DNA from: Halodesulfurarchaeum formicicum | GTDB lineage: Archaea; Halobacteriota; Halobacteria; Halobacteriales; Halobacteriaceae | Assembly (NCBI RefSeq): GCF_001886955.1 | Contig: NZ_CP016804.1 | Coordinates: 248,001-312,000, forward strand | Direction: 5' to 3' | Length of the DNA stretch: 64,000 nt | Shown: positions 1 to 64,000 of the stretch, one piece after another | Layout: the number at the start of each line of letters is the position of its first letter | How positions within the stretch are numbered: position 1 is the first letter of the stretch | Translations under genes and position numbers: made by a program | The notes under the pieces: model-generated | What the model saw: only the letters and a program-made list of their open reading frames with translations | The model's database searches: none | What the model was told of the DNA's origin: nothing

Positions 1-792
1 TACGTCACCGTTCCGGGTGGCGACGGGATAGGATGCGGCTTCTCGGTCGCTAGATACCTTTGCCGTGTCTACCGTTTCAAGGACGGGCGTCCCGCCCCGA
101 ACCGGCACGGCCTCGTGAACGGTTACGTTCGTCTCGCTCGGGAATTCTGATCCCGACGGCGTGGCGTAGACGTTGCGGTAGTTGAGATCGTACCGTTCCA
201 GGTCGTACACGTATCCGTCACCATACGCAACCCCGAAGGAGGCTGCAAGCCCGGTCAGCGGTGTTGAGGAGGTGACCTGGGTCGAACCCAGCAACAGGGA
301 CGTCAAGGTACCGCCTGTCTGGGTTGTGGGCTCGCCGGCGAGGAGAACTCGACCACCGGCGTCGACGAACGCGTTCAACCCTGCTCGGTCTTCAGCCGAA
401 TAGGCCGTGCCCGGCGAGATAACGACGAACGCGTCAGCCTGGCGAAGTGTCGCGTTGACCGAGCCCAGGGCACTTCCACGGTAGAAGCTTACCTCGTGGC
501 CGGCTTCCGTAAGGGCGGAGACGATCGGATCGAGTGAGGCCCTGTCGATGCCGTTACTGTGGGCTGCGTCGATTACCACGTGCTTTGGCTCTGCCGCGGC
601 TTCGATTGAAACCGTGCCGGTCTCTGCTGGGGCCTCGGCCAGGATATTGGCCGAGTTGTGTGAGCTAACGTCCAGATCTGCCTCGTCGGATACCGGCTGG
701 CCGCTCATCGCCGGTATCGTGAACAGCGCCCCGACAGCCAGGCTTACCAGTACGAACAATCCAATCCGACTCAGCAACTCATCACCCTGCAT
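1..792 (-). CDS. DUF4350-like membrane-anchored protein (C-terminus cut by window edge)
   Basis: The reading frame is open from an ATG at 792 to the first base of the window, giving 264 visible residues. It was translated by hand because it has no stop here. Residues about 6-25 form one hydrophobic segment, which suggests an N-terminal membrane anchor. The domain that follows contains HVVIDAAHSNGID, ADAFVVISPGTAYS and FVDAGGRVLLAGEP, a Rossmann/GATase-like pattern as seen in archaeal DUF4350 proteins. The start overlaps the end of the upstream sppA-like gene by 11 bases, so the two are probably cotranscribed and both act at the membrane. No catalytic residues can be assigned. The family call is by pattern only and the C-terminal part is unseen. 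Confidence 0.65.
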   Translation of the reverse strand, partial: MQGDELLSRIGLFVLVSLAVGALFTIPAMSGQPVSDEADLDVSSHNSANILAEAPAETGTVSIEAAAEPKHVVIDAAHSNGIDRASLDPIVSALTEAGHEVSFYRGSALGSVNATLRQADAFVVISPGTAYSAEDRAGLNAFVDAGGRVLLAGEPTTQTGGTLTSLLLGSTQVTSSTPLTGLAASFGVAYGDGYVYDLERYDLNYRNVYATPSGSEFPSETNVTVHEAVPVRGGTPVLETVDTAKVSSDREAASYPVATRNGDV

Positions 793-1693
793 AGGTGGTC
801 ACCTCCGTGGAGTTGGTGCCGATTTCGGCAGGCGTTCCCCAGAGTGCGAGATACCGAACGCGGTCGACACCAGGCGAGTGGAAGAGCGTTTCAGGCGTCG
901 TACTTCCACTCTCGAGTCCGATCAACGAGAGCAAGTCGGTGATCGAAACTGGATCTCGGTGTTCGGTCTCGTACGAGCCGAGATCGGCTTTCTCAGCAGC
1001 CGCCTGAATCGCAGTCTCGAGGCCACCGATTCTGTCGGCATAGCCGTTTTCGACCGCCTCGGCCCCGGTGTATATCTTCGCCTGTGCGACTTCGGTTCGG
1101 GAGAGTGTAATCTCTTCACCCCGTTCGTTCATGACCGTGCTCACGAAGGACCGTTTGAGCGTCTCAAGTTGCGCCTGGTACTCGTCGATCGTGGCCCCGG
1201 ACGCTTTGTCGGGCCCGGAGGTCATGGAGGCCGGCACGCCCTCGCTATCCGCATACGAGGCGATGACGCCGACGTGGCCGACCATCGAACTCGGCTGGGC
1301 GTAAATCGTGTCACTCGGGAGTATTGTGTAGTAGGCTCCCGACGCGGCCATTGAGCGGACGCTCGTCACGACGGGCTTCTCTTGGGCAAGGCGTTTGACG
1401 GCCCTGTACTGGGTTTCACTGCCCGTAACTGCACCGCCACCGCTGTCCACACGGAGGACAACGGCGTCGATGGAATCGTCCTCTCGGACGTCACGAAGTT
1501 CCTGGGCGGTCGTGTCGGCGGTTGCGCCAGTGATCGATTCGTCTATCGTAACGACGGCGACGGTCCCATCCGCTCCGGCGACGGCTCCGAGCCCCGGAGG
1601 GATGAGTATCGCACCGACGAGGATGCCGATTATTGCGAGGACTGCATACGAGGAGAGGAGCTCCCGTACGAAGTCATCAATTCGATTGCTCAT
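782..1693 (-). CDS. sppA: Signal peptide peptidase SppA-type serine protease (S49)
   Basis: A 303-residue membrane protease of the S49 family, expected to cleave remnant signal peptides or membrane proteins using a Ser/Lys dyad. One membrane helix covers residues about 15-45. The Ser candidate is S118 in MAASGAYYT and the Lys candidate is K163 in SGPDKASG, the usual spacing for the short archaeal/B. subtilis form. The ATG at 1693 was chosen because a GAGGAG ribosome-binding site lies just before it; an in-frame GTG at 1744 would add 17 residues with no comparable signal. It is divergent from the AIM24 gene and overlaps the start of the DUF4350-like gene, which suggests a two-gene membrane operon. 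Confidence 0.88.
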   Translation of the reverse strand: MSNRIDDFVRELLSSYAVLAIIGILVGAILIPPGLGAVAGADGTVAVVTIDESITGATADTTAQELRDVREDDSIDAVVLRVDSGGGAVTGSETQYRAVKRLAQEKPVVTSVRSMAASGAYYTILPSDTIYAQPSSMVGHVGVIASYADSEGVPASMTSGPDKASGATIDEYQAQLETLKRSFVSTVMNERGEEITLSRTEVAQAKIYTGAEAVENGYADRIGGLETAIQAAAEKADLGSYETEHRDPVSITDLLSLIGLESGSTTPETLFHSPGVDRVRYLALWGTPAEIGTNSTEVTTYAG

Positions 1694-1867
1694 CCAGTCT
1701 GCTCCTCGTGGGCCCCACAGGTAAGATGGCAAGCGCAGTTTCACAGCCAGAAACTCCGCTGGCGATTTCCGGACTGTCCCGAGTTTCGGGGAGTGAAACA
1801 GCGCGCCTGGCTTTAGGGGGGTCCCTGGCCATTTCCCGTCTGGCTAGCGTCTCTGGCCGTGAACACG

Positions 1868-2524
1868 ATGGATCTCGAGGAATTCACCGCGCGAAACGCG
1901 CCCGACCCAGGTGGCGAACAGTTCAAACTCGAAAACGACTACACGCTCGATGTGACCGTCAACGGATCGGTCAAAGCCAAAGCCGGCTCGATGATCGCTC
2001 ACACCGGTGACCTTTCGTTCACTGGGAAAGCTTCGGCGGAAGGTGGGATCACGGGGTTTCTCAAAGAGGCTGCGACGGATGAGGGAACCCCGATCATGGA
2101 TGTCGAGGGACAAGGACACGTGTATCTCGCGGATCGAGAGAAGAAAGTTCAGATTCTCAAACTCGACGCTGGCGAGTCGGTCACCGTCAATGGGGAGGAC
2201 ATTCTCGCTTTTGCACCGGAGATTTCCTACGAAATCGGCTCGATCGACAGTCTGGCCGGTTCCTTCGCCGGCGGATTCACGAACGTTCACCTCTCGGGAC
2301 CGGGGTACGTGGCGCTCACAACCCACGGCGACCCGCTCGTTCTCCAACCGCCGGTGACCACGGATCCGAGTGCGACGGTCGCCTGGAGTGGTGTCTCCCC
2401 AACCGTCGAAGTAAACGCCAGTCTCTCGGACATGGTCGGACAGGAATCCGGCGAGCGATTTCAGATGCAATTCACTGGCGAAAGTGGGTTTGTCGTCGTC
2501 CAGCCGTTCGAAGAACTGGGCTGA
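1868..2524 (+). CDS. AIM24 / TIGR00266 family protein
   Basis: A 218-residue soluble protein rich in beta strand and glycine. Its pattern (VKAKAGSMIAHTGDLSF, GHVYLADREKKV, FTNVHLSGPGYVAL, then a C-terminal GESGFVVVQP) matches the AIM24/DUF124 family. These proteins form a beta-prism-like fold; the mitochondrial member affects inner membrane organisation, but no biochemical activity is established for archaeal members. The ATG at 1868 is preferred; an in-frame GTG lies nine bases earlier. It is divergent from sppA with a 174-base gap. The role in this organism is unknown. Confidence 0.85.
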   Translation: MDLEEFTARNAPDPGGEQFKLENDYTLDVTVNGSVKAKAGSMIAHTGDLSFTGKASAEGGITGFLKEAATDEGTPIMDVEGQGHVYLADREKKVQILKLDAGESVTVNGEDILAFAPEISYEIGSIDSLAGSFAGGFTNVHLSGPGYVALTTHGDPLVLQPPVTTDPSATVAWSGVSPTVEVNASLSDMVGQESGERFQMQFTGESGFVVVQPFEELG

Positions 2525-2771
2525 ATTCTTCCGGGTTGCCTGGTGGGACGAGTTTCACGTCCTGAAACTGCGAAACGGGGTTGATTACGAACACGCTCGA
2601 TTTCTCAACTGGGGCGTGAATCCCCCCACCCGCCTGCACCGCCAACCCCCCACTCCCCCTGACGCTTCTCTTCTTGCCAAACTCACATCGGGAACTTTTG
2701 CAGTGGCCTCCGATCACCGTCTCAACGTGAAGCAACGCTCCTGATTTCTTCGCACTCGTCGAAGAACTTGT

Positions 2772-3009
2772 TCACGATTCGATCTTCTTGATGATCTTGT
2801 CAGCCTGCTCGCGGGCCTTCTCTTCGCCGACGTTCTTTTCAATCATGACCGACTGAACCACCCAATCATCAGTACCCTCACGCTTGCCCATTCGAACCTC
2901 ACTTCCTTCCGAAACGGAATCGGAGGCGCGGTCCGCCCAGTCGGGTGTCCGGATTTTGTCGAACTGATAAGGCGGTGTCGTCGTTCGAATGTAGAACGAC
3001 TGCAGAAGG
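2772..3009 (-). pseudogene. Headless ORF ending beside a tRNA-derived repeat
   Basis: On the minus strand an open frame reads SFYIRTTTPPYQFDKIRTP, then a tryptophan/acid-rich stretch, then VVQSVMIEKNV and a lysine-rich end, stopping at 2772. Upstream, the frame contains no ATG, GTG or TTG before an in-frame TGA at about 3050, so the 5' end appears lost where it meets a tRNA-Phe-derived repeat. An internal ATG at 2891 could still give a 39-residue peptide. The family was not recognised. The coherent, well-composed translation suggests a formerly real gene, perhaps from an integrated element. Confidence 0.4.
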
Positions 3010-3010
3010 C

Positions 3011-3089
3011 ATGCCGCCTCCCGGATTGTGAACCATTGGAAACCTCACTGCGTTCGGTTTCCAGGATTCAAATCGCGGTCGGGAGCATT
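3011..3089. repeat. Imperfect palindrome unit A with tRNA-Phe 3'-end arm
   Basis: The left arm at 3013-3034 matches the tRNA-Phe 3' end except that GGATTTGAACC has become GGATTGTGAACC. The unit continues with ATTGGAAACC, a short loop, then GGTTTCCAGGATTCAAATC, and ends in GCGGTCG..GCATT. Folded, the arms pair through the tRNA-derived T-arm sequence. It is closely similar in plan to the unit at 3359-3448. Confidence 0.65.
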
Positions 3090-3118
3090 TTCACTGCTCA
3101 CGTTGTTCGCAGGAAAAT

Positions 3119-3223
3119 GTCGCCTCCCGGATTTGAACTCTCGAAAGATTGGCTTGCGCTCGCCCTTTGACTTCCCGCTCGCTCCGCTCGCGGGAACGGG
3201 GACAGTTCGATCTTCAGTCAAGT
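3119..3223 (-). pseudogene. Interrupted tRNA-Phe fragment
   Basis: 3119-3138 matches the 3' end and T-arm of the intact tRNA-Phe with one change. 3195-3223 matches its variable and anticodon region, including the GAA anticodon context (GGGGACAG then TTCGATCTTCAGTC), with two changes. About 55 bases containing a CCCGC/GCGGG hairpin separate the pieces inside the T-loop. This looks like a decayed tRNA copy split by a hairpin insertion. Confidence 0.6.
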
Positions 3224-3358
3224 ATCAGCATACCGCGACGAGCGAAGCGAGTCGCGGTTTCACCGAACGCGAACGCAGGGAGCGTTCGGAATGTTTTTCC
3301 CCAAGTTTTTGCGAGGAGTGGTTCGCGTTCGGCGAACCCGACGAAGTAAAAAGTGGAA

Positions 3359-3448
3359 TGCCGCCTCCCGGATTGTGAACCACGCCCGAGAACCTGCTCG
3401 CTTCGCTCGCAGAACCTCGGTCTGGTTCAAATCGCGGTCGTTGGCATT
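3359..3448. repeat. Imperfect palindrome unit C with tRNA-Phe 3'-end arm
   Basis: The left arm at 3360-3381 carries the same GGATTGTGAACC variant of the tRNA-Phe 3' end as the unit at 3011. A loop rich in CTCGCTTCGCTCG follows, and the return arm is CTGGTTCAAATCGCGGTCG ending in TTGGCAT, so the outer ends read ATGCC...GGCAT. The shared variant in two units suggests duplication of one palindrome rather than two independent copies of the tRNA. Confidence 0.65.
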
Positions 3449-3495
3449 CTGAATTCTGCCGACTCGCTCCGCTCGTCGGGCAGAATCACAGAAGT

Positions 3496-3568
3496 GCCGC
3501 CTCCCGGATTTGAACCGGGGACAGCTCGATCTTCAGTCGAGTGCTCTCCCAGTCTGAGCTAAGGCGGC
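3496..3568 (-). tRNA. tRNA-Phe (GAA)
   Basis: On the minus strand a complete 73-base cloverleaf can be drawn: acceptor GCCGCCT/AGGCGGC, D-stem GCTC/GAGC, anticodon stem CTCGA/TCGAG with loop CTGAAGA (anticodon GAA), variable CTGTC, and T-stem CCCGG/CCGGG with loop TTCAAAT. CCA is not encoded. Partial copies of its 3' half lie downstream, a common site for element integration. Confidence 0.96.
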
Positions 3569-3655
3569 GCAACTGGAACCTGGCCGACCAGCGCAAAAAG
3601 GATTTCGAATCGATGGACCGGCCGACTCAAGCCCCTCGGGGTCAAACCCCGGGGC

Positions 3656-4684
3656 ATGCAACCGGGGAAGGTCGACCGGGACTTCTTCAGCGAGTACATC
3701 GCGGGCCGTCTGGGGGCCGATCGCCCGGACGTCGAACTCGGCCCGGCCTTCGGGGCGGACTTCGGGCTCCTCTCGATCGGCGACCGCGCGCTCGCACTCG
3801 CGACCGACCCCGTCTTCGTCCTCCGGGATCTGGGCCTGGAACGCGCCGCCTGGTTCGCGGTCCACGTCCTGCTGAGCGACGTCGCTCTCTCCGGGCTCGA
3901 ACCATCACACCTGGCCGTCGACCTCTCATTTCCGCCCGGGACCGACCCCGAGACTTTCGAGACCATCTGGACGGTCTTCGACGCGGAGGCCCGCGAACTG
4001 GGTGTGAGCATCGTCACGGGCCACACTGGTGCCTACGCGGGGGCTGCCTTCCCGACCATCGGGGCCGGGACTGCACTGGCCGTCGGCGACCCCGAGTCGG
4101 TGGTCCGGCCCACGGGCGCAACCCCGGGTGACCGCCTGCTGGTCACCAAGGGACCGGCGATCGAGACGACCGGCATTCTGGGATCCGTCTTCGGCGAACC
4201 AGCGGGACTCGATGGAGAGACGGTCGCGGCAGCCCGGGACCGGTTTTTCGAGGCGAGTCCCGTGGAGGATGCCGCCATCGCCGCCCGAGCAGGCTCCGTG
4301 ACCGCGATGCACGACGCGACCGAGGGTGGGCTGGCGAACGCCCTCCACGAACTGGCCCACGCGAGTGGCGTCGGCCTGCGCGTCGAGTCCGGACAAGTCC
4401 CCATGGGGCCGGGGGTCGCGACAGTGTGCTCGACCTTCGACATCGACCCGTGGGTGGCCTCCAGTTCCGGGACCGTGCTGCTCACGGTCGAGCCAGGGAG
4501 TGTCGAGTCGGTCCGCTCGGCACTCGATGCGGCGGGCATTCGGGTGGGAGTGATCGGCACCGTCGAATCCGGGGGTGGGGTTCGGGTGGACGGCGACCCC
4601 CTTCCGGAGCCCGAAACGGACCCTTTCTGGCCGGCCTACGAGCGGGCGCGGGAACGGTACGGACCGCCGGAGCAGAGGGATTAA
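3656..4684 (+). CDS. AIR synthase-fold protein (HypE/ThiL/PurM-like)
   Basis: A 342-residue protein of the PurM/HypE/ThiL/SelD superfamily, whose members bind ATP and phosphorylate or dehydrate a substrate. Visible features are ATDPVF (residues 49-54), LLSDVALSG (72-80), GHTGAY (122-127) and the C-terminal hallmark HDATEGGLANAL (219-230), closest in style to HypE-like proteins. No hydrogenase or thiamine genes are nearby, so the substrate is not assigned. The gene starts 88 bases past the tRNA-Phe gene and is followed by mutS about 60 bases later. Haloarchaeal relatives are usually named only as AIR synthase family. Confidence 0.82.
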   Translation: MQPGKVDRDFFSEYIAGRLGADRPDVELGPAFGADFGLLSIGDRALALATDPVFVLRDLGLERAAWFAVHVLLSDVALSGLEPSHLAVDLSFPPGTDPETFETIWTVFDAEARELGVSIVTGHTGAYAGAAFPTIGAGTALAVGDPESVVRPTGATPGDRLLVTKGPAIETTGILGSVFGEPAGLDGETVAAARDRFFEASPVEDAAIAARAGSVTAMHDATEGGLANALHELAHASGVGLRVESGQVPMGPGVATVCSTFDIDPWVASSSGTVLLTVEPGSVESVRSALDAAGIRVGVIGTVESGGGVRVDGDPLPEPETDPFWPAYERARERYGPPEQRD

Positions 4685-4744
4685 ACACGCCCGTTCCCTG
4701 CCCTGGAATATGCGATTGCGATCCCGAACACGGTGGATGGACTC

Positions 4745-7348
4745 ATGAGCGGGATCGTCGACGAGTACCTGGAACTGGCCGCAGAGACCGACGCGGACCT
4801 GGTCGCGATGCAGGTCGGGGACTTCTACGAGTTCTTCGCCGAGAACGCCGAAACGGTCGCCCAGGAACTGGACCTCACCGTCTCCCAGAAGTCCAGTCAC
4901 GGCTCGAACTACCCCATGGCCGGCGTGCCAGTCTCGGAGCTCACGCCATACGTGAAGACCCTCGTCGAGCGGGGCTACCGGGTTGCCGTGGCCGACCAGC
5001 ACGAGACCGAGTCCGGGCACGCGCGATCGATCACCCGGGTGGTCACGCCGGGAACGCTTCTGGACACTGTCGACGCGGCGGCCCAGTACCTCGCGACGGT
5101 CGTCGAGGGGGCGGACGCCTTTGGTCTGGCCTTCGTGGACGTGACGACCGGCCGGTTCCACGTCACGCAGGTCGAGGACCTGGAAGACGCCCTGACGGAG
5201 GTCTATCGCTTCGACCCGGAGGAACTCTTGCCGGGGCCGGAGTTGCGTGCGGAGCGGTTTCAGCCCTTCCGCGACCGGACTGACGCAACCGTGACCGAGC
5301 ACGACCCCGACGCCTTTGCCCCAGGCCGGGCGACCCACCGGCTCCGAGAGCAGTTCGGCGAAGGGGCGCTCCGGAGCCTGGGCATCGAACCCGAGAGCCC
5401 GGCTGTGCAGGCAGCGGGGGCGGCCCTGGATTACGTGGACGCGACCGGGCTGGGTGTGGCCCGCTCGTTCACGCGGCTCCAGCCCTACCGGGCCGACGAT
5501 CACGTCGAACTCGACGCGACGACCCAGCGCAACCTCGAACTGACCGAGACGATGCAGGGGGACACGGCGGGTTCGCTCTTCGAGACGATCGATCACACGG
5601 TGACGGCCGGCGGCGGTCGGCTGCTCCGGGAGTGGCTCCAGCGACCGCGCCAGGATCGGACGGAACTCGACCGGCGCCAGGCAGCGGTCGAGGCGTTCAC
5701 CGAGCGGGCACTCGCTCGCGACTCGATCCAGGCGACCCTCGATGGCGCCCTCGATCTGGAGCGACTGGCGGGCCGGATCGCCCACGGCACGGCTGATGCA
5801 CGCGATCTCAGGGCTGTCGGGGAGACCCTCTCGGTCCACCCGGCCGTCGTCGAGACGGTGGCTGGCGATCCCGTCCTCGCCGAGTCGCCAGTCAGGGCGG
5901 CACTCGCCGAACCGGACGAGCAGGCAGTAATGGACCTCATCGAGACACTTGCGGAGGCCATCGTCGACGATCCGCCGAAGACAGTCCGTGAGGGCGGCAT
6001 CTTCAGACGGGGGTATGACCCGGAGCTCGACGAGATTTTGACCGAGTACGAACGGGCAGTCGAGTGGATCGACTCGCTCGCCGACCGGGAGAAGTCCCGG
6101 TTGGGGATCACCCACCTCCAGACCGGTCGGAACCAGACCGACGGGTACTACATTCAGGTCGGGCGCTCGGAGACGGATGCGGTGCCCGAGGAGTACCGGG
6201 AGATCAAGGCCCTGAAAAACTCGAAGCGATACACGACCGACGCCCTTGAGGAACACGAACGGACCGCCCTGCGACTCGAAGAGCGCCGGGCGGACCTGGA
6301 GTACGAGCTGTTCCAGGACCTCCGCGAGCAGGTGGCCGAGCGGGCTGACCTGTTGCGGTCGGTCGGCACGGCGCTGGCCAGGGTCGACGCGTTCGCGAGT
6401 CTGGCCACCCACGCAGTCAGAAACGACTGGGTCCGGCCCGACCTCGTCGAGTCGGGGATCGAGATCCGGGCCGGTCGCCATCCCGTCGTGGAGCAGACGA
6501 CGGAGTTCGTCCCCAACGACGCTTCCCTCGACGGCGACCGCCGCCTTCAGCTCGTGACGGGCCCGAACATGTCCGGGAAGTCGACGTATCTCCGCCAGAC
6601 GGCGCTGATCGTCCTGCTCGCTCAGATCGGGAGCTTCGTGCCGGCCACGGAGGCTCGGATCGGGCTGGTCGATGGCATCTACACCCGGGTTGGCGCGCTG
6701 GACGAACTCGCCCAGGGGCGCTCGACGTTCATGGTCGAGATGCAGGAACTCTCGAACATCCTGCACTCGGCGACGGCGGATTCACTCGTGATCCTCGACG
6801 AAGTGGGCCGTGGTACGGCAACCTACGACGGCATCTCGATCGCCTGGGCCGCGACGGAGTATCTCCACAACGAGGTGCGAGCGAAGACCCTCTTTGCGAC
6901 TCACTACCACGAACTGACCGCGCTCGCGGATCACCTCGACAGTGTCATCAACGTCCACGTCGCGGCGGAGGAACAGGACGGCACGGTGACCTTCCTCCGG
7001 ACCGTCCGCTCGGGGGCGGCGGATCGAAGCTACGGGATCCACGTCGCGGACCTGGCGGGGGTTCCGGAGCCAGTGGTGGGTCGGGCCGAGACGATCCTGG
7101 AGAAACTCCGGGCCGAGAAGGCGATCGAGGCCCGAGGTGGCGGGGGCGAACCGGTCCAGACCGTCTTCGACGTGGGGCAGGGGGAGTTCGTTGCCGAGGA
7201 GGAGACTGACTCGACGGACAGCGGCCCAGACCCGGAGACGGCGGCTGTAATCGAGGAAGTGTCCGACCTTTCGCTGGCCGAGATGACGCCCGTCGAGGTG
7301 CTCTCACGGGTCGAATCCTGGCAGGAGCGCCTGGGTGAGAACGAATGA
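4745..7348 (+). CDS. mutS: DNA mismatch repair protein MutS
   Basis: An 867-residue mismatch-recognition ATPase of the MutS1 type. The N-terminal clamp domain carries GDFYEFF (residues about 25-31), including the Phe-x-Glu pair that inserts at mismatches. The C-terminal ABC ATPase has Walker A GPNMSGKST (about 605-613), Walker B VILDEVGRGT (about 682-691) and the switch THYHEL (about 718). The length fits bacterial-type MutS1. The ATG at 4745 is preferred over a GTG twelve bases earlier. The last bases overlap the mutL start (ATGA), indicating translational coupling and a mutSL operon. Confidence 0.96.
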   Translation: MSGIVDEYLELAAETDADLVAMQVGDFYEFFAENAETVAQELDLTVSQKSSHGSNYPMAGVPVSELTPYVKTLVERGYRVAVADQHETESGHARSITRVVTPGTLLDTVDAAAQYLATVVEGADAFGLAFVDVTTGRFHVTQVEDLEDALTEVYRFDPEELLPGPELRAERFQPFRDRTDATVTEHDPDAFAPGRATHRLREQFGEGALRSLGIEPESPAVQAAGAALDYVDATGLGVARSFTRLQPYRADDHVELDATTQRNLELTETMQGDTAGSLFETIDHTVTAGGGRLLREWLQRPRQDRTELDRRQAAVEAFTERALARDSIQATLDGALDLERLAGRIAHGTADARDLRAVGETLSVHPAVVETVAGDPVLAESPVRAALAEPDEQAVMDLIETLAEAIVDDPPKTVREGGIFRRGYDPELDEILTEYERAVEWIDSLADREKSRLGITHLQTGRNQTDGYYIQVGRSETDAVPEEYREIKALKNSKRYTTDALEEHERTALRLEERRADLEYELFQDLREQVAERADLLRSVGTALARVDAFASLATHAVRNDWVRPDLVESGIEIRAGRHPVVEQTTEFVPNDASLDGDRRLQLVTGPNMSGKSTYLRQTALIVLLAQIGSFVPATEARIGLVDGIYTRVGALDELAQGRSTFMVEMQELSNILHSATADSLVILDEVGRGTATYDGISIAWAATEYLHNEVRAKTLFATHYHELTALADHLDSVINVHVAAEEQDGTVTFLRTVRSGAADRSYGIHVADLAGVPEPVVGRAETILEKLRAEKAIEARGGGGEPVQTVFDVGQGEFVAEEETDSTDSGPDPETAAVIEEVSDLSLAEMTPVEVLSRVESWQERLGENE

Positions 7349-9369
7349 CGGAGATCACCAGCCTGGACGACTCGACGATCGCAAAGATCGCCGCCGGCGA
7401 GGTCATCGAGCGACCCGCCTCCGTGGTGAAAGAACTCGTCGAGAACAGCCTCGATGCGGGCGCGAATCGGATCGACGTCACCGTCAGCGCCGGTGGCACC
7501 GACCTGATTCGCGTGGCCGACGACGGCGTCGGGATGGACGAGGCGAACGCGGTCCGGGCCGTCGAGCAACACACCACCAGCAAGATCTCCTCGATCGACG
7601 ACCTCGAAGCGGGGGTCGGAACGCTCGGCTTCCGTGGGGAAGCCCTGCATACCATCGGCGCTGTCTCCCGAATGACCATCGAAACCCGCCCACAGTCGGG
7701 AGCCGACGTGGGGACCGAGGTGCGGGTCGAAGGCGGGGACGTGACAGATGTCGCGCCGGTCGGTCGCGCGCCCGGGACGACAGTCACGGTGACCGACCTC
7801 TTTTTCAACACGCCGGCCCGCCGCAAGTACCTCAAACGCGACGCGACCGAGTTCGCCCACGTCAACCGGATCGTCTCCCGGTACGCGCTGGCGAACCCCG
7901 ACGTGGCGATCTCCCTGACCCACGACGACAACGAGGTGTTTGCCACGGCCGGTACCGGCGACCGCAAGGGCGCGGTGCTCTCGGTCTACGGTCGCGACGT
8001 GGCGACGAGCATGATCGACGTCGAAGCCGAGCCGGATGGCCCGATCACCGCGATCAGGGGGCTCGTGAGCGACCCGGAGACGACCCGGAGCGGGACCGAG
8101 TACGTCTCGACCTACGTCAACGGCCGATACGTGCGGGCCGGGGAACTGCGGGACGCGATCGTCTCGGCCTACGGCAAACAGCTCGCGGCCGACCGCTATC
8201 CCTTCGCGGTGCTCTTCCTCTCGGTGCCGCCGGATACTGTCGACGTGAACGTGCACCCGCGAAAGATGGCCGTTCGCTTCGACGAGGAGTCGGCGGTCAC
8301 CGACGCAGTCGAGGCGGCGGTCCGTGAGGCACTGCTCGATCACGGGTTGCTCAGGTCGAGTGCCCCGCGGGGTCGCTCCGCCCCGGACGAGACGGCCGTG
8401 CAGCCCCAGACAGACCATTCGACGCCACCCGGATCGGAATCGACTGACGAGGGGGGTGGCGAGTCGGTTCCTTCTGGTTCCGATCACGCGAGGACCGACA
8501 CAGCGGCCCCATCCCGAGAATCCAGGGAGGAGCCGGCAGGCGAGTCACTGACGGGTGGGCCGGAACTGGATGATCCGGAGTCGTCCACTGTGGAGGCTCC
8601 GGAACCGGCTGGCGGTTCGGAGGCCGTCGAGAGCGGAGAATCCGACTCCGGGCCGGTCGATTCGACCGGCGAGCGTGACACTGACTCGTCCATCGAGGTG
8701 GACCCGTTACAGACCGCGCTGGTTCCCGAAGTCGATCAGTCCGAAACGGCCGAATTCGACCCGGAAACGTTGCCTCCCTTGCGGATTCTCGGCCAGATCC
8801 AGGACACCTACGTCGTGGCCGAGTCCCCGGACGGCCTGGTGCTAATCGATCAGCACGCCGCCGACGAGCGAGTCAATTACGAGCGGCTCCAGGCGGCCCT
8901 TGGCTCACAGCCGACGACCCAGCGACTCGTCGAGCCGGTCGAGCTGTCCGTCACCCCACAGGAAGCCAGCCAGTTCGAGGCGATGGCCGAGACGCTGTCG
9001 ACCTGGGGATTCCTGGCCCGCCTCGACGGGGAGCGCCTGGTCGTCGAGGGAGTGCCATCGGTCTTCGATGATACCCTCAACCCGGAACTATTGCGAGATG
9101 TTCTCTCTTCGGCCCTCGACGGCGAACCAGGGGGCCAGATCACCGCCGCGGCCGACGAACTGCTCGCGGACATGGCCTGCTATCCCTCGATCACGGGGAA
9201 CACCTCGCTCAGGGACGGGGCCGTGCTCGAACTGCTCCGGGCGCTGGATGCCTGTGAGAACCCCTATGCCTGTCCGCACGGTCGGCCCACGATCATCGAA
9301 CTCTCGACAGACGAACTCGAGGATCGGTTCGAGCGGGACTATCCCGGGCACGACCAGCGGCGATCCTGA
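7345..9369 (+). CDS. mutL: DNA mismatch repair protein MutL
   Basis: A 674-residue GHKL ATPase that couples mismatch recognition to strand incision. The N-terminal motifs are NSLDAGA, DDGVGMDE and TLGFRGEAL. Residues about 340-460 are a long Ser/Asp/Glu-rich linker, typical of halophilic adaptation. The C-terminal domain contains DQHAADERVNYE near residue 502, which fits the endonuclease motif DQHAx2Ex4E, and ACPHGRP near the end, so it is predicted to be a nicking MutL; this agrees with the absence of a visible mutH. It overlaps mutS by four bases. Confidence 0.96.
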   Translation: MTEITSLDDSTIAKIAAGEVIERPASVVKELVENSLDAGANRIDVTVSAGGTDLIRVADDGVGMDEANAVRAVEQHTTSKISSIDDLEAGVGTLGFRGEALHTIGAVSRMTIETRPQSGADVGTEVRVEGGDVTDVAPVGRAPGTTVTVTDLFFNTPARRKYLKRDATEFAHVNRIVSRYALANPDVAISLTHDDNEVFATAGTGDRKGAVLSVYGRDVATSMIDVEAEPDGPITAIRGLVSDPETTRSGTEYVSTYVNGRYVRAGELRDAIVSAYGKQLAADRYPFAVLFLSVPPDTVDVNVHPRKMAVRFDEESAVTDAVEAAVREALLDHGLLRSSAPRGRSAPDETAVQPQTDHSTPPGSESTDEGGGESVPSGSDHARTDTAAPSRESREEPAGESLTGGPELDDPESSTVEAPEPAGGSEAVESGESDSGPVDSTGERDTDSSIEVDPLQTALVPEVDQSETAEFDPETLPPLRILGQIQDTYVVAESPDGLVLIDQHAADERVNYERLQAALGSQPTTQRLVEPVELSVTPQEASQFEAMAETLSTWGFLARLDGERLVVEGVPSVFDDTLNPELLRDVLSSALDGEPGGQITAAADELLADMACYPSITGNTSLRDGAVLELLRALDACENPYACPHGRPTIIELSTDELEDRFERDYPGHDQRRS

Positions 9370-9452
9370 CACCCTGGCCGAGCAGTTAGCTCCGCCAGGT
9401 CGTGGCGTGTCTTGTAGCAACAACTTTTGGACTGGCCGGCGTTGGGGACACA

Positions 9453-10580
9453 ATGGCGAGTACTGATGGGCCGGCGAATGAATCGACTCCTGCTGGTCCG
9501 ACGTTGTACCTCGATCAGAACGCCACCAGCGGTCACTTCTGCCCCTTCGTCTTCGACGAGGCGGATGGGACCGACTACCGCGTCGTCCAACTGACGGCCG
9601 GCCAGTCGTTCACGACGCTGCAGCAGGCGCTGGACACCCAACTACGCGACCTGCAGGACCCCACGGAAGCGGCGGCTGTCGTGTTGAGTCCACAGGCGAC
9701 CGAATCGGCGGTCCTCACCGCCGAAGTCGGTGACGGAACGACCCTGCACGGGTTTCGGGTCAATCCGGAGGATCTGACGGGTGTTTCGATCGCCTTTTCC
9801 AAGCTCCTGCGCCGGTGGGAGCAACAGACTGGCTCGACGGAGGTCTGTCTCCGCGGGGTCGAATCGCTGTTTCCCTATCACGACACCGACCTCCTCTATC
9901 GGTTTTTGAATACGATTTTGGCCACGCTCATGGGGGCGGATGCGGACGTTCATATGCATCTGAATCCGGCGGCGACGGATGCCCGTGCACAGAACCTGTT
10001 CCAGTCGCTTTTCACCCGGGTCGAACGGGTGGACTCATCAACCGAGGCGAGGGAGACAGCCGAATCGGCAGAATCCGGGGACCGAGACCCCGATTCCGGC
10101 GCGAAAGCGGCGGATCCGTCACTGGCGGCGGATCTGTCCGCGGAGCCGGTGACGATGTCGGACGCCGAGATCGACGCGGTACTCGACAATTCGAGTCTGG
10201 GGATCCTGGCGTTTGACGGTGAGTCCCCGTACGCGATCCCGATGTCGTTCGGCTACGATACCGATCGTCGGGACTGTTACCTGCAACTCGGAGTGTTCGA
10301 GGGAAGTGAAAAGCTCGAACGACTCCAGGAATCCCCGACAGTTTCACTCGTCGTCATGCAGTACGAGCGCCCGGATCGCTGGCGAAGTGTGATCCTCACC
10401 GGCGAACTCTCGAAACTCTCGGCGGCTGAAGTCGACTCTCGGGATGTCATTTCAGTCTTTGCGAACGCCAAGCTCGCGTCCGTCGACGTGTTCAGTATGG
10501 ATCCTGCGGACGTCGAATTTGCCTGGTACCGACTCGATCCATCGACTATGAGCGGACGGAAAAGCAACGACTCGTTCTGA
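9453..10580 (+). CDS. DUF7504-like domain fused to a pyridoxamine 5'-phosphate oxidase-like flavin domain
   Basis: A 375-residue two-domain protein. Residues about 10-185 (TLYLDQNATSG, CLRGVESLFPYHDT, TILATLMGADADVHMHLNP) resemble the haloarchaeal DUF7504 domain, a degenerate RecA/KaiC-like fold lacking a clear Walker A. An acidic linker covers about 190-230. From about 233 the pattern MSDAEIDAVLDNSSLGILAF, PYAIPMSFGYD and RWRSVILTGEL is that of FMN-binding PNPOx-like (NimA type) proteins. The ATG at 9453 is preferred over a GTG at 9402. The function is not known; a redox-sensing or signalling role is inference. Confidence 0.75.
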   Translation: MASTDGPANESTPAGPTLYLDQNATSGHFCPFVFDEADGTDYRVVQLTAGQSFTTLQQALDTQLRDLQDPTEAAAVVLSPQATESAVLTAEVGDGTTLHGFRVNPEDLTGVSIAFSKLLRRWEQQTGSTEVCLRGVESLFPYHDTDLLYRFLNTILATLMGADADVHMHLNPAATDARAQNLFQSLFTRVERVDSSTEARETAESAESGDRDPDSGAKAADPSLAADLSAEPVTMSDAEIDAVLDNSSLGILAFDGESPYAIPMSFGYDTDRRDCYLQLGVFEGSEKLERLQESPTVSLVVMQYERPDRWRSVILTGELSKLSAAEVDSRDVISVFANAKLASVDVFSMDPADVEFAWYRLDPSTMSGRKSNDSF

Positions 10581-10581
10581 A

Positions 10582-11397
10582 TCACTCGATCGAGAAGGGG
10601 TGGGAATACTCGATCTCGGTGAGCGAGTCGATTTCGGCGTGCTCGCCACAGACCGGGCAGTCGGGGTTTTGTCGCATCGGGAGTGTCTCGGTGGTCATGT
10701 CCTCGCCGTCATAGACCAGTAGTCGCCCGTCGAGTTGCTCGCCGAAGTTGGCGACGGTCTTGAGCACCTCCGTTGCCTCCATGGTGCCGATCGTGCCCGG
10801 GAGCGGGCTCAAAACGCCGTCGACCGCACAGTCAGGGGTTGCCTCTTCGGGTGGGGCCTCGGGGAACAGGCAGCGATAACAGGGCCCATCATCGCTGGTT
10901 CCGAAGGTGCCGAGCTGGCCTTCGAGTCGGTAGACCGCCCCGTGGACGAACGGGACGTCGGCGAGCGTACAGGCGTCGTTGATGACATAGCGAGCCCGGA
11001 AGTTGTCCGTGCAGTCGACGACCACGTCGCGGTCAGCGACGAGCGATTCGGCGTTCTCGGGCCCGAACTCCGTTTCGTGGGTGTGGACCTCGACCTCGCT
11101 GTTGAGCGACTCCACGAACGCCTTTGCACTGTCCACTTTCGGCCGGCCGACGTCTGCCTCGGTGTGGATGACCTGGCGCTGGAGGTTCGAGGTCTCGACG
11201 ATATCCGGATCCACGATGTGCAGCGTGCCGACACCTGCAGCCGCGAGATAGGCGATGACGGGTGACCCCAGTCCGCCCGCGCCGACGACCAGGACGTCTG
11301 CCTGCTGGATGCGTTCCTGGCCGGCGCCGCCGACGACGTCGATCGAGAGGTGGCGAGCGTAGCGATACTCCGCGCCTGGGCCGGGGTCGTCACTCAT
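10582..11397 (-). CDS. ubaA: SAMP-activating E1-like enzyme UbaA (ThiF/MoeB family)
   Basis: A 271-residue adenylating enzyme. In haloarchaea UbaA activates the ubiquitin-like SAMP proteins for protein conjugation and for sulfur transfer to tRNA and molybdopterin. Visible features are the nucleotide-binding GAGGLG (39-44), NLQRQVIH (71-78), DCTDNF (128-133), two zinc pairs CYRC (C173/C176) and CPVC (C247/C250), and the predicted catalytic Cys190 in ATPDCAVDG. The length and order match the family. It is convergent with the flavin fusion gene, which ends one base away, and the upstream cspA reads the same way. Confidence 0.93.
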   Translation of the reverse strand: MSDDPGPGAEYRYARHLSIDVVGGAGQERIQQADVLVVGAGGLGSPVIAYLAAAGVGTLHIVDPDIVETSNLQRQVIHTEADVGRPKVDSAKAFVESLNSEVEVHTHETEFGPENAESLVADRDVVVDCTDNFRARYVINDACTLADVPFVHGAVYRLEGQLGTFGTSDDGPCYRCLFPEAPPEEATPDCAVDGVLSPLPGTIGTMEATEVLKTVANFGEQLDGRLLVYDGEDMTTETLPMRQNPDCPVCGEHAEIDSLTEIEYSHPFSIE

Positions 11398-11516
11398 CGA
11401 CTTGCATTCGAGTGCCTGCCTGAAAACGAATTCGCCCAGCCGCTGCTGGCTGACGAATGCCCGAAAAATCGGGTAGTCCCGAACCGATACCTGAGAACGT
11501 GGTGAAACTCGATCGA

Positions 11517-11711
11517 TTAGACTCGCTCGAGGTTGACCGCACGCGGACCCTTGGGGGCCTGATCGATGTCGAACTCGACATCCTGGCCCTCTTCGAGGTC
11601 CTCACCGCCGACATCTTCCATGTGGAAGAAAACGTCTTCGTCCGCGTCGTCGCTCTCGATGAAACCGTAACCCTTCCGCGTATGGAAGAAGTCGACCGTA
11701 CCTGTTGCCAT
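11517..11711 (-). CDS. cspA: Cold-shock domain protein
   Basis: A 64-residue cold-shock domain that binds single-stranded RNA or DNA. RNP1 is KGYGFIE (residues 13-19) and RNP2 is DVFFH (26-30). The ATG at 11711 (MATGTVDFF) is the standard family start; a longer reading to 11783 adds a non-homologous leader. A box A-like CCTTATCC lies about 27-35 bases upstream. It is monocistronic as far as can be seen and probably highly expressed as an RNA chaperone. Confidence 0.95.
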   Translation of the reverse strand: MATGTVDFFHTRKGYGFIESDDADEDVFFHMEDVGGEDLEEGQDVEFDIDQAPKGPRAVNLERV

Positions 11712-11784
11712 TGCAATTAAGGTACAATGGAGGGACAGGGATAAGGCTTCCCCGATAGCGCCTCCCACGGGTCGAGGGCACACG

Positions 11785-14778
11785 TCACTCTACGAGTGAA
11801 TCGGCCAGCAACTCGATGGGGTGGGGTGGCTGTCCCTCGGCGACGGGGCTATCCTCGAACTGTGTCCGGCAGGAGCCACCGGGCGCCACGAGCACGTCGC
11901 CGTCACGCTCCTGGATCAGTTCGAAGACGTCCTGCCCGATGGCCCTGCTCATCGAGTAGTGCTCGGCCTCGTAGCCGAAGGTCCCGGCCATGCCACAGCA
12001 TCCCGAGTCGAGTTCCTCGACGTCGAAGCCGGCCCGGTCGAGCGCCCGCGCGGCGTGGTGGGCTGTTCCTTCCGCCTTCTGGTGGCAGTGGCCGTGGTAG
12101 GTCACGGTCTCGCCGTCCGCTCGCACGGAAAGTGACTCGACCAGGTCGAAGCGATCGAGGAATTCCATGACGCCGTAGGTGTGCTCGGCGAGCCGGGAGA
12201 CCGCCGGACCATCGAGGAGGTCCAGGTAATCGTGCTGGAACATGACCGCATCCGAGGGTTCGGTGGTGAGGACGGTCCAGCCCTCTCGCACTCGTGGCTC
12301 CAGGGCTGCGACGTTTTGTTCGGCCGCCTGCCGGGCCAGATCGATGAAGGATTTCGAGTAGGCCGGCCGTCCGCTGTCGGAGCGCTCGGCCATCCTGACG
12401 TGGACGCCCGCGGCCTCCAGCACCCTCACAGCGGCCTTGCCCACGTGCTGGCGGCTGTAGTTGGTGTACGTGTCCGGGAAGAGGATCACTCGATGCTCGG
12501 CCTCGGATGCTGGAACTCGACAGCCGCCGCGGGCCGCGAACCAGTCCTGGAGCGGCGGCCCCTCGAACGTCGGGAGGGTTCGCTCGCTCGCGATGCCGAG
12601 GGTGCGTTCGAGCAGCCAGTCAGCGCCGGGCAGGCTCGCGAGTGTCTTCGAAATCGGTGACACTGTCGAGGCCAGGCCCGCTAGCCGGTCCACGTTGGCA
12701 AAGAGCTTCGAGCGCAGGCTTGCGCCCTCGCGCTGGTGGTAGGCGTGGGTCAGTTCGGCCTTGAGTTTGGCCATGTCCACGCCGGAGGGGCAGTCCCGAC
12801 GACAGCCCTGACAGGAGACACAGAGTGAGAGGACCTCCTCGATGAATTCCTCGTCGAGCGGGTCGGCCGGGAGCGTGCCGTCCATCGCGGTCCGGAGCAG
12901 GTTCGCCCGTGCGCGCGTGCTCTGAATCTCCTCGCCGGTCGCCCTGAAGGTCGGACACATCACCCCGCCGGTCGTCTCCGTGAACCCGGTACAGCCGCCA
13001 CAGCCGTGACACAACTCGACCATCCCGCGCATGCCGTTCTCGTTGTCCCAGTTCAGTTCGGGGTCGACGGGGAGGTCGAGTTCGTACCCGGGCCCGAAGC
13101 GTAGCGACTCGGTCATGTCCGGCGGGCCGTCTTCGGCTCCGCCCACGGGCCCTGGGTTCAGGATCCAGTCGGGATCGACCCGCCGCTTGAGCGAGCGGAA
13201 CAGTTCCCACACGTCCTCGCCGTACCGCTTGCGATTCCACTGGGTGCGGGCCCGCCCGTCGCCGTGTTCACCGGAGACGGCTCCATCATAGGTCACGACC
13301 AGGTCGGTGATCGCGTCGGCGATGTCGGCCATCGCATCGACCCCCGACTGGGTTTGCAGATCGAGGAACGGCCGGATGTGGAGCACACCCGGGCCGGCAT
13401 GGGCATAGAAGGTCGCCGACGTGTCGTGGCTGTCGAGGATCACCTGCACGTCCGCGACGAAGGCCCCCAGATTGGAGACCGGAATCGCCGTGTCCTCGAT
13501 GAACGGCCAGGGCCTGACCGTTCCGGTCTCGGAGAGCAAGATCGGCAGCCCGGCTTTCCGGAGGTCCCAGAAGGCCGCCTGTCGTTCCGAAGTATGCGCT
13601 TCGAGCGCGCCGTTGGCTCGTCCCGTCGTGTCCACCGCGACCCGATCCGCGATCAACTCTTCGACGGACTCGCTGACCCCAGCCTCCGAATCCGCGTCGA
13701 ACTCCACGAGCAGGGTCGCACCAGTCCCATCCGGAAACTCCGCGATCAGGTCCTCGAAGCGATCGACAGTCCCTGCCAGATCGAGAAACTGCTCGTCCAT
13801 CACTTCCAGGGCCGCCGGGTCGTGGGCGAGGACGGCTTCCAGATCGCCCAGTGCAGCCCCGAGATCGTCGTAGGTCAGGAGTGCGACGGCCGTCGCCTCG
13901 GGAACCGGTTCGAGGGCGACTGTCGCCTCGGTGATGATGCCTAGGGTCCCCTCGCTCCCGGCGAAGATCCGGGCGACGTTGACCCGATTATACGTTTCGG
14001 CTTCTTCGATCAGGAGGTCGAGGTTGTACCCCGAGACGTTCCGGTGGAGGTCCGGGTACACCTCCGTGATCGTGTCGCCGTGCTCGTCGATAATGCGGAC
14101 GAGTTCGGCGTAGAGCCGGGCTTCGAGGTCTCCCTCGGGGTCTGCCGCAGCCCGAAGGTCGGTGAGATCCATCCAGCCAACGTCGACGACTGCCCCGGAG
14201 GCCAGGACGACCTCGGCGGATTCGAGGTACGCGTCGGCCTTCTCGTATCGCAGGGAGTGGGCGCCGGTCGAGTTGTTCCCGATGGCACCGCCCAGGACGC
14301 TCTTGTCGCCCCAGGCCGGGTCGGGGGCGTACTGCAGGTCGTGTGAAGCGACAGCGTCGTCGAGTGCCGCGAGCGTAATTCCAGGCTGGGCCCTGACGGT
14401 GCTCGACTCGGGATCGACCGACTGGATGCCATCCATGTGGGCCTTGAAATCGAGCACGACGGCCTCGTTCGTCGTCTGGCCGGCGAGGCTGGTGCCGGCC
14501 CCACGGGGGAGGACCGCAATTCCACGATCGCGGCAGACCGAGACGACGGTCGCCACGTCTTCGGTGTGTTTCGGCCTGACGACGCCGACCGGCTCGATCT
14601 GGTAGAGACTCGCGTCGGTCGCGTAGGCCTGTCTGGTGTACTGGTCGAACCGAACCTCGCCGTCGACCCGTGTGTCGAGGGTCTCGGCCAGGTCTGGGTG
14701 GGATCGTGGCCCGCCCTGGTAGTCAAAATCCGCTCGTGGGTCCAGTGCGGGGTCGGGGGCCCCGGACCGTGAAGTCAT
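11785..14778 (-). CDS. dld: FAD-linked dehydrogenase fused to Fe-S subunit (D-lactate/glycolate type)
   Basis: A 997-residue fusion. The N-terminal half is a GlcD-like flavoprotein: an FAD_binding_4 domain (PRGAGTSLAGQ, IGNNSTGAHSLRYEKAD) followed by the FAD-oxidase C domain. The C-terminal half resembles GlcF/LldE: two Fe-S clusters bound by CHGCGGC (about 588) and CVSCQGCRRDCP (about 654), then a CCG domain with SGCCGMAG (about 926). Such fusions oxidise D-lactate, glycolate or similar 2-hydroxyacids and pass electrons to the respiratory chain at the membrane. The exact substrate cannot be read from sequence. The ATG at 14778 is chosen over a GTG at 14793. Confidence 0.85.
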   Translation of the reverse strand: MTSRSGAPDPALDPRADFDYQGGPRSHPDLAETLDTRVDGEVRFDQYTRQAYATDASLYQIEPVGVVRPKHTEDVATVVSVCRDRGIAVLPRGAGTSLAGQTTNEAVVLDFKAHMDGIQSVDPESSTVRAQPGITLAALDDAVASHDLQYAPDPAWGDKSVLGGAIGNNSTGAHSLRYEKADAYLESAEVVLASGAVVDVGWMDLTDLRAAADPEGDLEARLYAELVRIIDEHGDTITEVYPDLHRNVSGYNLDLLIEEAETYNRVNVARIFAGSEGTLGIITEATVALEPVPEATAVALLTYDDLGAALGDLEAVLAHDPAALEVMDEQFLDLAGTVDRFEDLIAEFPDGTGATLLVEFDADSEAGVSESVEELIADRVAVDTTGRANGALEAHTSERQAAFWDLRKAGLPILLSETGTVRPWPFIEDTAIPVSNLGAFVADVQVILDSHDTSATFYAHAGPGVLHIRPFLDLQTQSGVDAMADIADAITDLVVTYDGAVSGEHGDGRARTQWNRKRYGEDVWELFRSLKRRVDPDWILNPGPVGGAEDGPPDMTESLRFGPGYELDLPVDPELNWDNENGMRGMVELCHGCGGCTGFTETTGGVMCPTFRATGEEIQSTRARANLLRTAMDGTLPADPLDEEFIEEVLSLCVSCQGCRRDCPSGVDMAKLKAELTHAYHQREGASLRSKLFANVDRLAGLASTVSPISKTLASLPGADWLLERTLGIASERTLPTFEGPPLQDWFAARGGCRVPASEAEHRVILFPDTYTNYSRQHVGKAAVRVLEAAGVHVRMAERSDSGRPAYSKSFIDLARQAAEQNVAALEPRVREGWTVLTTEPSDAVMFQHDYLDLLDGPAVSRLAEHTYGVMEFLDRFDLVESLSVRADGETVTYHGHCHQKAEGTAHHAARALDRAGFDVEELDSGCCGMAGTFGYEAEHYSMSRAIGQDVFELIQERDGDVLVAPGGSCRTQFEDSPVAEGQPPHPIELLADSLVE

Positions 14779-14817
14779 GACTGGCGGTTTCACGCCCGCG
14801 GCCGTAAAACCCGCAGT

Positions 14818-15240
14818 CTAGAGCGGTTTGTCGCCCAGGTCATCCACCGGCACGACGGAGTGATCGAGGAGCAGGGTGTCCTTGGTGGCCCGGAGCCGAC
14901 CCACGAACTCGGAGATTTCGTCCAGGTCCCCCTCCAGAACGAACAGTTCCATGCAGTTGTTCTCCCCGACGTGACTGTGGAGGTTCGAGGCGACCAGGTC
15001 CTCGTACTCGTGTCGCAGGTCGATCAGGGCCTCCTCGACGTCCGTCGTCTGGTAGTCGAAAAGAACCGTGACGATCGCCATGAGGTCCCGGTCCTCCAGA
15101 CGCTTCTCGTCGAACTCCTCCATCAACGTGCGACCCGCCTCCCGGAGGACCTCGCTGCGGCCCGTGAACCCGTGCTCCTCGGCGAACGCGTCGAGGCGTT
15201 CGAGGAGTGAGTCGGGCATGGAGATGCTGACGACGGCCAT
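14818..15240 (-). CDS. nikR: NikR-type nickel-responsive transcription regulator
   Basis: A 140-residue regulator with an N-terminal ribbon-helix-helix ([19 protein letters not shown]) and a C-terminal ACT-like metal domain. All four nickel ligands of E. coli NikR have counterparts with the correct spacing: H77, H88, H90 and C96 (LRHEYE, NLHSHV, NNCMEL). It is therefore expected to repress in response to nickel. The ATG at 15240 follows an AT-rich box A (GGTTATTAAG) at about -22 to -31. No nickel transporter is visible in the window, so the target is elsewhere or is the gene itself. Confidence 0.92.
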
Positions 15241-15340
15241 ATAATAACTCTGGGGCGGAATCTTAATAACCTTGCACATCTGCCCCCGATCGTCGCCGGG
15301 GCCCGATGGTTTAATTGGATGGCCTGCGATCTATCGCGTA

Positions 15341-15541
15341 ATGACAGCCTCCGTCACCGAGAACCCGACGATTTCGGGGTCCAGTCTACTGACGATCGGC
15401 GGGCTCCTCCTCGTGCTCACACTCGCCATCTCCGCCTGGGCCTTTCTGAGCGGGGACTGGGTCGCTGGTATCGCCCTCACGCTGTACTTGCCCGTGGCCG
15501 GCCTGCTCGTGATGATCGGTCGGAAGGGCGATCGAGTGTAA
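15341..15541 (+). CDS. Small two-helix membrane protein
   Basis: A 66-residue protein with two predicted membrane helices (about 17-37 and 41-58: LLTIGGLLLVLTLAISAWAF and VAGIALTLYLPVAGLLVMIG). The ATG at 15341 is preferred; GGTTTAATTGG about 30 bases upstream can serve as box A. It stands 53 bases before ilvE in the same direction. No family was recognised and no function is proposed. Confidence 0.6.
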   Translation: MTASVTENPTISGSSLLTIGGLLLVLTLAISAWAFLSGDWVAGIALTLYLPVAGLLVMIGRKGDRV

Positions 15542-15562
15542 AGAGTCCCGCGCTTGGTGACG

Positions 15563-15570
15563 GTTTTAAG
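15563..15570 (+). promoter_or_regulatory. Box A (TATA) of ilvE
   Basis: TTTTAAGG lies 25-32 bases before the ilvE ATG at 15595, the spacing of a leaderless or short-leader haloarchaeal transcript. Confidence 0.6.
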
Positions 15571-15594
15571 GTGGTTGCCCCGATACCGGTTGGT

Positions 15595-16527
15595 ATGCCT
15601 GGATTCGACGAGATGGACGTCGAGACGATCTGGATGGACGGGGAGTACGTCGACTGGGAGGACGCCACCGTCCACGTGCTCACTCACGCCCTGCACTACG
15701 GGACCGGGATCTTCGAGGGCGCACGAGCCTACGACACCGAACAGGGCACCGCGATCTTCCGCTGGGATGCCCACCTCGATCGGCTCTACGATTCGGCCAA
15801 ACCCTACGAACTGGACATCCCGTTCTCCCGGGCGGAACTCACCGAGGCCACGCTGGAACTCCTCCGGCGGAACGAGCTGGACTCCGCGTACATCCGGCCG
15901 CTTGTCTACTACGGCTATCACAGCCTGGGCGTGAGCCCCGCCGAGTGTCCCACCGAGACGATGATCGCCACCTGGCCCTGGGGGACCTACCTGGGCGAGG
16001 AGGCCCTCCAGGAGGGCGTCGAAGTCACCGTCTCCTCCTGGCGCAAGCACGCCTCCAGTCAGGTCCCGACCAACGTCAAGACCACCGGGCTCTACGTCAA
16101 CAGCATGCTCGCCGGCGAGGAGGCCCGCAAGCAGGGCGCGACCGAGGCCATCCTCCTGAACAAGGAGGGTGACGTGGCCGAGGGACCGGGCGAGAACATC
16201 TTCCTCGTCCGGGACGGCGAGATCTTTACCCCTGGGCTCGCCGAGAGCATCCTCGAAGGGATCACCCGGGATACGGTCATCACGCTGGCCGAGGAGCGTG
16301 GCTATACGGTCCACGACGAGGCCTCGATCAGCCGTGGCGAACTGTATACGGCCGACGAACTGTTCTTCACCGGCTCGGCGGCTGAGGTCACCCCCATCCG
16401 CAAGGTGGACAACGTCGAGATCGGTTCGGGTTCGCGGGGACCGATCACCGAGGAACTTCAGCAGGCCTACTTCGATCTGACCGAGCAGGCGGCCGACCAC
16501 GAAGAGTGGTTCACGTTCGTCGACTAG
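15595..16527 (+). CDS. ilvE: Branched-chain amino acid aminotransferase
   Basis: A 310-residue class IV PLP aminotransferase that interconverts Leu/Ile/Val and their keto acids with glutamate. Family signatures are HYGTGIFEGARAY near the N-terminus, the PLP lysine K162 in NVKTTGLYVNSM, and EGPGENIF plus ILEGITRD downstream. Length and motifs match IlvE rather than the aminodeoxychorismate lyase also present at 36.2 kb. The ATG at 15595 follows a clear box A. It converges with the DUF502 gene, overlapping by four bases. Confidence 0.95.
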   Translation: MPGFDEMDVETIWMDGEYVDWEDATVHVLTHALHYGTGIFEGARAYDTEQGTAIFRWDAHLDRLYDSAKPYELDIPFSRAELTEATLELLRRNELDSAYIRPLVYYGYHSLGVSPAECPTETMIATWPWGTYLGEEALQEGVEVTVSSWRKHASSQVPTNVKTTGLYVNSMLAGEEARKQGATEAILLNKEGDVAEGPGENIFLVRDGEIFTPGLAESILEGITRDTVITLAEERGYTVHDEASISRGELYTADELFFTGSAAEVTPIRKVDNVEIGSGSRGPITEELQQAYFDLTEQAADHEEWFTFVD

Positions 16528-17135
16528 GCTTCTTCGTCTTTGTCGTCCCCGGCGTCCAACAGTGACGCCGCGAGATCGCCCGACTCGTTCTCACCGAAAC
16601 CAGCAGAGAGCACGCGGGTCAACGCTTCTTCGACGCTCTCGTCGACCGCCTCGTAGCGCTCGGGCTCGACTTCGATCACGTAGCCGGTGGTGATGTTCGG
16701 AGCGGTCGGGAGAAAGAGGATGTCACGGCCGTCCTGGGTGTGTTTGCCCGTCTTGAACGCGGTCATCCGCATGCCCTCCCAGACTTCGAGTCGGACTGGG
16801 GCCTGGAGGTCCTCGGTCCCCGTAAGCGCCGTCTCGACGGCCATCTTCGAGGCGTTGTAGACCACCCGCAGGCCCGGGAGCCGGTTGAACACCTGGTCGA
16901 TGTACTGTTCGAGGATCGAGCCCAGCGCGGTGCGCATCAGATAGCCGACCGCGAAGACAAAAAGGACGAAGACCACGAGGGTAAGCAGCGCGCTCGCGAA
17001 GGGATTGCCCAGGACGTCGGAGAGCACGGCCACCCGCCCCAGCTGGGAGAGCACCCAGTAAACCACGTACAGCGTGACGAGAATCGGCAAGAGGACCACG
17101 AGGCCGCTCGCAAAGTCCCGTTTCCAGGTCGCCAT
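16524..17135 (-). CDS. DUF502 family membrane protein
   Basis: A 203-residue protein with two hydrophobic segments (about 10-30, and a strong one about 45-70: [18 protein letters not shown]) and a soluble C-terminal domain with the DUF502 signatures [23 protein letters not shown] and [13 protein letters not shown]. The family is widespread in bacteria and haloarchaea without an established function. The ATG at 17135 is preceded by GGGAGG within 10 bases, so the longer reading to 17225 is unlikely. It is divergent from carS. Confidence 0.88.
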
Positions 17136-17223
17136 ACCTCCCTGGAGGGGCGGCGACCCTATCAGGACTGGGGTTTGCTGCCTATCGGGCGGGTTTTTAT
17201 TCACGCCGCGCCCAGGCTCTCCC

Positions 17224-17769
17224 ATGGATCTGGTCGCGGTCGTCGCGACGGCGGTCTGGGCGATGTTGCCCGCCTACGTGCCGAACAACGCAGCGGTCCT
17301 GGGCGGTGGGGGCCCGCCGATCGACGGCGGCCGTCTGTGGCGCGGGGATCGATTGCTCGGTGACGGCAAGACCTGGCGCGGGACGGTCGTCGGGATCGGG
17401 GCCGGGGTCGCCGTTGGCCTCATCCTGGGACTGCTCCGGGCTCCGGCAAGTGCCCTGCTTGGAATCTCGCTCCCGGCGTTTTCGGTGGGCGCGCTGTTCG
17501 CGCTGCCGACCGGAGCGATGCTGGGTGACATCGCCGCCTCGTTTCTGAAACGACGGACCGGGCGCAAACGAGGGCGACCGTTTCCGGGCCTGGATCAGCT
17601 AGACTTCGTGCTCGGCGCACTCCTCCTGGCTGGGCTTGCCGACCCGGCCTGGTTCGGGGCCGTCTTCACGCTCCCGGTGCTGGTCACCGTGCTCGTGCTC
17701 ACGCCGGCCCTGCACGTCTCGACGAACGCGATCGCCTACTGGCTCGGGCTCAAAGACGAACCCTGGTAA
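17224..17769 (+). CDS. carS: CDP-archaeol synthase (CarS)
   Basis: A 181-residue membrane enzyme that transfers CMP from CTP to 2,3-bis-O-geranylgeranylglycerol phosphate, making the activated precursor of archaeal phospholipids. Features are [27 protein letters not shown] (about 43-50), [21 protein letters not shown] and LDQLDFVLG, with four to five membrane helices, all typical of CarS. A TTTTTATT box A lies about 28 bases upstream. Downstream, CCTGG-TAAC-CCAGG followed by six Ts resembles a terminator and precedes pyrE. Confidence 0.93.
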
Positions 17770-17814
17770 CCCAGGATAGGGACCCTTTTTTCCACCCCCC
17801 ACCCAGTCCCGGGT

Positions 17815-18336
17815 ATGAAAGCGGAGATCGTAGCGGCACTGAAGGCGGCCGAGGCGGTTCGATACGGCGAATTCGAGCTCTCACACGGCGGGACGAGCGA
17901 GTACTACGTCGACAAGTATCGCTTCGAGACCGACCCACAGGCCCTGGAGACCGTCGCGGCGGCCTTCGCCGAGCGCGTTGGCGATTTCACGCTGGCCGGC
18001 GTGGCCCTGGGTGCAGTCCCGCTGGTGACTGCGACCGGCATCGAGACCGGCAATCCATACGTGATCGTGCGCAAACAGACAAAGGAGTATGGCACCGGCA
18101 ACCGGATCGAGGGCACGCTGCCCGAGGGCGAACCCGTCGTGGTTCTGGAGGACGTCGCGACCACCGGCAAGAGCGCCCTGTCCGCCGTCGAGGCCCTTCG
18201 CGAGGCCGGGGCGACGGTCGATCGTGTGCTCGTGGTCGTCGACCGCGAGGAGGGTGCGGCCGAACTGCTCGCCGAGCACGACGTGACCCTCGAATCGCTC
18301 GTCACGGCGAGTGACCTCCTGGCCGATCGGGACTGA
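17815..18336 (+). CDS. pyrE: Orotate phosphoribosyltransferase
   Basis: A 173-residue enzyme of pyrimidine synthesis that forms orotidine 5'-phosphate from orotate and PRPP. The PRPP loop is [21 protein letters not shown] (about 105-124), and the substrate-side motif is [12 protein letters not shown]. Length and motifs match archaeal PyrE. The gene is followed 47 bases later by gfcR, a regulator built on a related phosphoribosyltransferase fold. pyrF is at 51.7 kb, so the pathway is scattered. Confidence 0.94.
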
Positions 18337-18383
18337 CCACGGACCCGAGATGTTCATACTTGTGGAACCGTGAATAACTGAGC

Positions 18384-19097
18384 ATGAACCGAGCCGAGAA
18401 GGCCACACTCCAGCTCCGGGCCCTGGACGTGCTGCGCTCGCTCAAGGAGACCCGGACCTACGACGAACTCGCCGCGGAGACCGGGCTCCCGGCGGGTGAT
18501 CTCAATCGCTATGTCAACGGGCACGTCCTCCCGGGGGCCTCGCGGGCCCGGCAGATCGTCGCCGAGTTCGGTCGGGACGCGATCGAGGCCGAGATCGCCG
18601 ACCGGGTCGAACGCGACGCCGACGGCTATGTCGACAATTCCGGGATCGTCTTCGACCAGCCACTCCTGGATCTCGTGGGCCCGGTGGCCGCCGAAGCCTT
18701 CGACTTCGAGACCCCCGATGTGGCCCTTACCGCGGCCACCGACGGGATCACCCTCGCGGCCTCGCTGGCGAGCCACTACGGGGCCCGCTGTGCGTACGCC
18801 AAGAAATCCAAGGAGACCGCCGTCGAGGAGTTCATCGAGGCCCGCAAACGCCTGGAGTCGGGGATCGAGATCGCCTACTATCTGCCAGCATCGGCCATCT
18901 CACCGGGTGATGCGGTGCTGGTCGTCGACGACCTCATCCGGTCGGGCGAGACCCAGGAGCTATTGCTCGAAGTCGTCGAAACTGCCGGGGCCCACGTCGC
19001 GGGGGTCTTCACGCTCATCGCGGTCGGCGAGGACGGCATCGACCGCGCTCGTGGGCATACGGACGCGCCGGTCGGGACCCTCGTCGAACTCTCCTGA
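18384..19097 (+). CDS. gfcR: GfcR-type transcriptional regulator with phosphoribosyltransferase domain
   Basis: A 237-residue regulator. Residues about 10-60 form a helix-turn-helix (LRSLKETRTYDELAAETGLPAGDLNRYVNG), and the rest is a PRTase domain with the PRPP loop VLVVDDLIRSGETQELL (about 176-192). In Haloferax volcanii GfcR activates glycolytic and sugar genes. The PRTase part may sense a sugar phosphate or PRPP rather than catalyse. It follows pyrE by 47 bases and could be cotranscribed or use its own start signal. The target set in this organism is inferred from the family. Confidence 0.88.
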   Translation: MNRAEKATLQLRALDVLRSLKETRTYDELAAETGLPAGDLNRYVNGHVLPGASRARQIVAEFGRDAIEAEIADRVERDADGYVDNSGIVFDQPLLDLVGPVAAEAFDFETPDVALTAATDGITLAASLASHYGARCAYAKKSKETAVEEFIEARKRLESGIEIAYYLPASAISPGDAVLVVDDLIRSGETQELLLEVVETAGAHVAGVFTLIAVGEDGIDRARGHTDAPVGTLVELS

Positions 19098-19175
19098 GTT
19101 TCGGGCTCCCGGCGAGTTCGACGTTCGTGCATAACAATCGTTAAGTGAGGCCAAAATTCATGCTCGAACGTGGAT

Positions 19176-20612
19176 ATGGGCCTCACAGATACCGTGTCCC
19201 GATACTTCGATCTCGACGGGCGGGGGTCGGACCTCCGTACCGAGTCGATCGCCGGGCTGACCACGTTCCTGACGATGAGTTACATCATCGTCGTCAACCC
19301 GGCGCTTCTGAGCATCGTCATCTCCCCCGAGGGTGTCTCGGACGTACGGGTGTTCCAGATGCTGGCGGTCGTCACCATCCTGGCTTCGGTGGCCGGGATG
19401 CTCGTGATGGCCTTCTACGCTGACCTCCCGTTCGGTCTGGCCCCGGGCATGGGATTGAACGCCTTCTTCGTCACGGTGGTCCTCTCCCCGACGCTGAATA
19501 TCACCTGGCAGACCGCCCTCGCGGCGGTGTTCGTGGAGGGGATCGTCTTCGTGGCGCTCACGCTCGTGGGCGCTCGCGAGTACGTGATCAACCTCTTCCC
19601 GGAACCGGTCAAGCTGGGGGTCGGGGCCGGGATCGGGCTGTTCCTGGCGTCGATCGGACTCCAGTTCATGCGGATCACCGCGGTCGACCCCGATGACATG
19701 ATGACCCTGAGCCCCGTGCTGGCACAGGACCCGGTCGCGATCATCGCCGTCATCGGTATCCTGCTTACTTTCTTCCTCTATGTCAAGGGCATTCGGGGCG
19801 CGATCGTTCTGGGCATCCTGTCGACGGCGGTCATGGGCTATGTCGCCGGCGCGCTCGGGTTCGAACCCTTCTCTGGCACGTTGCCGAAGGAAGGCCAGAT
19901 CCTGGCCCCGAACGTGACACTCGCCCCCGGAATCGACCAGATCACCTACGGCGCGTCGGCCTACGACATCACGCCGCTCGTGGGCGCGTTCATCGACGGG
20001 ATCCAGGGCGTTGAGGCCGTGACCTTCGCGTTCGTCGTGTTCACGTTCTTCTTCGTGGACTTCTTCGACACCGCGGGGACGCTGACCGGACTCGGTCAGG
20101 AGGCCGGCTACCTCGACGAGGACGGTGACTTCCCCGAGATGAACAAGCCGCTGATGGCCGACGCCGTCGGGACGACTATCGGTTCGATTCTGGGGACCTC
20201 GACGGTCACGACCTTCGTCGAGTCCTCGACCGGGATCGAGGAGGGTGGTCGAACCGGGCTCACCGCGCTGGTGATCGCGGCACTCTTCCTCCTCGCTCTC
20301 GTCTTCGTGCCCCTCGTGGGTGCGATCCCTTCCTTTGCGCCCTACGTCGCGCTGGTCATCGTCGCGGTCTTCATGGTCCGGAACGTCACCGAAATCAAGT
20401 GGGAGGATCCGGCCCACGCTATTCCTGCCACGCTCACCATCGCGCTGATGCCCCTGACGAGTTCGATCGCGACGGGTATCGCTGCCGGACTCGTGTCCTA
20501 CCCGATCGTCAAGGGCGCACAGGGCGAAGTGAGTGACGTGCGACTGGGCCAGTGGGCGCTGGCCGCGCTGGTGCTCCTTTACTACTTCGTGCGCACGAAC
20601 GCCCTGGTCTAA
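19176..20612 (+). CDS. NCS2 family nucleobase permease (AzgA-like)
   Basis: A 478-residue transporter with about 12-14 hydrophobic segments, in the NCS2/AzgA family of proton-coupled purine or uracil importers. Diagnostic stretches are TFLTMSYIIVVNPALLS, PFGLAPGMGLNAFF (about 85-98), FFFVDFFDTAGTLTGL (about 288-303) and TSTVTTFVESSTGIEEGGRTGL (substrate site, about 350). The ATG at 19176 is chosen over a GTG six bases earlier. TAACAATCGTTAAG about 30-45 bases upstream contains a small inverted repeat and a box A. Substrate choice among hypoxanthine, guanine and adenine cannot be resolved here. Confidence 0.9.
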   Translation: MGLTDTVSRYFDLDGRGSDLRTESIAGLTTFLTMSYIIVVNPALLSIVISPEGVSDVRVFQMLAVVTILASVAGMLVMAFYADLPFGLAPGMGLNAFFVTVVLSPTLNITWQTALAAVFVEGIVFVALTLVGAREYVINLFPEPVKLGVGAGIGLFLASIGLQFMRITAVDPDDMMTLSPVLAQDPVAIIAVIGILLTFFLYVKGIRGAIVLGILSTAVMGYVAGALGFEPFSGTLPKEGQILAPNVTLAPGIDQITYGASAYDITPLVGAFIDGIQGVEAVTFAFVVFTFFFVDFFDTAGTLTGLGQEAGYLDEDGDFPEMNKPLMADAVGTTIGSILGTSTVTTFVESSTGIEEGGRTGLTALVIAALFLLALVFVPLVGAIPSFAPYVALVIVAVFMVRNVTEIKWEDPAHAIPATLTIALMPLTSSIATGIAAGLVSYPIVKGAQGEVSDVRLGQWALAALVLLYYFVRTNALV

Positions 20613-20652
20613 CCTCGGGGGTTTTACATCGCCGCAGGGCCGTCCTTTTGCC

Positions 20653-21537
20653 ATGCTCGACCGGCTACTGGGACGTGCGGCGCTCAAAGAGCGCATCGAG
20701 ACCCTGGCGGAAGAGCGGTCCTCGCTCGAAGCGCAACTCGAATCCGCCGACGAGAACCGGCGAGCGGCCGAACGGGCCCGTCAGGAGGCCGAAGCGCGGG
20801 TAAACCGCCTGGAAGACCGCATCACCGAACTCGAAGACCGCGTCAAACGGGCGGAGGGTGGGGAGCGAACCGTCCAGTTCCGGGGCGAGTTGGCTCTCCG
20901 TGGCGACCGGCTGGAGACAGTCCTGTCCCGGCTCGAATCGTTCCGTGCCGGCCCGGACGGGGCCATGACCGCGATGGTCGAGGGGTCCCCACCGGAACCC
21001 GTTCGGGACGTGCTCGGGGATCGAACCCCGCTCGTGGGTCGGGCCGCGCCCGCTCTCGTGTTCGCCGACGACGAAACCCTGCTGAGCGTCGCGCTTCGGC
21101 CACCCGTTCCGCCGGCCCACTTCGTCGAGTTCGACACCTCCTTCCACGTCGATCGGGACTGGTTCCAGCCCCGTGGCCGGTACACCCTCGCCCTCGTGCG
21201 CGCGGACCTCTTCGCGATGGGCACCTACGAGGACCGCGAGCAGGTCGCGTACGAGGGCTTTCGAAGCGACGTCAAGGGCGACCACTCGAAGGGCGGGTTC
21301 TCCCAGGCGCGTTTCGAGCGCCGGCGCGACCAGCAGATCGAATCCCACCTCGAGAAAGCCCACGAGGCACTCTCCGCGGCCACAGAACCGCTTTACGTCG
21401 TCGGGGAGTCCACCCTGCTGTCCGAGTTCGAGTCCGAAGCGACGGTGACGCGGCCCGTCGACGCCACGGGTGCCCCCCGCGAGGCCCTCGCGGACGCCGT
21501 CGATCGGTTCTGGCGGACGAAATTGTATCTGCTGTAA
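20653..21537 (+). CDS. Vms1/Ankzf1-like peptidyl-tRNA hydrolase (eRF1-fold)
   Basis: A 294-residue protein. The first 75 residues are a coiled coil ([19 protein letters not shown]). The remainder resembles archaeal Vms1/ANKZF1-like release factors, which cut peptidyl-tRNA on stalled large ribosomal subunits. The key segment [14 protein letters not shown] (about 212-225) holds a G-x-S-Q-x-R pattern like the catalytic loop of Vms1 and differs from the GGQ of classical eRF1. It lies just upstream of thrS. The family assignment is from this motif and the overall architecture; activity is inferred. Confidence 0.72.
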
Positions 21538-21584
21538 GCAGGGTCTCAATACACTTATGGGGGCCACACGTCCTACCACGCCCC

Positions 21585-23516
21585 ATGAGCACGGTCACGA
21601 TTACCCTGCCCGACGGCTCCGAACTCGAGGTCGAGTCGGGGGCCACGGTCGAGGACGTCGCATACGAGATCGGTCCCGGTCTCGGGCGCGACACAGTCGC
21701 CGGGCGGGTCGACGGGGAGTTGGTCGCAAAGGAGGAACCGATCGAGGCAGATGCCGAACTACAGATCGTGACCGAGGGTAGTGAAGACTACCTGGAAGTC
21801 CTCCGCCACACCGCCTCTCACGTCTTCGCCCAGGCCCTCCAGCGGATCCACCCCGAGGCGAAACTCGCCATCGGGCCGGCCACCGACGAGGGCTTTTACT
21901 ATGACGTGGACGGCGTCGAACTGGACCAGGACGACCTCCGGGCGATCCAGGCCGAGATGGAGGCCATCATCGAGGCCGATTACGACGTCGAGCGGGTCGA
22001 GCTCTCCCGGGAGGAGGCCCTGGAGTTCTACGAGGACAATCCCTACAAACAGGAGATCCTCGAGGACGAGGCCGCCGGCGAGGGCCCCATCAGCTTCTAC
22101 CGACAGGACGACTGGCAGGACCTGTGCAAGGGCCCGCACGTCTCCTCGACGGGTGAGGTCGGGGCGGTCGAACTCCTGAACGTCTCGGCGGCCTACTGGC
22201 GCGGGGACGAGGACCGGGCGACCCTCACGCGGGTCTACGGCACCGCCTTCCCGGACCAGGACGAACTGGCGGACTACCTGGAGAAACGCGAACAGGCCAA
22301 AGAGCGTGATCACCGCCGTCTGGGGACCGAACTCGAACTGTTCTCCATCCCCGACGTGACCGGGCCCGGACTCCCGCTCTATCACCCGAACGGCAAGACG
22401 GTGCTGCGGGAACTGGAGTCCTACGTCACGGAGATGAACCTGGCGGAGGATTATGACTACGTCGAGACCCCCCATCTCTTCCGGACCGAACTCTGGAAGC
22501 AGTCCGGACACTACGACAACTACGTCGATGACATGTTCCTCCTCGACGTGAACGACGAGGAGTACGGGCTCAAGCCCATGAACTGTCCGGGGCATGCGAT
22601 GATCTTCGATCAGACGACCTGGAGCTATCGCGACCTGCCGGAGCGCTACGCCGAGGACGGGAAAGTCTACAGGAAAGAACAGCGTGGCGAGCTGTCGGGG
22701 CTCTCCCGGGTCTGGGCGTTTACCATCGACGACGGCCACCTCTTTGTCCGCCCCGATCAGATCGAGGCCGAGGTCTCGACCATCGTGGACATGATCTTCG
22801 ATGTCCTTTCGACCTTCGACCTGGAGGCCGAAGTCGCCCTGGCGACCCGCCCGGAGAAGTCGGTTGGCAGCGACGAGATCTGGGAGACCGCCGAGAGCCA
22901 GCTCCGGGAGGTCCTCGAGGATCTTGGCCTCGAGTACGATCTGGAGGAAGGCGACGGGGCCTTCTACGGCCCGAAGATCGACTTCGCCTTCGAGGACGCC
23001 CTCGGTCGGACCTGGGACGGCCCGACGGTCCAACTCGACTTCAACATGCCCGAGCGCTTCGATCTGACCTACACCGGGGCGGACAACGAGGACCACCGGC
23101 CGGTCATGATCCACCGGGCGCTTTACGGCAGCTACGAGCGTTTCTTCATGGTGCTCATCGAGCACTTCAACGGGAAGTTCCCGCTCTGGCTCGCCCCCGA
23201 GCAGGTCCGGGTCCTCCCAGTTTCGGACACCAATCTGGAGTACGCCCGGTCGGTGGCCGCGGACCTCGAGGCCGAGGGCTTCCGGGTCGAAGTCGAGGAC
23301 CGGGATTGGACAGTCGGCAAGAAGATCCAGCAGACCCACGAGGATCGGGTGCCCTACATGCTCGTCCTCGGGGACAACGAGGCGGAGGCCGGGACCATCT
23401 CGGTCCGGGACCGCGAGGAACGGGAGCGAAAGGACGTCTCGTTCGAGGCCTTCCGTGAGCACCTGCTCGAGGAGCGGGACGAACGACGGATCGAGCCGGA
23501 CTTCCTCGCAACGTAG
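21585..23516 (+). CDS. thrS: Threonyl-tRNA synthetase
   Basis: A 643-residue class II synthetase of the bacterial-like type. Residues 1-60 are a TGS domain ([21 protein letters not shown]), followed by the second editing-type domain with [16 protein letters not shown] (about 70-85), the catalytic core and an anticodon-binding domain ([14 protein letters not shown], about 540). Zinc ligands are C334 in MNCPGH, a His near 385 in DDGHLF and a His near 510 in [11 protein letters not shown], as in E. coli ThrS. This differs from archaea that use a DTD-like editing domain. It is transcribed in the same direction as the Vms1-like gene. Confidence 0.96.
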
Positions 23517-23539
23517 CCGAAAAACGACGGCTGCTGTGC

Positions 23540-24367
23540 TTACTCCGGCTTTTCTTCTTCCCGCAGCTCCTCGAGTTCGGCCTCGACTTCGGATTCGTCG
23601 ACCTGGGCTTCGAGTTCGGCCTTGACTTCCTCGGCTTCGGCTTCTTTTTCGGTTTCCGGCTCGGCTTCGGCCGTGCCTTCCGACTCACGTAAGGTCTCTA
23701 GCTCGGCCTCGATATTCCGGTCCTCCCGGCCGGCTTCGAGTTCCCGGTCGATCTGGTCCTGGTCGGACATCGCGTTGTCCAGGACGCCACGGTCCTCCAG
23801 TTCGTCGAGTGCCGCGGCCCGGGCTTCCATCTCTTCGGTTTTCTCCGTGGCCTGGTCGATGGCCCGGCCGACGTCCTCCATTTCGTCTCCCACGCCGGTG
23901 ACTGCCTCCGAGACCCTGGTCTGTGCCTCGGCGGCCTCGTAACGAGCTTTCACGGTCTCCTTTTTGGTCTTGAACTCCTCGATCTGGCGCTTGAGATCGG
24001 CCTTCTTCTCCTCGAGGTTCCGCTGGGTGGACTCCAGGTTCTGGATCTGGCCGGCCAGGTCCTCGGCCTGTGAGCGCTTGGCCTGTTTTTTCTCTAACGC
24101 GCGTTTGGCCAGGTCCTCGCGGTCCTGGGCCATGGCCTCCCGGGCCTGTTCGTTGTGCTTCTCGATGTTCTCCTCGAGCCGATCCCGCTGGACCTCCAGG
24201 CGTTTTTTCTGGGCGGTGATGTCCGCGATGCCCTTCTCGACGTCGGTGAGTTCGTCCCGCATCTGCTGGTAGGAGTAATCCAGGGTCTCCGCGGGGTCTT
24301 CGGCCCGGCCGATGAGCGCGTTGAGCTTCGATCGAACCAGGAAGGACAGGCGTGAGAGCAGTCCCAT
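23540..24367 (-). CDS. pspA: PspA/IM30 family coiled-coil protein
   Basis: A 275-residue, mostly coiled-coil protein beginning [25 protein letters not shown], the amphipathic start and helix of PspA/Vipp1 family members, followed by [10 protein letters not shown] and long Lys/Glu/Gln-rich helices. These proteins assemble on membranes, stabilise them under stress and belong to the ESCRT-III superfamily. The C-terminal 60 residues are very acidic, as is common in haloarchaea. It is divergent from pyrG, with 86 bases between the start codons. No pspBC-like partner is adjacent. Confidence 0.9.
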
Positions 24368-24453
24368 GGGGGCTGTTTATGCTCCCACCGTTAAAACCCC
24401 TCACGCCCCATGCGTCCCGAAATGTTCTTGCCCGCCGGCACCGGACGGTCGGT

Positions 24454-26091
24454 ATGCCGACAGAGACCGGATACGACCCCTCACTGGGGGACAAGTTCAT
24501 TTTCGTCACTGGCGGGGTGATGTCGGGGCTCGGCAAGGGGATCACGGCGGCAAGTCTGGGCCGCCTCCTGGAGAACGCCGGCTTCGACGTGACCGCAGTC
24601 AAGATCGACCCCTATCTCAACGTCGACGCGGGGACGATGAATCCCTACCAGCACGGGGAAGTCTACGTCCTCAAGGACGGCGGCGAGGTCGATCTGGACC
24701 TGGGGAACTACGAGCGATTCCTGGACATCGACATGACCTTCGACCACAACGTCACGACGGGGAAGGTCTACCAGCATGTCATCAGTCGGGAGCGCTCGGG
24801 TGACTACCTCGGGAAGACCGTCCAGATCATCCCGCACATCACTGATGACATCAAGCGTCGCATCCGCGAGGCTGCCGAGGGCCACGACATCTGTCTCGTG
24901 GAGGTCGGCGGGACGGTGGGTGACATCGAGGGCATGCCCTTCCTGGAAGCGCTCCGGCAGTTCGTCGACGAGGAACCCGACGAGGACGTCCTCCTGACTC
25001 ACGTCACGCTGGTTCCCTACGCGCCAAACGGCGAGCAGAAGACCAAGCCGACCCAGCACAGCGTGAAGGAACTGCGCTCGATCGGGCTTCGGCCCGACAT
25101 CATCGTCGGTCGCTCGGATGATCCGCTCGAGGAATCCGTCCGGGAGAAGATCGCCCTGTTCGGTGACGTCCCGACCCGGGCCGTGTTCTCGAACTACGAT
25201 GTCGATGACGTGTACAAGGTCCCGCTCCTGCTGGAAGAAGAGGGCATGGACGAGTACGTCATGGACCGGCTCGATCTGGCCGACCGGGCGATCCCCCGGG
25301 CCCACCGCAGCACGGAGTGGCGCGAACTCGTCACCCAGGAGACCACCGCGGAACTGGACATCGCGCTGGTCGGGAAGTACGACCTGCGGGACGCCTACAT
25401 GTCGGTGCGTGAGGCGTTGAAACACGCCGGCCTCGATCACGGCGTCGACGTGAACGTCGAGTGGGTCGAGGCCGACCGGATGGACGACGGCGACGAAAAA
25501 CGCCTCGACGAGGCCGACGGCATCGTCGTCCCGGGCGGCTTCGGGAGTCGCGGCGTCGAGGGCAAGATGCGGGCGATCACCTACGCTCGCGAGAACGACG
25601 TGCCCTACCTCGGGCTCTGCTTTGGCTTCCAGCTGGCAGTCATCGAGTACGCCCGGAACGTGCTGGGCCTGGCAAACGCCCACTCCACCGAGATCGACGA
25701 GACGACCCCGGACCCGGTGATCGACCTCCTGCCGGACCAGTACGACCTGGAGGACCTCGGCGGCACGATGCGCCTGGGGGCCCACGAGACCCAGATCGAG
25801 CCCGGCACGCTGGCCCACGAGATCTACGGGGCCGACTCCTGCACCGAGCGCCATCGGCACCGCTACGAGGTCAATCCCGAGTACATCGAGGACCTCTCGG
25901 ATGGCAACCTGGTGTTCTCCGGCGAGGCGGGCAATCGGATGGAGATCCTGGAACTGGCCGACCATCCCTTCTTCCTGGGAACGCAGTTCCACCCCGAGTT
26001 CCGTTCCCGGCCGACCCGGGCGAGCCCACCCTTCGTCGGGTTCCTCGGAGCGATCCTTGCGGAACTGGAGACCGCTCAGGAGGTGGCCTGA
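24454..26091 (+). CDS. pyrG: CTP synthase
   Basis: A 545-residue enzyme that aminates UTP to CTP with glutamine. The N-terminal synthetase domain begins [17 protein letters not shown] and contains [12 protein letters not shown]. The C-terminal class I glutamine amidotransferase has its nucleophile C389 in LGLCFGFQ and the H513/E515 pair in QFHPEF. The ATG at 24454 fits the family start. guaAb begins one base after the pyrG stop, so pyrG, guaAb and a third small gene form a tight nucleotide operon. Confidence 0.97.
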
Positions 26092-26092
26092 G

Positions 26093-27010
26093 ATGGTCGA
26101 CGTCGAGACCTTCATCCCCGAAGCGAAAGCGGAGATCGAGGCGGCACTCGGTGACGAGACTGCGATCATCGCCCTCTCGGGCGGTGTAGACTCTTCGACG
26201 GCCGCCGCACTGGCCTACGAGGCTGTCGGCGATCAGCTCGTCCCGGTCTATGTCGACACCGGCCTGATGCGGAAGGGCGAGACCGAGGGCATTCGAGAGA
26301 CCTTCTCGCACATGGACTCCCTCCGGATCGTCGAGGCCCAGGATCGGTTCCTGGATGCCCTGGCGGGGGTCACCGACCCCGAGGAGAAACGCCACGCGAT
26401 CGGCGAGCAGTTCATCAGGGAGTTCGAGACGGTTGCAAAGGAAGTCGACGCCTCGATGCTGGTCCAGGGGACGATCTATCCGGATCGGATCGAGAGCGAG
26501 GGGACGATCAAGTCCCACCACAACGTCGGCGGCCTCCCAGAGGTCGTGGACTTCGACGGGATCGTCGAGCCCATGCGGGATCTCTACAAGGACGAGGTTC
26601 GCGAGGTCGCCCGGGAACTGGGGCTGGATTCGGTCGTCTCCGAACGAATGCCGTTCCCCGGTCCTGGTCTGGCCGTTCGGGTGCTGGGTGAGGTCACCGA
26701 GGAGAAACTGCGAGTCGCCCGCGAGGCCACCGCGGTCGTCGAGGACGAACTCGAGGAAGCGGACCCCTGGCAGGCCTTCGCGGCCGTGCTGGGCAAGGCG
26801 ACCGGCGTCAAGGGCGACAACCGCGTCCACGGCTGGATCGTCGCCGTCCGGTCGGTCGAGAGCCGGGACGGGATGACCGCCCGCGCACAGGCCCTGGACT
26901 GGGAGACCCTCCAGCGCATCCAGAGCCGCATCACCGGCCAGCTCGATTCGGTCTCCCGTGTCGTCTACGACGTGACCCACAAACCACCGGCCACGATCGA
27001 ATACGAATGA
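26093..27010 (+). CDS. guaAb: GMP synthase, PP-ATPase subunit
   Basis: A 305-residue ATP pyrophosphatase subunit of the split archaeal GMP synthetase. It activates XMP so that ammonia from the separate glutaminase subunit can make GMP. The PP-loop is [12 protein letters not shown] (about 26-37), and the C-terminal dimer domain has [16 protein letters not shown] and ends [18 protein letters not shown] as expected for GuaA. The glutaminase subunit (guaAa) is not seen nearby. It is packed against pyrG upstream, and its stop overlaps the next gene (ATGA). Confidence 0.95.
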
Positions 27011-27339
27011 CACACGCGATCATTGTGGGCCCCGATCGGGGGCTCGAAGCCGCGCTCGCGGCCCACGACGTGACGACGACCCGAATCGAGACGCCCGCGT
27101 CCGCCGCTGACCTGGACGCGGCCGAAATCGACGACGCCTCGCTGTTCTTCATCACCGACGGGGCCGAGGCGACGTTGATCCCGGTTGCCCGGGAGCAGCA
27201 CCCGGATCTGCGCATCGTCTGGTACGCAACCCAGGCTGTCCCGGAGTTCGTGACCCGCCAGCTGGACCTGGGGGTCGACCCCCGACTCGCGGACGCCGCC
27301 GTCCTCGTCGAGGAGCAACTCCAGGCACTCGAATCCTGA
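27007..27339 (+). CDS. Small haloarchaeal protein with Rossmann-like pattern (DUF7126-like)
   Basis: A 110-residue protein beginning [21 protein letters not shown], then [33 protein letters not shown], a pattern like a TrkA-N nucleotide-binding half domain. Small genes of this kind follow guaAb in haloarchaea and are annotated as DUF7126 or, without support, as CTP synthetase. It overlaps guaAb by four bases, so coupled expression with purine synthesis is likely. The function is unknown. Confidence 0.7.
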
Positions 27340-27384
27340 TCGACGGGAGTATCCACGACCGGGCTCAGCTAACGACTTCTTTAT

Positions 27385-27400
27385 TGCCCATTAATGGGCA
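27385..27400. promoter_or_regulatory. Perfect 16-bp palindrome upstream of the Cas6-like gene
   Basis: TGCCCATTAATGGGCA is a perfect inverted repeat lying 56 bases before the ATG at 27456 and about 20 bases upstream of a box A-like CTTAATG (27421-27427). Position and symmetry suggest an operator for a dimeric regulator. The regulator is not identified. Confidence 0.55.
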
Positions 27401-27455
27401 CATGTGTACTTTCCACCACGCTTAATGCAGTTCCCGCTAAACACTATGTGAGACG

Positions 27456-28388
27456 ATGACATCCCAGCCAGGGGGGGACTCAGTCTGCCGGATCGACGTC
27501 GAGTTGCGGCCGACCGAACGGGTATTGCTGACTGACATCATCGGCCATCCGGTTTATGACACCCTGCGGGTGCTTCTGGATGAGGCCGGCGTGGATCAGG
27601 ACGCGATCACGCCGCGGATTCCCGGGGTTCACGTCGGCGGGTTCTGGGGACGATACGGGGCGGGTGGCCGGCCACAGGAGCGAGCCCTCTCGCCGACGGA
27701 GACCTATCGATTCCAGCTAGGAGTAATCGACCCGGAGATGATCCCCGTTTTCAGGCAGGTCTTCGATCAGGTCATCCCCGAGGGGGCCCAGCTGCCATAC
27801 TCCGGTGGCACCCTGGAGGTCGTCTCCGCGACCCAGGAGTACACCGACCGCCAGGCCCTGCTCGAACGGGCGGCAGCGGTCGATACCCAGGCTATGAACG
27901 TCTGGTTTCGAACACCGACCTGCCTCGAGGAGACAGAGACCCGCACGATGTGTCCCAGCCGTGGGCCGGTGTTTAGTTCGCTGCTCGAAAACTGGAATCG
28001 ATGGGCGCCGGACGAACTCGTCTTCGATATCGACCGTGACCGGATCGAGGAGGCGGTTCGCGGGCGCCCCCACTTCCGCACGTTCGAGAGCCACGGCGTG
28101 GCAGTGGCCCGTGACGATGAAACCGATGCGGTGCAGACCCGGGAGGGGTTCTCCGGTGGCGTGACCTACGAGTTCGCCGAGGCGAACGGGGCCCTCCAGA
28201 ATGCACTCGTCGCAGCGGCGCTTTTGGGCGAGATCGCCGGCGTGGGGTACTACCGTGATCGTGGCTGTGGGGACCTCTCGGTCAGGGTCGCCGGCGACGA
28301 TACGACTGGCCTCTCGCCGATCCCCTGGCTCGGTCCGTCCCCGCTTTCGATTCGCCCATCGCCGTTCCGGGATCAGGAGAGCCATTAG
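27456..28388 (+). CDS. Cas6-like RAMP endoribonuclease (orphan)
   Basis: A 310-residue protein resembling the pfam10040 type of CRISPR pre-crRNA nuclease. The middle has MNVWFRTPTCLEET followed by SRGPVFSSLLENWNRWAPDEL, the second-domain start of Cas6 RAMP proteins. The C-terminal half has GFSGGVTYEF (about 231-240) and the glycine-rich GVGYYRDRGCGDLSVR (about 261-276), which matches the Cas6 G-rich loop. Possible catalytic histidines are H27 and H60, but none can be assigned by eye. No other cas gene or repeat array is in the window. It is preceded by a palindromic operator-like site and followed by the unrelated VOC gene. Confidence 0.75.
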   Translation: MTSQPGGDSVCRIDVELRPTERVLLTDIIGHPVYDTLRVLLDEAGVDQDAITPRIPGVHVGGFWGRYGAGGRPQERALSPTETYRFQLGVIDPEMIPVFRQVFDQVIPEGAQLPYSGGTLEVVSATQEYTDRQALLERAAAVDTQAMNVWFRTPTCLEETETRTMCPSRGPVFSSLLENWNRWAPDELVFDIDRDRIEEAVRGRPHFRTFESHGVAVARDDETDAVQTREGFSGGVTYEFAEANGALQNALVAAALLGEIAGVGYYRDRGCGDLSVRVAGDDTTGLSPIPWLGPSPLSIRPSPFRDQESH

Positions 28389-28410
28389 CCCCGGGACCCA
28401 ATCCTCGCGT

Positions 28411-29253
28411 ATGACCCAGTTCCTGCCAGCACAGACCCGACCGGGACGTCTCTCTCTTGCCGTCGCGGATCCCTACGCCGTCAGTTCCTTCTACCAGGAC
28501 GTCGTCGGGCTGGACCAGTTCGGGTACACGGAGTCCTCGGCTACCCTCGGGGCCGGCGAGACGCCGCTCGTGGAACTCACGGACGGGAGCGATCGGGAGC
28601 CCCGAACCGACGCCCAGGCGGGCCTCTATCACGTGGCCTTCCGCTACCCGTCTCAGGAGGCGCTCGGTGCCGCTCTCCACCGCGTCGAGAGCCTCTATCG
28701 GCTCGACGGCGCGACCGACCACGGTGTGACCCACTCGCTGTATCTCACGGATCCCGCGGGCAATGGCGTGGAACTCTTCGTCGACCAGCCCCGTGCTGAC
28801 TGGCCCGAAAACGAAGCCGGCGAGGTGACGATGCAGACCCAGCCGCTCGATCTGGATGCCCTGCGTGGGGCTGGCGAACCCGAGACCGACGCCCCGGCGG
28901 GGACGACGATCGGGCACTTCCATCTGGAGGTCACCGATCTGGCTGGGGCGACCGAATTCTATCGTGACGGGTTGGGGCTCGATATCTCCCGTGAGATCGG
29001 CGACATGGCCCGGTTTCTCGCCGTCGGGGACGCCCACCATCACCTCGGGCTCACGACCTATCAGGAGCGGACCGAGCCCGCGACTGGCCGGGGGCTGGAC
29101 TGGATCGAGTTTCTCACACCGACCGAGGCCGCCCTCGAGGCGGCCCGCGAGCGATTCGAGGCGATCGGGGTCGCTGTCGAAAGCCGGGAAAACGGTTTCG
29201 CGGTGACCGACCCCGACGGGATCGGGGTTCGACTGTCCCTGGCTGATCAGTGA
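28411..29253 (+). CDS. Two-module VOC family protein (glyoxalase/extradiol dioxygenase-like)
   Basis: A 280-residue protein with two vicinal-oxygen-chelate modules (about 8-125 and 165-278). Candidate metal ligands include H78 in GLYHVAFRY, E125 in NGVELFVDQ, and H169/H171 in IGHFHLEV. The plan is like catechol 2,3-dioxygenase or CatE-type proteins, but no aromatic pathway genes are nearby, so the substrate is not assigned. It starts 22 bases after the Cas6-like gene stop, and its end overlaps the moaB end by seven bases in convergent orientation. Confidence 0.82.
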   Translation: MTQFLPAQTRPGRLSLAVADPYAVSSFYQDVVGLDQFGYTESSATLGAGETPLVELTDGSDREPRTDAQAGLYHVAFRYPSQEALGAALHRVESLYRLDGATDHGVTHSLYLTDPAGNGVELFVDQPRADWPENEAGEVTMQTQPLDLDALRGAGEPETDAPAGTTIGHFHLEVTDLAGATEFYRDGLGLDISREIGDMARFLAVGDAHHHLGLTTYQERTEPATGRGLDWIEFLTPTEAALEAARERFEAIGVAVESRENGFAVTDPDGIGVRLSLADQ

Positions 29254-29831
29254 TCGGCGTGGCCCGCTCGCTGGGCCAGGCCCACGAGGTGCCCGATTTC
29301 TGGGAGAATAATCGCTTCGAGCCCGAGTTCGACGGCGTCGACGCTCCCGGGGAGCACGAAGACGGGGACGCCGTCGGCGACGCCGGCGGTGGCCCGGGTG
29401 GCGACGACCCGTGAACCGATCTCCGCTTTCGATTCCTGGCGGAAGAGTTCCCCGAATCCCGGCAGGTGCTTGTCGAAGAGCGGCCCGACGGCCTCGACGG
29501 TCACGTCGTCCGGTGTGACTCCGGTGCCACCCGTGGTGATCAGCACGTCGACGTCGCCGCGGTCGATGAGGTGATTCGCGACCGTCTGGATGCGATCGCC
29601 GTCGTCCCGGACCAGTTCGCGAGTGACGACTTCGTGGCCCGCCGATTCGAGTTCGTCCCGGATCGCTTCGCCACTGGGATCGTCATCGAGGGTTCGCGAG
29701 GACGAGACAGTGAGAATTGCCGCGCCCACGGTTTCCCGGTCGTGGGCGTGGTGATCGTGGTCGTGTGTCGCCGAGTCGCTCGTCGACTCGGTGTCACCGC
29801 GTTGGGTGTCCCGCTTTTGAAAGTCGACCAT
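29247..29831 (-). CDS. moaB: MoaB/Mog-type molybdopterin adenylyltransferase
   Basis: A 194-residue protein of molybdenum cofactor synthesis, expected to adenylylate molybdopterin. Residues 36-190 are the MoCF-biosynthesis fold: AAILTVSSSRTLDDDPSG, LITTGGTGVTPDDVTVEAV (about 97-115), and VFVLPGSVDAVEL. An N-terminal His/Asp-rich tail of about 34 residues (THDHDHHAHDRE) is unusual and might bind metal. It is divergent from the downstream idi only through position, with separate transcription. Confidence 0.9.
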   Translation of the reverse strand: MVDFQKRDTQRGDTESTSDSATHDHDHHAHDRETVGAAILTVSSSRTLDDDPSGEAIRDELESAGHEVVTRELVRDDGDRIQTVANHLIDRGDVDVLITTGGTGVTPDDVTVEAVGPLFDKHLPGFGELFRQESKAEIGSRVVATRATAGVADGVPVFVLPGSVDAVELGLEAIILPEIGHLVGLAQRAGHADH

Positions 29832-29854
29832 AACGCGTCTTTGGTTGCCCCGCC

Positions 29855-30424
29855 CTAAGTGCTATCGCCGCGGAAGTCCCGGCGCATCGCGATGTCGAAC
29901 CAGGGGCAGGTTCGAAGCTGGCGGTAGTTCCGGGGGTTCTCCCAGAGGTCCTCGTAGTCGACCCAGAGGGTGCCTCCGACCTCCTCGGGGTCCGGGTCGA
30001 GGGTGGGATCAGTTACGGTTGCGGTGAGCACCGCACAGACCTCCCACTCCAGCCCCTCATCGAGGTAGTAGCGTTTGTATTCGAACCGGTCGGTGATTTC
30101 CAGGTCGCCGTACTGGTCGGGAGTCACCCCGAGTTCCTCCTCCAGGCGCTCTTCGGTGGCTTCGATCTGGGTCTGTCCCTCGGTGGGATGGGAGGCGACG
30201 GTGCCGTCCCAGTGGGTGTCCCAGAGCCGTTTGTTCCGGGCGCGCTGGGCCAGCAGGACCCGTCCCTGCTCGTCGAAGAGCATACAGGTAAAGGCGCGAT
30301 GGCGGATGCCGTCACCGGTGTGGGCCTCCAGGCGGTCGACGAGGCCCTGTGGCTCGTCGTCCGCGTCGACTGCGATCACTTCCTCGCCGCCCGACCGCTC
30401 TTTCGGGGCGCTCTGATCGGTCAT
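29855..30424 (-). CDS. Type 1 isopentenyl-diphosphate delta-isomerase family (catalytic Cys absent)
   Basis: A 189-residue Nudix-fold protein aligned by eye to E. coli IDI-1. Metal ligands are kept: H35, H42, H79, E126 and E128. The position of the essential cysteine (NSVCGHP in E. coli) reads GTVASHP, so Cys is replaced by A77. Type 1 IDI converts IPP to DMAPP for isoprenoid lipids and carotenoids. With this change, activity is uncertain and another substrate or a different proton donor is possible. The start at 30424 gives the family length. It lies between moaB and the Lrp gene, all on the same strand. Confidence 0.82.
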   Translation of the reverse strand: MTDQSAPKERSGGEEVIAVDADDEPQGLVDRLEAHTGDGIRHRAFTCMLFDEQGRVLLAQRARNKRLWDTHWDGTVASHPTEGQTQIEATEERLEEELGVTPDQYGDLEITDRFEYKRYYLDEGLEWEVCAVLTATVTDPTLDPDPEEVGGTLWVDYEDLWENPRNYRQLRTCPWFDIAMRRDFRGDST

Positions 30425-30465
30425 GGATTGGCCAACGACCACCCCGGATTTGTAGTCACCGGTCC

Positions 30466-30879
30466 TCACCCGCGGGTCTCTTCGAGGATCAGTCGGGTCT
30501 TGGTCGAGCGGACCTCCGCTTGCTCCCGCGTGCGAGTGATGAGTTCGTTCACCCGCTCGGTGTCCATCGCGTCGACGATCAACACCATGTCCTCCTCGCC
30601 GGAGACCTGCCAGACGAAATCGACTTCCGTCCACTCGGCCATCCGCTCGGCCAGTGCCTGGGTGTCGACGTCGACGGCGACCGACACTTCGACCATCGAT
30701 TTCACGTTGCCCGTGCGGGTCGCGATGGTGAACCGCTCGATCGTGCCGTTCTCGAGCAGCCGATCGACCCGGTTGCGAACGGTCCCCTCCGAGACATCGA
30801 GCATGTCGCCGATTTCGGTGTAGGGGGTCCGGGAGTCCTGTCGAAGCAGGGCCAGAATTTCCCGGTCGAGGTCGTCCAT
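30466..30879 (-). CDS. Lrp/AsnC family transcription regulator
   Basis: A 137-residue regulator with an N-terminal helix-turn-helix (LDREILALLRQDSRTPYTEIGDMLDVSEGTVRNRVDRL) and a C-terminal RAM ligand domain (VEVSVAVDVDTQ, VSGEEDMVLIVDA). Lrp proteins bind amino acids such as glutamine and act as octamers or dimers on palindromic AT-rich sites. It is divergent from carA with 96 bases between starts, and this gap contains an inverted repeat at 30918-30938, so it may control carA and itself. The ligand is not assignable. Confidence 0.92.
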   Translation of the reverse strand: MDDLDREILALLRQDSRTPYTEIGDMLDVSEGTVRNRVDRLLENGTIERFTIATRTGNVKSMVEVSVAVDVDTQALAERMAEWTEVDFVWQVSGEEDMVLIVDAMDTERVNELITRTREQAEVRSTKTRLILEETRG

Positions 30880-30911
30880 GTTCCACTCTCCGTCGCCTGG
30901 CCGAAAACTGT

Positions 30912-30938
30912 TTCGAATTTCGTAATTCCGCTACGAAA
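30912..30938. promoter_or_regulatory. Likely Lrp operator and carA upstream motif
   Basis: TTCGAATTTCG (30912-30922) overlaps the inverted repeat TTTCGTA-N7-TACGAAA (30918-30938). It lies between the lrp and carA starts, just upstream of the carA box A (CTTATATT, about 30945-30952). The same 11 bases occur before carB at 35954-35964. Confidence 0.6.
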
Positions 30939-30975
30939 GCAAGCCTTATATTCTCCGCAGCGTTTGAATCTCGTA

Positions 30976-32043
30976 ATGTCGGACGCCTACATCGCCCTGG
31001 AGACCGGGGAGGTCCTCGAGGGTCGCGCCAGGTCGCCCGGGGAGACCCACGGCGAACTTGTCTTCACCACGCCGTATACCGGCTACGAGGAGAGCCTGAC
31101 CGACCCCTCTTACGAGGCCCAGGTACTGACCTTCGCCTACCCGCTGATCGGCAACTACGGCGTCCGAGCGGAGCGCTTCGAGTCCGATCGTGTCCATCCC
31201 AGCGCGGTCGTCGCCCGCGAACTCACCGACGACGTCGCCGTGTGGCTTCAGGAGGAGGGGATTCCCGCCGTCGACTCGGTAGACACGCGGGATCTCGTCC
31301 TGGACATTCGTGACGGCGGCGCGATGCAGTGTGGTATCGCCGCCGGTCCCGATGCGACTCCCGAAAAGGCCCGGGAGCAACTCTCGGTCTGTCCACACAT
31401 GAGCGACATTTCGGACATCGGGGACATGGTCAGCGTCGACGACGTCGAGGTGTATCCCGCGGAGGGGGATGGGCCGACCACCGCGTTGATCCACTGTGGA
31501 ACGAAAAAGAGCATCATCTCCTCGCTGAACGAGCGTGGCTCGGACGTCCACGTCTTCCCACACGACGTCGCGCCTGCCGAGATCGAAGCGCTGGACCCGG
31601 ACCTGCTCTTCATCTCGAACGGGCCGGGCGACCCGGCCAACTACGAGGCCACCCAGTCCCTGGTCGAGCACTTCCTCGGTGATATCCCCATCGCAGGCAT
31701 CTGTCTGGGGATGCAGATCGTCGCCAACGCGGTCAACGGCGAGACCGAGAAGATGGAGTTCGGCCACCGGGGGGTCAACCAGCCCGTCCTGGACGAGCGC
31801 ACCGGCCAGGTCGTCATGACGACCCAGAATCACGGCTACATGGTTTCGGATGCCGGGGACCTGGACGTGACCCAGATCAACGTCAACGACGACACGCCGG
31901 AGGGTGCCGAATCCGTCGACATGGACGTCATCACCCGCCAGTACCACCCCGAGGCCCATCCCGGCCCCCACGATACGCTTGGCTTTTTCGACGACGTGCT
32001 CTCGATGGCCGCGGCCGGCGCCCATCCCGAAGCGACCCAGTAG
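30976..32043 (+). CDS. carA: Carbamoyl-phosphate synthase small (glutaminase) subunit
   Basis: A 355-residue subunit that hydrolyses glutamine and passes ammonia to CarB for carbamoyl phosphate, the precursor of arginine and pyrimidines. The N-terminal CPSase domain (TGEVLEGRARS, FTTPYTGYEESLTDPSYE) is followed by a class I amidotransferase with nucleophile C244 in AGICLGMQ and QYHPEAHPGPHD. The ATG at 30976 is 25 bases from a box A. carB is 650 bases further on but on the opposite strand, so the two subunits are transcribed convergently. Confidence 0.96.
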   Translation: MSDAYIALETGEVLEGRARSPGETHGELVFTTPYTGYEESLTDPSYEAQVLTFAYPLIGNYGVRAERFESDRVHPSAVVARELTDDVAVWLQEEGIPAVDSVDTRDLVLDIRDGGAMQCGIAAGPDATPEKAREQLSVCPHMSDISDIGDMVSVDDVEVYPAEGDGPTTALIHCGTKKSIISSLNERGSDVHVFPHDVAPAEIEALDPDLLFISNGPGDPANYEATQSLVEHFLGDIPIAGICLGMQIVANAVNGETEKMEFGHRGVNQPVLDERTGQVVMTTQNHGYMVSDAGDLDVTQINVNDDTPEGAESVDMDVITRQYHPEAHPGPHDTLGFFDDVLSMAAAGAHPEATQ

Positions 32044-32108
32044 GCGGTTTTGTCCCCCGAATGGGGACAGCCGGTGGCCTTTACTCCGCGCAGTCGAATC
32101 GTGTGCTG

Positions 32109-32669
32109 ATGGCACACGAGTACGAGGAACACGTCCGCGAACAGCGCCAACAGAAGGAGGAGTACTTCGCGGAGAGCCCACGGTCGCCGATTCCGCGCTC
32201 GGCCCAGGCCGACTTTGCGGGCCTGGAGTACTTCCCGGTCGATCCCTCGATGCGTTTCGAGGCCGAACTCCACGAGCACGCAGACCCCGAGAGCCTGACC
32301 GTCGAGACCACGGCCGGCAACGCCCAGGAGTACCTGCGCTGGGGTGAGTTCCACCTGGAGATCGAGGGTGAGACGGTGACGATCCAGGCGTACAAGGGCG
32401 ATCCGTCCGAGGATCGACTCTGGGTTCCCTTCCGGGACGAGACGAACAGCGAGGAGACCTACGGCGCGGGCCGGTATCTCGACCTCGAACGGGACCGACA
32501 CTACGAGGACGGCACGTGGCTCATCGACTTCAACATGGCCTACAACCCGACCTGTGCGTACAACGAGGCCTACGAGTGTCCGTTGATCCCGACCGAGAAC
32601 TGGCTCGACGTGCGGATCGAAGCGGGCGAGAAGGCCTATCCGGACGAACCTCACGCCCCGGACCGCTAA
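32109..32669 (+). CDS. DUF1684 family protein
   Basis: A 186-residue protein with the DUF1684 hallmarks: FPVDPSMRFEAEL in the middle, RLWVPFRDETNSEETYGAGRYLDL, then FNMAYNPTCAYNEAYECPLIPTENWLDVRIEAGEK at the end (named here by its key residues N, Y, N, P, C, Y, E). The family is found in bacteria and archaea and its biochemical role is not established. The ATG at 32109 begins MAHEYEEHV. It lies between carA and the convergent carB and ends one base before the carB stop. Confidence 0.85.
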   Translation: MAHEYEEHVREQRQQKEEYFAESPRSPIPRSAQADFAGLEYFPVDPSMRFEAELHEHADPESLTVETTAGNAQEYLRWGEFHLEIEGETVTIQAYKGDPSEDRLWVPFRDETNSEETYGAGRYLDLERDRHYEDGTWLIDFNMAYNPTCAYNEAYECPLIPTENWLDVRIEAGEKAYPDEPHAPDR

Positions 32670-35600
32670 CTACTCCAGGCCCCACTTCGCGGTGCGCTTT
32701 GGCCGTTCGGAGACCGATTCGATGTCCAGGGGTTCGTCCTGGGCCTCGATGGCGGCGAGGGCGGCCTTCGCCGAGGGATAGGTCGAGAAGTAGGTAACGT
32801 CTTGCTCCACGGCGACCTGGAGCGGGTCCCGATTCCGCGAGATGATCAGATCGATCTCCCCGGATTCGATGGCCGCCTCGAAGTCCGATTCGTCCTCGAA
32901 GTCCGCGATGGCAAAGTGCCGGGCGTAGCCCTCGATGAGCTCCCGGCCGGCGGGGCTGTCCCGATCGGGGAACTCGGGGTTGTTCAGGTCGATCAGCGCC
33001 GTGCCCTCGGTCGGGATCGGCTTGTTGATCGCCATCTGGGACTTCTGGTAGGCCTTGGCCCAGGTGTCTGCCGTGCCCATGACCTCGCCGGTGGATTTCA
33101 TCTCCGGGCCCAGGGTCGGATCGGACCCAGGGAGCCGATCGAAGGGCAGCACGACCTCCTTCACCGACACCTGTTCGGGGATCTGCTCTTCGATGCCCTG
33201 CTCGGCCAGGGACTGCCCGGCCATGACCTTCGCGGCGATCTTCGCGATGGGCACGCCCGTGGCCTTCGAGATGAACGGCACCGTCCGGGAGGACCGGGGA
33301 TTGGCCTCCAGGACGTAGACGGTGTCGTCCTGGATCGCCAGTTGGACGTTGAGCAGGCCGACGGTCTCCAGGGCCGTCGCGATGTCCTCGACGACCTCCC
33401 GGACGCGGGCCATCGTCGCGTCGTCCAGGTTCTGTGGCGGGATCATCACCGCGGAGTCCCCGGAGTGCACCCCGGCGGACTCGATGTGTTCCATCACGCC
33501 GCCGATGAGCACGTCCGTGCCGTCCGCGACGGCGTCCACGTCGAGTTCGATGGCTCCCTCCAGATAATCGTCGACGAGGATCGGTTTCTCGGGGGAGACC
33601 CGAACGGCCTCCTCGATGTAGGACTTGAGCTCGGTGTCGTCGTAGACGACCTCCATCGCCCGGCCACCGAGGACGTAACTCGGCCGGACCAGCACGGGAT
33701 AGCCGATCTCGTGGGCCAGGTCGAGTGCCTCGGTTTCGTTGGTGGCCGTTCCGCCGGCGGGCTGTTCGACGCCCATCTCGTCCATCAGGACGTTGAATCG
33801 GTCGCGGTCCTCCGCCAGATCCATCGCCTCGACGCTGGTGCCAAGCAGTTCACAGTCCAGGTCCCGGCGTTCGATCTCCGCGGCCAGCGGATCGCCGATG
33901 TTCACGGAGGTCTGCCCGCCGAACTGTACCATCACGCCGTCCGCGTTCGTGGCCTCGATGACGTCCGCGACCTCCTCGGCGGTGATCGGCTCGAAGAACA
34001 GGCCGTCGGAGGTGTCATAGTCGGTCGAGACGGTCTCGGGGTTGTTGTTGACGATGTGGGTCTCGATGCCCGCCTCCCGCAGCGCCCGAACCGCGTGGAC
34101 GGTCACGTAGTCGAACTCCACACCCTGTCCGATCCGAATCGGGCCCGCTCCCACGATGACGACACTCTCGACGTCCGGGTCGGTCTGGACCTCCTCGCGG
34201 GTGCGTTCGCTCGGGGACCGGGAGGAGTAGTAGTACGGCGTGGAGGCCGCGAACTCTCCCGCACAGGTGTCGACCTGCTTGAACGTCCGGGGGAGCCCTT
34301 CGGCGTGGGCGGTCTCGACGCTGACTTCCGGGTTCGGCTCCGTGCCTGGGAGATCGACCTCGGTCGGGCCGACCCCGCCACCGGTGGCGGTGAGGTCGGG
34401 TTCGCCGCTCGTCGCCATCGCTGCGGCCTCGGCGTCGGTGAAGCCGGTCTCGATGGCCGTCTCGAAGTCGCCGGCTGCGGCGTCGATGGCAGCCGCGGCG
34501 ACGTTCTCGAAGCGCTCGATGTACCACTCCTCGATGCCGGTCCACTCGACGATCTCCGCGGAGGAGTAGCCCCGCTCGAAGGCCTCGAAGATGGCGTAGG
34601 GCCGATCCGGGGTCGGCCGCTCCAGGTGGTTCTCGATTAGCTGTTCGTCCGAGACCGTCCCCCAGTCGACGGCGGGGACGTACTCCGTCGAGCGCAGGGC
34701 CTTGAGCAGGGACTCCTCGAAGGTCCGGCCGATGGCCATCGCCTCGCCGGTCGATTTCATGGCCGTCGAGAGCTCGAAGTCCACCTCGGGGAACTTGTCT
34801 TTGGGCCACCGGGGGACCTTGGTGACCACGTAATCGATGGCCGGCTCGAAGGCGGCGGTGGTCTCGCCGGTGATCTCGTTTTCGATCTCGTGGAGTTTCT
34901 TGCCCAGTGCGACCTTCGCGGTCACCCGGGCGATGGGGTAACCGGTCGCCTTCGAGGCCAGCGCGGAGGATCGGGAGACACGTGGGTTGACCTCGACGAC
35001 CCGGTACTCCCCGCCGGGGGTACCGTCGTCGTGCCAGGCGAACTGGATGTTACAGCCGCCCTGGATGCCCAGATCGCGGATGACCTCCAGTGCCGCATCC
35101 CGCATCTCCTGGTGGCCCTCGTCGGGGATGACCTGACTCGGGGTCACGACCATGGACTCGCCGGTGTGGATCCCCATCGGGTCCAGGTTCTCCATGTTAC
35201 AGATGATGATCGTGGAGTCCGCGGCGTCACGCATCACCTCATACTCCAGTTCGACCCAGCCGTCGATGGACTCGGTGATCATCACCTCGTGGTTCCGCGA
35301 GAGATTCAGACCGCGTTTCACCCGCTGGTGGAGTTCGTCCATGTCGTGGACGACCCCCGATCCCTGCCCGCCCAGGGTGTAGGTCGTGCGCATGATGACC
35401 GGGAGCCCGCCGACCGAGTCGACGGCGTCCTCGATCTCGTCCATGGATTCGATGGTGACCGATTTCGGGACCGGCTGATCGAGGTTCTGCATCCGGTCGC
35501 GGAACTGCTCGCGGTCCTCGGTCGCGTAGATCGTATCGAGTGGGGTCCCCATGATCTCCACGTCGTGTTCCTCGAGGACGCCCTGTTCGGCCAACTCGGC

Positions 35601-35888
35601 GGTGACGTTCAGACCGGTCTGGCCGCCCAGCCCGGCGATGACGCCATCCGGACTTTCCTTCCGGATGACCTCCGCGATGGCCTCGGTGGTGATCGGCTCG
35701 ATGTAGACCTTATCGGCCATCTCGGGGTCGGTCATGATCGTCGCCGGGTTGGAGTTCACGAGGACGACCCGGACGCCCTCCTCCTGGAGGGCTCGGCAGG
35801 CCTGTGCACCGGAGTAGTCGAACTCGGCAGCCTGTCCGATCTGGATCGGCCCACTTCCGATGAGAAGTACGGTCCGGTCGTCTGGCAT
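32670..35888 (-). CDS. carB: Carbamoyl-phosphate synthase large subunit
   Basis: A 1072-residue synthetase made of two homologous ATP-grasp halves (about 1-550 and 551-930) and a C-terminal MGS-like regulatory domain. Repeated features include LLIGSGPIQIGQAAEFDYSG and VIVGAGPIRIGQGVEFDY at the start of each half, VNSNPATI and VNNNPETV, and AGLGGQTGLN and VQFGGQTSVN. The length is canonical. The ATG at 35888 matches the family start. A box A (CTTATTAC) lies about 22-29 bases upstream, and the motif shared with carA lies 66 bases upstream. Confidence 0.97.
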   Translation of the reverse strand: MPDDRTVLLIGSGPIQIGQAAEFDYSGAQACRALQEEGVRVVLVNSNPATIMTDPEMADKVYIEPITTEAIAEVIRKESPDGVIAGLGGQTGLNVTAELAEQGVLEEHDVEIMGTPLDTIYATEDREQFRDRMQNLDQPVPKSVTIESMDEIEDAVDSVGGLPVIMRTTYTLGGQGSGVVHDMDELHQRVKRGLNLSRNHEVMITESIDGWVELEYEVMRDAADSTIIICNMENLDPMGIHTGESMVVTPSQVIPDEGHQEMRDAALEVIRDLGIQGGCNIQFAWHDDGTPGGEYRVVEVNPRVSRSSALASKATGYPIARVTAKVALGKKLHEIENEITGETTAAFEPAIDYVVTKVPRWPKDKFPEVDFELSTAMKSTGEAMAIGRTFEESLLKALRSTEYVPAVDWGTVSDEQLIENHLERPTPDRPYAIFEAFERGYSSAEIVEWTGIEEWYIERFENVAAAAIDAAAGDFETAIETGFTDAEAAAMATSGEPDLTATGGGVGPTEVDLPGTEPNPEVSVETAHAEGLPRTFKQVDTCAGEFAASTPYYYSSRSPSERTREEVQTDPDVESVVIVGAGPIRIGQGVEFDYVTVHAVRALREAGIETHIVNNNPETVSTDYDTSDGLFFEPITAEEVADVIEATNADGVMVQFGGQTSVNIGDPLAAEIERRDLDCELLGTSVEAMDLAEDRDRFNVLMDEMGVEQPAGGTATNETEALDLAHEIGYPVLVRPSYVLGGRAMEVVYDDTELKSYIEEAVRVSPEKPILVDDYLEGAIELDVDAVADGTDVLIGGVMEHIESAGVHSGDSAVMIPPQNLDDATMARVREVVEDIATALETVGLLNVQLAIQDDTVYVLEANPRSSRTVPFISKATGVPIAKIAAKVMAGQSLAEQGIEEQIPEQVSVKEVVLPFDRLPGSDPTLGPEMKSTGEVMGTADTWAKAYQKSQMAINKPIPTEGTALIDLNNPEFPDRDSPAGRELIEGYARHFAIADFEDESDFEAAIESGEIDLIISRNRDPLQVAVEQDVTYFSTYPSAKAALAAIEAQDEPLDIESVSERPKRTAKWGLE

Positions 35889-35953
35889 TACCGATGAAAA
35901 CCCGCACATCGTAATAAGTCCGGCGATAGATTCCAGTTTTCGCAACTCGATTT

Positions 35954-35964
35954 CGAAATTCGAA
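35954..35964 (-). promoter_or_regulatory. carB upstream motif shared with carA
   Basis: Read in the carB direction this is TTCGAATTTCG, identical to 30912-30922 before carA and in the same orientation relative to its gene. It is 66 bases from the carB ATG, compared with 54 bases for carA, and in both cases sits upstream of box A. Confidence 0.5.
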
Positions 35965-35965
35965 G

Positions 35966-36211
35966 TCAGTGGGTCAGCACGAGCAGTTTCTCTCCCGTGC
36001 GGGCCAGACAGATCGGTCCGGACGGCGGCGTCTGGAAGGAGTGGACCGCATTTTCGGTCACCAGCAGTCGCTCGAAGGGTTCGCCGCAGGCCGGGCAGGC
36101 ATACTCCGCGCGGTTTTCGAGCAGCGTCCGCTCCCCGTCCTGGCGAAGCAACTTGAGCCCGTGGCGATAGTCGTGGATCGAAAAGCCGTCTGACAGGTCA
36201 AGGGTCTCCAT
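35966..36211 (-). CDS. Small zinc-ribbon-like protein (DUF7385-like)
   Basis: An 81-residue protein beginning METLDLSDGFSIHDYRHGLKLLRQDG, with one CPAC-GEPFERLL pair near the middle and a C-terminal CLAR. The single CxxC resembles half of a zinc ribbon. Short proteins of this pattern are conserved in haloarchaea (DUF7385) with no known role. Its end lies two bases from the carB upstream motif, so it is upstream of carB on the same strand and might be cotranscribed. Confidence 0.72.
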   Translation of the reverse strand: METLDLSDGFSIHDYRHGLKLLRQDGERTLLENRAEYACPACGEPFERLLVTENAVHSFQTPPSGPICLARTGEKLLVLTH

Positions 36212-36234
36212 CGATTGTAGTGTGTTTGTCCCCG

Positions 36235-37101
36235 TCAGTAGAACGCCTCGACCAGTTCGTCGTAGGCGGCCTGGAGCCGTTCGGTCACCGGGCCCACTTC
36301 GAAGGGCTGGTCGTCGAGTTTGCCGATCGGCCAGACCTCGCCCGTGGTGTTGGTCAGGAAGAGCTCATCGGCCTCCCGCAGGCGCTCCGGGCGGTAGCGG
36401 CCCGTCTCGACCGGGATGTCGAGGTCGGCCGCGAGTTCGAGTACGACATCTCTGGTCACGCCGGCCAGGATCGGGCCGTCGAGGGAGGGCGTGTGTAACA
36501 CGCCGTCTTCGACGAAGAAGACGTTGGCCGTGGTCCCCTCCGCCACGTAGCCCTCGGTGTCGAGCATGATCCCGTCGTCGGCCTCGATGGTGCCGTCCGC
36601 GGCTCGAAGCTCCAGGCGGGCGAGGATGCCGTTGAGGTAGTTGTGGGTCTTCAGGCCCGGCGGAATCGCGTCGGGGTGGTTGCGCCGCGTTTCGACGAGT
36701 TGCACCGTTGCTGGCCCGTCCCAGCGTGGGGTCCCGTGGACGCCCGCCCGCGGGAGTTCCTTCACGATGATTACCACCGTCGGGTCGACCTCCGGCTGGG
36801 GGGTCAACGCCCCTGGCTGTCGCCCCCGCGTGATCGACATGCGGACGTAGGCGTCTGCCAGGTCGTTCGCGTCGAGTGTCGCCTCGACGCGCTCGCGGAG
36901 GTCCCCGGGAATGACGTCGGGCATTCCCAACAGCTCACAGGTGTTCTGGAGTCGGTCGAGGTGTTCCGCCCACTTGAAGAGGGTCCCGCCGTAGGCTCGC
37001 AGCGTCTCGAATCCGGCGTCACCGTACTGAAAGCCCCGGTCGTCGACGGAAACTGTCGCCTCGGCTTCGGGTACCAGTTCGCCGTTTACGTGATACTGCA
37101 T
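36235..37101 (-). CDS. pabC: Aminodeoxychorismate lyase-like class IV aminotransferase
   Basis: A 288-residue PLP enzyme. The PLP lysine is K151 in GLKTHNYLNGILAR, with [24 protein letters not shown] at the N-terminus and EGTTANVFFV at about 200. Because it is the last gene of a cluster with amidotransferase and chorismate-binding genes, the likely reaction is release of pyruvate from aminodeoxychorismate to form p-aminobenzoate. By sequence alone it could be a D-amino-acid or branched-chain aminotransferase. It overlaps pabA by 16 bases, indicating translational coupling. Confidence 0.83.
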   Translation of the reverse strand: MQYHVNGELVPEAEATVSVDDRGFQYGDAGFETLRAYGGTLFKWAEHLDRLQNTCELLGMPDVIPGDLRERVEATLDANDLADAYVRMSITRGRQPGALTPQPEVDPTVVIIVKELPRAGVHGTPRWDGPATVQLVETRRNHPDAIPPGLKTHNYLNGILARLELRAADGTIEADDGIMLDTEGYVAEGTTANVFFVEDGVLHTPSLDGPILAGVTRDVVLELAADLDIPVETGRYRPERLREADELFLTNTTGEVWPIGKLDDQPFEVGPVTERLQAAYDELVEAFY

Positions 37102-37682
37102 ACTTCGGCGATAAATGCGCGAACGATATCTTTCCCCCGGTCGGTGAGGATACTCTCCGGATGGTACTGGGCCCCGTAGTGAGGCTCGTCCGCGTGGCGC
37201 ACCCCCATCACGAGTTCGGGTTCGTCATCGGTCCAGGCCGTCTCCTCCAGGCAGTCCGGGAGGTTCTCGCGCTCGACGCCAAGGGAGTGATACCGGCCCG
37301 CCTCGAACTCGGCAGGCAGGGCCGCGTAGATCCCCTTGCCGTCGTGGGTCACCACCGAGGACTTCCCGTGGACCACACCCGGCGCGTGATCCACCGGCGC
37401 GCCGTGGACCGCACAGAGCGCCTGGTGGCCCAGACAGACCCCGAGCGTGGGATAGGAGAGCTCCTCGAAGATCGGCATCGAGACCCCCGCGTTCTGGGGG
37501 ATCCCCGGCCCTGGCGAGACGATGATGCCGTCCGGGTCGAGGGCTCGAATCCCGTCCAGGTCGATCTTGTCGTTCCGGCGGACCGTCACCTCGCCCGCGA
37601 ACTCCCCGGCGTACTGCACCAGATTGTAGGCAAAGGAGTCGTAGTTGTCGACGACCAGCAGGTGTGGCGCACAGTCGCTCAT
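37086..37682 (-). CDS. pabA: Glutamine amidotransferase of aminodeoxychorismate/anthranilate synthase
   Basis: A 198-residue class I amidotransferase that supplies ammonia to the adjacent chorismate-binding subunit. Features are [24 protein letters not shown], the nucleophile motif [11 protein letters not shown] (about 81-91) and the C-terminal QYHPES. TrpG and PabA are not separable by motif, and the neighbours suggest PabA. Its ATG overlaps the pabB stop (ATGA), and its end overlaps pabC. Confidence 0.9.
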
Positions 37683-39124
37683 TCCTCCACCTCCAGGGCG
37701 CCCGCATCGAGGGCCGCGTCGACGGCGTTCAGGAGTGCCCGAGCTTTGTCCAGGGTCTCGTCGTACTCCCGGTCGGGGACCGAATCGTGGACGATCCCGC
37801 CACCGACCCGGAGGTGGTACTGGTCGGCGTGGCGAACCAGCGTCCGGATGACGATGTTCAGGGTCGCCCGGCCGTCGAACCCGATCGCGGCCATGCTTCC
37901 CGTGTACGGCCCGCGACGGGTCTGTTCGAGTTCCTCGATGATCTCCATGGTCCGGGGTTTCGGCGCGCCGGTGATCGTTCCGCCGGGGAACACCGCCCGG
38001 ATGGCATCCACCACGCTTTCGTCCTCCCGGAGTTGGCCCGAGACCAAAGAGACCAGATGCATGACCTCGGAGTAGCGATCGACACGCCGGTACTCATCGA
38101 CGGTGACGGTGCCGTATTCGGACACCTTGCCCAGATCGTTGCGTTCCAGGTCCACGAGCATCGCGTGCTCGGCGCGCTCTTTCTCGTCGCCAGTGAGGTC
38201 GGCTTCGAGTTGTTGGTCCTCGGCTTCGGTCTCGCCACGGGGCCGCGTGCCAGCGATGGGTTCGGTCTCGATCCGGTCGCCCTCACGTTCTAACAGGAGT
38301 TCGGGACTCGCACTCACCAGATCGACCCCCGGGTATTCGAGCAGGCCGGAGTACGGGGCCGGGTTCACCGTCCGGAGCGCGTCGTAGGCCTCGACCGGGT
38401 GGACCGCTGCGGGGGCTTCCAGCCGCTGGGAGATGTTGACCTGGAAGGTATCGCCCTCGCGGATGTAATTTTTCACCCGTCCGACCCGCTCGGCGTAGGC
38501 GTCCCGGTCGGTTCGACTCTCGAAGGCTGCGGTGGCTGCCGTCGCCGGGGGTGCCCCGACTGCGGGGTCGCCCTCCTGGATGGCCGTCGCGAGGGCGTCC
38601 AGCCGGTCGCGGCCGCGGTCGTAGGCTGCTTCGGGGTCCCCCTCGACCCGTGGCGAGGCGACGAGGAAGAGTTCGTCCTCGAAGGGCATTCGCCAGGCGG
38701 CGATGGCCTCGTAGACACCGAACTGGAGGTGTGGCAGGTCCCGATCGTCCGCCGCCATCGTGGGGAGCTCCTCCAGCTCCCGGACGACATCATAGGAAAG
38801 CCAGCCGAAGAGCCCGCCCGGATAGGGGATTTCACAGTCGGTCTCGACGAGCGCCTCCGTTTCGAGTGTCGCTTCGAGTCGGTCGAGGGCTCCCTGCCCG
38901 TCGACGGTGAGAAATTCGGTCGGCTCGACACCGAAGTAGCCCCAGCCCTCGCGGCCGCCGGAGGTCTCGAAGAAGAAGGAGGGCTCGGACCCACGAGCCC
39001 GGCGGTAGGCCATCCAGGGGGTCGCCTCCAGCCGACCGACGATCGGGACCCGCGCCCCGTCGGGGGCACCGGCGGCCCGCTCCGCGAACGCCGATCGGGT
39101 GGTCGATACCGTGAACGGTCGCAT
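37679..39124 (-). CDS. pabB: Chorismate-binding synthase component I (PabB/TrpE family)
   Basis: A 481-residue chorismate-utilising enzyme. The C-terminal half holds the binding-domain motifs [13 protein letters not shown] (A291), [15 protein letters not shown] and [17 protein letters not shown]. coli PabB has Lys in place of the Ala in PIAGT, and TrpE has Ala, so this motif is TrpE-like. The operon with pabA and a class IV aminotransferase nevertheless points to p-aminobenzoate synthesis. The ATG at 39124 begins MRPFTVS. Whether it makes aminodeoxychorismate or anthranilate is therefore open; the symbol follows the operon context. Confidence 0.8.
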
Positions 39125-39172
39125 AATCGAGGAAGGTCGGCCGCGGCTCAAGACACTTTGGGTTGGCCCCGA

Positions 39173-39715
39173 TCAGACCGGTTCGTCGAACTCGTCCTCG
39201 AAGTCCCGCTGCTCGCGGTAGTCCGCGACGAACTCCTCGACGTCGAAGGTCGCCAACTCCCTGGTGAATTTGGCGGCGGCCGAATCCGCCTCGGCGTTCT
39301 CCACGGCCTCCTGCATGAGATCGATCACCGTCTCGACGACGATCTCGTGGAGTCGCTGGGCCTCGAAGTCGGCGATCCAGGCGACGGCAAACCCGGTCGT
39401 CCCGTCCTCGGAGGCGTCGTGAGTGACGATTCGGTCCGGGTGGGCCTCCATCACCAGTCCCATCAGCGGGATCGTGCCGAACTCCTCGATCTCCCCGCCC
39501 TCGGTGACGATTGTCTCCGCCAGAATGTCACTTACCTCCTCCGGCAGGAACCGGGACGGCGGGTGGGGATCCATCACGACCGCATGGGTCTCCCCACAGT
39601 CACAGTCGAACTCTCGCATGCCCAGATCGAGGTCGGCCACCGCCTTCTTTTCGCCACAGGGCAGATCGATCTCCGCGTCGCTCTCGTGATTCGGGACGCC
39701 GGGCTGGGCCGTCAT
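39173..39715 (-). CDS. DUF5815 family protein
   Basis: A 180-residue acidic protein. A metal-binding look is given by IDLPCGEKKAV, then MREFDCDCGETHAVVMDPH near residues 18-52, followed by an alpha-rich part (LHEIVVETVIDLMQEAVENAE). The pattern is that of haloarchaeal DUF5815, of unknown function. The start codon overlaps the stop of the upstream DUF7124-like gene (ATGA), so the two are coupled. Confidence 0.78.
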   Translation of the reverse strand: MTAQPGVPNHESDAEIDLPCGEKKAVADLDLGMREFDCDCGETHAVVMDPHPPSRFLPEEVSDILAETIVTEGGEIEEFGTIPLMGLVMEAHPDRIVTHDASEDGTTGFAVAWIADFEAQRLHEIVVETVIDLMQEAVENAEADSAAAKFTRELATFDVEEFVADYREQRDFEDEFDEPV

Positions 39716-40119
39716 GGCCAGTCTGTACGCTCCACGTCCCCGTCAGGCTTGCGTTGCGCGCCGACGGTCCAGTCGGCGGCCGCTGCGGCCTCCTCGACCG
39801 GGAGGTACTCCCAGCCGGCCGCCTCGACTGGCTCCCGATCGGTCTCCCCGTCGGTGACCAGGACGTAGCGATCGGCCTCGTACTCCGCCATCACGCGCTC
39901 CAGGGTTTCGAGGATGCCCTCCTTACGAGTGGTAAAATCCGGTCGAATGCGTCGCCTGCGGGTGAACCTGGCGAGTCGGTCCGGGCCTGCCTCGGTCACG
40001 ACGCCCGTGAACTCGGTAAAGCGCCGAGCGTCGGCGAAGGCCGTCCCCGGTTCCGTCAGGGACTGGAGTGCCGACAGCTCGAAAGCGAGTGTCATCCCGC
40101 CCCCGTCCGATATGCTCAT
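39712..40119 (-). CDS. DUF7124-like haloarchaeal protein
   Basis: A 135-residue protein: MTLAFELSALQSLTEPGTAFADARRF, then FTGVVTEAGPDRLARFTRRRRIRPDF and GWEYLPVEEAAAAADW. It resembles small haloarchaeal proteins annotated DUF7124, whose function is not known. The ATG at 40119 is 26 bases from a GTTTTGCG box A-like element; a second ATG at 40095 gives a shorter form. It overlaps the DUF5815 gene by four bases. Confidence 0.7.
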   Translation of the reverse strand: MSISDGGGMTLAFELSALQSLTEPGTAFADARRFTEFTGVVTEAGPDRLARFTRRRRIRPDFTTRKEGILETLERVMAEYEADRYVLVTDGETDREPVEAAGWEYLPVEEAAAAADWTVGAQRKPDGDVERTDWP

Positions 40120-40159
40120 ACCTGGACTGGGGGCGATTCGCGCAAAACGGCTTCGGTCC

Positions 40160-41425
40160 CTATGCGTCGATCTCGACGTCCACGTCCAGGTCCTCGACGT
40201 CGAAGTTCTCCTGGAGGAGCACGTCCTTCTGATCGGCAACCTCGGCCCCGCTCTTGATGATGGCCTTGAATTTGGACTGGGCCGCCATGTCGCCGATGAG
40301 GACCCCGCCGATCAGCTGGCCGTCCTCGAAGGCGAGCCGCCGCCAGGTCGTCTCGTCGTACTTGCGCTCGGCTTCGTCGTCGCCCTCGGTGGGGTAGCCA
40401 AAGGAGAGGAACGGGAAGTCAAAGTGGGTGATCGAGTACGAGGAGACCCAGCGGAACGCCTCGGTCTCGACGTCCTCGCCCGCGTCCGCGAGCATCGTCC
40501 GGGCCGCCAGGTCGCCCTGTTCCTTCGCCGAGCCCCAGGAGCCGTTCTGGGCCTCGCGGCCGACGATCGGGTCTTCGAAGACCACGATGTCACCGGCCGC
40601 ATAGACGTCCTCGGCGTCGGTCCGCATGTACGAATCCGTGTGGATCCCGTCGCTGTCGGCCTCGACGGCCGTCCCCTGGAGCAGTTCCGTGTTGAAGTTC
40701 AGGCCGATGGCCGCGCCCACGAAGTCACTCTCGTAGCGGTCGCCGTTGGCGTCGATGGTGGCCTCGACGTGGCCGTCCTCGTCCGTGACGAACTCCTCGA
40801 CGCCGGACTCCAGAACGAGTTCCACACCCAGGTCCCGCATCGCGTCGTGCATGATCTCGGCCCCCTCCAGGCTCAGCGCGTAGCGCCACCAGCGGTTGCC
40901 ACGCATGATGTACCGGGCGTTCTCGACGTCGTGTGCGCCGGCGATCGCAGCCAGGTCGATGCCGAGCAGGCCGGCCCCGACGATGACGGCGTCGTCTGCG
41001 GCTTCCATCCCTTCCCGGATGCCACGGGCGTCCTCGAAGGTCCAGAAGTGATGGACGCCCTCGGCGTCACTGCCCGGGACGGGGAGCTGGGTCGGGGTGC
41101 CACCCGTGGCGACAAGCAGCTTGTCGTATTCGATGGTGTCGCCGGTGTGGGTGTGAACCTCGTGGGCCTCGTCGTCGACCTGCGTGACGTGGGTGTTCAG
41201 CTGCAGGTCGATGTCCCGCTCGCTGTACCAGTCGCCGTCGTGGATCGAGACCGGCCCCTCGGGCATCTTGCCCTTCGCGAACTCCTTGATCAGAATCCGG
41301 TTGTAGAGGGCCTCGCCCTCGTCGGTGATGACGGTGATGTCCGCCTCGTCGTCGTGCTCTCGCAGTGTCTCGGCCGCGGTGCTGCCCGCGATACCATCGC
41401 CAATAATTACGTACGACGCGCTCAT
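40160..41425 (-). CDS. NAD(P)/FAD-dependent oxidoreductase
   Basis: A 421-residue two-dinucleotide-binding flavoprotein. The FAD site is SYVIIGDGIAGSTAAETL (about 4-21), the NAD(P) site is AVIVGAGLLGIDLAAIAGAH (about 146-165), and the flavin-closing motif is DVYAAGDIVVFED (about 292-304). It resembles rubredoxin/ferredoxin reductase-like or nitrite-reductase-type NADH oxidoreductases. There is no CxxC redox pair, so it is not a thioredoxin reductase. The electron acceptor is unknown. The start at 41425 matches the family. Confidence 0.87.
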   Translation of the reverse strand: MSASYVIIGDGIAGSTAAETLREHDDEADITVITDEGEALYNRILIKEFAKGKMPEGPVSIHDGDWYSERDIDLQLNTHVTQVDDEAHEVHTHTGDTIEYDKLLVATGGTPTQLPVPGSDAEGVHHFWTFEDARGIREGMEAADDAVIVGAGLLGIDLAAIAGAHDVENARYIMRGNRWWRYALSLEGAEIMHDAMRDLGVELVLESGVEEFVTDEDGHVEATIDANGDRYESDFVGAAIGLNFNTELLQGTAVEADSDGIHTDSYMRTDAEDVYAAGDIVVFEDPIVGREAQNGSWGSAKEQGDLAARTMLADAGEDVETEAFRWVSSYSITHFDFPFLSFGYPTEGDDEAERKYDETTWRRLAFEDGQLIGGVLIGDMAAQSKFKAIIKSGAEVADQKDVLLQENFDVEDLDVDVEIDA

Positions 41426-41469
41426 ATTCGGCCCTTCACCGTCGCCCCTAAAGTGGATTGCTATATCAG

Positions 41470-42159
41470 TCAGCCGTTCCCGCCGGACCCACACGTTTCT
41501 TGAGCCATGTTCTGGAGGGTCTGGGACCCTCCGGTCACCAGCGGCTCGCCGTGGCCGGAGACGAGCACCTCGATTGGCGGGAGTCGGCTCGCTAGCGCGT
41601 CCACACTCGCCCGGAGTTGGTCGGTATCCTGGCTCAGATACCAGGGCGGCAGCGAGAGGGCCTGGCCGTCGCTGAACACCAGATCGCCCACGAAAACCAC
41701 GTCCAGTTTCTCGCTAAAGTAGGCGGTGTGGCCTGGCGTGTGGCCGGGCGTGTGGACCGCGGTGAACGATCCGATCGTCTCGCCGTCCTCGACTGGTGAG
41801 ACCGGGACCTGGGGAGGCTTTCGGAAGAATTCGGTCAGGCGCTGGAAGAGCCGTTTCCGATCGCTGAGTCTCGGAGTCAGGTCCCCGCGCACGTAGTCGG
41901 CGTCCGCTCGCCCGACGTGGATCGCTTCGGCCTCGGGGAACGCTCGCAGACCGCCGACGTGGTCGAGATCGAAGTGTGTCACGAGGACTCGCTTTATTCG
42001 ATCCGGATCGAACCCGATCTCCCGGACGGCCTCGCGGATCGCCGGTCCGTCCCAGGGGAGCCCCGCGTCGATTAGCGTCAGCACGTCGTCATCGACGAGC
42101 GACACGTTGACCCGGGGCCGTTCGACGAGCCAGACCTCGTCAGTGAGTTGGCGTGCCAT
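41470..42159 (-). CDS. MBL-fold metallo-hydrolase
   Basis: A 229-residue metallo-beta-lactamase-fold hydrolase. The metal motif is THFDLDHVGG (about 64-73), of the H-x-D-x-D-H form instead of H-x-H-x-D-H. Other ligands are in HTPGHTPGHT (about 138-147), VFVGDLVFSD (D near 157) and VSGHGEPL near the C-terminus. The form is common in lactonase/YflN-like proteins; the substrate is unknown. It lies between a flavoprotein and the CDGSH gene on the same strand. Confidence 0.88.
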   Translation of the reverse strand: MARQLTDEVWLVERPRVNVSLVDDDVLTLIDAGLPWDGPAIREAVREIGFDPDRIKRVLVTHFDLDHVGGLRAFPEAEAIHVGRADADYVRGDLTPRLSDRKRLFQRLTEFFRKPPQVPVSPVEDGETIGSFTAVHTPGHTPGHTAYFSEKLDVVFVGDLVFSDGQALSLPPWYLSQDTDQLRASVDALASRLPPIEVLVSGHGEPLVTGGSQTLQNMAQETCGSGGNG

Positions 42160-42180
42160 GTACGAGAAAGCCGACCCGGG

Positions 42181-42420
42181 CTACTCCTCGGCGTAGACCA
42201 TCTCGGCGATGGTCCGGCGCGTGCCCTCGTCATCGTCGCCCTCGTATTTGTAGTGTGTGTCCGGCTCCTCGTCACGGGTTGCGGTGTGTGAACCATCACA
42301 GAAGGGGTAGTCGGCGGACAGGCCACACATGCAGATGGCGACGTTCCCCTTCTCGGGATCGATGTCTTCTTCGTCGATGATCTTCGGGCCGGTGGCTTCG
42401 TGGGTGATTTCGCGGGCCAT
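42181..42420 (-). CDS. CDGSH iron-sulfur domain protein
   Basis: A 79-residue protein with one CDGSH 2Fe-2S motif: ICMCGLSADYPFCDGSH, providing the three Cys and one His ligands. It begins MAREITHEATGPKII. CDGSH proteins carry redox-active clusters that can be transferred; archaeal roles are not defined. The ATG at 42420 is chosen, since the longer reading to 42462 adds a leader not seen in the family. It is 22 bases upstream of the MBL gene and likely cotranscribed. Confidence 0.93.
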   Translation of the reverse strand: MAREITHEATGPKIIDEEDIDPEKGNVAICMCGLSADYPFCDGSHTATRDEEPDTHYKYEGDDDEGTRRTIAEMVYAEE

Positions 42421-42469
42421 ACCACCTGTTTCGCTGGCCCGATACTTATACTCCGATGACAAAACGTGG

Positions 42470-43777
42470 CTATTCCTGGGCCAGTACGAGGTCGGCGACG
42501 GTCTCTCCGGCCACGACCCCGCCGTCCAGGCTCCGCTCGGGGTACTGCGCCCGGGAGGCCATGCCGGCGTAGTAGACTCCCTCGCCGACAGCGGCCTGAA
42601 GGTCGAAGGGAATCACCGTCTCCAGGTAGCCGCGCTCGTAGACCGGGGCCGTTCGCCGGTTTCGACTCGTCTCGATCCAGTTGATCGCCTCCCGGTCGAA
42701 ATCGGGGAACAGCGACTCGATGCCCGCGAGCCACGTCGATTCGATCTCCGAATCAGTTTGCTCCCACAGCGGGTCGTCCATCGACTGGACGTACTTCGGC
42801 ACGTAGAGCAGGTGTTCCCCGCCGTAGTGCTCGGGGTCGACGAAGTTCGTGTGCTCGATGAGCGCGCCGAAGGGAGCCTCGTCGCCGATGTTCAGCCAGT
42901 AGGTATCCGTCAGCGGTTCGTCCATCGAGACCACCGAACAGACCGTCCCCTGGAAGGACACGTCACTCTCGTAGCCGGTCAGATCAGCCAGGACGTCTGG
43001 CATCGTCGCGACGATCACGGCCTCGACCTCGCGAGTGCCGGATTCCGCACCCTCGACGGTGATCGACTGGACGCTGTCGTCGACTTCGACAGCCGTCACG
43101 CGCGTGCCCGTGACGACGTGTTCCTCGCCGATCGCGTCCACGAGGGCGTCGATCAGCCGGCCGAAGCCCCCGTCGAGGTAGCCAAGCGGTTCGCCACGCA
43201 GCAGGTCCCGCTCGCCACGGAAGCGGACTCGCCCGAGAAGCCAGGCCGCGCTTACCTCGGTCTTTCGTTCGCCGAACTTGGCCTCCAGGAGCGGTTCGAA
43301 GAAGTTCTCGTAGACGCCGTCGGTGGTGTGTTCACGGACGAAGTCCTCGATCGGCACGTCCTCGTAGGCGGTCAGGTCCTCGTACGCCCCGGGGCTGGGA
43401 ATCCCACCCCGCATGTCCACCCCCAGGACGAGCATCCCGAGCCGGAACGTGTCATAGACGCTCAGATATGGGTAGGCGGCGATCTCCCAGGGCGTATCCA
43501 GCGGATAGACCGTCCCGTCCATGTAGTAGGCGTTCTTGCCGATCGGCCACTGCAGGTCGGGTCCGAGCCCCAGTTCGTCGATCAACTCGACGATCCGCTC
43601 CTCGGACTTCGAGAGGTGATGGTAGTACCGCTCGATTGGGTCCCCGGCGGTCTCGTAGGTCCCGGCCAGCCCACCGACGGCCTCGGCGGCCTCGTAAACC
43701 CGGACCTCCCGGCCGGCCTGCCGGAGCCGATAGGCGGCGGCGAGTCCCGCGATGCCACCCCCGACGATAGCGATCAT
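42470..43777 (-). CDS. FAD-dependent amine oxidase/protoporphyrinogen oxidase-like protein
   Basis: A 435-residue flavoprotein beginning MIAIVGGGIAGLAAAYRLRQAGREVRVYEA, the FAD site of the HemG/amine oxidase/carotenoid desaturase superfamily. Further features are GGLAGTYETAGDPIERYYHH (about 36-55), YLDGGFGRLIDAL and the C-terminal YYAGMASRAQYPERSLDGGV. The pattern is that of haloarchaeal NAD(P)/FAD-dependent oxidoreductases of unknown substrate. The ATG at 43777 begins the FAD motif at residue 2. It is divergent from the CBS gene with 113 bases between. Confidence 0.85.
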   Translation of the reverse strand: MIAIVGGGIAGLAAAYRLRQAGREVRVYEAAEAVGGLAGTYETAGDPIERYYHHLSKSEERIVELIDELGLGPDLQWPIGKNAYYMDGTVYPLDTPWEIAAYPYLSVYDTFRLGMLVLGVDMRGGIPSPGAYEDLTAYEDVPIEDFVREHTTDGVYENFFEPLLEAKFGERKTEVSAAWLLGRVRFRGERDLLRGEPLGYLDGGFGRLIDALVDAIGEEHVVTGTRVTAVEVDDSVQSITVEGAESGTREVEAVIVATMPDVLADLTGYESDVSFQGTVCSVVSMDEPLTDTYWLNIGDEAPFGALIEHTNFVDPEHYGGEHLLYVPKYVQSMDDPLWEQTDSEIESTWLAGIESLFPDFDREAINWIETSRNRRTAPVYERGYLETVIPFDLQAAVGEGVYYAGMASRAQYPERSLDGGVVAGETVADLVLAQE

Positions 43778-43890
43778 ACTCCATCCTCCGCGAGCCGGGT
43801 GGAATAGGATTGTGATCGGGCCGGTTGGACTGGTTGCGATTTCAAAACAAACCTTAAAACCTCTCCCGGTCGAATCTTTGCCCACTCACT

Positions 43891-45033
43891 ATGGATATTG
43901 CCGACATCGCGACGGCGGACTACATCGAAGTGCCCGTCGACCGACGACTCGGGAAGGTGCGATCTATCTTCGAGCAGGAACACCCCAAGGGGATCATCGT
44001 TATCGAGGACGGCGAGTACCGCGGCGTGATCACCGAACGACAGCTCCTCCAGTCCCACGTCGAGGACGACGCCAAGGCCGAGGCGCTGGCAAAACACGCT
44101 CCGAAGGTGTCTCGCACGGAGGACATCCGAGAGACGGCTCGGATGCTGGTCGAGGGCAACACCAAGGTGGCCCCGGTCTTCGAGGACGGCTCCCTCTGGG
44201 GGATCGTCACCGAGGATCTGATCCTGGAGGCGGTGCTCGACAACCTCGATGCCCTGGACGTGGCCGACATCTACTCCACGAACATCGTCACGGTCACCGA
44301 AAGCGACACGGTCGGGCAGGTCATCAACCGCCTGCGGGAGAACGGCATCTCCCGGCTGCCCGTTCTCGACGACGCGGGTGACCTCACCGGCGTCGTGACC
44401 GTCCACGACGTGGTCAACGTGGTCATCCGGGACATGTCCAAGGCGACGGTGGGGGACCGCCGCGGCGAGGTCGAGCGGGTGCTGGACCTGCCGGTGTACG
44501 ACATGATGTCCAACCCGGTCGAGACGGTCACGCCGACGGTCTCCGTCGAGGACGCCGTGCGGACCATGCTCGCGGAGGATATCGGCGGCGTCGTGGTTAC
44601 CGATCCCGACGACGACCGACGGGTCGACGGCGTGGTGACCAAGACCGACGTGCTGCGGGCGCTGACCTTCACCGAAGAGCAGCAGATGGACGTGCAGATC
44701 ACCAACATCGACCTGCTCGATACCCTCTCCCGCGCGGAGATCCGCGAGCGCATCACCGCCGCGGCGGACAAGTACAGCGACATGCAGGTCCAGCACGCTC
44801 ACGTGCGGTTCCACAAGCACAACGAGAAGCTCCGTGGCACGCCGCTGATTCAGGCCCAGATCCGGCTCCGGACCAACCGCGGGCAGGTCGCCGGTACGGG
44901 TGAGGGCTACGGCTCCGACAACGCCTTCCACGTCGCGATGGACAAGCTGGAGCGGAACGTCCTCGAACTCAAGGACATCCGCGCGGACGAGGAGTACGAA
45001 GGCCAGTTGCTTCGCAAGCTGAACGAACTGTAG
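43891..45033 (+). CDS. CBS-domain protein with HPF/RaiA-like C-terminal domain
   Basis: A 380-residue protein with four CBS domains in two pairs (about 5-125 and 128-265), as seen from repeated G-V-I-T/V-H-D-type endings (YRGVITERQLL, LWGIVTEDLIL, LTGVVTVHDVV, DGVVTKTDVL). The C-terminal 105 residues (DTLSRAEIRERITAAADKYSD, VRFHKHNEKLRGTPLIQ, NAFHVAMDKLERNV) resemble the ribosome hibernation factor HPF/RaiA fold. CBS pairs bind adenine nucleotides, so a nucleotide-sensing ribosome factor is a reasonable inference. A CCTTAAAA box A is about 33 bases upstream, and a T9 tract follows the stop. Confidence 0.85.
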   Translation: MDIADIATADYIEVPVDRRLGKVRSIFEQEHPKGIIVIEDGEYRGVITERQLLQSHVEDDAKAEALAKHAPKVSRTEDIRETARMLVEGNTKVAPVFEDGSLWGIVTEDLILEAVLDNLDALDVADIYSTNIVTVTESDTVGQVINRLRENGISRLPVLDDAGDLTGVVTVHDVVNVVIRDMSKATVGDRRGEVERVLDLPVYDMMSNPVETVTPTVSVEDAVRTMLAEDIGGVVVTDPDDDRRVDGVVTKTDVLRALTFTEEQQMDVQITNIDLLDTLSRAEIRERITAAADKYSDMQVQHAHVRFHKHNEKLRGTPLIQAQIRLRTNRGQVAGTGEGYGSDNAFHVAMDKLERNVLELKDIRADEEYEGQLLRKLNEL

Positions 45034-45056
45034 ACGGCGGCTCCGGTCGGCGCAGG

Positions 45057-45065
45057 TTTTTTTTT
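45057..45065 (+). terminator. Poly-T terminator after the CBS/HPF gene
   Basis: Nine consecutive Ts begin 24 bases after the stop codon, in a GC-rich genome where such runs are rare. Poly-T tracts are known archaeal terminators. Confidence 0.55.
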
Positions 45066-45098
45066 GGGTGGTAATTCTCCAGAGTTCCCCGCTTCAAC

Positions 45099-45500
45099 TC
45101 ACTTCCAGATGGTCGTCTCGCTCGCGAACTCCACATCAGCGGTGACGATCGCTTCGGTGTCCCGGACTCGATGATTCGCTATCAGCAGGGCGTCGTGTAG
45201 CGTGTGGTGGGTAACGAGGCTGGCAAAAACCGCGAGGTCCTGCTCGTCGCTCGGAGCGACCTGAACCGGGCCGTCGTTCACGAGCCCGCCCAGCACTTCC
45301 TTCGCCGAAACGTCGACCTCGATGCCCGCGATTTTCCCCTTCTTCGATGCAGCCCAGATGGCTTCGCTGACGGCCACTGTTGGTGCTTCGAGCACGTCGA
45401 TCCCTTGTTCGGCCCGCTCGAAAACCTCGTCTGCGGCTGCCGGCAGTCGATCGACGAGATAGTGGGCCATAGCCACGCCGTCGACGGTGTAGCGAGTCAC
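45099..45500 (-). CDS. vapC: PIN-domain ribonuclease toxin (VapC family)
   Basis: A 133-residue PIN nuclease with the expected acidic residues D7 (YTVDGVAMAHYL), E46 (AVSEAIWA), D103 (TLHDALLIA) and D122 (IVTADVEF). The start chosen is GTG at 45500, which overlaps the antitoxin stop as GTGA and begins MTRYTVDG; a GTG at 45509 would add three residues. In related pairs VapC cuts tRNA or rRNA when its antitoxin is lost. The target here is unknown. Confidence 0.87.
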   Translation of the reverse strand: MTRYTVDGVAMAHYLVDRLPAAADEVFERAEQGIDVLEAPTVAVSEAIWAASKKGKIAGIEVDVSAKEVLGGLVNDGPVQVAPSDEQDLAVFASLVTHHTLHDALLIANHRVRDTEAIVTADVEFASETTIWK

Positions 45501-45772
45501 GGATGCCACTCCGTCCGACGCTTCTTGCGGATCTCGGCCGCCATCTCTTCGGCCATCTCCTCGCGTTTTTCTGCCGCAACGTCTTCGACTAACATGCCAC
45601 GTCCCGCCGAGCCCGTCGCCTTCTTGATCCGAATCCCGTCTTCGGTCTTTTCCCAGCGGATTTCGTCTCCCTCATCGAGGCCAAGCTCGTCGCGGAACGC
45701 TTTTGGGATCGTCACCTGGCCCTTCCGGGTGATACGGGTCGTTTCGCTCTCGATATCGTTCCCCGTACTCAT
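45497..45772 (-). CDS. vapB: AbrB/SpoVT-type antitoxin (VapB)
   Basis: A 91-residue antitoxin with a swapped-hairpin DNA-binding domain (TTRITRKGQVTIPKAFRDELGLDEGDEIRW, key residues K-G-Q-V-T-I-P) and a charged C-terminal helix (EDVAAEKREEMAEEMAAE) that probably binds the toxin. The ATG at 45772 is preferred to a TTG six bases earlier. A perfect 9-bp inverted repeat lies immediately upstream, suited to autorepression. It is coupled to vapC by a GTGA overlap. Confidence 0.9.
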   Translation of the reverse strand: MSTGNDIESETTRITRKGQVTIPKAFRDELGLDEGDEIRWEKTEDGIRIKKATGSAGRGMLVEDVAAEKREEMAEEMAAEIRKKRRTEWHP

Positions 45773-45778
45773 TATCAA

Positions 45779-45797
45779 GTACTACGGGCCGTAGTAC
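45779..45797. promoter_or_regulatory. Palindromic operator of vapBC
   Basis: GTACTACGG-G-CCGTAGTAC has two perfect 9-base arms around one base. It lies between the vapB start at 45772 and a box A (CGTTTTAATGG read on the minus strand, 45797-45807), exactly where a bound repressor would block initiation. Confidence 0.72.
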
Positions 45798-45972
45798 CAT
45801 TAAAACGTTCGGCGGGTTGGTCGTTTCCACGCTGTGTTACTTTAACTGAAGCGGTAGCGCGGAGCCCCATCCCTCAAGGAGTGACCGAAGAGAGCGGGTA
45901 GAGAGGGGAGGAGCGCGTTCGCATAAGCTACACACACCGGAATTTAAGTAGCCGCAGATAAACATTGAAACT

Positions 45973-47229
45973 GTGGCAACGGACTATGTGCGTCGGACGG
46001 CAATCACTCGCCTCTTGGTGACTGACGAGCAACGTGATCTGCTCGAAGATACCATCACCGAGTGGAAACGTGGTTGCCAACTCGCTACGGACATGGCGTG
46101 GGGTAAGTGCAACGCAAAAAGCGATGTACAGCCCCTCGCCTACGACGACGTGCGTGAGCAAACCGACCTCAGTAGTCAGCACGCGATTCTTGCTACCCAC
46201 CAAGCCGCACAAGCCATCACCGGCTGTATCGAACGCCGGTCTAAGGGCAAGAAGGCTACCAAACCGACCTTCAGCGCTCCGACGGTGAAATACGACACTC
46301 GGACGATGACGCTGTTTGAGGACGATACAGTATCTCTCGCAACCACAGAGAGTCGCGTCAGATGTGAACTTGCCTTGCCCGAGGACGACGACGGCTACCA
46401 GCGACAGTACCTTGATTCAGAGGAGTGGAACGTCACCGAAAGCACGCTAACCACTCGTGACGGTGACTTCTTCTTACATATCGGTTTCCGTCGACACAAG
46501 ACCGATACCGAACGGGACACCGCCGAGGACGGAACGGTCCTCGGGGTTGACCTCGGCATCGAGAACCTTGCCGTCACCAGCACTGCCTATTTCTTCAGCG
46601 GGCGAGAGCTAACCCACGACCTTCGCGAGTTCGAGAAGGTACGCACCGGCTTGCAACAGACCGGGACACGAAGCGCCCACCGGACACTCGAACAGTTGAG
46701 TGGCCGGGAACTGCAGTACATTCGCGACGTGTTACACCGGGCGTCGAACGCCATCGTTGACGAAGCACGTCGGTACGAGTGTGATGTGATTGCGTTCGAG
46801 GACTTGACGCATATCCGTGAGCAAACGGGGGCGTCGTGGGGCCATAAGTGGGCGTTCCGCACGCTCTACGAGCAAGTCGATTACAAAGCAGAGGCAGTTG
46901 GAATCTCCGTGAAACAAGTTGGGCCAGCATACACGTCGAAACGGTGTGCAGAGTGTGGATTCACGGCAGACGAGAACCGCTCAACTCGCAACGATTTCTG
47001 CTGTCAGAAGTGCGGGACAGAAGCGAACGCAGATTACAATGCGGCGAAGAACATCGGTATGCGCTATGTCCGTCGGGGCCAACAGTCGTCTCGGCGGACG
47101 GGCGACAGTCAACTCGCCCTAAAGTCTGGAACAGTGACGCCGAACGGCGGATTTACTGCCTACCCGGACGGGTTTGAGGCCGAGTTCACGGACAAGCCCC
47201 ACCCTCCACGAGCGAAGTCTTCTGACTGA
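45973..47229 (+). CDS. tnpB: TnpB, RNA-guided nuclease of an IS1341-type element
   Basis: A 418-residue TnpB. The RuvC triad is complete: D193 (GVDLGIENLAV), E276 (IAFEDLTHIRE) and D354 (NADYNAAKNI). A zinc finger CAECG...CQKCG (about 327-348) lies between the last two. It should therefore be an active nuclease guided by an RNA made from the element right end. The start is GTG at 45973; AATTTAAG about 27-33 bases upstream is a box A. The stop codon lies inside the right-end hairpin, so the coding end and the guide RNA scaffold overlap. Confidence 0.93.
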   Translation: MATDYVRRTAITRLLVTDEQRDLLEDTITEWKRGCQLATDMAWGKCNAKSDVQPLAYDDVREQTDLSSQHAILATHQAAQAITGCIERRSKGKKATKPTFSAPTVKYDTRTMTLFEDDTVSLATTESRVRCELALPEDDDGYQRQYLDSEEWNVTESTLTTRDGDFFLHIGFRRHKTDTERDTAEDGTVLGVDLGIENLAVTSTAYFFSGRELTHDLREFEKVRTGLQQTGTRSAHRTLEQLSGRELQYIRDVLHRASNAIVDEARRYECDVIAFEDLTHIREQTGASWGHKWAFRTLYEQVDYKAEAVGISVKQVGPAYTSKRCAECGFTADENRSTRNDFCCQKCGTEANADYNAAKNIGMRYVRRGQQSSRRTGDSQLALKSGTVTPNGGFTAYPDGFEAEFTDKPHPPRAKSSD

Positions 47230-47253
47230 GCGAAGTAGGGTGGGGTAGTTGAC
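47197..47253 (+). ncRNA. Predicted omega RNA scaffold at the right end of the tnpB element
   Basis: CCCCACCCTCC (47197-47207) pairs with TAGGGTGGGG (47236-47245), enclosing an internal GAGCGAAGT/ACTGAGCGAAGT stretch, and TAGTTGAC ends the element. In TnpB systems the RNA from this region guides the nuclease, with the flanking host DNA giving the guide. Expression is inferred, not seen. Confidence 0.5.
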
Positions 47254-47376
47254 CCCCACTAGGGTCCGTCTGAAACCATGGCCAAAACCGGCCACTTGCG
47301 CCCTGCTACTCCCCGCTGGCTGTTAGTAGTTTCGTCGACCCACAATAGCCCGAAAACCCCCGGGGGGTCGATGAAC

Positions 47377-48132
47377 CTACCGTCGCTCGGCGTCTTCGAT
47401 CCCCGCGCCAGTAATTTGAAAGTCCGCCTGCTCGCCCTCCGGCTTGGCCCGGTGTTTCTCCAGGATCGCCCGCCGGTTTCCACCCTTGTAGCGGTCGAGG
47501 CGAACGATCGTCCCGGTCCAGTGCGAGAGGGTGTGCCCGCCCAGGGGTTTGGGTCGGCCCGACTCGCTCTCGGGATCGCTGAAGACCTGGTTCGTGAGCA
47601 CGACCGCGAGATCGTGCTTTCTGGCCAGCGCGAGCAGGTGGGTCACCTGGTCGGCGACGGCCCGCAGTGTGTCCCCTCGCTCCGCGTCGCCGGTCCGCTT
47701 CAGGCGGTAGAAGCCCGTCGCGCTGTCCAGGACGATCAGGTCCATCCGCTCGGCGAACTCCGCGGCGTCCCGCACCGCCTCGGCCTGCTCCTCGAAGTCC
47801 GTCGCCTCGGTCACGACGATGTTCCGCGCGACGGCCTCGGCCTCGTCGGTCTGGCCGTCCAGGATCTGCTCGAAGCGCTCGACGGACAGGCCCTCGGTGT
47901 CGACGTAGAGGGCCTCACCGCCCGCCTTCGCCACGGCGACGCTGGCGCTCAACGCGAGGTTGGTCTTGCCCGCGCCGGGCGGGCCATAGAGCTGGGTCGC
48001 CGTCCCGCGCTCGAACCCGCCACCGAGGAGGTCATCGAGAGCCCCACAGCCGGTGGGCACGTCGTCTGTCACGGGCGGGAGTTGGTCGCCATCGGTTGAA
48101 AAGCCCCCGGTGTTGCCCGGCGCAACGTTCAT
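47377..48132 (-). CDS. radB: DNA repair and recombination protein RadB
   Basis: A 251-residue RecA-family ATPase without the N-terminal domain of RadA. The Walker A motif is GPPGAGKT (50-57), Walker B is DLIVLDSA, and VLTNQVFSD is close to the RadB L2 region. RadB helps RadA in homologous recombination. It has the usual length. The ATG at 48132 gives MNVAPGN; an alternative in-frame GTG lies at residue 25. Divergent from cdc48 with only 42 bases between start codons, so the promoters must overlap. Confidence 0.93.
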
Positions 48133-48174
48133 CCGTCTACCAATCGCACTGTAACACATCCCCACAGGGCGACC

Positions 48175-50403
48175 ATGAACGAAGTCCAACTCGAGGTGGC
48201 AAAGGCCTACCCGAACGACTCGGGCCGCGGTATCGCTCGTCTCGATCCGGATACGCTGTTGCATCTCAAACTCAGCCCCGGCGACATCATCGAGATCGAA
48301 GGGGCGGAGTGGACGGCCGCGAAGGTCTGGCGGGCCGACCGCCAGGACTGGAACAGCGACACCGTCCGGATCGACGGGTTCACCAGACAGAACGCCGACG
48401 TCGGCATCGGCGAACGGGTCACCATCCGGAAGGCCAGCACCGAACCGGCCGACCGACTGGTGCTCGCGCCGCCGGAGGACGCAAGCGTGCAGTTCGGCTC
48501 GGACGCGGCCGGAATGGTCAAACGCCAGATCCTCAAACGCCCCGTCGTCGCCCACGATATCGTCCCCGTGATGTCCAGCACCAACCACCCCTTCATGCGC
48601 TCGCCGGGGCAGGCGATCCCGCTGATCGCCGTCGAGACCGAGCCGGAGGGTACGGTGCTGATCACCGAGGACACCGAAGTCGAACTCCGCGAGGAACCCA
48701 TCGCCGGCTTCGAGCGCACTGGCGGCGGCATCACCTACGAGGACATCGGCGGCCTGGACAAGGAGATCCAGCGGGTCCGGGAGATGGTCGAGTTGCCGAT
48801 GAAACACCCACAGGTGTTCAAGAAGCTCGGCATCGAGCCACCACAGGGCGTACTCCTCCACGGCCCGCCCGGGACGGGCAAGACCCTCCTCGCGAAGGCC
48901 GTGGCCAACGAGACCGCCGCGAGTTTCTTCTCCATCGCCGGCCCGGAGATCATCTCGAAGTACTACGGCGAATCCGAACAGCAACTCCGGGAGATCTTCG
49001 AGGACGCCAAAGAGGACGCCCCGGCGATCGTCTTCATCGACGAACTGGACTCCATCGCGCCGAAACGCGAGGACGTGACCGGCGAGGTCGAGCGCCGGGT
49101 CGTCGCCCAGCTGTTGACCATGATGGACGGCCTGGAGGGACGTGGTCAGGTCATCGTGATCGCGGCGACCAACCGGGTCGATGCCGTCGATCCGGCGCTG
49201 CGTCGTCCGGGCCGATTCGACCGCGAGATCGAGATCGGCGTTCCGGACGAGGTCGGCCGCGAGGAGATCCTGCGGGTTCACACCCGCGGGATGCCCCTGG
49301 CCGAGGACGTCGAGCTCTCCGAACTCGCGGATGACACCCACGGCTTCGTGGGCGCGGACATCGAGTCCCTCTCCAAGGAGGCTGCGATGCGGGCGCTCCG
49401 TCGCTATCTCCCCGAGATCGACCTGGACGAACAGGAGGTGCCAGCCTCGCTGATCGACCGGATGATCGTCACCGAACGGGACTTCGAAGGGGCGCTCAAC
49501 GAGGTCGAGCCCTCGGCGATGCGGGAGGTGCTGGTCGAACTCCCGAAGGTCACCTGGGACGACGTCGGTGGCCTCGAATCGGTCAAATCCCAGATCAAAG
49601 AGAGCGTCGAGTGGCCCCTCTCCGGTGCGGAGAACTTCGAGCGCCTGGGCGTGGACCCGCCTGCGGGCGTGTTGCTCTACGGGCCGCCCGGGACGGGCAA
49701 GACCCTGATGGCCAAGGCGGTGGCAAACGAGACCGACGCCAACTTCATCAGCGTGCGCGGGCCACAGCTCCTCTCGAAGTGGGTCGGCGAATCCGAGAAG
49801 GCCATCCGCCAGACCTTCCGGAAGGCCAGACAGGTCAGCCCCACGGTGGTCTTCTTCGACGAACTCGACAGCCTGGCCCCCGGCCGGGGCCAGGACGCGG
49901 GCAACAACGTGTCCGAGCGGGTGGTCAATCAGTTGCTGACTGAACTCGATGGCCTCGAACAGATGGAGGGGGTCATGGTCGTCGCCGCGACGAACCGTCC
50001 CGATATCATCGACCCCGCGCTGATTCGCTCGGGCCGGTTCGACCGCCTGGTGATGGTCGGCCAGCCCGACGAGGCTGGTCGCGAGGAGATCCTGCGGATC
50101 CACACGGCGGACACGCCGCTCTCGCCGGACGTGAGTCTGCGGGAGATCGCCGAACGGACCGACGGCTTCGTGGGTTCGGACCTGGCGACAGTCGCCCGGG
50201 AAGCCGCCATCGAGGCGCTGCGGGACGACCCCGACGCCGAGGCCGTGGAGATGCCACACTTCCGGGCGGCCCTGGAGGACGTGCGTCCGACGGTGACCGA
50301 TGACCTGCTCGAGTACTACGACCAGGTCGAAGAAGAACTGACAGGAGGGACGGGCCCCGCCGCTACGGGTCGGGACCACGAACGCCACGTCGGCTTCCAG
50401 TAA
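48175..50403 (+). CDS. cdc48: CDC48/VCP-type AAA+ ATPase
   Basis: A 742-residue unfoldase. The N-domain (double-psi barrel: [18 protein letters not shown]) covers about 1-190. Two AAA modules follow, with Walker A motifs GPPGTGKT at about 230 and about 503, Walker B motifs [12 protein letters not shown] and [12 protein letters not shown], and arginine-finger regions [13 protein letters not shown] and [13 protein letters not shown]. In archaea it extracts proteins and feeds the proteasome or other proteases. The length and layout match haloarchaeal CDC48 proteins. It is followed one base later by the convergent S8e gene. Confidence 0.96.
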
Positions 50404-50790
50404 TTACTCCTCGGGCTCGTAGTCGACGGTCATCGCGTTGACCTGGCCGGTCTGGCCGGGTCGGGAGGTCACCCGCGCGAAGCCGAGTTCGGTCTCGATG
50501 ATCGCGCCCTTCGTGATGATGTTCCGGCGAGCGTAGTTCGGGTTCGCGGGGTTGTCGACGACGTTCTCGATCTCGACGCGTTCGGTCTCGCCCTCGGTCG
50601 TCACGTTGGCGACGTTGGTCGCGAGCGCGCGGATCTTCGAGGTGTTGCCTCGGCCCGCCACCGTCCGGTAGGACGGCTCGTCGAACTGGGTCTCGGTCGG
50701 GTTGTTGCCGAGCTGGTGTTTCTTCTTGTTCGCGTGGGGGTGGATGCGACCACCGGTCTTGGTGCGCGTAGAGCGGCCCTGATCTTGCAT
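50404..50790 (-). CDS. rps8e: 30S ribosomal protein S8e
   Basis: A 128-residue ribosomal protein with the family signature QGRSTRTKTGGRIHPHANKKKHQLGN near the N-terminus, VEIENVVDNPANPNYARRNIITKGAII in the middle, and RPGQTGQVNAM at the end. The ATG at 50790 (MQDQGR) is taken; another ATG is six bases earlier. A TTAAAGTG box A lies about 26 bases upstream, suitable for a leaderless transcript. Confidence 0.96.
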   Translation of the reverse strand: MQDQGRSTRTKTGGRIHPHANKKKHQLGNNPTETQFDEPSYRTVAGRGNTSKIRALATNVANVTTEGETERVEIENVVDNPANPNYARRNIITKGAIIETELGFARVTSRPGQTGQVNAMTVDYEPEE

Positions 50791-50879
50791 ACCCATATCC
50801 AGCCCCAGCGCACACTTTAACCCCTCGCTTGGGATCGGGGAACCGAACCGTTTAGGGTCGGCGGGCCATCTCTCCCACG

Positions 50880-51326
50880 ATGAGTCTGCGTGTGGCGGTC
50901 GCCGCGCCCTTCCAGCGGGCGGGGCGGGACCAACTCACCGAACAGGCCTTCGTGGTCGATCTGGCGGTGGATCGCAACTGGGTCTCCCCCGATCAGGCAA
51001 AGACGCTGATCGAACTCGGCCAGAAGCGGGGGCTTCTCCAGTCGGCCGACGAGGAACTCCAGGCCACGTTCGACCCAACCTCGGTCACCGTCCCCGACGG
51101 GTTCGTGCCGGACGAGGCGCTCTTCCAGGACCAGTCGCCGATCGAGGCGATAATCGACACGCTCGTCGCGTCGGGGCTGGACCGCCGCGAGACCGTCGCC
51201 GCGATCAACACCCTCCAGGAGTCCCTTTCGGTGACTGCCGGGACGGCGGGCGTGCTCTACGCTCGAAAGCAGGGCGTCGATGTCTCCGAGATCGCCACCG
51301 AAGTCACCACGGAGTTGCGTTCCTGA
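50880..51326 (+). CDS. DUF2240 family protein
   Basis: A 148-residue protein beginning MSLRVAVAAPFQRAGRDQLTEQAFVVDLAVDRNW, with LIELGQKRGLL and VTVPDGFVPDEALF, as expected for the archaeal DUF2240 family. The N-terminal part resembles a winged-helix-like module. The function is unknown. Its stop overlaps the next start (TGATGG context), giving a run of three tightly spaced genes ending in pyrF. Confidence 0.86.
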   Translation: MSLRVAVAAPFQRAGRDQLTEQAFVVDLAVDRNWVSPDQAKTLIELGQKRGLLQSADEELQATFDPTSVTVPDGFVPDEALFQDQSPIEAIIDTLVASGLDRRETVAAINTLQESLSVTAGTAGVLYARKQGVDVSEIATEVTTELRS

Positions 51327-51697
51327 TGGTCGAGGACGAGATCACCGATCCCGACCGGTTGGCGACGCTGCTCCGGGCCGAGATCGAGGGGTTCACCGAC
51401 CCGCCCTTCGATCGACTGACGGTCGTCGATCTCGACGCCGAACCCGACACTCTCGACACCCCGGCGTTTGCCGTTCAGGACGGCTCGGAGCCGGTCTTCG
51501 AGGCGACCAAACAGGATACGCGATTGGTTCTCTCCTTCAGCGAGGCCCCCGCGACCGTGGCCGAGGCGGGTCGCGAGGCCGGGCTCCGGGTGCGACCGAA
51601 GGCGACGACGCCGCCGGCAACACTGCTCTTCGTCGAGCGCGGGGCGGCGGTGAAACGGGTCATTGATGTGCTCCGGGCGGTACTCCCGTCCCAATGA
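51326..51697 (+). CDS. Conserved-looking hypothetical protein upstream of pyrF
   Basis: A 123-residue protein: VEDEITDPDRLATLLRAEIEGFTDPPFDRLTVVDLD, then FAVQDGSEPVFEATKQDTRLVLSFSEAPATVAEAGREAGLRV and a C-terminal VIDVLRAVLP. No family was recognised. Its start overlaps the DUF2240 stop and its end overlaps the pyrF start (ATGA), which suggests translational coupling and a small operon. Confidence 0.75.
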   Translation: MVEDEITDPDRLATLLRAEIEGFTDPPFDRLTVVDLDAEPDTLDTPAFAVQDGSEPVFEATKQDTRLVLSFSEAPATVAEAGREAGLRVRPKATTPPATLLFVERGAAVKRVIDVLRAVLPSQ

Positions 51698-52491
51698 GCT
51701 TCTTCGCGGCCCTCGGGGACCGAATCGATCGGATCGACAGCGTCGTGAGCGTGGGGCTGGACCCCGACCCGGCCCGGCTTCCCGACTCGGTTCGGGACGC
51801 TGATTTACCTCGATTCGCCTTCAACCGCCGGATCATCGACGCGACCCACGAGTACGCCGCGGCCTACAAGCCAAACGCCGCCTTCTACGAGGATCCCGAC
51901 GGCTGGCGGGCCCTCCGGGAGACGATCGCCTACGCCCACGGGAAGGACGTGCCGGTGCTTCTGGACGCCAAGCGCGGGGACATCGGGAACACCGCCCGCC
52001 AGTACGCCGACCTGCTCGAACACGCCGACGGGATCACGGTCAACCCCTATCTGGGCGGTGACTCCCTGCAGCCCTTCCTCTCGAAGGCCGAGAAGGGCGT
52101 GTTCGTCCTCTGCCGGACCTCGAACCCGGGTGGGGCGGACCTCCAGGACCGCGAACTGACCGACGGTCGGACCGTCTACGAGCGCGTGGCCGACCTCGCG
52201 GCCGGCTGGAACGAACACGGCAACGTAGGGCTGGTGGTGGGGGCGACGGCACCGGACGAACTTGAATCGCTGCGGGATCGGGTGCCCGAATTGCCATTTC
52301 TCGTCCCCGGGGTCGGAGCACAGGGCGGGGACATCGAGGCCGCGGCGACGGCCGGTCTGGCCGATGGCGTGGGCCTCGTGAACTCGTCCCGGGGAATCAT
52401 CTTCGCTGGCGAGGACGGACCGAACTGGGAGCGGGCGGCTGGCGTCGCGGCCAAACGGCTGCGCGATGAGCTGAACGCCTACCGGGGATGA
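51694..52491 (+). CDS. pyrF: Orotidine 5'-phosphate decarboxylase
   Basis: A 265-residue enzyme that converts OMP to UMP. The catalytic cluster is LLDAKRGDIGNT, with D91, K93 and D96, and YKPNAAFYE is before it. The C-terminal phosphate site is GVGAQGGD and SSRGIIFA. The length suits the type 2 family. The last codons are NAYRG and then TGA at 52489-52491; this TGA is also the first bases of the transposon end GATGACATCCTCC, so the stop may come from the inserted element. Confidence 0.93.
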   Translation: MSFFAALGDRIDRIDSVVSVGLDPDPARLPDSVRDADLPRFAFNRRIIDATHEYAAAYKPNAAFYEDPDGWRALRETIAYAHGKDVPVLLDAKRGDIGNTARQYADLLEHADGITVNPYLGGDSLQPFLSKAEKGVFVLCRTSNPGGADLQDRELTDGRTVYERVADLAAGWNEHGNVGLVVGATAPDELESLRDRVPELPFLVPGVGAQGGDIEAAATAGLADGVGLVNSSRGIIFAGEDGPNWERAAGVAAKRLRDELNAYRG

Positions 52492-52543
52492 CATCCTCCG
52501 CGCGGTGAACCGCGTGGTTTCCTCCGTGGGAGTCTCAGCCTGT

Positions 52544-53938
52544 CTAAGATTCCCCGGAAGCAACATTCCCGTCACGGTGGACGGTACTCGGGTCTGTGCG
52601 CTGTTGTTTGGGACGATGAGAGTGTGATAGCTCCAGCCATTCGTGGCTGTCCCACTCCAACCGCACGGGCCGTGCCATCGGCCTGACTTCTTTGTTCGTA
52701 TACCGCTTCAGGAACGTTTCTGACGCTGTAAGGTCGGCGTGTCCCTCGAACCCACACGGGCAGGTGAGCGTGTCCTGATGCCGTGTCGTTCGGTCTGTGC
52801 CGCCACACTGGGGGCACTCTTGGCTGGTCCACGCTTCCGACCGGACTTCCACCGAGATACCGTATTCCTCGGCGGTACTGACCAGTCGGTCGGTGAATTG
52901 CTTGAACGCCCAGAAGTTGTGTGTCTTGGCGTTCACCCTGACCGACCAGTGTCTTTCGAGTACGTCGGTCAAGCCACCGATATATACAGTATCGACACCT
53001 TCGGCGTACAGCCGTTCCAGCAGGTCACGACACAGTGCTTCTTGGGCGTGGTCGCGGCGACGAGTCCGTTTCCGGTACAGCCGCCGGATACGTTTGCTAC
53101 TGTATCGGCCTTCCCGTAGTCGTCCGGAAGACTCCGTCTTCCGTGATTCCGAGAGACTCCGTCTCTCGGGCAACTTGGACTGTAACCGGGCGATTTCTCG
53201 CGTCGTCTCACGGAATCGTTGGAACAACTCGCGGCCTTCGTACAGGTATTGCTCGCCAGTTGTGGTGGTACAGGCAACGAGATTGTTCGCACCAATGTCC
53301 AGAGCGGCCTTTTCGTCGGCCAGTGGAGTATCCCGTGTCTCGGCAGAAAGAGTCACGGGTTGCGAAGCTCGGAAGGTGCCGTCAGTCTCGTCGTACCACA
53401 GGTCCAACCGACCCTGTTTCTCGTATTCGGGCCAATTCGGGTCGCCAGCGATTTCGAGTCGGAGACGCCCGGTGTGATCATATCGGTCTTTCAACTCGCT
53501 CCCGACAAGTATCTCAAGTCGGGACCGCTCGCCCCATTCGACGGTGTACGACGTGTTGCGAATGACGCCTTTGAGTACACGTCCATCGTCCTCGTTCCCA
53601 CGGAACCCCGGGGGTTCTGGGTGTTCCGTAACCGACGTATTCGACTCGTCGTGGTACTTGTTCTTCGTGTCGAAGAACCCGCGCCACGCTTCGCTGTTTT
53701 TGCGTATCACCTGTTGGGCGGTGGACGCGCCGAGAACGCTTTTGTATTTGCCTTCGAGTCGGCCTGTATCGGCGTCCCATACGCCGCCGTCGAAGCCGTC
53801 CTCGTCGTTGTACCGCATGAGGCGCTGGTAATTGACCTCGTTCCAGAGAGCGGCGGAAGCGTCCAACAGGTCCCGTAGCAGTTGCTCTCCAGTATCGGAA
53901 AGCGGTCGCACAGCGAACGTGTACGCTTCATGCCACAA
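52544..53938 (-). CDS. tnpB: TnpB-like protein with degenerate RuvC-II motif
   Basis: A 464-residue TnpB homologue. The first RuvC Asp is D214 ([12 protein letters not shown]) and the last is D402 ([14 protein letters not shown]), with a zinc site C375/C378/C393/C395. At the second RuvC motif, where TnpB usually has Glu in a FEDL-like pattern, this protein reads VYIGGLTDV (G321). A triad D-G-D would not cut DNA in the usual way. The frame opens at TTG (53938), 25 bases from a TTATTTAAC box A; an upstream TGA in the same frame prevents a longer start. A nuclease-dead TnpB-derived regulator is possible. Confidence 0.85.
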
Positions 53939-53978
53939 TTGTTTTCACGTCTGTACGTTAAATAAGTCTTGTGCGACA

Positions 53979-54122
53979 ATGCGACCAGCAATAGATATTT
54001 CACATGGACTACACGGACGGGTGAAAGACTACGCCGAAGCAAACGACCTGTCGCTCGATGAAGCGTATATCGAGGTGCTGGAAACGGGACTCGAAACGTT
54101 GGAGACTCAAGACCAGAAGTAA
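53979..54122 (+). CDS. Small RHH-like protein divergent from tnpB
   Basis: A 47-residue protein: MRPAIDISHGLHGRVKDYAEANDLSLDEAYIEVLETGLETLE, an arrangement like a single ribbon-helix-helix (an extended strand, then two helices). It is divergent from the tnpB-like gene with 40 bases between starts and shares the AT-rich GTTAAATAAG stretch with it. Small proteins of this look often sit beside haloarchaeal TnpB genes. DNA binding and autoregulation are inferences. Confidence 0.62.
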   Translation: MRPAIDISHGLHGRVKDYAEANDLSLDEAYIEVLETGLETLETQDQK

Positions 54123-54277
54123 CGCGGCGGTTTCTCACGGGAGCTTACGCGATTCACGCCCGCCCTGTTCAGTCCTCGGTTCCGACGTTCTGTCGGAACG
54201 CTCGCCCCTCACGGTAAGGGCGGGACTCTCTCGCTGTTACAGGTAGGCTTAACTCCGACACTCCCGAACCCCCGTTC

Positions 54278-55888
54278 ATGGCCGGTGACCGGGCCCTGCT
54301 CCAGGAGGCGCTCTCGCAGGGCGAACGGACCGACGGCCGCGTCGAGTTCAAAGAGCGGCTCTCCCGGGAGGTCCATCTCTCCGAGGCACGCTTCGAGAGT
54401 CTGGCGGCACAGCTTCGCCATCGCGTACTCTCCGGGGACGGCGAGGCCACCTACGTCGTGGGCGTGACCGACGACGGCGCGATCGCGGGGATCTCACAGG
54501 CGGCCTTCTCCGAGTCGATGGACGTGTTGAGCCTGCTGGCCGAGGAGGCCGGCGCCCACCTCGAATCCGTCGAGACCTGGGGGACCGAAAACGGTGGGCT
54601 GGTCGGCGTGGCGACGATCCAGGACGGCGGGGCCCTGGAAGTCGCCACCGACCACCTCATCGTCGGCACGGCGGGCCACGTCGATCACGGCAAGAGCACC
54701 CTGGTCGGTAGCCTCGTGACCGGCCGCCCGGACGACGGCGAGGGCGGCATGCGTTCCTACCTGGACGTCAAGCCCCACGAGGTCGAGCGCGGACTGAGCG
54801 CGGACCTCTCGTATGGGGTCTATGGCTTCGACGAGGCGGGCCCGGTTCGAGTCGAGAAGCCCGACCGGAAATCAGAACGCGCGGCGGTCGTCGAGTCCGC
54901 CGACCGGGTGGTTTCCTTCGTCGACACCGTGGGTCACGAGCCCTGGCTCTCGACCACGATCCGGGGGCTGCTCGGCCAGAAACTGGACTACGGGCTGCTC
55001 ACTGTCGCCGCCGACGACGGGCCAACCGCGACCACCCGGGAGCACCTGGGCGTGCTTCTGGCGACGGACCTCCCGACTATCGTCGCGATCACCAAGACCG
55101 ACATGGTCGACGAAGCGGCCGTCGAAACCGTCGAGCGGGACGTCGAGCGCCTGCTCCGCCAGGCGGGTCGGAGCCCGCTTTCGGTGTCCCGCCACGGCGT
55201 CGAGGCAGCCATCGAGGAGATCGGGGACGGCGTGGTGCCCATCGTCCGGACGAGCGCGGTCACGATGGACGGGCTCCCGATCCTCGATACGTTCTTCGAG
55301 TGTCTGCCCAAGACCGCTGCAGCGGGCGGTGACTTCCGGATGTACATCGACCGGACCTACCGAATCACGGGCGTGGGGCCAGTTGCCTCGGGCACGATCG
55401 AGTCGGGAACGGTCGAGGCGGGGGACGAACTGCTCGTCGGTCCGGTCGGGGAGACTGGATTCCGGCCGGTCGAGGCCCGGTCGATCGAAACCCACTACCA
55501 CCGCGTCGATCGAGCCGAAGCGGGCCGGATCGTCGGGATCGCCCTGTCGGGAATCGAGGAGTCAGACCTCACTCGAGGGATGGCACTGGTGCCCCGATCG
55601 GCCGATCCGACCCCGACCCGGAGCTTCGAGGCCGAGGTGATGGTGCTCAACCACCCGACTCGCATCCACACGGGCTACGAACCGGTCGTCCATCTGGAGA
55701 CGGTAAGCGAGGCCGCTCGCATCGACCCGCTGGACGGCCAGTTGCTCCCGGGGGACTCCGGCCGGGCACAGATCACGTTCAAGTTCAACCCCTACCTCAT
55801 CGAGGAAGGCCAGCAGTTTGTCTTCCGCGAGGGACAGAGCAAAGGTGTTGGGACCGTAACAGCTATTCCCGGACGCGACTCCCATTAG
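54278..55888 (+). CDS. GTPBP1-like translational GTPase
   Basis: A 536-residue GTPase of the GTPBP1/EF-Tu superfamily. G1 is GTAGHVDHGKST (about 130-141), G3 DTVGHE (about 216), G4 TKTD (about 271) and G5 TSAVTMDG. The first 125 residues are an extra domain (FKERLSREVHLSEARFESLAAQLRHR, ATYVVGVTDDGAIAGI). The last 200 residues hold EF-Tu-like beta-barrel domains 2 and 3 (DRTYRITGVGPVASGTIESG). Archaeal and eukaryotic members are linked to ribosome or mRNA surveillance. It is the first gene beyond the transposon remnant. Confidence 0.88.
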   Translation: MAGDRALLQEALSQGERTDGRVEFKERLSREVHLSEARFESLAAQLRHRVLSGDGEATYVVGVTDDGAIAGISQAAFSESMDVLSLLAEEAGAHLESVETWGTENGGLVGVATIQDGGALEVATDHLIVGTAGHVDHGKSTLVGSLVTGRPDDGEGGMRSYLDVKPHEVERGLSADLSYGVYGFDEAGPVRVEKPDRKSERAAVVESADRVVSFVDTVGHEPWLSTTIRGLLGQKLDYGLLTVAADDGPTATTREHLGVLLATDLPTIVAITKTDMVDEAAVETVERDVERLLRQAGRSPLSVSRHGVEAAIEEIGDGVVPIVRTSAVTMDGLPILDTFFECLPKTAAAGGDFRMYIDRTYRITGVGPVASGTIESGTVEAGDELLVGPVGETGFRPVEARSIETHYHRVDRAEAGRIVGIALSGIEESDLTRGMALVPRSADPTPTRSFEAEVMVLNHPTRIHTGYEPVVHLETVSEAARIDPLDGQLLPGDSGRAQITFKFNPYLIEEGQQFVFREGQSKGVGTVTAIPGRDSH

Positions 55889-55960
55889 GGGGCGTGTTCT
55901 GCCTGAACCACCACAGCAAACCACCCAACGACCCAACACCACGGTACGTCAATCCAACCC

Positions 55961-56914
55961 ATGCCCTCCCGGTCACAACTCGCGAAAAGCAAGCGAATCC
56001 ACCGCCGTACCGGCCGGACCTTCTATCTCGCCACTCGACTGTTTCCCAAGGACGTGCGTGAGGCGACCTACGTCCTCTATGCCTTCTTCCGCATCGCGGA
56101 TGACGTCGTCGACACCACCGAGGATCGATCGCCGGACTCCCAGCGCGAGCGACTCGAACATATCCGGGCGGCCGTGCTCGGGCGGGCCGAGACCGACGAA
56201 CCAGTGTTGCTCGCCACCCGGGAGCTCCTCGTCAAGTACGATATCCCCGAGCACGAGGTCGAGTCCTTCATCGACGCCATGGTCGCCGACATCGACCACG
56301 AGCCCTACGCGACCCGAGAAGAACTCGACGCCTACATGCGCGGGTCGGCGGTGGCCGTCGCGAACATGATGCTCGCGGTGATGGACGTCGACGACGAGGC
56401 CGCAGCCCGTCCGCACGCCGCTGCTCTCGCTGAGGCCTTCCAGCTGACGAACTTCCTCCGGGACGTGCGCGAGGACATTCGGGATTACGACCGCGTTTAC
56501 CTGCCGGGTGAGGTGCGGCAGGCCTACGGGGTCACGATCGACCAGCTCGAAGCCGGCGAGGCCGACACCGGGTTCCGTCGGACCATGCAGGTCGAACTCG
56601 CCCGGACCGAAGCGCGGTATCGTGTCGGCGTGGCGGGGATCCGTCACCTCCCCAAAGGGACCCAGTTTCCGGTGCTCGCCGCCGCGGTGCTGTACGCCGA
56701 GTACCACCATGTCATCGCGAGCCAGGAGTACGACGTGCTGAGCGAGCGCCCCTCCCTTTCGACCTGGCGCAAGCTCTCCCTGGTTGCTCGCACCCGACTG
56801 CACTGGGCGCTCTCTGGCGATCCCGTGGCCGTCTTCGACCGCGTAGCCGCCATCGGCGAGCCCGACCACCTCGACCGGGAGCCCCTACCGCCAGTCGAGG
56901 CGCCGACCCAGTAG
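55961..56914 (+). CDS. crtB: Phytoene synthase
   Basis: A 317-residue squalene/phytoene synthase that joins two geranylgeranyl diphosphates to phytoene. The first aspartate motif is ADDVVDTTED (about 46-55) and the second DVREDIRDYDRVY (about 168-180). The start MPSRSQLAKSKRIHRRTGRTFYLATRLFP fits the family. The 3' end overlaps the cruF end by 30 bases in convergent orientation, so the head and tail of the C50 carotenoid pathway meet here. Confidence 0.95.
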   Translation: MPSRSQLAKSKRIHRRTGRTFYLATRLFPKDVREATYVLYAFFRIADDVVDTTEDRSPDSQRERLEHIRAAVLGRAETDEPVLLATRELLVKYDIPEHEVESFIDAMVADIDHEPYATREELDAYMRGSAVAVANMMLAVMDVDDEAAARPHAAALAEAFQLTNFLRDVREDIRDYDRVYLPGEVRQAYGVTIDQLEAGEADTGFRRTMQVELARTEARYRVGVAGIRHLPKGTQFPVLAAAVLYAEYHHVIASQEYDVLSERPSLSTWRKLSLVARTRLHWALSGDPVAVFDRVAAIGEPDHLDREPLPPVEAPTQ

Positions 56915-57727
56915 TGTCGGCCGGATCGCGGTGTCGAACCGATCGGTTCGAGCCAGTCCCAGTCCCAGGAGGACCGCGAGGATCGCGGGGACCAGGTGCC
57001 CGAAGTAGAGGTTGATCCCGCCCCAGAGGATGACGAAACTCACCAGATCATCGAGCATGAAGGGAGTTCGAGCCAGTCGATCGAGCAACGCGGTGCCATC
57101 GAGCATCCAGTCGAAGATCCAGACAGAGACGGCCCCCGAGAGGACCCAGCCCGCGTAGTTCGAGGCCGGAACGCCGTAGTAGGCCCCGCCCTCGGCGTAG
57201 GCCCAAAAGCCCAGGCCGACCGCGCCGGGGTCGAGCACCAGATCCATCGCGAGGACCATCCCGAGCGTGCCGAGAAGCCTGACTGGGGTCGAGCGGGCCC
57301 GGTCCCCGGCCAGCAGGACGACGAGCAGGTAACTGTTCAACACCAGCGGGAAGAAAAAGACCGGCAGGCCCAGTGGCACCGACCCGAAGAGCATCGGCCC
57401 AAGTTCGATCAGGTAGGCAAAATCGCCGTAGGGGAGGCCGGTGTGGACGCCCACCAGTTCGATGCCGTAGGCGTAGCCGGTGAGCGCGAGCAGGCCGATC
57501 GCGCCGCGGCGGTCGAGGAGCGGGAGCACGCCGACGATCAGTGGGAGCCGCATCACCGCGGTCCCGAAGAGGACCATCGTGGGCTGGAAGGCCAGCGGCT
57601 CCGGGACCCAGCCTTCCGCACTCCCGAGCAGCAACAGCGCGCCGACCACGGGGAACACGACCGCGATGGTGAACCGGTTCTCGGAGACCAGCGTCTCCAG
57701 CCGGCCCTCGATGGCCCGCCTATCCAT
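56885..57727 (-). CDS. cruF: Bisanhydrobacterioruberin hydratase CruF
   Basis: A 280-residue membrane protein with about eight hydrophobic segments. Sequence patterns YGIELVGVHTGLPYGDFAY and LDPGAVGLGFWAYAEGGAYYGVPASNYAGW are those of the CruF/DUF422 carotenoid hydratases. In haloarchaea CruF adds the terminal 2'',3'' hydroxyls at the last step to bacterioruberin. It overlaps lyeJ by eight bases and follows it, and its end overlaps that of crtB. Confidence 0.92.
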   Translation of the reverse strand: MDRRAIEGRLETLVSENRFTIAVVFPVVGALLLLGSAEGWVPEPLAFQPTMVLFGTAVMRLPLIVGVLPLLDRRGAIGLLALTGYAYGIELVGVHTGLPYGDFAYLIELGPMLFGSVPLGLPVFFFPLVLNSYLLVVLLAGDRARSTPVRLLGTLGMVLAMDLVLDPGAVGLGFWAYAEGGAYYGVPASNYAGWVLSGAVSVWIFDWMLDGTALLDRLARTPFMLDDLVSFVILWGGINLYFGHLVPAILAVLLGLGLARTDRFDTAIRPTLLGRRLDWR

Positions 57728-58547
57728 AGACGAATGATGAGAGGCCGCCGACGGTCAAGAGCCCACCGACGAGTGTGTTCACCGCGGGATACCACCAGTA
57801 GGCCCGGTCGATCGATATTCCGGCCCGACGGATTCCCCAGAGCAGGATCGGGTAGACGGCGAGAACGGCCCCGAGTCGCCAGTCCAGCAGCCCGAAAGAG
57901 AGCGCGGCGCCGGTCCAGAGCAGCCCGCAGTACCGGACTGCGCCGCGCTCGCCCAGCCAGGTGGCGGTGGTCCGCAGGTCGGCCGCCCGATCCGGCTCGA
58001 TATCGGGAATCGCCGAGAAGGTGTGCATCGCCATCGCCCAGAGCCAGCCACCGAAGACGGCGGCGAGGGGCGGTTGACTCCCCGCGAGCGCGGTGAACGT
58101 CGCCAGTCCCGGGAGGATGTAGAGCCCGTTCGAGAGCGAATCGAACAGGGGCCGCGCCTTGAACCGGAGCGGCGGGGCGGAATAGGCCGTCGCAAGGAGG
58201 GCCCACCCGGCCAGTGCCGGCCAACTCGCCCGTGGGAGCGTGGCCGCGACGGGCACCAGCAACAGCCCGCTCCCCAGCACCGCGACGGTGACCGGCCACT
58301 GGTCCCGGTAGCGGGCTTCCCGGCCCCCCTTTTTCGGGTTGTATTGGTCCGTGTCCCGATCGAAGATGTCGTTGACGCCGTAGAGATAGACGTTCGCGGG
58401 CAGGAGGAAGTAACCAACGAGCAACCCGACGGTGGGTGAGAGAAGCGCATCGAGAGTCGACGCGCCGTAGGCGGCCCCCACGAGCACGGGCCCGGCCAGG
58501 TAGAGCCAGAATCGGGGCCGGGAGAGGACGACGAGATAGCGGAGCAT
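57720..58547 (-). CDS. lyeJ: Lycopene elongase/1,2-hydratase LyeJ (UbiA family)
   Basis: A 275-residue UbiA-superfamily prenyltransferase with about seven to eight membrane segments. The prenyl diphosphate motif is NDIFDRDTDQYN (about 58-69). In haloarchaea LyeJ adds C5 units to lycopene and hydrates it in the route to bisanhydrobacterioruberin. It sits between crtD and cruF in the order found in other haloarchaea. It begins three bases before the crtD stop. Confidence 0.93.
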   Translation of the reverse strand: MLRYLVVLSRPRFWLYLAGPVLVGAAYGASTLDALLSPTVGLLVGYFLLPANVYLYGVNDIFDRDTDQYNPKKGGREARYRDQWPVTVAVLGSGLLLVPVAATLPRASWPALAGWALLATAYSAPPLRFKARPLFDSLSNGLYILPGLATFTALAGSQPPLAAVFGGWLWAMAMHTFSAIPDIEPDRAADLRTTATWLGERGAVRYCGLLWTGAALSFGLLDWRLGAVLAVYPILLWGIRRAGISIDRAYWWYPAVNTLVGGLLTVGGLSSFVYG

Positions 58548-58550
58548 GGC

Positions 58551-60086
58551 CTACCGTTCGTCCGCGATGAGGTAGTTCGCGGTGTGCTCGCCGCTGATCA
58601 AGGTCATCGGGACGCCGATGCCCGGCGTGGTGTACGAACCAGTGAAGTACAGCCCATCCAGGGCCCCGGAGCGATGGCCGGGCCGGAACACTGCGGTCTG
58701 GCGTAGCGTGTGGGCCAGGCCGAGTGCCGTGCCCTGGACGCTGTTGTAGAACTGTTCGTACTCCGAGACCGAGACGATCCGCTCGAAGACGATCCGATCC
58801 CGGAGGTCGGTGTCAGTCTCGTCGGCCAGGTCCCGAAGGATCTTGTCCCGGTAGGCCTGGCGGGTCGCCTCGTCGTCGTCCAGGCCAGGCGCGATAGGCA
58901 CGAGGACCACGACCGCGCTGTGGCCGGCGGGTGCGACCGTGTCGTCGGTCTCGGACGGAACCGAGACGTAGTAGGCGGGGTCCTCGGGCCAGGCCGGGTT
59001 CTCGAAGATGGTGTCGAAGTGGTCCTCCCAGTTCCCGGGCAGGACGAGGGTGTGATGGGCCAGTTCGGGCACCTCGCCCTCGACGCCCAGGTAGAGCATG
59101 AATGCCGAGGGAGCGTACGTTCGTGAGTCCCAGTATTCGGCGTCGTACTGGCGGGCTTCCGGCTTCAGGAGTTCCTGCTCGGTGTGGGCGTAATCGGCGT
59201 CCGAGACGACGAGGTCGGTCGCGTACTCGCCCGTGTCCGTGCGCACGGTGAAGTTCCCTCGCGTCCCGCGAATCGCCGTAACTGGCTCGTCGGCGTGAAA
59301 CTCGACACCCAGATCCTCGTTCAACTCGACGAGGGCGTCGACGACCCCGCCGATGCCACCCTCGGGGTAGAACACGCCGAGGTTGAAATCGACGTGGCTC
59401 ATCAGGTTGTAGAGCGCGGGGGTGTTTCGCGGTGCGCCCCCGAGGAAGACGAGGGTGTACTGCATGATCTGGCGGAGTTTGGGGTGTTCGAAGTAGCCCT
59501 CGACGTGGTCCTGCATCGTCCCGAGCAGGGTCAGACCGCGGGCGTACTTCACGAGCCGCGGATCGAGGAAATCCCGCAGGCGCGAGCGATCCTCGTAGAC
59601 GAAGTGTTCCATCCCGATCTCGTAGTTCTCCTGTGACTTATCGAGGTAGTCCTGCAGGGCCGCCCCGGCCCCGTCCTCGAAGGCCTCGAAGAGTTCGATG
59701 GTTCGGTCCAGATCGGGGGTGATGTCGATGCGGTCTCCCGCTGGCTGGCGGTCGAGCCCTGGTGGGTCCCCGTCCGGACGTGGTCCGACGTTCTCCTTGA
59801 AGAAAAGCCGGTAGTGTGGATCCAGATGCTCCAGGTCGTAGAACTCCCCTGGCGAGCGGTCGAAGTGGTCGAAAAAGCGCTCGAAGACGTCGGGCATCAG
59901 GTACCAGGAGGGCCCCATGTCGAAGCGAAAGCCCTCGGCCTCCATGACCGCCGCCCGCCCGCCCAGTTCCTCGTTTTTCTCGATCACGCGCACGTCGGCC
60001 CCGGCGTCGGCCAGGTAGGCGGCGGTGGCCAGCCCACCGAAGCCGGCCCCGACGACGGTCACGTCCCGACCGGAGAGCACAGTCAT
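58551..60086 (-). CDS. crtD: Carotenoid 3,4-desaturase CrtD (phytoene desaturase family)
   Basis: A 511-residue FAD-dependent desaturase of the CrtI family. The FAD motif is VTVVGAGFGGLATAAYLADAGADV (about 9-32); the C-terminal GLYFTGSYTTPGIGVPMTLISGEH is the family signature. Because it is grouped with lyeJ and cruF it is most likely the 3,4-desaturase CrtD of bacterioruberin synthesis, although phytoene desaturase CrtI cannot be separated by motif alone. The ATG at 60086 begins MTVLSGRDV. Confidence 0.92.
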   Translation of the reverse strand: MTVLSGRDVTVVGAGFGGLATAAYLADAGADVRVIEKNEELGGRAAVMEAEGFRFDMGPSWYLMPDVFERFFDHFDRSPGEFYDLEHLDPHYRLFFKENVGPRPDGDPPGLDRQPAGDRIDITPDLDRTIELFEAFEDGAGAALQDYLDKSQENYEIGMEHFVYEDRSRLRDFLDPRLVKYARGLTLLGTMQDHVEGYFEHPKLRQIMQYTLVFLGGAPRNTPALYNLMSHVDFNLGVFYPEGGIGGVVDALVELNEDLGVEFHADEPVTAIRGTRGNFTVRTDTGEYATDLVVSDADYAHTEQELLKPEARQYDAEYWDSRTYAPSAFMLYLGVEGEVPELAHHTLVLPGNWEDHFDTIFENPAWPEDPAYYVSVPSETDDTVAPAGHSAVVVLVPIAPGLDDDEATRQAYRDKILRDLADETDTDLRDRIVFERIVSVSEYEQFYNSVQGTALGLAHTLRQTAVFRPGHRSGALDGLYFTGSYTTPGIGVPMTLISGEHTANYLIADER

Positions 60087-60135
60087 GTCAGGTAATTCAA
60101 CGGCTGGTACCAAAAAGCGATGGGCCCCGGTAACC

Positions 60136-61071
60136 TCACTCCAGGCCGAAACTACTCGCGAGGATCGACTCGTGGCGGTCGCCGGCGGTGTAGGTCGGCC
60201 CGCCAAGCACGTCGATGGTCACCCGGGCGGGGCCGAAGACCGCCGGGTCGATCTGGGAGAGGTCCCAGTCGACACGCTCGTAGATGGCCTCGAAGGGCTC
60301 GCCGTAGGTCACGGCGGCGGTCGAGGCCACGTCTGCCAGCACCGAATCGTCCTCGCGAACGGTGAGATGGACGTCCCCGCCGTAGACGACGGCGTCGTTG
60401 ACCCGACCCATGGCGGTCTCCTCGCTTGCCGCGACAGGGGGCACTGGGGCGGATCCGCTTGCGGTGATTACGTCCGTGGGGTCATATCCTAGCTCGAAGA
60501 GCCGGAAGACGGCGAGTTCGGCGGCCCGACCGGCCCCGCTGACGCTCCCGGCCAGGCTGGCGGTGCGGTAGGCCGGCAGGTAGACGGCCTGGGGGTCGAC
60601 GCCGGCCCGCTCGGCGACGTGCTCGGCGACCGAATCCGTTGGCTGCTGGTCCGTTTCGACACTCAGGACGGACAGGTCGAAGGCCTCTGCGTACTCCAGG
60701 CGCTGGTACTCGGTCTCTTCGGCGACCTGGGCGCGGGCCGGGCCCGAACCCAGCCCCTCGAAGTCTGACAGGGCGAGTTCCCAGCCGGCTTTCTGGGAGC
60801 CGAGCAGGGCGAGCCCGGGCTGGTCGGTCGCGAGTTCGACGTGGGGGCGGGGGAAATCGGCGACGGTGTCCATCCGGGTCTGGACGGTGGCCAGCCCGGC
60901 GGTCTGTAGCTCGGTGAGCAGCAGGCCGGCCTCCAGCCCGCCGTCGGCCTCGATGCCGAAGTCGATGACCGTCGCGCCCGAGGGGAGTTCGTGGGGCGAG
61001 ACCCCGAGTTCGTCGGCAAAATCCAGCGCCTCGTCGGCCAGTTCGATGGCCATCCGGTTGAGCGGCTCCAT
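60136..61071 (-). CDS. mch: Methenyltetrahydromethanopterin cyclohydrolase-like protein
   Basis: A 311-residue enzyme of the Mch family that interconverts methenyl- and formyl-pterins. Patterns include MEPLNRMAIELADEALDFA, ATVIDFGIEADGGLEAGLLLTEL, VYLPAYRTASLAGSVSGAGRAAELAVF and AMGRVNDAVVYGGDVHLTV. In haloarchaea it would act in one-carbon metabolism on folate or methanopterin; the cofactor is not certain. The ATG at 61071 begins MEPLNRM. It lies upstream of crtD on the same strand with 50 bases between. Confidence 0.92.
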   Translation of the reverse strand: MEPLNRMAIELADEALDFADELGVSPHELPSGATVIDFGIEADGGLEAGLLLTELQTAGLATVQTRMDTVADFPRPHVELATDQPGLALLGSQKAGWELALSDFEGLGSGPARAQVAEETEYQRLEYAEAFDLSVLSVETDQQPTDSVAEHVAERAGVDPQAVYLPAYRTASLAGSVSGAGRAAELAVFRLFELGYDPTDVITASGSAPVPPVAASEETAMGRVNDAVVYGGDVHLTVREDDSVLADVASTAAVTYGEPFEAIYERVDWDLSQIDPAVFGPARVTIDVLGGPTYTAGDRHESILASSFGLE

Positions 61072-61168
61072 GGCCCGGGGTTTTCCGTCCTCGGATAAAG
61101 AGTTTCGTACCTGGGGAGTTACCGAGCTCTATGGCGCTCTACTTCCGGCCCGTTTGCGACCGCGACCA

Positions 61169-63253
61169 TCACACTTTCGAGGATTCCCGTGCCTGATCGG
61201 CCCGACGATTCAACTGTTCGAGTCGACGCTCGTTCGCGTTTTCGAGATCGGCCGGAAGCTGATCGCTCGCCTCGACCAGTCTCGTCTGGACGCGGCCGAG
61301 ACGCTCCTGGACCGTTCGCAGACTTTCATCCGCACGGCCTCGATCCCCGGCCCGTGCCTGGTCGGCTGCTCGCTGGGCGGCCTCGCCGACAGCTTCGAGG
61401 GCGCGGGCGAGCCCCTGGATCGCGTTCTCGGCGCCACCACCGGGTTCCGAATCGGTCTCGCCATCCTCCTCAGCGAGTGCCGCGACGGCCGCGCTCGTCT
61501 CCGTTGCGACGTCGGCGAGGTAGGTCGCAAGCGAGGCTTTGCCGGTCCGGGGTTCGGAGAGGCGGACTCGCCCCTGGCCGGTCGGGTTGACGCGATACGC
61601 GCCGAGTTCGTCGTCGGTGTCTCTGACTTCGGTCGTGTAGGCACCGCCCTGGTGGAGGTACACGCCATCCCGGTCGAGAAGCGGGGCATCGTAGATGCGC
61701 CCGGCAAAATCGTCCTCGATGGCCATGGCATTTAGCTCGCTGTCCGCGCCCTCGGGGTCGATTTCGAGTTTCATCGAGTGCTCGCGAGCGACAAGCGGGA
61801 TCTCTCCTTCGACGCCGGCGGTCGTGGGCCCGCTCGCTTCCTCGTCGACTCTTACCGATTCGCTGTGGGGTTCGACACCGGGGCCGTTGACCGTCAACCG
61901 ATGGTCCCCACTCGGGACGTCCCGAGCGACTGCCACGCCGCGGAAGGTGGGGAGTGCTTCGGGTTCGCTCTCGAGCAGCGCCACGGACTCGACCCCGAGG
62001 TCTTGTGTGGTCAGCCCCTCGCCGTCGGGGGCGTCCTCGCTGGTCACTGTCTCCGTGATCCCGGCGATCACCGTATTAATCGACGGCGGCTGGGAAATCG
62101 CGTCGTATCGGTCGGCCAGCGTCGACCGGTGGTTTGGCTCGGTGATGTCCTCGGCCGGGTCGTCATAGCGGGCCTGTTCCCAGGGAACCCCGGCTGTCGT
62201 AATGTGGCTTGCTAGCATGTCTTCCGCGAAATCGGGGATGGCGAACTCGAAGCTCAACTGGGGGCCTGTGAAGTCGGTGATGTGTTCGACCTCGCTCGTC
62301 GGGACGAGGTCGTAGGCCACGGCGTCGTCTCGGTCGCTCTCCTCGTACTGAAAGACCGTGCCCGTCGCCCGGCCGGGCAAGTCCCCCGGTGGCGAAGTGA
62401 GGTCGGCAAACGACCGGATCGTCAGTTCCTCGGCGATGAGGTCTTCGGGCTCGATCGAGGGGAGTCGATCGTGCTCGTAAATCGGCTCGCCATCGAGCTC
62501 GGGCACCACGTAGGGGAGTCGTGACCCCTCGTCCCGTGGCAGGCCGTACGCGATCGGGATGTTGATGATGTCTTCGAGGCCCTCGATGCTGCTGTTGGTG
62601 ATGTCCGCGAAGGTATCTTCGAGGGAGAATCGCTGGAACCGATCCGCGACGTCGTTGACCGAGAGCGCACTGGAGTGTGAGCCGAGTTCCGAGAGGATAC
62701 GGGGAATACGCCCCGGGGCGGGGTCGAGAAACTCGTTGTTGGGCACGGTGCCCGAGTGGGAGCTTGCGACGTACAGCTGTGGCTCACCGGTGTCCGTATC
62801 GACGAAGACGTGGAGGACCTCCCAGTCATGCCAGTGAAAGTTCGTCGTGAACTGGTCGAAGGTCGAGTAGTACCAGAACTGGATGACCGCGAGTGGCGAC
62901 TCCTCGTAGCCGACCCCGTGGTAGAACACCGTCGGATCCGGTGGGCTGTCCGATTCTTTCGCTCGGTCGGTGTACCCGTCGAACGCGTCGAACCCGTCGA
63001 CGATGGGTTCGCCGTCCTGTTCGGTCTCGTAGACCCGTGGATCGGTCGGAAACCACTTCTCGTGGGCATCGAAGTACAGCGTCGGGGCGAACTGCTCGGC
63101 GAGTTCGCGAGCGCGCTGTTCGTCCAGGGGACTCGTCTTGCCGTCTTCGGCAGGCGAGATCGACGAACAGCCAGCCAGCGAGGACATACCAAGTGCCGTG
63201 GCTGCCGTGAGGAAGGTCCGTCGGTCGACGGTGGTCGAATCGTCGAGTGACAC
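61169..63253 (-). CDS. Tat-exported lipoprotein with Vps62-like domain
   Basis: A 694-residue exported protein. The N-terminus is DRRTFLTAATALGMSSLAGC, a twin-arginine signal (RR at 11-12) followed by a lipobox with C29, so the mature protein is probably lipid-anchored outside the cell. Residues about 45-170 contain FAPTLYFDAHEKWFPTDPRVYE and HDWEVLHVFVDTDTGEPQLYVASSHSGT, which resemble the Vps62-related/DUF946-type pattern. The C-terminal 100 residues form a coiled-coil-like Ala/Glu-rich helix. The start is GTG at 63253, with a CTTTAACGG box A at about -28 to -36. The function is unknown. Confidence 0.72.
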   Translation of the reverse strand: MSLDDSTTVDRRTFLTAATALGMSSLAGCSSISPAEDGKTSPLDEQRARELAEQFAPTLYFDAHEKWFPTDPRVYETEQDGEPIVDGFDAFDGYTDRAKESDSPPDPTVFYHGVGYEESPLAVIQFWYYSTFDQFTTNFHWHDWEVLHVFVDTDTGEPQLYVASSHSGTVPNNEFLDPAPGRIPRILSELGSHSSALSVNDVADRFQRFSLEDTFADITNSSIEGLEDIINIPIAYGLPRDEGSRLPYVVPELDGEPIYEHDRLPSIEPEDLIAEELTIRSFADLTSPPGDLPGRATGTVFQYEESDRDDAVAYDLVPTSEVEHITDFTGPQLSFEFAIPDFAEDMLASHITTAGVPWEQARYDDPAEDITEPNHRSTLADRYDAISQPPSINTVIAGITETVTSEDAPDGEGLTTQDLGVESVALLESEPEALPTFRGVAVARDVPSGDHRLTVNGPGVEPHSESVRVDEEASGPTTAGVEGEIPLVAREHSMKLEIDPEGADSELNAMAIEDDFAGRIYDAPLLDRDGVYLHQGGAYTTEVRDTDDELGAYRVNPTGQGRVRLSEPRTGKASLATYLADVATETSAAVAALAEEDGETDSEPGGGAENAIQGLARALEAVGEAAQRAADQARAGDRGRADESLRTVQERLGRVQTRLVEASDQLPADLENANERRLEQLNRRADQARESSKV

Positions 63254-63308
63254 GATATATCTTTTCAGGGGAGTGAGCCGTTAAAGCGTGGCCGTTGGAT
63301 GACTTTGC

Positions 63309-63404
63309 TCAGAAGAGATCTAGCAACTCGATGGCCACCTCGATTAGCTTGTCGAGCCGCCCGCTCGATTCGGACTCGTCTGGCTCGGTTTCCGGGTCGG
63401 TCAT
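63309..63404 (-). CDS. Small acidic ORF (31 residues)
   Basis: A very short frame, translated by hand: MTDPETEPDESESS then GRLDKLIEVAIELLDLF, an acidic tail and an amphipathic helix. It has a normal start and stop and a coherent haloarchaeal amino acid composition. It lies between the Tat lipoprotein and DUF7533 genes. It is a weak candidate; no family was recognised. Confidence 0.35.
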   Translation of the reverse strand: MTDPETEPDESESSGRLDKLIEVAIELLDLF

Positions 63405-63511
63405 AGGGCTTCTTCAACCGGTTGCTTCGTCAAATTATTGATGGTGGTCACGCTGGAAAAAGATCTTCAGTTGGAGAACACCGATCCTCGGATAGCTCGG
63501 ACAACCCTCGC

Positions 63512-63757
63512 TCACTGATCCTCGGGCGGCCGTTCGACAATCCGATCGGCGAGCGACTGGAGGAACTCGCCGGGCACGTCCTCCGGGGTCCAAAGCAGTC
63601 GCTCGACCATCACGAGCCCAGCCGCCACCCCCGTCCCGACGAACCCCAGCAGCAACTCTCCGCGGGCGAGAAGTGAGAGCCCGAACACGCCGATCGGGAG
63701 CGCGAACAGAAGCGTCCCACCGAGCGTGAACAGATCGACGATTCCCAGCTGCGACAT
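63512..63757 (-). CDS. DUF7533-like small membrane protein
   Basis: An 81-residue protein with two membrane helices (about 8-30, VDLFTLGGTLLFALPIGVFGLSLL, and about 35-53, LLLGFVGTGVAAGLVMVERLL) and a soluble tail ending in VERPPEDQ. The pattern resembles a haloarchaeal family annotated DUF7533; its role is not known. The ATG at 63757 begins MSQLGIVDL. It is divergent from the gene at the right edge. Confidence 0.7.
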   Translation of the reverse strand: MSQLGIVDLFTLGGTLLFALPIGVFGLSLLARGELLLGFVGTGVAAGLVMVERLLWTPEDVPGEFLQSLADRIVERPPEDQ

Positions 63758-63864
63758 ACTGGTGATTTTGCCTCCGGCACGAAAAGCCGTTCGTCGCGTT
63801 CCCCGCGTATTGTGGCATCAGTGTTTTCATGTGAGAGAACCAATTAATATGTGCGAGTGTTACC

Positions 63865-64000
63865 ATGGAACAGGACACACAGGCCAGGCTCGAATCGATC
63901 GTCGACCGGCTCTCGGGCGACGAGGACGTAACCGCCGAGGAACTGCAGGAAATCGCCGAAGGGCTGGAGACCGGGAAGAAGTACACCTGTGCGACCTGCC
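63865..64000 (+). CDS. Partial gene at right edge, zinc-binding look
   Basis: The frame starts with ATG at 63865 and is open to the last base, giving 45 residues: MEQDTQARLESIVDRLSGDE, then EELQEIAEGLETGKKYTCATC. The CATC pair suggests a zinc finger or ribbon further on. A CAATTAATATG box A-like stretch lies about 15-25 bases upstream. The gene continues outside the window, so no family is proposed. Confidence 0.55.
   Translation, partial: MEQDTQARLESIVDRLSGDEDVTAEELQEIAEGLETGKKYTCATC

Follow-up and report, generated by a model that had tools for sequence, protein, structure and literature searches.

Beside the intact tRNA-Phe gene of the window, by which we mean the whole 64-kb stretch of DNA analysed here, lies a chain of hairpins that carries pieces of the tRNA 3′ end. 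An earlier note on this DNA had described the chain and offered three readings of it: remains of repeated integrations, a novel family of palindromic repeats with tRNA sequence as their starting point, or a structured transcript. Which of these accounts for the array is the question that this locus raises. The window belongs to a genome consisting of a single contig of 2.09 Mb, whose relatives include Natrialbaceae.

A hairpin array downstream of tRNA-Phe

By ARAGORN and Rfam, tRNA-Phe is the sole tRNA of the window. It lies on the minus strand at 3494–3568, so that, as the gene is transcribed, the hairpin chain from 3490 to 3005 follows downstream of its 3′ end. The chain is evident from the sequence, from repeat analysis and from folding. 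On the tRNA strand, region 3000–3490 folds with −224.6 kcal/mol, far more stably than shuffled sequence (z −7.5; 0 of 100 shuffles as stable), and the opposite strand folds more weakly (z −4.0). An Rfam search of the window returned tRNA alone above the cut-off, and matches with E up to 1 added one more, which is below the gathering score of its family. An open reading frame at 3028–3378, which crosses the palindromes, was not counted as a gene. The features of the array are collected in Table 1.

Table 1. tRNA-Phe and the elements of its hairpin array, in window coordinates and in order of distance from the tRNA
Feature	Position	Strand	Basis
tRNA-Phe (GAA)	3494–3568	−	ARAGORN; Rfam RF00005, 65.5 bits
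Hairpin A, unit 1, between tRNA end and inverted arm	3451–3487	−	sequence, folds
Inverted arm L, unit 1 (inverted T-loop/T-stem), CGACCGCGATTTGAACC on minus strand	3424–3440 (about)	−	sequence, unit statistics
Type-1 core hairpin B, AGACCGAGGTTCTGCGAGCGAAGCGAGCAGGTTCTCGGGCGT on minus strand	3382–3423	−	alignment, pair counts, covariance model
tRNA-Phe 3′ end copy 1, altered T-loop GTTCACAATC	3359–3380	−	sequence, repeat analysis
Further hairpin block, CCACTTTTTACTTCG...GTCGCGGTATGCTG	3227–3357	−	copies elsewhere in own genome
Partial tRNA-Phe copy (3′ half, anticodon arm onward), hairpins set into T-stem	3139–3223	−	repeat family D4
tRNA-Phe 3′ end copy 2, GTTCAAATCCGGGAGGCGACA	3118–3138	−	2 mismatches of 22
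Hairpin A, unit 3, CATTTTCCTGCGAACAACGTGAGCAGTGAAAATG	3086–3117	−	sequence, comparison of loci
Inverted arm L, unit 3, CTCCCGACCGCGATTTGAATC	3065–3085 (about)	−	sequence
Type-2 core hairpin B, unit 3, CTGGAAACCGAACGCAGTGAGGTTTCCAATG	3034–3064	−	sequence, folds
tRNA-Phe 3′ end copy 3, altered T-loop	3012–3033	−	sequence, repeat analysis

The template of the copies is positions 53–73 of tRNA-Phe (window 3495–3515). All three copies of the tRNA 3′ end that the earlier note had counted are there, the first and last of them carrying the same altered motif, GGATTGTGAACC, and its inverted 'return arms' are located at the two arms L. Its proposal that one palindrome had been duplicated has to be given up: the altered-motif units have common arms, but they are not one duplicated palindrome because their core hairpins differ. 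The unit next to the tRNA is matched by a covariance model of the type-1 core, R1, at 3363–3440. The type-2 core of unit 3 has relatives behind tRNA-Ser and tRNA-Pro in the same genome, and the hairpin A of that unit is also found behind tRNA-Phe in other genera.

The hairpin block at 3227–3357 has two copies in its own genome, at 101887–102008 and 1266377–1266446, both in tRNA loci (L053 and L054) and downstream of tRNA-Pro and tRNA-Ala. It contains ACTTTTTACTTCG and AAAACTTGGGGAAAAA and is found again in many haloarchaeal genomes. In the partial tRNA-Phe copy, repeat family D4 matches 3197–3223 to 3516–3542 at 93%. Hairpin tips of the form GAGCGNAGCGAG occur at 3171–3190, 3239–3251, 3397–3409 and 3456–3475; their loop is GAA-type and they contain tandem G-A mismatches. 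Such tips were seen in either orientation; inside tRNA units, the purine-rich form is mostly on the tRNA strand.

Unit architecture and occurrence in haloarchaea

Comparison of many loci gave one order of elements: in the tRNA direction, the tRNA end is followed by hairpin A, then by the inverted arm L and core hairpin B, and the unit finishes with another tRNA-end copy. Arm L reverse-complements the T-loop together with part of the T-stem, and hairpin B is closed by pairing of L with the next tRNA-end copy. Copies are spaced 89–200 bases apart. Across 132 copies, identity to the tRNA rises from 0.25 at position 51 through 0.81 at 52 to 1.0 at 53; at the other end it is still 0.92 at position 73 and drops to 0.58 at +1. 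From these sharp edges at 53 and at the discriminator base, the copied block comprises the T-loop, the 3′ T-stem strand, the 3′ acceptor strand and N73, without CCA. A second unit class, which occurs at L052 and L122 (tRNA-Arg CCG) and at L091 and L113 (tRNA-Arg CCU), has the order GTAGTCCC, hairpin, GGGACTCCC and acceptor end, and copies the 3′ T-stem and acceptor strand only, without the T-loop.

The copies follow the adjacent tRNA whatever its type, with Ser ends behind tRNA-Ser and Lys ends behind tRNA-Lys, and in species whose tRNA-Phe T-stem reads CGGGG instead of CCGGG the copies have CGGGG too. At up to 3 mismatches, a 22-base tRNA-end copy was found downstream of 47 of 84 tRNA genes and upstream of 2 of 84, at loci partly chosen by hit, which shows that such copies are not chance matches. 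Arm L, whose statistics are drawn from 93–115 units, is also related to its own tRNA. An inverted T-loop lies within L in 78 of 93 units, where shuffled spacers give an expectation of 5.6%. The T-stem part of L fits its own tRNA better than other tRNAs (3.32 versus 2.50 of 5 positions, p = 9e-9), although this and the other p-values given here overstate significance, since related units share descent and are not independent. The acceptor part of L fits its own tRNA no better than others in 93 units.

For an array-blind census, tRNA genes in three haloarchaeal genomes besides the window's own were picked by tRNA score only, or mostly so in sister species G002. Copies lay behind 46 of 100 tRNA genes in four haloarchaeal genomes and behind 0 of 37 in three genomes from other orders of the phylum (Fisher, nominal p = 1.8e-8). 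The window's genome has downstream copies at 21 of its 41 tRNA genes with usable flanks, with a maximum of five at tRNA-Ser (UGA), and the three further haloarchaeal genomes have them at 11/23, 8/17 and 6/19 tRNA genes. Sequence search found the type-1 core in 84 of 194 genomes of the order. Model R1, built from 50 copies of that core, matched in 165 of 243 genomes of the order, spread over 58 of 73 genera; in a 393-genome sample of the phylum it gave 69 positives, every one in the haloarchaeal order. Array-bearing examples include Halovivax sp. KZCA124, Natribaculum breve, Natronococcus amylolyticus and Natrinema thermotolerans.

These cores are tied to tRNA genes. Each of 67 type-1 cores follows a tRNA gene of its own strand, with one orientation throughout; for 65 of them the gene is within 1.5 kb, and about a dozen amino-acid types are represented. 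The 48 loci fetched with model R1 were not reoriented, so that minus-strand matches pair with minus-strand tRNAs, and 47 of them lie behind a same-strand tRNA gene. The exception, L172 (G087:C1 near 338534), has tRNA-Val end copies and hairpins but no tRNA gene within the stretch examined, and is perhaps an orphan array. The search of relatives that the earlier note had called for thus found the unit behind many tRNA types, and the idea of a novel palindromic repeat family starting from tRNA sequence is well supported by those tRNA types, by presence in most sampled haloarchaeal genera and by the match of each copy to its own tRNA 3′ end.

The nearest known kind is the rtT repeat. rtT repeats (Rfam family RtT) lie downstream of tyrT in Escherichia coli, within the tRNA transcript, and each unit has a copy of the tRNA 3′ end. 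The haloarchaeal arrays have in common with them tandem tRNA 3′ end copies downstream of a tRNA gene. However, rtT is one bacterial locus with one tRNA type, and is not known to have an inverted T-loop arm or a common core hairpin family; the RtT model of Rfam had no match in the window at E up to 1. The open-access literature on haloarchaeal tRNA-linked repeats, on tRNA trailers and on rtT gave no account of the family, and an earlier one may exist elsewhere. As far as that literature shows, we rate the family as categorically new.

Pairing conserved on the tRNA strand

The third reading, a structured transcript, gains indirect support from covariation and strand-specific wobble. Type-1 cores have compensatory, both-sided changes at 7 pairs (34 cells), which 0 of 500 shuffles reach, and two fixed G.U pairs either side of a U.U. 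Where arm L is compared with the copy on the tRNA strand, changes that make G.U are commoner than those that make A.C (51/143 versus 6/232, and 32/327 versus 9/306), and without position 53 the bias is still 36/358 versus 15/538 (nominal p = 6e-6). The tRNA strand also folds more stably than its complement in regions A and B after shuffle correction. Strand-specific wobble of this kind is not given by a mutation bias common to both strands; selection on RNA can give it, and the same signal could come from same-strand single-stranded DNA. We therefore take the conserved pairing to point to structure at the level of RNA, or of single-stranded DNA of the same strand.

A symmetric search over all stems gave 161 G.T against 148 A.C mismatches, with no wobble excess, so selection at the RNA level can be seen clearly in hairpin B and its closing arm alone. 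T-runs show no clear enrichment after the array that would mark a transcript end.

Proposed recombination at the tRNA 3′ end and the origin of the arrays

tRNA-Phe is a true integrase target in relatives of the window's genome, which gives the integration reading part of its due. An element of about 10 kb in L057 (G046:C1:1778000-1792000) and one of about 5 kb in L058 (G007:C4:163000-173000), each with a tyrosine integrase that we take to resemble the SNJ2 type, sit exactly between tRNA-Phe and its hairpin array. Their attachment block is about 52–73 of the tRNA, about the extent of the array copies. The other part of that reading failed: the ends of the elements in G046, G007 and G006 have no match to hairpins A or B, so the units are not remains of those elements; nor are the conserved core hairpins something that decay left behind. 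The idea that units are internally deleted integrase elements was rejected on the same difference of ends. Units could plausibly have entered, multiplied and exchanged cores by recombination in the T-loop-to-end block.

Cores behave as modules. There are at least five core types, and one type can occur behind different tRNAs within a genome and across families. At tRNA-Ala (GGC), two sister species of one genus have hairpin A and L in common and differ in the core, a core swap. Several haloarchaeal families have the altered T-loop in their type-1 units behind tRNA-Phe, so it is old or transferred. Unit number and core type both differ between sister species, and several of these differences adjoin the tRNA (Arg CCG, Val GAC, Met, Gly UCC and Arg CCU), though not all do. 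At tRNA-Arg (CCG), the flank follows the tRNA directly in G002; in the window's genome it follows the distal tRNA-end copy, with units between. This is a filled versus an empty site; recombination between copies, with a precise loss of the units, would account for it equally well. A two-unit block is duplicated in tandem at tRNA-Ser, and tRNA-Lys of another species has three near-identical units.

Our preferred reading, held with moderate confidence and drawn from sequence comparison, is that the array belongs, as the member for tRNA-Phe, to a family of tRNA-tail repeats in haloarchaea: a structured 3′ tail of the pre-tRNA, spread by recombination in the T-loop-to-end region. The array would be transcribed as a 3′ extension of the pre-tRNA. 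Unpaired, L would compete with tRNA folding, being complementary to the tRNA's own T-arm; the downstream tRNA-end copy would lock L into hairpin B, leaving the tRNA to fold and its normal 3′ end to be cut, with the tail as a chain of stable hairpins. That copy and arm are kept together, and that their pairing is conserved on the tRNA strand, would be explained because the copy holds L within hairpin B. Units would multiply by recombination between the 21-base copies, giving block duplication and core exchange, and by new insertions at the 3′ end of the tRNA, within the region that tyrosine integrases use, while gene conversion would keep the copies equal to the tRNA.

A bolder form of this proposal, which we consider doubtful, makes the tails genome-wide tRNA-linked RNA switches: L would pair with its own T-arm or with the downstream copy, and for about half of haloarchaeal tRNA species the tails would control how the tRNA folds, how its 3′ end is processed or how much of it is supplied, and would spread as tRNA-specific cassettes. 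Flanks on the 3′ side of tRNA genes are usually seen as short trailers or integration hot spots. Here, about half of the examined haloarchaeal tRNA genes have conserved hairpin tails from their own 3′ ends, and such tails were absent from the three genomes sampled in other orders. This raises the questions of how precursors of archaeal tRNAs terminate and undergo processing, whether tails regulate tRNA supply, how very small repeats move between tRNA types, and where some of the partial tRNA ends in archaeal genomes, often taken for viral scars, come from.

Rather than a tail of the transcript, each unit may be a site-specific DNA cassette, a tiny non-coding element that a tyrosine recombinase placed at the 3′ end of the tRNA, with the T-loop-to-end block as its attachment site, perhaps on folded single strands, and hairpins A and B as recognition structures; we regard this as possible but unlikely. 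It would suit the direct repeats, which are the block that tyrosine integrases use, as well as the integrase elements in G046 and G007 with their similar attachment blocks, the fixed orientation of units and several of the sister-species differences, which lie at the tRNA-proximal end. Integron integrases act on folded single strands, and attC arms lie around a GTT site. The tRNA repeat starts G53-TT, L and the repeat together have the form ATTTGAAC...GTTCAAAT, reminiscent of attC arms, and both kinds of array are tandem imperfect palindromes in fixed orientation. The tRNA-tail units differ from integron arrays, however, in having no cassette genes or known integron integrase and in an arm sequence that is the tRNA T-loop. 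Further difficulties are that a unit of 89–200 bp is very small for a circular substrate, that the ends of the integrase elements are unlike hairpins A or B, and that a carried tRNA end must match each of many tRNA types, yet one core is seen at many of them. The analysis turned up no dedicated recombinase; tyrosine recombinases are present in the genomes, none of them linked to arrays.

A Cas1/casposase-like or other integrase that inserts an A-L-B module where the tRNA ends, with duplication of 21 bases, so that the array is a fossil of repeated insertions, strikes us as improbable. It would account for a repeat of fixed length with sharp edges for all tRNA types, and for a repeat always equal to its own tRNA without being carried there; casposons are known to target tRNA genes (PMC6977970, PMC6614799), and in casposon and CRISPR arrays, too, a target repeat is duplicated between inserted pieces. 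Yet the inserts here are common hairpin modules and not unique spacers, the modules are without terminal inverted repeats, and L is adapted to the T-stem of its tRNA. Cas1 was undetected in 6 of 12 array-bearing genomes, sister species G002 among them; on this feature the casposon reading of the units fails, though Cas1 may have been active in the past.

That successive ordinary integrative elements at tRNA-Phe decayed to tRNA ends and random palindromes is very improbable. Archaeal tyrosine integrases of the SNJ2, pNOB8 and pT26-2 types leave attachment-site scars at tRNA 3′ ends (PMC8371274), and such scars resemble the arrays in their direct repeats of the tRNA 3′ end, with a block of about 52–73; partial tRNA ends are the usual scar, and tRNA-Phe is a real integration site in relatives. 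The haloarchaeal units, in contrast, are short and non-coding; they combine an inverted arm with paired cores that are conserved across families and tRNA types, in a fixed architecture with maintained pairing, and they affect about half of all tRNA genes. The conserved cores refute decay of elements as a sufficient explanation.

The least credible source is chance insertion beside tRNA genes of IS200/IS605-derived non-coding elements: haloarchaea often have near-terminal palindromes and repeats that lack a transposase, but the PATEs and SMRs described in Haloquadratum have no target duplication or tRNA-derived ends and prefer to insert in other mobile elements (PMC3119063), whereas the tRNA-tail units are bounded by tRNA-end copies and all 67 type-1 cores are behind tRNA genes. 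Y1 transposase genes are present in nine of the 12 array-bearing genomes and missing from three; neither Cas1 nor Y1 transposase is present in all of these genomes, and both were rejected as a general motor. Membership of the units in PATE/SMR, rtT or integrase scars was likewise rejected, as each fails at least one tested feature.

Some loci depart from the common pattern of gain and loss. At tRNA-Ala (CGC) of G002 (L117), the tRNA-end copy of a unit in common with the window's genome is interrupted by about 70 bases of hairpin sequence. At tRNA-Phe of G076 (L031), a palindromic insert of about 80 bases, ATAGTAACAATTGAAACG...CTACTATAG, lies inside the type-1 closing stem and is possibly a small mobile repeat. 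A tRNA-Gly array in G141 (L068) is repeated about 2.2 kb away with two open reading frames between, and in Natribaculum breve (G194, L067) tRNA and array are duplicated whole in tandem, giving two tRNA-Asp genes 1.3 kb apart.

Follow-up and report, generated by a model that had tools for sequence, protein, structure and literature searches.

The window analysed here is a stretch of 64,000 nucleotides (64 kb) from Halodesulfurarchaeum formicicum HSR6, covering 248001-312000 of a single contig of 2,085,946 bases, and the gene under study is an intact open reading frame of 310 aa located among housekeeping genes. The features on which the analysis draws are the following, with positions counted within the window and G002 denoting the genome of a sister species.

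24463 to 26091, forward strand: pyrG (CTP synthase), a conserved housekeeping neighbour
26093 to 27010, forward strand: guaA-type gene, which we take to be guaA, a conserved housekeeping neighbour placed from its L105 coordinates
27007 to 27339, forward strand: DUF7126 gene, conserved throughout the family in the absence of cas6
27385 to 27400, no strand: palindrome TGCCCATTAATGGGCA, whose right arm is not preserved in G002
27417 to 27433, forward strand: upstream stretch CACGYTTAATGCAGTTC, common to HSR6 and G002, some 30 bp upstream of the start codon
27456 to 28388, forward strand: detached cas6 with type I-D ancestry, with the G-rich loop kept, the canonical histidine lost and an extra C-terminal tail
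28411 to 29253, forward strand: glyoxalase-family gene, downstream neighbour of cas6
29247 to 29831, reverse strand: moaB-type molybdopterin-binding gene, found close to DUF7126 in four further genomes of the family
45973 to 47229, forward strand: TnpB gene (Cas12f1-like TNB and OrfB_IS605 domains), the element interrupting a relic mini-array
47254 to 47276, reverse strand: I-B-like CRISPR repeat, a relic truncated to 23 of its 30 nt, overlooked in the initial annotation

The protein matched PF10040 with 46.6 bits (E 5.8e-12, curated cut-off 25), the sole PF10040 match across the HSR6 genome, and was scored by PADLOC as Cas6 (283.6 bits) and Cas6d (199 bits, E 3e-59). Its AlphaFold2 model (pLDDT 77, pTM 0.80) is predicted to contain the two ferredoxin-like domains of Cas6, and was aligned by VIA-align with 6fjw at Z 22.6 and 2.9 Å over 234 residues. 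Against solved Cas6 structures the best Foldseek E value was 3.4e-16; the top match was 4ill, which like 3zfv is an archaeal Cas6 of the Sso1437 kind. In addition, G262, G264, R269, G270 and G272 of the G-rich loop were retained in the C-terminal part. The gene is real and belongs to Cas6 (PF10040/RAMP superfamily), as the initial annotation had proposed, and family match, PADLOC, predicted fold and G-rich loop all agree on this point. A second in-genome match (C1:333365) was an unrelated ORF, Lrp-like by sequence reading only, and was set aside as a chance hit. Residues from about 282 to 310 (window 28300-28385) form a tail rich in proline at the C-terminus, which had low pLDDT in the model, was absent from the three type I-D Cas6 proteins aligned with the orphan, and was nearly the same in G002, with one change relative to HSR6.

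The gene is also solitary, as previously noted: no cas gene was seen among the open reading frames of 24000-32000 or in a family scan of 7 proteins of the window, and no direct-repeat array (copies at most 120 apart) was present in the 64-kb window. DUF7126 was found in 25/26 family genomes (E <= 0.001), many of which contain the pyrG-guaA-DUF7126 block with no match to cas6. In the four other genomes with moaB near DUF7126, no cas6 match lay in between, and at L108 no ORF longer than 94 aa was seen wholly within the DUF7126-moaB gap. Since the block recurs elsewhere without cas6, the orphan sits in a housekeeping neighbourhood (pyrG-guaA-DUF7126-cas6-glyoxalase-moaB).

The perfect 16-bp palindrome TGCCCATTAATGGGCA upstream of cas6, read in the initial annotation as the gene's own operator, is real; the operator role is not supported, since the palindrome is unremarkable in the window and G002 has a disrupted right arm. 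Counting this one, the window holds 6 perfect palindromes of at least 16 bp, where a dinucleotide model gave an expectation of 2.1 and a maximum of 5 in 30 simulations. The stretch CACGYTTAATGCAGTTC, TATA-like in position, is probably the promoter.

To place the gene among its relatives, plasmid and genome records were compared. In all ten plasmid records matching the orphan, the match extended over 80% or more of the query; 8 of them are annotated as cas6 and 2 are unannotated, and the three inspected more closely lie in type I-D operons. At the level of the order, 44/392 genomes had a match, including two of Halodesulfurarchaeum; flanks were inspected in 31 of the 42 matching genomes outside the genus, the other eleven being without an examined locus. 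Cas10d stood beside cas6 in 31/31 of these loci and Csa3 in 30/31, and both were absent from the flanks of the two Halodesulfurarchaeum copies. A scan of genome contigs returned 0 loci with a single-protein query and 38 with an alignment query; in this second set, which overlaps the first, Cas10d was found in 36/38 loci and Cas10d or Csa3 in 38/38. Within the family, matches were confined to 5/26 genomes, namely HSR6, G002 and three of another genus, and the genus member G001, which is only 72% complete, had no match. No relative was found among viral contigs or phages, so a viral origin was discarded. A search of the HSR6 genome for the core of the type I-D repeat, allowing at most 3 mismatches, gave no match, and Csc2 was found in none of the 3 genus genomes.

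Compared with haloarchaeal Cas6d, the orphan has 32-38% identity over almost the whole length, the same two-domain fold and the G-rich loop, but differs in having no adjacent csa3 or cas10d, in changed His, Tyr and His-Lys positions, in a very long branch and in the extra tail. Taken together, the comparisons indicate that the ancestor of the orphan was the Cas6 of a type I-D CRISPR-Cas operon in haloarchaea. In a tree of 57 of the 73 rows, with the truncated L102 and L104 excluded and entries with identical C-terminal 200 residues merged, the stem of the orphan pair measured 3.66 changes per column, a model extrapolation, where the median for end branches was 0.11. The exact place of the orphans in this tree is unsure, because the midpoint root falls on their own long branch. 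In the same tree, the Cas6 proteins of L067 and L091, from contigs titled Spirochaetaceae and Mesotoga, stood among haloarchaeal and Methanothrix ones; these contigs are probably misbinned or transferred.

Residue conservation was examined in an alignment of the orphans and 71 relatives, 69 of which had letters at the N-terminal columns. All 69 readable relatives carry His at column 51 and Tyr at column 31, where the two orphans carry Ile and His, respectively. At column 75, 66/69 relatives have His and the orphans Glu; at column 76, 64/69 have Lys, and Arg stands in 3 relatives and in the two orphans. Column homology at the lost sites is less sure than usual because of the very long orphan stem. 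Many other type I-D-conserved residues were also altered. The histidine of column 51, which by its spacing may correspond to P. furiosus His46, is probably the catalytic one in the type I-D relatives. In the model of the type I-D protein L014, where this invariant His is residue 57, it is predicted to sit in a helix spanning 50-58, and the corresponding helix appears to shrink to 48-50 in the orphan model. Profiles of type I-D Cas6 and of the I-B Cas6 of HSR6 could not be usefully aligned, and residue mapping between the two was dropped.

The loss of the histidine is not proof of lost cutting, because the Cas6 of S. solfataricus cleaves without a histidine by means of a network of basic residues, as a passage of PMC3652601 describes, and because the Haloferax Cas6 mutant H41A retains 37% of crRNA, compared with 12% for G256A and 0% for G258A, according to an excerpt of PMC3945376. 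The loss thus suggests that the chemistry has changed, though not necessarily that it is gone. In the wording of the initial annotation, Cas6-like is confirmed and RNase is doubtful, because the histidine of all 69 readable relatives is missing. Two known proteins have features in common with the orphan. PfuCas6nc (PDB 3ufc), termed non-catalytic in a portion of PMC3652601, also combines a Cas6 fold with the lack of usual catalysis (VIA-align Z 17.0, 3.5 Å, 228 residues), but is distant in sequence, with 9% identity over aligned residues. S. solfataricus Cas6 (Sso1437) likewise misses the canonical histidine, but operates within CRISPR with its basic-residue network, as stated in the same portion of that paper.

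The orphan might still be an active endoribonuclease on host RNA whose catalytic histidine has moved to His31, with which helix 1 begins, a tentative alternative that we regard as unlikely. His31 replaces the invariant Tyr in both orphans and is predicted to open the model helix 31-43, and a passage of PMC3652601 places the histidine of Cas6e and Cas6f in helix alpha1 as well. Against this, model confidence around His31 is moderate (block means of pLDDT 73-77). The fuller version, in which an archaeal Cas6 has left CRISPR wholly and processes host RNA with a His31 site rebuilt on helix 1, is doubtful.

A CRISPR system does exist elsewhere in HSR6. Cas1 lies at 1199952-1200791, in a type I-B operon with the order Cas6 (PF01881; PADLOC Cas6b), Cas8b/Csh1, Cas7/Csh2, Cas5b, Cas3, Cas4 and Cas1, followed by an array of 39 repeats GTTTCAGACGAACCTGTGAGGGATTGAAGC, of which the final copy carries a single change; operon and array lie some 0.9 Mb away from the orphan. 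Of the two findings that were to refute the initial annotation, a cas operon elsewhere with a Cas6 of its own is thus present, but the other, alignment of the gene to a non-RAMP family, is not, as the gene aligns to Cas6. The remote array foreseen in the initial annotation was therefore found, on the same chromosome, and its repeat ends in GGGATTGAAGC, which resembles the GGGATTGAAAC that closes the type I-D repeat, as would suit an orphan acting as an auxiliary Cas6 that processes this array in trans, beside Cas6b or in its place. Such service is nevertheless improbable, since the I-B operon has its own full-length Cas6b, since the I-B CRISPR-Cas island is unique to HSR6 relative to HTSR1 (98.58% ANI) according to an excerpt of PMC5437934, and since G002 keeps the orphan though Cas1, Cas7 (PF05107) and Csc2 were not found there by searches for those three.

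To assess whether the gene is maintained, the HSR6 copy was compared with that of G002 (99% complete), which is 93% identical and has the same neighbours. The 310-codon frame is unbroken in both species, and differences fell 10, 11 and 51 times on the three codon positions, with 48.5 synonymous changes over 237 sites and 23.5 nonsynonymous changes over 693 (Fisher p 1.7e-14). The resulting dN/dS of 0.145 (NG86) or 0.10 (YN00), an estimate that rests on a single species pair because only two species carry the orphan, is comparable to the NG86 values of the neighbours, 0.17 for glyoxalase and 0.13 for DUF7126; guaA is left out of this comparison, and TnpB has no counterpart in G002. This pattern indicates that the orphan is under purifying selection and is not decaying, and a long stem followed by constraint is what a switch to another function would be expected to leave. 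A functionless remnant of a lost type I-D locus would agree with the many changed residues and with the missing I-D repeat and Csc2, but is very improbable in view of the intact frame, the codon-position bias and dN/dS values like those of the neighbouring genes.

At the site in G002 corresponding to the repeat relic, two I-B-like repeats surround a 36-nt spacer, 17.6 kb from the orphan; the HSR6 stub is 23 nt of the first G002 repeat, cut off by the TnpB element. The relic suggests an older array lost in the genus, and no link between it and the orphan was seen beyond the moderate distance. A CreTA module would have a degenerate repeat pair and a spacer that partly matches a nearby promoter; the repeat pair is present in G002 only, and the spacer had no full-length target besides itself in the 38 kb of G002 searched, at the thresholds used. 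As to regulation of a nearby gene by the spacer, only seed-length matches without further pairing were found there. A MazE-type antitoxin gene and a downstream partner, PIN-like as far as its sequence can be read, occupy window 45100-45778 (reverse strand) and adjoin the relic mini-array in both species. That the orphan is the partner of this degenerate two-repeat (CreA-like) mini-array some 18 kb away is scarcely credible despite the repeat pair and stub at matching sites, since the repeat is I-B-like and not I-D-like, TnpB destroyed the mini-array in HSR6 and yet the orphan stayed, the spacer lacks a full-length target in the stretch searched, and no Cas7 or Csc2 for an effector was found in G002.

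The explanation we favour, with somewhat better than even confidence, is a Cas6d detached from CRISPR that may act on host RNA, either by binding it or by cutting it with a rebuilt site. A type I-D Cas6 came to stand alone in the housekeeping block of the Halodesulfurarchaeum lineage and lost the canonical histidine together with many other type I-D-conserved residues. The orphan then settled under purifying selection with its second RAMP domain and G-rich loop intact, and most probably now works outside CRISPR, binding one or more chromosomal transcripts through this loop and the cleft between the ferredoxin-like domains; bound transcripts could be protected or chaperoned, or cut slowly by the rebuilt site. 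Kinship, isolation, synteny, residue losses, constraint and the lack of Cas1, Cas7 and Csc2 matches in G002 are observed; loss or change of catalysis, RNA binding and a host target are the conjectural parts of this scheme, and repurposing is the part of the earlier reading that has fared best.

Detached cas6 genes are already known, and a passage of PMC3575380 states that cas6 genes are sometimes single and apart from other cas cassettes; that passage mentions no selected copy without the histidine in a genome without other cas genes. Likewise, titles and abstract openings in the open-licence PMC literature contained no description of a conserved orphan cas6 lacking the histidine. What is new here is a selected, His-less cas6 copy in a sister species in which searches for Cas1, Cas7 and Csc2 found no other cas gene. 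Proteins leaving CRISPR for other work are more often discussed than caught, and with CRISPR in one species, seemingly none in its sister, the gene in both and clear residue changes that mark an altered chemistry, Halodesulfurarchaeum offers a clean, testable case of Cas6 exaptation. It also means that a cas6 match alone does not signify a working CRISPR system.
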